This document shows positions 1 to 15,045 of a DNA stretch of 15,045 bases, in pieces; the stretch's first letter is position 1; every line of letters starts with the position of its first letter. The notes below the pieces were generated by a model, which searched no databases, was not told the origin of the DNA, and worked only from the letters and a program-made list of their open reading frames with translations. The stretch covers positions 1 to 15,045 of the forward strand of contig JAITTM010000138.1 in NCBI GenBank assembly GCA_031286975.1, given 5' to 3'. Source of the stretch: Coriobacteriales bacterium. GTDB lineage: Bacteria; Actinomycetota; Coriobacteriia; Coriobacteriales; UBA8131. The position numbers were made by a program, and so were the translations under genes.

Positions 1-130
1 CAGAAAACTGGCAGCCTGAAAAGAGCAGGGCAAAAGACAGGAGTGCCAGAAGTGCTATTCGTTGTATTGGAGGCGGCTTAACTTTGGGAATACAAGACGC
101 GACAGGTGGCTGTTTGCGACGGAAAATCAT
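1..130 (-). CDS. Lipoprotein N-terminus (partial, cut by window edge)
   Basis: The reverse complement reads open from an ATG at 128-130 to the window edge, giving 43 residues with no stop. It starts with a basic segment (MIFRRKQ) and continues with a hydrophobic stretch at residues 25-37 that ends in the lipobox L-F-S-G-C, with the lipidated cysteine at residue 40. This is a type II signal peptide with an unusually long n-region of about 24 residues. An excellent ribosome binding site, AGGAGGGG, lies at 136-143, five bases from the ATG, and fixes the start. The mature protein lies outside the window, so its function (binding protein, enzyme or other) cannot be told. The gene is transcribed away from the VOC gene at 313-702, and both are on the minus strand with a 182-base gap. 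Confidence 0.72.
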   Translation of the reverse strand, partial: MIFRRKQPPVASCIPKVKPPPIQRIALLALLSFALLFSGCQFS

Positions 131-172
131 GATATCCCCTCCTGATCTTCTGTTGCCCCTGAACCAGTGCCT

Positions 173-200
173 ATGATACTCCGTTGCACTCTATTTACAA
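173..200 (-). promoter_or_regulatory. Candidate sigma-70-type promoter for the partial lipoprotein gene
   Basis: On the minus strand, TTGTAA (rc of 195-200) and TATCAT (rc of 173-178) are separated by 16 bases. The first matches four of six positions of the -35 consensus and the second five of six of the -10. They lie about 45 bases upstream of the lipoprotein ATG in an AT-rich stretch (183-290) that contrasts with the GC-rich surroundings. The call rests on consensus matching only. The AT-rich gap holds no other gene that can be supported. Confidence 0.35.
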
Positions 201-312
201 TACAAAAAGGAAAATTTTTGTAGCCTTATCTTATGGCTTTACTATGGCCTTACCTCATATCAATAATTCCCTGATATTCTGCCCGCAGAGTCCCCCCGGT
301 CTTCTCCCTGGC

Positions 313-702
313 TTAGCTTTGAACCAGAGGCTTGCCAAAGGCGATCCAGCGACCGTCGATATCCTCGACGGCGAACTCACCGTTGTGGCTGCCCTCGGCG
401 CCGCTAACAACCACGATGCGGGCGCCTTTGAGCGCAAAATCCTCCAGCAGCTTGTTTTGCTCGTCGGTCACGATGTAGGCATCGTAGCCATAGCCATAGG
501 TGAGGCGATTGGGGTAGGCGCGCGAGGTCCCCGCCGAGGTGAGCACGATCTGGATGCCGTCGCGCGACAGATAGATGTGGGGCTCCGCTGAGTTCAGCCT
601 GTCCTGACGCGCAAAGCCCAACACATCAACGTAGAACCGAGCGGTGTTCTCAAGGTTGGGCACGGGAAACACGGGAACCACCGCAATAAAGTCATCTGCC
701 AT
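313..702 (-). CDS. VOC-fold (glyoxalase/bleomycin-resistance family) protein
   Basis: This 129-residue protein has the size of a single two-module vicinal-oxygen-chelate protein. The N-terminal module begins with the typical V-x-N-L-x-x-T-A-R-F-Y-x-D-V-L-G-F pattern (residues 14-30). The C-terminal module ends with E-D-I-D-G-R-W-I-A-F-G (residues 112-122), a very common closing strand and turn of this superfamily. No clear metal-ligand set can be assigned by eye, so it may be a ligand-binding member rather than an enzyme; the substrate is unknown. The start is fixed by GGGAGG at 710-715, seven bases upstream of the ATG. The gene is divergent from the radical SAM gene and stands alone, with no operon partner on its upstream side. 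Function beyond the fold is not inferred. Confidence 0.82.
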   Translation of the reverse strand: MADDFIAVVPVFPVPNLENTARFYVDVLGFARQDRLNSAEPHIYLSRDGIQIVLTSAGTSRAYPNRLTYGYGYDAYIVTDEQNKLLEDFALKGARIVVVSGAEGSHNGEFAVEDIDGRWIAFGKPLVQS

Positions 703-721
703 CGTACATCCTCCCGGGTGC

Positions 722-754
722 TGCTCAAGGGGCGTTGCATTGCCGCTTTGAGCA
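722..754. repeat. Inverted repeat in front of the VOC gene
   Basis: A perfect seven-base inverted repeat, TGCTCAA (722-728) and TTGAGCA (748-754), encloses 19 bases. It begins 20 bases upstream of the VOC ATG and abuts a -10-like TACAAT on the minus strand (rc of 754-759). It could be a regulator half-site pair or a hairpin in the VOC 5' leader. No convincing -35 was found at the right distance. Confidence 0.35.
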
Positions 755-807
755 TTGTACTAGTAATCCTGTGGTACGACATTGAAAGAAATACATCATC
801 TACCGTA

Positions 808-836
808 CGGACAGGCAGGCGCATTCGTCTTATGAT
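808..836 (+). promoter_or_regulatory. Candidate promoter for the radical SAM / ABC transporter module
   Basis: CGGACA (808-813, four of six -35 positions) and TATGAT (831-836, five of six -10 positions) are 17 bases apart, the optimal spacing. A start point near 843 would give a leader of about 184 bases before the radical SAM ATG at 1027. That is long for bacteria and fits the structured leader described separately. Evidence is consensus matching and position only. Confidence 0.4.
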
Positions 837-850
837 AGAGGCGAAGGATT

Positions 851-990
851 TGTGCCCCGCGTCACTGACTCATACCGAGCGGCACAGGGACAGCTCTCAT
901 AGACACAGCAGCCAGAAGGATCGACGAGTGCCGCGCACTGGTCGAGGCTGGGTGAATCTGCAAAATGGCCTCACAGGGAGACCTTTGCGG
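851..990 (+). promoter_or_regulatory. Structured 5' leader: three consecutive stem-loops before the radical SAM gene
   Basis: Three hairpins can be drawn by eye. Hairpin I pairs TGTGCC (851-856) with GGCACA (881-886). Hairpin II pairs CAGCC (909-913) with GGCTG (946-950), then after a 7-base bulge TCGAC (921-925) with GTCGA (941-945), then past a G/G mismatch AGTGC (927-931) with GCACT (935-939) around a CGC loop, about 15 pairs in all. Hairpin III pairs GCAAA (960-964) with TTTGC (984-988), extended by GG/CC and CCT/AGG inside. None is followed by a U-run, so they are not intrinsic terminators. The core of hairpin II (921-945) is also a 25-base near-perfect dyad and could instead be an operator. 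The region's codons are open in frame with the gene downstream, but its composition is unlike it. Confidence 0.45.
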
Positions 991-1026
991 GTGGGAGTGC
1001 CAGAAGAAGCGCAGGAGGAAAACCGA

Positions 1027-2034
1027 ATGATCGTCTCGTGGATGACCACAAACCGTTGCAATCTCAAGTGCCAGCACTGCTATCAGGACGCGGAGGGCAC
1101 CGATGCCTCCATCGAAAACGAGCTTAGCACCGCCGAGGCCAAGCAGCTCATCGAGCAGATCGCGCAGACGGGCTTTAAGATCATGATCTTCAGCGGCGGC
1201 GAGCCCCTGCTGCGCCCCGACATCTTCGAGTTGGTCGCCCACGCTTCCGCCCAAGGCTTGCGTCCGGTGTTTGGCACCAACGGCATGCTGCTCACGCCCA
1301 CGGTCGTGCAAAAACTCAAGGACGCCGGTGCGGCGGCGATGGGCATCAGCCTCGACAGCCTCGACCCGCACAAGCACAACGAGTTTCGCGGCGACCCGCA
1401 GGCCTTCCAGCTCACCCTCCAGGGTATGGAGAACTGCCGTGCTGCCGGCCTGCCCTTCCAGATACACACCACCATCATGGACTGGAACACCAACGAGCTA
1501 CTCGACATCACCGATTTTGCCGTGGAGAAGGGCGCTAACGCACACTACCCGTTCTTCCTCATCCCGGTGGGTCGCGGCAAGTTCATCGAGGAGACGGCCA
1601 TCAAGGTGCTCGAGAACGAGGAGCTTCTCCATAGCATCATGCAAAAATCGACCGAGGTGTCCATCAGTTGCAAGCCCACCTGCGCCCCGCAGTTTGTGCG
1701 CGTCGCCCGCCAGATGGGCATCGACACGCGCTTCACACGGGGCTGTTTGGCCGGCCTGAGCTACTGCATCATCTCGCCCGAGGGCATCGTGCGCCCCTGC
1801 GCCTACATGATGGAGCCTGCCGGTGACCTGCGCACGCAGAGCTTTGGCGAGATCTGGGAGAAAAGCGCGGTCTTTACCGCCCTGCGCACGCAAGCCTACT
1901 CGGGTGCCTGCGGAAGCTGCGACTACAAGGACGGCTGCGGCGGCTGCCGCGCCCGCGCCGCCTACTATCACGACGGCGACTTCATGGCGGCCGACGAATA
2001 CTGCGCCTACGGCAAGCAACTGCTGCAGGCGTAG
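1027..2034 (+). CDS. nirJ2: Radical SAM/SPASM protein of the NirJ2/AhbD type (heme-pathway enzyme)
   Basis: This 335-residue radical SAM enzyme resembles the NirJ2/AhbD group, whose studied members act in the siroheme-dependent (alternative) heme pathway or heme d1 synthesis by radical side-chain removal. The SAM-binding [4Fe-4S] motif is C11-x3-C15-x2-C18, followed by the GGEP motif at 57-60. A cysteine-rich C-terminal SPASM-type region runs from about residue 215 (C215, C219, C240, C247, C258) to C295-x2-C298-x5-C304-x2-C307 and C326, enough for auxiliary Fe-S clusters. The phrase C-G-G-C-R-A-R-A at 304-311 is typical of this group. The frame is open upstream to 718, but the ATG at 1027 is preceded by AGGAGG at optimal spacing and begins the conserved M-I-V-S-W sequence. 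The genes for an iron/tetrapyrrole-type ABC importer follow after 109 bases. The substrate (Fe-coproporphyrin, didecarboxysiroheme or other) is inference. Confidence 0.82.
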   Translation: MIVSWMTTNRCNLKCQHCYQDAEGTDASIENELSTAEAKQLIEQIAQTGFKIMIFSGGEPLLRPDIFELVAHASAQGLRPVFGTNGMLLTPTVVQKLKDAGAAAMGISLDSLDPHKHNEFRGDPQAFQLTLQGMENCRAAGLPFQIHTTIMDWNTNELLDITDFAVEKGANAHYPFFLIPVGRGKFIEETAIKVLENEELLHSIMQKSTEVSISCKPTCAPQFVRVARQMGIDTRFTRGCLAGLSYCIISPEGIVRPCAYMMEPAGDLRTQSFGEIWEKSAVFTALRTQAYSGACGSCDYKDGCGGCRARAAYYHDGDFMAADEYCAYGKQLLQA

Positions 2035-2085
2035 CGCTGTGCGTGTCTTGATCGAGAGGCGTTTGTTTGGGAGTGTCTGATTGTA

Positions 2086-2106
2086 GGGGCGAGCGCTTTT
2101 CGTCCT
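2086..2106 (+). other. Weak stem-loop upstream of the binding-protein gene
   Basis: GGGGCGAG (2086-2093) can pair in RNA with TTCGTCCT (2099-2106), with three G-U wobbles and a five-base loop. It lies in the 109-base gap between the radical SAM and binding-protein genes, 25 bases upstream of the latter's ribosome binding site (AGGAGG within 2132-2138). There is a short U-run in the loop side but none after the stem, so termination is doubtful. Confidence 0.25.
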
Positions 2107-2143
2107 GCAGGCAAAATATACGCAAGATTACGAGGAGGAACAC

Positions 2144-3130
2144 ATGAAACGAATCACCGCATTGCTACTGGCCATCGCACTGCTCGCGCTGCCCCTGGGA
2201 GGCTGTGGCAGTCCTGCGCCCACGTCCACGCCCGACCCCGAGCCCACTGCCAGCAACCCCACAGAGTCCGAGACTCCTACGCCTGGCCCCGTGACCTTTA
2301 CCGATGATCTTGGCAACGAGGTGAGCGTTGATAATCCCCAGCGCGTTATCGCCACGCTTTCGAGCTTTGCCCAGACCTGGCAGCTTGCCGGAGGCCAGAA
2401 CCTCGTGGGCCTCACCGAGGACGCCCAGACTGAGGGCAAGGTCGAGATTCCCGCCGACGTGCAGTACGTGGGCACCTATGACACGCTCAACCTCGAGCAG
2501 ATCATCGCGCTTGAGCCCGACCTCGTTATTCTCTCCGCAGCCCCCCGCTACAAGCAGACCGATCTGCAAGAGGCCCTCAAAGGCGCCGGTATCAACTTTG
2601 CCTACTTTAATGTGACGCATTTTGAGGATTATCTCCGCATGCTTAAGGTCTTTACCGACATCACCGCCCGCCCCGATCTCTATGATGTGAACGGCGAGGC
2701 TGTGCAGGAGAGGGTCAACGCCATCCTGGCTCAGGTTCCCGTTGCTTCGGGCGAGAAGCCCACGGTGTTCTTCCTTATCACTGAGTCGCGGGGCACCCGT
2801 GTGCAGAATGGCGAGACCATGCCCGGACGCATCCTCACCGAGCTGGGAGCCGAGAATCTTGCTGACACAAACCCCAGCCTGCTGAGTGAGTTCTCGCTCG
2901 AGGGCCTTATTGCGGCAGAGCCCGACTACATTTTTGTGCTCCCCATGGGCAACAGCGCAGAGGCCACCGCGGCAAACGTGGCCACCCTTGAGGGCAACCC
3001 CGCCTGGGGCGACATCAAGGCAGTCAAGGACGGCAAGTACTTCAAGGTCGATCTGGAGCACTTTATGTACAAGCCCAACAACCTTTGGGACGAGAGTTAC
3101 CAGATACTCTTTGACGACCTGTACAAGTAG
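2144..3130 (+). CDS. ABC transporter substrate-binding lipoprotein (iron/siderophore/tetrapyrrole/B12 class)
   Basis: This 328-residue secreted lipoprotein is the extracellular receptor of the importer encoded by the next two genes. The signal peptide ends in the lipobox L18-G-G-C21. A Pro/Thr/Ser-rich linker (about 22-50) then leads into a Peripla_BP_2 (class III, FepB/BtuF-like) domain. That domain shows the usual opening V-T-F-T-D-D-L-G-N-E-V (50-60) with N-P-Q-R-V-I (64-69), followed by the L-E-Q-I-I-A-L-E-P-D-L-V-I segment that precedes the interlobe helix and the second-lobe L-E-G-L-I-A-A-E-P-D-Y-I-F-V. GAGGAGGA at 2132-2139 fixes the ATG start. The fold does not reveal the ligand. The neighbouring heme-type radical SAM gene favours heme, an iron chelate or a corrinoid, and this is inference. 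Stem-loops directly downstream may raise its level over the membrane subunits. Confidence 0.9.
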   Translation: MKRITALLLAIALLALPLGGCGSPAPTSTPDPEPTASNPTESETPTPGPVTFTDDLGNEVSVDNPQRVIATLSSFAQTWQLAGGQNLVGLTEDAQTEGKVEIPADVQYVGTYDTLNLEQIIALEPDLVILSAAPRYKQTDLQEALKGAGINFAYFNVTHFEDYLRMLKVFTDITARPDLYDVNGEAVQERVNAILAQVPVASGEKPTVFFLITESRGTRVQNGETMPGRILTELGAENLADTNPSLLSEFSLEGLIAAEPDYIFVLPMGNSAEATAANVATLEGNPAWGDIKAVKDGKYFKVDLEHFMYKPNNLWDESYQILFDDLYK

Positions 3131-3151
3131 TGACAGTATAAAACCCAGGAT

Positions 3152-3211
3152 ATCCTGCGCGGCGCAAAGCCAAGTCGCAGGATCTGCCTGGATGCCTGAT
3201 AGCTCAGGCAT
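3152..3211 (+). promoter_or_regulatory. Two tandem stem-loops between binding-protein and permease genes
   Basis: The first stem pairs ATCCTGCG (3152-3159) with CGCAGGAT (3176-3183) and contains an inner GGC/GCC helix (3161-3163 with 3169-3171). The second pairs ATGCCTGA (3192-3199) with TCAGGCAT (3204-3211) around a TAGC loop. Both are perfect eight-base stems with no U-run after them. In binding-protein-dependent ABC operons such intergenic stems often protect the upstream mRNA from 3' decay or partly stop polymerase, giving more binding protein than permease. That role is inferred here from position and structure. Confidence 0.7.
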
Positions 3212-3235
3212 TCGTGCACCAAGGAAGTCAAACGA

Positions 3236-4273
3236 TTGAGCAGGCAACAGCAACAAGAGCAGCAAACAAGGTCTCCCAAAACCAGGATGCGCCGAGCGGC
3301 TATCCTGGTGGGGAGCCTTGTTGTCCTGTTGCTTGTGAGCTTTCTTGGGCTCGGTTTTGGTTCGAGCTCGCTTTCGCCTGTCGATCTGTTCCAGATGCTC
3401 ACCGGCAGCACTGACAATACCACCACGCAGACCATCTTTGTCAATATCCGCCTGCCTCGCGTCCTGGGAGCCCTCCTTGCCGGCGCGGCGCTTGCGGTTT
3501 CTGGCTGCATCATCCAGGCTGTTCTCAACAATCCGCTCGCCAGCCCTAACATCATCGGTGTCAACACGGGTGCGGGGCTTGCGGTGCTGGCGGTTTCGGC
3601 GCTGTTTCCCGCACTGTTGTTCTTGCTGCCGCTGGCTGCTTTTTTTGGCGCGCTAGCCGCGGCGCTCATCATCATGGGCATCGCCACCGGCGGGGGAGTG
3701 TCGCGGCTTACGCTGGTGCTCGCCGGTATCGCCATAACCACGATCTTCACCGCAGGCATGAACGCCGTTCTCATCATCTATCCCGATGCCTACGTGGGTG
3801 CCGGTACCTTTTTGGTGGGAGGCCTCTCGGGTTTGACGCTTGAGCGAATCACGGCACCCTTCATCTACATCCTCATCGGCCTGGTGCTTGCCTTTATCAG
3901 CGGCAAGGCACTCAATATCATCTCATTGGGAGAAGAGACGGCGCAAGCGCTGGGCATGAACGTCAACCTGCGGCGCTTCCTCCTTATCGCGCTTGCGGCC
4001 CTGCTGGCTGGCGCCGCCGTGAGTTTTGCGGGGCTGCTGGGTTTTGTGGGCCTCATCGTGCCGCACGTGGGGCGCTACCTGCTGGGTCCCGACAACCGCC
4101 TGCTCCTGCCGGCCAGCGCCGTGATAGGAGCCGTGTTTGTAGCGGCCTGCGACCTCTGTTCGCGCGTGGTGTTCGCCCCCTACGAGATGCCGGTAGGCAT
4201 CTGCATGGCTCTCATAGGCGGCCCCTTCTTCATCTTCCTCATCATCAGATATCGGAAGAGCAGCTATGATTAG
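3236..4273 (+). CDS. FecCD-family ABC transporter permease
   Basis: This 345-residue polytopic inner-membrane subunit belongs to the FecCD/BtuC family, which imports iron-siderophores, heme or cobalamin. Family hallmarks are I71-R-L-P-R-V-L-G-A-L-L-A-G-A-A-L-A-V-S-G, then Q-A-V-L-x-N-P-L-A-S-P-x-I-I-G-V-x-T-G-A-G (94-114), the L-G-E-E-T-A-Q-A-L-G-M coupling segment (231-241) and G-L-I-V-P-H-V-G-R (272-280). About ten membrane segments are expected in the family, and the length is normal. The start is TTG at 3236 with a weak AAGGAAG about nine bases upstream; the only nearby ATG (3287, residue 18) lacks a good site and would still leave TM1 intact. The first 20 residues are Gln/Arg-rich and cytoplasmic. 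The stop overlaps the start of a mini-frame that leads into the ATPase gene. Confidence 0.92.
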   Translation: MSRQQQQEQQTRSPKTRMRRAAILVGSLVVLLLVSFLGLGFGSSSLSPVDLFQMLTGSTDNTTTQTIFVNIRLPRVLGALLAGAALAVSGCIIQAVLNNPLASPNIIGVNTGAGLAVLAVSALFPALLFLLPLAAFFGALAAALIIMGIATGGGVSRLTLVLAGIAITTIFTAGMNAVLIIYPDAYVGAGTFLVGGLSGLTLERITAPFIYILIGLVLAFISGKALNIISLGEETAQALGMNVNLRRFLLIALAALLAGAAVSFAGLLGFVGLIVPHVGRYLLGPDNRLLLPASAVIGAVFVAACDLCSRVVFAPYEMPVGICMALIGGPFFIFLIIRYRKSSYD

Positions 4274-4331
4274 CGAGAAGACCATGCCCCCGTCCAGCCA
4301 GGACTCGCCCTCTTGCGGGAGGACGCGATGA
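4266..4331 (+). CDS. Possible 21-residue coupling mini-ORF between permease and ATPase genes
   Basis: An ATG at 4266-4268 overlaps the permease stop (TAG at 4271-4273). Its frame of 21 sense codons ends in TGA at 4329-4331, overlapping the ATPase ATG (4328-4330) as ATGA. A weak GGAAGAG lies at 4254-4260. The peptide (MISEKTMPPSSQDSPSCGRTR) has no recognisable domain. The neat double overlap suggests a cistron whose translation carries ribosomes across the 54-base gap, but it may be chance. The ATPase has its own good ribosome binding site. Confidence 0.25.
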   Translation: MISEKTMPPSSQDSPSCGRTR

Positions 4332-5092
4332 TCGAGCTGCGCGATGCGACGTTCACCTACAACCACAAACCCTTTATCGACGGCCTGTCGCTCAAACTCG
4401 AGACGGGGCAGATATCCACCATCATCGGGCCAAACGGTTGCGGCAAGTCGACGCTGGTCAAGCTTATCAGCCGCCAACTGCACCCGCAGCACGGCTCTGT
4501 GCTGCTCGATGGACACGACATCCGCCACCTCAAGACGCGCGACTTTGCCCGCCAGGTGGCGCTGCTGGCGCAAAGCAGCTTCGTGCCCAACATGGAGGTC
4601 GAGCAACTGGTGCTCTGCGGCCGCTACCCGCACCAGAGCTTTGTCTCAGCGGCCTCGCCGGATGATCGCCGCCTCGTTGAGGACGCCCTCAGCCTCACCG
4701 GAGCCATCGCCTTCAGGGAGAAGAACATACGCAACCTCAGCGGCGGCGAGCGCCAAAAGGTGTTCTTGGCGATGGCGCTTGCCCAGGACACCCGCGTCAT
4801 CGTGCTTGACGAACCCACGTCCTACCTGGACATCCATGCCTGTCAGGACGTGATGCAACTGGTGCAGCGGCTCAACACCGAGCTGGGCAAGACCATCATC
4901 ATGGTGCTGCACGACCTGCAAAACGCCCTGCACTACTCCCACAACATCCTGGTGATGCAAAAGGGAGCCATCATCCAAAGCGGCTCCGCAGAAAAGATTG
5001 TCGCCTCAAACGCCATAGAAGAAGCCTTCCAGATCAATCTCAAATGCTTTTGGGAGAATGGCAACCCCTACTACGCCTTTACCGCCCGATAA
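4328..5092 (+). CDS. ABC transporter ATPase (FepC/FhuC/BtuD type)
   Basis: This 254-residue cytoplasmic ATPase powers the importer formed with the permease and lipoprotein just upstream. All the motifs are present: Walker A G34-P-N-G-C-G-K-S-T42, Q-loop Q82, signature L137-S-G-G-E-R-Q, Walker B V-I-V-L-D161-E-P with S-Y-L-D as D-loop, and the switch histidine H195. The length is normal for the family. The ATG at 4328 is preceded by GGGAGG (4317-4322) at five bases. An in-frame TTG at 4313 would overlap that site and is rejected. It is the last gene of the plus-strand module; a stem-loop and U-rich tract follow directly at 5103-5130. Confidence 0.93.
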   Translation: MIELRDATFTYNHKPFIDGLSLKLETGQISTIIGPNGCGKSTLVKLISRQLHPQHGSVLLDGHDIRHLKTRDFARQVALLAQSSFVPNMEVEQLVLCGRYPHQSFVSAASPDDRRLVEDALSLTGAIAFREKNIRNLSGGERQKVFLAMALAQDTRVIVLDEPTSYLDIHACQDVMQLVQRLNTELGKTIIMVLHDLQNALHYSHNILVMQKGAIIQSGSAEKIVASNAIEEAFQINLKCFWENGNPYYAFTAR

Positions 5093-5102
5093 CAGGCCAG
5101 AG

Positions 5103-5120
5103 GGCTCTGCTTGCGGAGCC
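5103..5120 (+). terminator. Candidate intrinsic terminator after the ABC operon
   Basis: GGCTCTG (5103-5109) pairs with CGGAGCC (5114-5120) around a CTTG loop, a seven-pair stem with one wobble. It is followed by a pyrimidine tract rich in T (5121-5132). It sits ten bases after the ATPase stop and touches the stop codon of the convergent gene (5120-5122), so it could serve both strands. The tract on the minus side is less T-rich. Confidence 0.5.
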
Positions 5121-6238
5121 TACTCTTCTTCCTTCGCCTCCGGCAAGAGCGTGCTGGTCTTTGCGGCTTCGAGGCGTTTTGCGGTATCAGGGTGGGTCTC
5201 ACCCTTGAGGCGCTTGGTCTTCTGTGTCTTATCACTCGAGAAGCTCTTGGTGCGGTGTATCAGCACGGCGCCGATAGTGAAGGGCATCCAGAACACGAGA
5301 CCGCGATAGCTGAGCGCGATTGCCGTTGCAACGCCGGCGCTCACACCGTAGGCAGCCAGCAGCACCACAACCGCCGCCTCCACCACGCCTACGCCCTGCG
5401 GTGTGATCGATATCATGGCAAAGAGCGTCGCCACCACGTAGCCACCTATCAGCGCGCTGGGCACACTCAGCCCAAAGGCGACACCCGCTAGGCAAAAGCA
5501 CACCAGCTCGCAGGTGCTGGCCAGAACCGAGAACACAAATACCAGCGCGGCTTTTTTGGGGTTGTGCCCTATCATGCCAGCGGCCTCGCCAAACGACTCC
5601 ACCACCGTATCGACCCAGGGGTTCACCTCCTTGCCCTTGCGAAACCGCTTTGAGAGTCTGTTCACCAGATTCTCGATAGGACGCAAGAAGCCGATAATAA
5701 GTCCGGGGCTTTTGCGCCCGATTACCATGATGCCTGCCATGGCGCCTACCAAAAACACCACAAAGAGCCCGAAGAGAAACCACAGCGGTGTGAGGTTGCC
5801 GCTGAACTGCAGGATAACAAAGCCGAATATCATGATGAACATGAAGCCCGACTCGATGGACATCTGCATGAGCAGGGCAGCGCTGGTGGCGCGCCCGGCA
5901 GGTATGCCGCGCTTGCGCATATCGTCGATTACCAGCATGGTGCCGGCGGTGTTGAGCGAGGGCGCTATCGTATTCATGAAAAAGGTGCCAAACACCAGCG
6001 GCAGGGTGTCGCGCGCACGGATATGCTCGCCCACCGTCTTGAAGGCGGCGGCATAGGCAAACGCCTGCGCGAAGTATTTGCAGAGTTGGCTGAGCACCGC
6101 AAACACCAGCGGGAGAACCGCCCCAGTCCGGAGGGTCTCAACAAGCTCGATGAACTGATCGCCCCGCAAAAGCACCACGGCAAGCGCAACCACGATAATC
6201 ACGCCGATGATGAGCTTACGGATACTGATATACTGCAT
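5120..6238 (-). CDS. Polytopic membrane protein, lysylphosphatidylglycerol-synthase TM-domain family
   Basis: This protein of 372 residues and roughly eight membrane segments belongs to the LPG_synthase_TM (YbhN/AglD-like) family. Members are stand-alone homologues of the MprF flippase-type domain and are linked to lipid or glycan-lipid handling. Supporting segments are N-T-I-A-P-S-L-N-T-A-G-T at 89-100 and the C-terminal S-I-T-P-Q-G-V-G-V-V-E-A-A (277-289) followed by A-L-S-Y-R-G-L-V-F-W-M-P (308-319), the conserved gate region of the family. There is no aminoacyltransferase domain, so it is not a complete MprF. The C-terminal tail (from about 330) is charged and cytoplasmic. The frame is open upstream to a TTG at 6418, but those 60 residues are not membrane-like and have no support; the ATG at 6238 starts directly before TM1. 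Its GGAAGG is 12 bases away, so the start is only fairly sure. Confidence 0.82.
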   Translation of the reverse strand: MQYISIRKLIIGVIIVVALAVVLLRGDQFIELVETLRTGAVLPLVFAVLSQLCKYFAQAFAYAAAFKTVGEHIRARDTLPLVFGTFFMNTIAPSLNTAGTMLVIDDMRKRGIPAGRATSAALLMQMSIESGFMFIMIFGFVILQFSGNLTPLWFLFGLFVVFLVGAMAGIMVIGRKSPGLIIGFLRPIENLVNRLSKRFRKGKEVNPWVDTVVESFGEAAGMIGHNPKKAALVFVFSVLASTCELVCFCLAGVAFGLSVPSALIGGYVVATLFAMISITPQGVGVVEAAVVVLLAAYGVSAGVATAIALSYRGLVFWMPFTIGAVLIHRTKSFSSDKTQKTKRLKGETHPDTAKRLEAAKTSTLLPEAKEEE

Positions 6239-6538
6239 AGATGCCGGATGCCTTCCAAGTGGTAGACCAAGGTGGCCTGAAACGATGCGGATAACGCTAC
6301 CAGACGCATCAAGGCCTGCGCAAGGGTCTGCGTGAATGGTTGCCAGACGGACACCATTAAAGCACAGGGAGGTAACGGTTGTGTTAGCTTTGCGGTTTCC
6401 ACAGTTTTCTCCCTGCAATTTCTTGCTCTTTCTTGCAATTTGTATGACTATTGATGTACTACTGTAAAAGTGACTGGTAGAGGCAGGGCTCTCGGCGCAG
6501 AGGCGTATGGGGTCGAAACATAGAGTTGGAGGTACGAC
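6239..6538. other. 300-base divergent gap with AT-rich, repeat-bearing promoter region
   Basis: This gap separates the minus-strand LPG-synthase-like gene from the plus-strand YtxH operon and must hold both promoters. 6410-6470 is AT-rich. It carries TGCAATTT twice (6414-6421, 6434-6441) and TTTCTTGC twice (6419-6426, 6429-6436). For the plus strand, TTGTAT (6440-6445) and TGTAAA (6463-6468) stand 17 bases apart and are the best, though poor, promoter pair. No terminator-like hairpin was found. A small frame inside the gap is listed separately. Confidence 0.4.
6381..6467 (+). CDS. Possible small hydrophobic peptide (28 residues)
   Basis: A GTG at 6381 is preceded by AGGGAGG (6366-6372) at eight bases, which is a very good ribosome binding site. 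It opens a 28-codon frame ending in TAA at 6465-6467. The peptide has a hydrophobic core (N-F-L-L-F-L-A-I-C-M) long enough for a short membrane helix. It lies 71 bases upstream of the YtxH gene. It has no homologue I recognise, the start is GTG, and part of the frame coincides with the likely promoter, so chance is quite possible. Confidence 0.25.
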   Translation: MLALRFPQFSPCNFLLFLAICMTIDVLL

Positions 6539-7075
6539 ATGGGTAAAGGATTCGGGTTTGGTTCATTTGTGCTTGGCGGACTGGTGGGTGCGGCACTCGG
6601 TTTGCTGTATGCTCCCAAGCCTGGCGTGGAGACGCGCGCAGAGGTTGCGGAGAAGATCGACGAGCTCTGGGGTCAGAGCCAAACCATCTACAATCAGAGT
6701 GTCACCAAAATCCAGGAGACCGTTGCCAACGTACAGCCGGTAATCAAGAAGCAGAACGACGAGTTGCGCGAGAAGATCCAGAGCGCCCGCACGCTCATTG
6801 CCGATCAGGTTGCCAAGAATGCCGTTGCGGCGCGCGATGCCATCAACGACAAGGTGCCGGTAGCCGCCGAGAAGGTCAGTCAGGTAGCCGACGTGGTGCG
6901 CGGCCAGATTGACAACGCTGCGTCCGCCCTCAGATCCAAGGCAGCCGCCGTGGCTGAAGGGGACGCCGTTGAGGCAGCGGCATCGGCAGCGTATGCGGCG
7001 GCAGGCGAAGCAGCCCCCGCGACGGCAACAGCGAAACAAGCCCCTGCTGGCGAATCCGCACCAGCAGCCCAATAG
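6539..7075 (+). CDS. YtxH-like membrane-anchored protein
   Basis: This 178-residue protein has an N-terminal glycine-rich hydrophobic helix (F9-V-L-G-G-L-V-G-A-A-L-G-L-L-Y) and the A-P-K-P-G-x-E-T-R continuation (25-33) that defines the YtxH family (Gram-positive membrane proteins, several stress-related). The middle (34-140) is a long run of charged and amphipathic heptad-like helices. The tail (141-178) is Ala/Glu/Pro low complexity. GGAGG at 6528-6532, six bases before the ATG, fixes the start. It is the first gene of a three-gene operon with the PRC-barrel and deacetylase genes, suggesting a cell-envelope or membrane-surface role. Biochemical function is unknown for the family in general. 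Confidence 0.82.
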   Translation: MGKGFGFGSFVLGGLVGAALGLLYAPKPGVETRAEVAEKIDELWGQSQTIYNQSVTKIQETVANVQPVIKKQNDELREKIQSARTLIADQVAKNAVAARDAINDKVPVAAEKVSQVADVVRGQIDNAASALRSKAAAVAEGDAVEAAASAAYAAAGEAAPATATAKQAPAGESAPAAQ

Positions 7076-7093
7076 AACGGCGGTATATCTGTC

Positions 7094-7891
7094 GTGCGTA
7101 GCACGAAGGAAATGCGCGGCGCCCGCGTAGTGGGTGGCAGAAGCGGCAGGCGCAGGATCGGCAAGGTTCTGCGCGCTGTTTTTCACCCTCAGACCTTCAA
7201 CCTGGTTGGCTACCTGGTCAAGCAGCCTGATTTGCTACTCATGTTCAAGCGCGGTGACCGTTTTTTGGCCTACGACTCGTTCAGGGTGGTTGACGGGCGC
7301 ATTGTGGGCACTACCAACAAGGACTCCTGGGACGAGTTGGCATGCAAGCGCCTGGGCATCGACTTTGACACCTGTCTTCTGCTCGAAGGCATGCCGCTCA
7401 TCACCGCGGGCGGCACGGAGCTCGGTTCCGCTGACTCGGTCGAGTATGACGAGCGTACGGGCAAGACCAAGGAGCTGGTTGTAACAGGCGGCGTGGCCGC
7501 CAAGGCGCTGTTGGGCGAGATGCGCATACCTAAGAAGCTCTTGGTCAAGTACCATGAAGGTTCGGTGGTCGTGAGCAACGAGGTTCTTGGCATCACAGCC
7601 GAGGGCGGCTTGGCGGCTAAAGCGGGCGAGGGCGTTGCCATCGCGAGCAGCAAGCTCTCAGAGGTGGGCGAGCAGGCAGGCAAGGTTTTCTCCAAAACGG
7701 GAAAAGCAGCCAGCAAAGCCCTTTCAGAAACCGGAAAGACGGCCAGCAAAGCCCTCTCAAAAACGGGAAAGGTGGCAGGTAGAGCCGTCAACAAGGGCGC
7801 CTACTCGCTGGGCAGGCAACTGAGCAGGAGCAAGGGCATGTTTGCGGCATTCAAAGAGGAGTACGACAAGGAAGTCAAGAAGAAAAAATGA
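7094..7891 (+). CDS. PRC-barrel domain protein with C-terminal repeats
   Basis: This is a 265-residue basic protein. Two PRC-barrel-like units are seen at about 20-90 (I22-G-K-V-L then L-V-G-Y-L-V, F-L-A-Y-D-S-F-R-V-V) and about 105-165 (E-L-G-S-A-D-S-V-E-Y-D onward). PRC barrels occur in RimM and photosynthetic reaction-centre H subunits and mediate protein or RNA contacts. Residues 199-231 are three 11-residue repeats of the form [FL]-S-x-T-G-K-x-A-x-x-A, and the last residues are KKKK. There is no signal peptide or membrane segment. The GTG at 7094 lies 18 bases after the YtxH stop with a weak GGCGG; an ATG at 7112 is the alternative. The stop TGA shares ATGA with the deacetylase start, so these two genes are translationally coupled. 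It may bridge the membrane proteins on either side of it in the operon. Confidence 0.72.
   Translation: MRSTKEMRGARVVGGRSGRRRIGKVLRAVFHPQTFNLVGYLVKQPDLLLMFKRGDRFLAYDSFRVVDGRIVGTTNKDSWDELACKRLGIDFDTCLLLEGMPLITAGGTELGSADSVEYDERTGKTKELVVTGGVAAKALLGEMRIPKKLLVKYHEGSVVVSNEVLGITAEGGLAAKAGEGVAIASSKLSEVGEQAGKVFSKTGKAASKALSETGKTASKALSKTGKVAGRAVNKGAYSLGRQLSRSKGMFAAFKEEYDKEVKKKK
7688..7786 (+). repeat. Three tandem 33-base units in the PRC-barrel gene
   Basis: Units run 7688-7720, 7721-7753 and 7754-7786 and encode FSKTGKAASKA, LSETGKTASKA and LSKTGKVAGRA. The DNA is similar between units (shared GCCAGCAAAGCCC blocks at 7709-7721 and 7742-7754), pointing to fairly recent internal duplication. Copy number may vary between strains. 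Confidence 0.8.
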
Positions 7892-9288
7892 GTAGAGACC
7901 ATCGACATACCGGCAGTCACGGCGCACAGGGCGGGCGGAGCGCGCACGGGTCAAACGAACAGAGTAACCGGGCAGCGCAGCCCCAAGGGTCGATTGGGCA
8001 AACGCGTGCACGGAGCGCCTATTCTCGCCAGGAGCACCCGCTCAACTACAGCCGACAGAATACACAGAGCCGCTACAGCCGTTCTGGGACGGGCAGCGTG
8101 TATCGCCAACAGGAGATACAGGGCAATTTTCGGGCCTACGAGCCGCAGCGCCGCCGCAAGCAGTCGGGCAGCAAACTGGTGCCTGTTATAGCTGTTGTGG
8201 TGGTGCTCATCGTGCTGGTTGGCGGCTTTTTTCTCTACAACACCTTTAAGCCCATCGATCTTGTGGTCAACGACAAAAAGGTCGTCTATCCCGCGTTTAC
8301 CAAGGTGGAGGCGCTCTTTGAGAAGGATCTCATCGAGCCTGACCCCGGCAACCTGCTCGCAATCGACGGAACCACGCTAACCTTTGGTGAGGGCGAGGCG
8401 GGCAAGGTTCTGGTCAACGGCGAAGAGATCACCGATCGCAGCATGACACTGCACAACAACGACGTGGTGCAAACCGTTAAAGGTGCGGATAAAACCGAGC
8501 CCTATTCAGATGAGACCTACCCTGTTTCCTCAGAATTCATCGAGGTTGGTTATGGCGCGCTCTCGGTTTTGAGCTCTGTGGGCAATGACGGCGAAGAGGC
8601 CGTGCGCACGGGCGAGTTGTCGGGCTTGGTGCAGACCGTGGTTCTCACCCAGAAGGTCGACACCGTGGTGACGCACTACAATCCCGCGCCGGCAGAGAAG
8701 CTGATCGCACTGACGCTGGACGATGGCCCCAGCGGGTATACCGAGGATGTGCTGGCGGTCTTGGACAAATATGACGTCAAGGCGACCTTCTTCGAGCTGG
8801 GTGAGAACGTTGACAGCCTGCCCTCTGAGGCAAAGGCGGTGGCGGATCGTGGCCATCAGGTTGCGTCCCACAGCTATGCACACAAGCAGCTCAACGCGAT
8901 TTCCACTGAGGATGCCATAGCTGAATGGCAGAACGCGCAGGATGCAATCGAGCGGGCAACAGGGGTGAAAACCACCGTTGGGCGCGCGCCTTATGGCGAG
9001 TATTCGTTTGCGCTCTGGAAGACTGTGCCCCACGAGCTGATAACGGTTCTGGCGCTCTGGAACATCGACACCAACGACTGGCAGGGGCGCTCCCCCGAAG
9101 CCATACGAGACACGATAGTGCAGGAGGCACACTCGGGGGCCATCATCCTGTGCCACGATGGCGGTGGCGAGCGGACAAAGACCATACAGGCTCTGGACAT
9201 GGCGATTCCCGAGTTGCAATCAAGAGGCTATACCTTTGTGACCATCGATGAGCTCGTAGCCGCCAGCCCCCCGCCCGCTCAGGAGTAA
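7888..9288 (+). CDS. Membrane-anchored polysaccharide deacetylase (NodB/CE4 domain)
   Basis: This is a 466-residue single-pass protein. It has a disordered Arg/Gln/Ser-rich cytoplasmic tail (1-95), a membrane helix at about 97-117 (type II orientation), an extracellular beta-rich stalk (120-270) of no recognised family, and a NodB carbohydrate-esterase-4 domain (271-455). CE4 motifs are complete: L-T-L-D-D279-G-P with D278 as catalytic base, H328-S-Y-A-H332 (metal ligands), R366-A-P-Y-G, D394-T-N-D-W398, and L-C-H423-D-G-G. Such enzymes remove acetyl groups from GlcNAc or MurNAc in peptidoglycan or surface glycans, often giving lysozyme resistance. The ATG overlaps the PRC gene's stop (ATGA). 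The exact substrate is not readable from sequence. Last gene of the operon. Confidence 0.9.
   Translation: MSRDHRHTGSHGAQGGRSAHGSNEQSNRAAQPQGSIGQTRARSAYSRQEHPLNYSRQNTQSRYSRSGTGSVYRQQEIQGNFRAYEPQRRRKQSGSKLVPVIAVVVVLIVLVGGFFLYNTFKPIDLVVNDKKVVYPAFTKVEALFEKDLIEPDPGNLLAIDGTTLTFGEGEAGKVLVNGEEITDRSMTLHNNDVVQTVKGADKTEPYSDETYPVSSEFIEVGYGALSVLSSVGNDGEEAVRTGELSGLVQTVVLTQKVDTVVTHYNPAPAEKLIALTLDDGPSGYTEDVLAVLDKYDVKATFFELGENVDSLPSEAKAVADRGHQVASHSYAHKQLNAISTEDAIAEWQNAQDAIERATGVKTTVGRAPYGEYSFALWKTVPHELITVLALWNIDTNDWQGRSPEAIRDTIVQEAHSGAIILCHDGGGERTKTIQALDMAIPELQSRGYTFVTIDELVAASPPPAQE
8020..8127 (+). repeat. Four 27-base (nine-residue) degenerate repeats in the deacetylase tail
   Basis: Tyrosines 45, 54, 63 and 72 are exactly nine residues apart and begin YSRQ, YSRQ, YSRS and YRQQ; Phe81 continues the period. 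Units occupy 8020-8046, 8047-8073, 8074-8100 and 8101-8127. Codons differ between units (TAT/TAC, TCT/AGC, CGC/CGA/CGT), so the period has been kept at protein level rather than arising from a recent DNA duplication. Confidence 0.75.
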
Positions 9289-9315
9289 CAGAAAAACCGA
9301 AAGCCGCATTTCAAC

Positions 9316-9361
9316 GAATGAGACAAGAATGGGACAAGGGGTCGTTTCTGTTGTCTCATTC
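9316..9361. terminator. Large hairpin between convergent genes, with a duplicated left arm
   Basis: GAATGAGACAA (9316-9326) is perfectly complementary to TTGTCTCATTC (9351-9361). A second copy, GAATGGGACAA (9327-9337), can pair with the same right arm using one wobble, so two alternative stems exist. It lies between the ends of the deacetylase (9288) and the minus-strand gene (9478), so a bidirectional terminator is the natural reading. Neither strand has a U-run directly after the stem, so any termination would not be classical. The rest of 9362-9477 shows nothing supportable. Confidence 0.5.
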
Positions 9362-9477
9362 AGACTGATACTATTGTGGTGATTGCTCGATCCTTATGAG
9401 CTTATCAAGGGTTGGGATGATGTGGTCAACCTTAAGCATGCCTTGCTCCACTGTGATACATTTGCGGCTCCCATCCG

Positions 9478-9972
9478 CTACTCGTCCTTTGGTTTTGTGG
9501 CAGCCGCTTTCTTCTTGGGCTTGGGCTTCTCGGATTCGTCCTCGTCCTCGTCGCCGGTCTCCCACATCTTTTCGAGGAGGCCTTTCTCGCCGGTTTCCTC
9601 ATTGCCCCAGAGTGCACCAAAGAATCCCTGGAGATCCAGGGTTTCCTCTTCCTCCTCGGGTTCTTTTTCCACCGCTTTCTTCTTGGGTTTTGCGGCGGTT
9701 GCGGCAGAACCCTTCTTTTTGGCGGGGGATGAGGGCGACGTGCTGGCTTTTTTGTTTCCGTTCTTCTGGGCAGATGCTGCTTTTTTTGCGTCCGCTGCCT
9801 TCTTCTTCTTTTTGGCGACCGCCTTTGTGCCCCGTCGATCCTGATCAGGGAACATCTTGCGGGTTCGACGCTCACTCAGCAGCGACCAGACGGCAAAGAA
9901 CGCCATGAGCCCAAACAGCACCACCGCCAAGCCCCAGGGGCTTGTTGTTATCATTGCAAAAAACTCGTTCAT
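9478..9972 (-). CDS. Small membrane-anchored protein with histone-H1-like Lys/Ala tail
   Basis: I do not recognise a named family for this 164-residue protein. Residues 13-32 form one membrane helix (W-G-L-A-V-V-L-F-G-L-M-A-F-F-A-V-W). A basic stretch from 34 to about 103 follows, rich in Lys, Ala, Ser and Pro with runs such as K54-K58, and very like bacterial histone-H1-type tails. An acidic run E104-E110 precedes an apparently ordered motif, D113-L-Q-G-F-F-G-A-L-W, then a further acidic run (D141-E148) and a final KPKPKKK segment. The positive-inside rule places the tail in the cytoplasm. GAGGGAG upstream of the ATG at 9972 fixes the start; the frame stays open to 10398 only as antisense of serS. 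Divergent from serS with an 88-base gap. Confidence 0.72.
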   Translation of the reverse strand: MNEFFAMITTSPWGLAVVLFGLMAFFAVWSLLSERRTRKMFPDQDRRGTKAVAKKKKKAADAKKAASAQKNGNKKASTSPSSPAKKKGSAATAAKPKKKAVEKEPEEEEETLDLQGFFGALWGNEETGEKGLLEKMWETGDEDEDESEKPKPKKKAAATKPKDE

Positions 9973-10019
9973 TTCTGCTCCCTCGTTTATCTGCCTCTTA
10001 TAGTAGCGCAGGAATTGGG

Positions 10020-10025
10020 TATACT
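10020..10025 (+). promoter_or_regulatory. Candidate -10 element for serS
   Basis: TATACT (10020-10025) matches five of six -10 positions and would place the start near 10032, about 29 bases before the serS ATG. No good -35 is present at 16-18 bases. On the minus strand TATAAG (rc of 9997-10002) could be the -10 of the divergent small membrane protein, so the two promoters would face and overlap each other. The short leader leaves no room for a T-box. Confidence 0.35.
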
Positions 10026-10060
10026 GTAGTAAACAGTTCAAAATTTTGTTGGGAGTAACC

Positions 10061-11335
10061 ATGCTCGATAGTAAATTCGTTCGCGAGAACCTTGAAGCAG
10101 TCGATGCCGCCATGCGTTCAAGAGGCAACTTTTGGGACAAGGACGAGTTTGTCTCGCTCGACGCCGCCCGCCGCCGGGTCATCGGTGAACTTGAGACCTT
10201 GCAGTCGCAGCGCAACGCCACGTCCAAGACCATCGGCGAGCTGATGAAAACTGGCCTGCAGCAGGAGGCCGAGGCCGCCAAGGAGCAAGTGCGTAGCATC
10301 AACGCGCAGATCGAGCAACTCGAGGCAGAGCGTGCGGAGGCCGAGAATGCCCTGGATGCCCTGGTCATGGCCATGCCCAACCTGCCGAGCGACACCACGC
10401 CTTATGGCCAAAGCGAAAACGACAACGTTGAGATACGCACCTGGGGCAGCCCCACCGTGTTTGACTTTGCGCCTAAGGCGCATTGGGATCTGGGCCCCGA
10501 GCTGGGCATCATCGACTTTGAGCGCGCGGTCAAGCTGGCCAAATCGCGCTTCATCCTGCTTGCGGGGCTGGGCGCCCGCCTCGAGCGCGCCATTATCAAC
10601 TTCATGGCTGACACGCATGCCGCGCGCGGCTACAAGGAGTGGTGGTGCCCCATCCTGGGTAACGCCGACACGCTCACCGGCACCGGTAACCTGCCCAAGT
10701 TCGAGGATGACCTCTTCAAGACCACCAACGGCATGTATCTCATACCCACCGCCGAGGTCATGCTCACCAACATCCACCGCGACGAGGTTCTGGACGCCGC
10801 CGCCCTGCCGCTGCATTACTGCGCCTTCACGCCCTGTTTTCGCGAGGAGGCGGGGAGTGCCGGGCGCGACACCCGCGGTCTTATCCGCGTGCATCAGTTC
10901 GACAAGGTCGAGATGGTCAAGTTCGCCACGCCCGAGACCTCGTTTGACGAGCTGGAGGGCATGGTGGCAGATGCGGAGAATATCTTGCAGCTGCTGGGTT
11001 TGCCTTATCGCGTTATCAGTCTGTGCACGGGCGACATCGGGTTCAGCGCCGCAAAGACCTACGACCTTGAGGTCTGGCTGCCCTCCTATAACGGCTACAA
11101 GGAGATATCGTCCTGCTCGAACTGTACCGACTTTCAGGCGCGCCGCGCTAACATCAAGTACCGAGACGCCGCCGCATTCAAGGGCACGCGTCTGGCGCAC
11201 ACGCTCAACGGCTCCGGTCTCGCCGTGGGGCGCACCATGGCCGCCATTCTCGAGAACTACCAGCAAGAAGACGGCTCCGTGCTGCTGCCCGAGGTGTTGG
11301 TGCCCTATATGGGCGGCATAACTCGTATTGGCTGA
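10061..11335 (+). CDS. serS: Seryl-tRNA synthetase
   Basis: This 424-residue cytoplasmic class II aminoacyl-tRNA synthetase charges tRNA-Ser with serine. The N-terminal coiled-coil tRNA-binding arm spans about 30-105 ([12 protein letters not shown] onward). The catalytic domain shows T-G-T-G-N-L-P-K-F (206-214), the T-A-E serine-binding motif (230-232), motif 2 F260[20 protein letters not shown] (260-280) and motif 3 N383-G-S-G-L-A-V-G-R-T. Length is normal. The start is the ATG at 10061 with GGGAG five bases upstream; an in-frame TTG at 10046 is rejected because it lies upstream of that site. The gene is monocistronic: the upstream gene is divergent and a strong terminator follows 55 bases after the stop. 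Confidence 0.97.
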
Positions 11336-11390
11336 CGCGGGGCACCAGGAGTCTGCGGCAGCTAAAGACGCTTGCAAACACGCTTACGCT

Positions 11391-11431
11391 CCCGGCCAAG
11401 CCCGGCCTCGGTCTGGCTTGGCCGGGGTTTT
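11391..11431 (+). terminator. Intrinsic terminator of serS
   Basis: CCCGGCCAAGCC (11391-11402) and GGCTTGGCCGGG (11415-11426) form a perfect 12-pair GC-rich stem with a 12-base loop. One G and then TTTT (11428-11431) follow. It is the strongest terminator in the window and lies 55 bases after the serS stop. Confidence 0.92.
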
Positions 11432-11439
11432 GTCTGGTT

Positions 11440-11548
11440 GCTCCGTTCGGTCTTCGCCCGGCTTGGCTCGACTGCTCCGCTCGGCTGCCGAGCTTGGCTC
11501 GGCTTGGCTCGGCGGCTCCGCTCGCTAAGCTCCGCCCGACGCTTTTTT
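11440..11548. repeat. Short-repeat, palindrome-rich GC stretch after the serS terminator
   Basis: GCTCCG[CT]TCG occurs at 11440-11449, 11474-11483 and 11515-11524. GCTTGGCTCG occurs at 11461-11470, 11492-11501 and 11502-11511, the last two as an exact tandem. GCTCGGCTGCCGAGC (11479-11493) is a perfect odd palindrome, and GCCGAGC/GCTCGGC (11487-11493, 11497-11503) forms another hairpin. A GGCGG/CCGCC stem (11511-11515, 11532-11536) followed by TTTTTT at 11543-11548 may be a second, weaker terminator. No gene is supported here. Confidence 0.65.
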
Positions 11549-11585
11549 GGGTGATTGCCGTCAGCGCATCCCCCGGTTTTCTCCC

Positions 11586-13112
11586 TTACCCAATGCCCAG
11601 TATCTGCATTACCAGCAGGATGGCGGTTAGTACGGCGACCACCACGATTGTCAGGTTGCTGAGCACGTTGGCAAACAGCCTGTTGCGATACTGACCCATG
11701 AGGCGCTTATTGTTGATGAGCCGGATGAGAAACACCAGCAGCACCGGCAACAGGATGCCGTTGACAAACTGCGCGATGAGCATGATGGACATGAGATTGA
11801 TGCCCGGCAATAGAACGATCACGCAGCTTATGATGATGATGAAGGTGAAGATGCCCTTGAACGCCGGTGCCTCGCTCCAGCTGCGGTCGACGCCGCGCTC
11901 CCAGCCAAAGGCCTCGCAGATAGCGTACGAGGTAGTGAGTGGCAGGATGCAGGCCGCCAAGAATGAGGCCCCCACCAGGCCGATACCAAAAAGCTGCTTG
12001 GCATAGACTCCCACGATGGGGGCAAGGGCGTTGGCTGCGCTCTCGGCATCCACCACGACGATGCCCTGCGAATAGAGCACTGTACCGGTGGTGATGATGA
12101 TGAACCACACCACCAGGCAGGCCACAACCGCGCCAGAGATTACGTCGACCCGTTGCAGCACCAGGTTCTTGATACTCACGCCCTTCTCTACCACGTTGCT
12201 CTGACCAAAGAAGATCATCCAGGGGGCGATGGTGGTGCCAATCAGGGCGATTATCAGCGCGAAGAAGCTTTTGTCAAAGACGATCTGCGGCACAACGGTG
12301 CTCACCGCCACGTCGCCCCAATCGGGCTCGCTCAAAAAGGCGGCAGCCACATAGGTGAGAAAGACGAGGCTTATCACCATGAAGATCTTCTCGATGCGCT
12401 TGTAGGTACCGCCCATGATGAGCGCCCAAACGGCCAGCCCCGCAACGGGAACGCTGATGTATTTGTTCACGCCAAACAGCTCCGCGCCCGCCGCCACGCC
12501 GGCAAACTCGCTCAGCGAGGTGCCCGTGTTGGCGATGAGCAACGCCATCATGGCAAAGGCTGCCAGGCGGATGCCAAAGTTCTCGCGGATAAGGGCGGCA
12601 AAGCCCTTGCCTGTCTGCGCCCCAAGCCGCGCGGCCGATTCTTGTACGATCATGAGAAAGATCATGGCGATAGGGATGGTCCAAAGCGCCGCGTATCCAT
12701 AGGAGGCACCCGCCACACTGAAGGTCGAGATGCCACCGGCATCATTGCCCGCCAGCTCCGCGATGACTCCTGGCCCCATGGCCGCCAGCAGCACAAAGAG
12801 GTACCGCTTCTTTTTGGGCGCCTTGGGCGCACTGGGCGCAGTGGGCGCATTGGATGTTGTCGCCGCAGCCGCAGCCGCCGTAGCCGCAGCCGCCGTAGCC
12901 GCAGCCGCAGGGGCAGGGGCAGCCGCCGTAGCCGCAGCCGCAGGGGCAGCCGCAGGGGCAGACAAAGACTCCGGTGGCTGCGGGTGCTGCGGGTGCTGCA
13001 GGGAGACGGCCGTCTGTTGCGCCTGCTGCTGGGAGACGGCCGTGGTGCCATCGGCTCCGCCGCTTTGCTGGGCTGCTGGGCTGCTTGCCGCTACTCGCTC
13101 GGTTTTCTCCAT
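11586..13112 (-). CDS. NRAMP-family divalent metal transporter, NRMT (Mg2+) type by motif
   Basis: This 508-residue membrane transporter has about eleven helices from residue 103. The fold is NRAMP: G113-P-G-V-I-A-E starts TM1, and V-Q-E-S-A-A-R-L-G-A-Q-T-G-K follows TM2. The metal-site motifs are altered. TM1 has D124-A-G-G127 where Mn/Fe transporters have D-P-G-N. TM6 has G292-T-T-I-A-P-W298 where they have G-A-T-V-M-P-H, so the metal-binding methionine and asparagine are absent. These are the kinds of changes known from NRAMP-related magnesium transporters (NRMTs), so Mg2+ is the likelier substrate than Mn2+. Residues 1-102 are a low-complexity Ala/Pro/Gln tail, absent from typical members. 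The ATG at 13112 with GGGTGG six bases upstream is preferred to a GTG at 13121. Twelve bases separate it from the stop of the PRC/MgtE-like gene, so the two form an operon. Confidence 0.87.
   Translation of the reverse strand: MEKTERVAASSPAAQQSGGADGTTAVSQQQAQQTAVSLQHPQHPQPPESLSAPAAAPAAAATAAAPAPAAAATAAAATAAAAAATTSNAPTAPSAPKAPKKKRYLFVLLAAMGPGVIAELAGNDAGGISTFSVAGASYGYAALWTIPIAMIFLMIVQESAARLGAQTGKGFAALIRENFGIRLAAFAMMALLIANTGTSLSEFAGVAAGAELFGVNKYISVPVAGLAVWALIMGGTYKRIEKIFMVISLVFLTYVAAAFLSEPDWGDVAVSTVVPQIVFDKSFFALIIALIGTTIAPWMIFFGQSNVVEKGVSIKNLVLQRVDVISGAVVACLVVWFIIITTGTVLYSQGIVVVDAESAANALAPIVGVYAKQLFGIGLVGASFLAACILPLTTSYAICEAFGWERGVDRSWSEAPAFKGIFTFIIIISCVIVLLPGINLMSIMLIAQFVNGILLPVLLVFLIRLINNKRLMGQYRNRLFANVLSNLTIVVVAVLTAILLVMQILGIG
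12862..13043. repeat. Low-complexity repeats coding the transporter's N-terminal tail
   Basis: 12862-12960 consists of GCC/GCA/GTA/GGG triplet repeats, including the 15-base unit GCCGCCGTAGCCGCA, and encodes a poly-Ala/Pro stretch on the minus strand. Next to it, CGGGTGCTG is doubled at 12981-12998 (Gln-His-Pro repeat), and GGGAGACGGCCGT recurs at 13001-13013 and 13031-13043 with a 30-base period (TAVS repeat). Such stretches are prone to slippage. Confidence 0.8.
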
Positions 13113-13124
13113 AGCGTCCACCCG

Positions 13125-14990
13125 CTAGGCAACCAGTAGTGTGGCGGTGTAATAGAGGGCGAGCTGAACCAGCAGGCCAAAGCCCATCATCAGCAGGGTG
13201 AAGGCGGTGCTGCTTGGCACCTTGCTCCTGTCCAGTCGTCGGCGGGCGATCACCGTTACCAGCACGCTGGCGAGTATGGTGGCAAAACAGGCGATGACCG
13301 TGGGAAGAAAGGCGTTGACCAGCGCCACCAGCAGCGCCGGTGCCGAGCTGGCGCTGGCTGCGTCTGCCGCGGCGGGCAGTGCGGCGCTTTGGGTCAAGGC
13401 GGCGGCGAAGGCAAAGAAGGCGAGCGCCACAACCGCGGCAGTCAAAACGCCCACAACAAGATTGCGCAACAGCAGGCGCAGGGCGGTTGCGGTGCTGCCC
13501 ACTGAGCCGTCGTACTCAATCAGGTCGTTGATCGAGAAGGCCACGATGTCATCAGCAATCAGCAGCACAAAGGGCATCAGCACCAAGGCGCCGACAAACT
13601 GGGCAAAGCCACCCGCCAAAGTGATGAGCAGCGTGAGCACCGCCCAAACGATGAACCACAGCTCCCTGCGCAGCAGCCAACGCAGCAGGCTCAAGGCGGT
13701 ATACGACTCGCCGTCCTTGTTGCGCGAGCCGGCACCGGCGATCTGCAGGTCCTCGTCGTGCTCCTCCTCCAAGACATCCAGGGCATCGTCGATGGTCACG
13801 ATGCCCAAGATGGTGTTGTTCTCGTCCACAACTGGCACGGCAAGCAGGTCGTACTTCGAGATGACGTCCGCCACCTCCTCCTGGTCGTCGTCGGGTGAGA
13901 CCGTCATGAGGTCGCGGGTTGCCAGGTCAAAGACGCTGGTGGCGTTGTCTGCCAGCACCAGCGAACGCAGCGAGAGGGCACCTGTCAGTCTGCTGTCGGT
14001 ACCCAGGGTGTACACGTAGTGCACTGTCTCGAGATCCTCGCTCATGCTGCGGATCTTCTCGATGGTTTCGCCCACGCTCTTATCCTCAGGCACCGCTACG
14101 AACTCCGGCGTCATGATGCCGCCCGCGGTCTTCTCCTTATAACCCAAAAGCGAGCGGATACGACGCTGGTCTTGCACGCCCATGAGCCAGAGCAGCTTCT
14201 CGGCCTTCTCGTAGGGCAGGTCGCCCAGGATGTCGGCGGCGTCGTCGGGATCCATCTGCGCGAGCAGCTCGCTGGCGCGGCGCTCGCTCAGGTCGTCGAG
14301 GATGTCAGCCTGGTATTCGTCCTCCAGCTCTGCGATGGTCTCGGCCGCGCGTTGGTTGTCCAGGTGCTCGAACACCAGGCCGCGCTGCTGCGGATCAAGT
14401 TGCTCCAAGATGTCGGCCACGTCTGCCGGATGCAGCTCGCTTAAGCGCTTATGGGTGACCGAGAGCTTGACGGCGCTCAGGTCACGGTCGACCAGCTCCA
14501 TGTAGTTCCACGCGATGATGTTCTCTTCGAGCGGGCGACCAAAGAGTCGGGCAATCGCCTGTGTCGCGCGTTCAAGCGCGGGCGAGAGCCCTCGCAGCAT
14601 GCCGCGCGCGCCCACCTCGGCACCCAGCAGGCGCAGCTGCCTGTTGCTCTGTGAGAGCTTGAGGTCGTTGACGCGCACCACCTTGAGACCCTGCGTGTCC
14701 ACGATCTGTTTGTTGAGAAGATCGCGGGCAAGCAGGAGCTCGTCGGGTTGCAGGTAGGAGAAGCGGATGTCTTTCGCTGGCTTGTTCAGCGTGATGCGGT
14801 CGTCGTCAAAACTGGCGACGTATTTGCGCCACGAGACCATGAAAGGCGTCTTGGACGGCCCGAGAAAAGCCAGTGAGGTGATGCGCGGGAAGACCTCGCC
14901 GGTCTGGATGGCCAGGTCGCTGATGCGGCCGATTTCCTCGCCATCGGAGTCGAGCACCGGCTTTCCCAGCATTTGGGAGAGATATAACAT
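13125..14990 (-). CDS. PRC-barrel / MgtE-N / CBS-pair protein with divergent membrane domain (MgtE-like)
   Basis: This 621-residue protein is built like MgtE but longer at the N-terminus. Two PRC-barrel-like units occupy about 1-75 and 85-125. The MgtE N-domain, helical repeats of the type H187-P-A-D-V-A-D-I-L-E-Q-L and P248-D-D-A-A-D-I-L, spans about 183-285. A CBS pair follows (about 288-410; T288-A-G-G-I-M-T-P opens CBS1, D400-D-A-L-D ends CBS2), the Mg2+-sensing part in MgtE. The membrane domain (about 432-621) has some five helices but lacks MgtE hallmarks: the G-N-x-G-x-Q motif reads G495-S-V-G-S-T, and the essential acidic residue of the last helix is not evident in T-L-L-M-M-G-F-G-L-L-V. 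It may be a sensor rather than a channel. The ATG at 14990 has GGAAGGA (15000-15006) nine bases upstream. It is first in an operon with the NRMT-type transporter. Confidence 0.82.
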   Translation of the reverse strand: MLYLSQMLGKPVLDSDGEEIGRISDLAIQTGEVFPRITSLAFLGPSKTPFMVSWRKYVASFDDDRITLNKPAKDIRFSYLQPDELLLARDLLNKQIVDTQGLKVVRVNDLKLSQSNRQLRLLGAEVGARGMLRGLSPALERATQAIARLFGRPLEENIIAWNYMELVDRDLSAVKLSVTHKRLSELHPADVADILEQLDPQQRGLVFEHLDNQRAAETIAELEDEYQADILDDLSERRASELLAQMDPDDAADILGDLPYEKAEKLLWLMGVQDQRRIRSLLGYKEKTAGGIMTPEFVAVPEDKSVGETIEKIRSMSEDLETVHYVYTLGTDSRLTGALSLRSLVLADNATSVFDLATRDLMTVSPDDDQEEVADVISKYDLLAVPVVDENNTILGIVTIDDALDVLEEEHDEDLQIAGAGSRNKDGESYTALSLLRWLLRRELWFIVWAVLTLLITLAGGFAQFVGALVLMPFVLLIADDIVAFSINDLIEYDGSVGSTATALRLLLRNLVVGVLTAAVVALAFFAFAAALTQSAALPAAADAASASSAPALLVALVNAFLPTVIACFATILASVLVTVIARRRLDRSKVPSSTAFTLLMMGFGLLVQLALYYTATLLVA

Positions 14991-15045
14991 CGATAATGTT
15001 CCTTCCGTTCACCGTCTGTGGAATACGCCAAAATGCAGGGGCGAT

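Follow-up and report, generated by a model that had tools for sequence, protein, structure and literature searches.

The window analysed here, a stretch of 15 045 nucleotides, carries two co-directional and almost touching genes on its minus strand. The upstream gene, gene 1 (13125..14990, minus strand), was defined from its open reading frame, Pfam matches and TIGR00400, and encodes 621 amino acids arranged as a PRC-barrel domain, an MgtE_N domain, a CBS pair and a degenerate MgtE membrane domain. Gene 2 (11586..13121, minus strand) encodes an NRMT-type NRAMP transporter (PF01566, 283.9 bits) of 511 amino acids when read from a GTG start, with an alternative ATG at 13112. Open reading frame calling found both genes where the first-pass annotation had drawn them, and the 12-base spacing that it reported holds for the ATG; the spacing to the GTG is 3 nucleotides.

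The first ∼100 residues of the gene 2 product form a low-complexity tract of Ala, Pro and Gln. The protein is 61.7% identical to EleNRMT (chain 7qia) over 413 residues, with a phmmer E-value of 1.6e-167, while the next PDB match has an E-value of 9.8e-21. Alignment placed D127, equivalent to EleNRMT D55, within the TM1 motif GNDAGG (12741..12743, minus strand) and the NRMT replacements of the NRAMP Ala and Met in TM6 as T296-T-I-A299 (12225..12236, minus strand). D127 and G130 in GNDAGG and T296 and A299 in GTTIAPW conform to the NRMT site rule, and the binding-site residues are identical to those of EleNRMT (7QIA, Ramanadane et al., 2022; PMC8806188). A binding site of the Mg2+ type, as first proposed for this NRAMP relative, is borne out by these intact residues and by the overall identity. 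EleNRMT is described, in the available part of the published account, as transporting Mg2+ by itself, with no partner, and uncoupled from H+.

Gene 1 begins with a PRC-barrel domain (residues 2–73; 14772..14987, minus strand; PF05239, 45.7 bits). Two such units had been suggested; the second is at best a weak PRC-like unit at residues ∼86–127 (14610..14735, minus strand), whose 14.7 bits fall short of the 21.2 cut-off. PRC-only relatives align across residues 2–175. The Mg2+-sensing modules were confirmed by Pfam matches, the MgtE_N domain at residues 186–286 (14133..14435, minus strand; PF03448, 102.7 bits) and the CBS pair at residues ∼291–408 (13767..14120, minus strand; PF00571, two stretches, the best at 354–408). 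On alignment to Thermus MgtE, E217, D249 and D253 of MgtE_N correspond to the Mg2+ ligands E59, D91 and D95, and E371, D381, D402 and D405 of the CBS pair correspond to E216, D226, D247 and D250. The membrane-proximal acids E413/D414, located before the first membrane helix (13749..13754, minus strand), correspond to E258/D259 of the Mg2/Mg3 sites, and gene 1 is acidic at all ten sensor positions checked.

Conservation of these ligands was assessed in 51 relatives (group A), 13 unlinked PRC-MgtE proteins (group B) and a canonical set of nine MgtE proteins; partial or duplicate loci were left out of the alignment of ligand columns, including L023, L025, L037, L042, L074 and L075 and those with a truncated gene 1. 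In 51/51 group A rows, both members of the Mg4 pair D91/D247 are Asp. The sensor ligands are not all conserved: the D226 column holds D in 25, N in 20, G in five and S in one of the 51 rows, the D95 column is Ala in 7/51 and the E59 column is Gly or Leu in 4/51. Residues of the ATP site are mixed. Where an MgtE-type membrane domain is present, E258 and D259 are kept in 50/51 and 51/51 group A rows and in 13/13 and 13/13 group B rows; among the 34 rows that lack such a domain, they are kept in four and eight respectively. Since this retention tracks the presence of the membrane domain, coupling between sensor and membrane seems still to be under selection.

The arrangement of the two genes is conserved. 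A sensor gene adjoins the transporter gene in at least 42 of the 57 genomes of actinobacteria that matched NRMT strongly, distributed over 15 family codes, and beside none of 45 weak NRAMP matches, a count that excluded G117, the fragment G283:C95 and 30 NRAMP rows of 163–290 bits, 12 of which do have an adjacent sensor. Three of the weak rows (G008, G085 and G204) were checked directly and held no gene 1 match within 10 kb. Two further strong-NRMT genomes carry an adjacent sensor fragment, and the remaining 13 carry a pore-dead PRC-MgtE gene elsewhere, unlinked; in 12 of these 13 a PRC-only gene follows the NRMT gene. Both genes lie on one strand in all 122 loci that carry both, counted in a redundant set, and adjacency is retained in three loci in which the gene order is reversed (L157, L158 and L160); an apparent NRMT-first order in L060, L064, L075 and L084 stems from misassigned starts. 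The adjacency of gene 1 and gene 2 is not a matter of chance, and the survey of co-occurrence upholds the neighbourhood on which the first-pass annotation had built its partnership.

Eight proteins found with a joined query and containing both MgtE_N and NRAMP segments were considered as sensor::NRMT fusions, and none was counted. Five (P0243, P0244, P0246, P0262 and P0263) contain arginine-rich, seemingly out-of-frame stretches, P0242 has an abrupt joint within the membrane domain, and in P0257 the junction falls on a shared AGGI; these appear to be read-throughs or deletions of neighbouring genes, and P0245 was likewise set aside. Long open frames in G037, G234, G241, G077 and G096 were also rejected, their extensions being Arg-, His- or Asp-rich high-GC sequence; the loci of G037, G234 and G241 have no gene 1 match, and in G077 and G096 the sensor is a separate open reading frame. 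An in-frame fusion of a sensor, 59% identical to that of gene 1, to the P-type Mg2+ ATPase MgtA (TIGR01524) occurs in another actinobacterial lineage; the operon in the window contains no ATPase.

The neighbourhood could reflect co-expression only, with adjacency arising from shared Mg2+ regulation and the sensor acting on CorA, on DUF1003 or as a general Mg2+/ATP signal. M-box riboswitches, which were found in 13/50 loci, could explain joint control, the genes stand apart in the 13 unlinked genomes, and in the two loci tested, from two large high-GC genomes, a distant sensor gene lies beside DUF1003 instead. Of 26 genomes from the order or class to which the window belongs, 21, that of the window among them, carry CorA. 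Against this, the pairing persists across the 15 family codes and through the reversals of gene order, and the covalent fusion to MgtA shows a sensor of this branch being put to use in cis on a transporter of Mg2+, so we regard co-expression alone as unlikely. No M-box was found in the seven loci near the window's branch, nor in the window, where only 55 nucleotides separate gene 1 from the contig end. The possibility that NRMT is the sole Mg2+ importer was rejected, as the window's genome encodes CorA on contig C201; among the 26 genomes, CorA, MgtA and MgtE all fell below cut-off in G012 only. In two of the 26, G027 and G196, the sensor was not matched and all NRAMP matches were weak.

The membrane domain of gene 1 (residues ∼438–621; 13128..13679, minus strand) was delimited by an HMM-HMM chain to canonical MgtE. 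In the Pfam search this region matched neither PF01769 nor any other family, and its remote homology to MgtE was recovered by HMM-HMM comparison through a sister set. TIGR00400 (mgtE) scores 226.6 bits over residues 172–578, just below its cut-off of 232.75; the pore-dead protein L100 exceeds that cut-off, with 274.3 bits. The columns of the GNxGxQ motif (Thermus 328–333) are occupied by D480-D-I-V-A-F485 (13536..13553, minus strand). The motif is thus lost, as had been claimed, but the G495-S-V-G-S-T named in its place, though present, sits 15 residues downstream of the true column. The last helix is without an acidic residue, again as first described, and the pore ligand Asp432 (Mg1, TM5) is matched in the alignment by M602 (13185..13187, minus strand). 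Alignment to MgtE revealed no canonical pore residues at shifted positions.

This loss extends beyond the window. No acidic residue occupies the Asp432 column in any of the 51 group A rows, the 13 group B rows or 152 PRC-MgtE proteins from databases (three sets that overlap in part), and the column is Asp in 9/9 canonical MgtE; neither Asp432 nor Gln333 occurs in any group A or B row. At 35–45% sensor identity, the membrane domains are 14.7% identical in group A (211 pairs) versus 31.4% in canonical MgtE (23 pairs); judged by these identities, the PRC-MgtE membrane domain is diverging fast. In 14/14 rows of the Eggerthellaceae type it has been replaced by one tail helix, and this branch is nested within the full-length clade (support 100/99); among its members are neighbours of NRMTs that share 95% identity with EleNRMT.

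Gene 1 might nevertheless still be a transporter, in which D480/D481 (TM2) together with the conserved Met602 take the place of the MgtE site; the operon would then encode two transporters that act independently and differ in selectivity. That the domain is not random is seen from the old Asn329 column, which is D, E or N in 135/152 database rows, and the Asp432 column, which is Met in 138/152; E258/D259 are retained as well. Some ion site may exist in the domain, given the acids and Asn at the 329 column. However, this transporter would have to function without Asp432 and Gln333 in a highly divergent domain, and close relatives exchange the domain for a single helix yet keep both sensor and NRMT. 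Mutation of Mg1 (D432) in Thermus MgtE abolishes Mg2+ conduction, according to the portion of that work available. These data make an altered-path transporter doubtful. A role in the folding, targeting or turnover of NRMT, rather than in switching its activity, is improbable, for although EleNRMT is reported, in the sections available, to be comparably unstable in detergent, and complete partners in the Coriobacteriia loci examined retain either a membrane domain or a tail helix, such a role would not explain ten acidic Mg2+-ligand positions and NrmT is active in B. subtilis without a partner, in so far as the published extract describes it.

The first-pass annotation proposed a split, two-protein Mg2+ uptake system and stated that full transport by either protein alone, with no effect of the other, would speak against it. 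The partnership is favoured by the conserved neighbourhood, but published relatives work without a partner. According to the available text, Shin et al. (2014; PMC4072509) restored a mutant in Mg2+ uptake with nrmT genes from C. acetobutylicum while the MgtE-like gene was absent; in B. subtilis, rescue was no better when the MgtE-like gene of A. capsulatum was co-expressed with its NrmT, which itself behaved as a Mn2+ transporter. Because the C. acetobutylicum nrmT and EleNRMT work alone and the A. capsulatum co-expression brought no gain, a strictly split system is unlikely and a modulator more likely.

At the level of sequence, the sensor ligands are present, the channel ligands are lost across the PRC-MgtE proteins examined and the genes stay together. 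The best explanation, to which we assign a probability of roughly 0.58, is that gene 1 encodes a non-conducting, membrane-anchored Mg2+ sensor derived from an MgtE channel, which feeds back on the transporter NRMT. The M-box riboswitches at 13/50 loci and the MgtA fusion also count in its favour; against it count the 13 genomes with an unlinked sensor gene, the incomplete conservation of the sensor ligands, the two distant sensor genes beside DUF1003 and the lack of an M-box at the seven loci near the window's branch. That the protein is non-conducting appears highly probable and that it acts on NRMT is probable; whether the effect is specifically feedback inhibition is evenly balanced. A rise in cytoplasmic Mg2+ would compact the MgtE_N/CBS dimer, as in MgtE, and the compacted dimer would inhibit NRMT via the juxtamembrane helix, the membrane helices presumably serving as an anchor. 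The PRC part is perhaps a docking piece, as a PRC-only gene remains beside NRMT where the sensor gene has moved. As NRMT is an H+-uncoupled importer in a cell that is negative inside, an off-switch would be beneficial.

Compared with Thermus thermophilus MgtE (2YVX), gene 1 shares the acidic ligand positions of MgtE_N-CBS and has a diverged but co-linear membrane domain, which lacks Asp432, GNxGxQ and Gly at 325 or 328 (435 is still Gly); unlike that protein, it has an added PRC domain and an NRMT neighbour. The closest precedent is the pair of NrmT and an MgtE-N-like gene, in which an NRAMP-related Mg2+ transporter adjoins a homologue of the MgtE cytoplasmic domain (Shin et al., 2014). Such pairs are often under an M-box, and a feedback role was proposed for them in the accessible part of that paper, so neither the gene pair nor the concept of cytoplasmic feedback is new. 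The partner described there is a cytoplasmic-domain homologue, whereas gene 1 has in addition a PRC domain and an entire MgtE membrane domain that is pore-dead. Added here are the pore-dead domain, its reduction to a tail helix and the MgtA fusion.

The role of the MgtE-like gene beside nrmT was left open by Shin et al. (2014), as far as the available text extends, and partners with a dead channel, one tail helix or no helix, together with the sensor::MgtA fusion, form a direct experimental series. The automatic annotation 'Mg2+ transporter MgtE', carried by several database names and exemplified by L100, is suggested to be wrong for PRC-MgtE. More tentatively, and rather less probably than the reading of gene 1 itself, PRC-MgtE proteins may as a family be dead channels that act as Mg2+-gated regulators, in trans on NRMT, where PRC docks, in cis on MgtA and perhaps in trans on DUF1003. 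A partner gene is not discussed in the available sections of Ramanadane et al. (2022), and beside the 95% identical relatives of EleNRMT the partner has just one tail helix. If the interpretation is correct, the activity of NRMT in these bacteria, including that of the solved EleNRMT, would normally be set by a partner that has so far been omitted in vitro.

Gene 1 (13125-14990, minus strand; 621 aa) lies 3 or 12 nt upstream of gene 2 (11586-13121, minus strand), on a window that is one entire contig (C80) of a 76% complete source genome. A Pfam domain search located PRC, MgtE_N and a CBS pair in gene 1, with a hint of a second PRC unit, and returned no family match for the last ~200 residues. 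Gene 2 belongs to the NRAMP family, is 61.7% identical over 413 residues to the characterised NRAMP-related Mg2+ transporter (NRMT) EleNRMT, and contains the NRMT binding-site residues, by the rule set out in PMC8806188. The first-pass annotation had recognised this gene pair correctly. The N-terminal extension of gene 2 (12822-13121) comprises ~100 low-complexity residues of Ala/Pro/Gln; for comparison, complete coriobacterial NRMTs are mostly 400-480 aa. Elsewhere in the window a YtxH-like gene is followed by a gene for another PRC-barrel protein (6539-7891), and Peripla_BP_2, FecCD and ABC_tran genes form an iron/cobalamin-type ABC importer (2144-5089).

Gene 1 and its relatives were aligned with Thermus MgtE as 51 full-length relatives, NRMT-adjacent or of the same branch (group A, including L036, a short contig without an NRMT, and L012 and L019, which show partial NRMTs), 13 full-length PRC-MgtE proteins without an adjacent NRMT (group B), nine canonical MgtE (group C), 34 NRMT-adjacent sensors lacking the MgtE domain (group D) and two MgtA fusions (group E). 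The pore ligand Asp432 (Mg1), mutation of which abolishes Mg2+ conductivity in MgtE according to PMC5882242, was present in 9/9 of group C, 0/51 of group A and 0/13 of group B, and the same counts were obtained for Gln333 of the GNxGxQ motif. Group A residues at the Asp432 column were M (40), V (7), L (2), G (1) and T (1); in gene 1 the residue is M602 (13185-13187, minus strand). None of 152 full-length database PRC-MgtE proteins, a set including the window's own protein and some loci shared with the aligned groups, was acidic here, Met being common to 138 (V 6, A 4, I 1, S 1, gap 2). The GNxGxQ motif is lost from gene 1 as the first-pass annotation had claimed, but the position it gave (G495-SVGST) is 15 residues downstream of the aligned columns, which read D480-D-I-V-A-F485. 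Among the glycines described as kink points of MgtE (325, 328 and 435; PMC8104411), the first two are lost from gene 1 in the alignment and 435 remains Gly. One PRC-MgtE protein, P0329 (641 aa), has an almost intact TM2 motif (SGSAGSQ), yet is without the pore Asp, and may be an intermediate.

Ancestry of the membrane domain was assessed by HMM-HMM comparison. The window's branch matched a sister Coriobacteriia set with 99.3% probability and that set matched canonical MgtE with 97.7%, while NRMT alignments, the membrane-protein control, gave <=0.2% in four comparisons; the C-terminal part of gene 1 is therefore, most likely, an MgtE membrane domain that has diverged strongly, linked through an intermediate set. 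The direct match of the window's branch to canonical MgtE was weaker (42.7%), and was co-linear across the entire domain. A third Coriobacteriia set gave 3.4% against canonical MgtE and 99.8% against the window's branch; the f25 set and group B matched canonical MgtE (99.1% and 99.7%) and matched the window's branch weakly (4.2% and 0.4%). At 35-45% sensor identity, membrane domains were 14.7% identical in group A (211 pairs) and 31.4% in canonical MgtE (23 pairs). The membrane-to-sensor identity ratio had a median of 0.38 (A), 0.70 (B) or 0.79 (C), so the excess divergence belongs to A more than to B.

In the sensor of gene 1 all ten positions checked are acidic: E59, D91, D95, D226, D247, D250, E258 and D259, together with E216 and E255, which we take to be Mg2+ ligands of MgtE. 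The first eight are named as Mg2+ sites in PMC5882242. In group A, D91, D247 and D259 were each found in 51/51 and E258 in 50/51; the D226 column was D in 25, N in 20, G in 5 and S in 1, D95 was replaced by A in 7, and E59 by G or L in 4. The Mg4 pair was almost universal (D91 31/34 and D247 34/34 in group D). The membrane-adjacent E258 and D259, both 13/13 in group B, dropped to 4/34 and 8/34 among group D rows and to 0/2 among group E rows; the link between sensor and membrane thus seems to be still selected wherever a membrane domain remains. ATP-site residues of gene 1 were mixed, with Y325 and R342 kept and D188, N203 and F227 changed.

Among 296 actinobacterial genomes surveyed, 57 had a strong NRMT match (NRAMP score >=290 bits). 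An aligned sensor stretch lay <=443 nt from the NRMT in 42 of these, representing 15 family codes, compared with 0/45 weak NRAMP matches, and both genes were on the same strand in all 122 loci carrying both (redundant set), with the order reversed in L157, L158 and L160. The partnership proposed in the first-pass annotation is well supported by these data, and had already been proposed in print. Two further strong-NRMT genomes (L115, L120) contained an adjacent sensor fragment, and the other 13 encoded a B-type protein elsewhere in the genome; direct inspection found no full sensor in any of these 13 NRMT neighbourhoods. A PRC-only stretch, 25.7-30.2% identical to residues ~1-200 of gene 1, was directly downstream of the NRMT in 12 of the 13 (L110:5490-6065; L113, L114, L150, L151 and L175-L181), L182 being the sole exception, with a further case at L117:5693-6283; those measured encode 191-196 aa. 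The persistence of PRC-only genes beside the NRMT after the sensor had moved suggests, but does no more than suggest, that PRC is a docking piece for NRMT.

Reduced partners were also found. In a sensor tree of 81 rows, Eggerthellaceae-type partners (11 rows, support 100/99) were nested inside the full-length Coriobacteriia clade, so on these sequences they are most simply read as having lost the MgtE membrane domain within it. One strongly hydrophobic C-terminal helix (~residue 423 to the end) replaces the domain in 14/14 Eggerthellaceae-type group D proteins (L087, L088, L091 and 11 more) and in 0/20 other D proteins; the adjoining NRMTs include proteins 95% identical to EleNRMT. Two other genomes encode an in-frame fusion of a sensor, 59% identical to that of gene 1, with a complete MgtA (1317 aa; L139:1590-5543 and L140:1778-5731, minus strand), the MgtA part scoring 1077 bits with TIGR01524 (cut-off 610.75). 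This architecture recurs in seven near-full-length database proteins (P0121-P0127) of 1265-1318 aa with identities of 57-100%, six of which match PRC and the first two of which match the two genomes' copies, and in one shorter protein. The fusion falls within the same large clade (98/99), its exact placement being unsure (92/93). In two large high-GC genomes a more distant PRC-MgtE_N-CBS sensor gene precedes a DUF1003 membrane protein gene (L163:3978-4574, also with a Mrp-type ATPase downstream, and L164:3962-4531).

M-box riboswitches were detected in 13 of 50 loci searched (2/13, 9/17 and 2/20 in three sets), upstream of the operon except in L159, where the element is between sensor and NRMT. 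In six of the 13 the partner is full-length and pore-dead (L024-L028, L149); no M-box was found in seven loci near the window's branch (L002, L003, L006, L009, L013, L014, L018) or in nine group B loci. CorA was present in 21/26 genomes from the order or class to which the window belongs, and NRMT is therefore rarely the sole importer.

Shin et al. (2014, PMC4072509) described most NrmT loci as containing a homologue of the MgtE cytoplasmic domain, which they suggested might act in feedback regulation or as a chaperone; in their work rescue was no better when the A. capsulatum pair was co-expressed. Titles and abstract openings of the open-licence matches listed, with passages of PMC8806188, PMC9606685 and PMC13060092, revealed no later test of an NRMT partner, and no open-licence paper was found uniting PRC-barrel, CBS domain and magnesium. 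The known pairing is extended here by a dead-channel partner and its reduced forms, by PRC-only companion genes and by the fusion with MgtA.

With transport uncoupled from H+ and an inside-negative membrane potential, EleNRMT has no built-in brake that we know of. The uncoupling is reported in PMC8806188, whose authors point to that potential. In MgtE, Mg2+ binding to the cytoplasmic domain closes the channel (PMC5882242, PMC8104411). The economical reading is that gene 1 is a retired channel which would lend its Mg2+ sensor to NRMT as feedback control, with both the contact between sensor and NRMT and the direction of the effect being putative.
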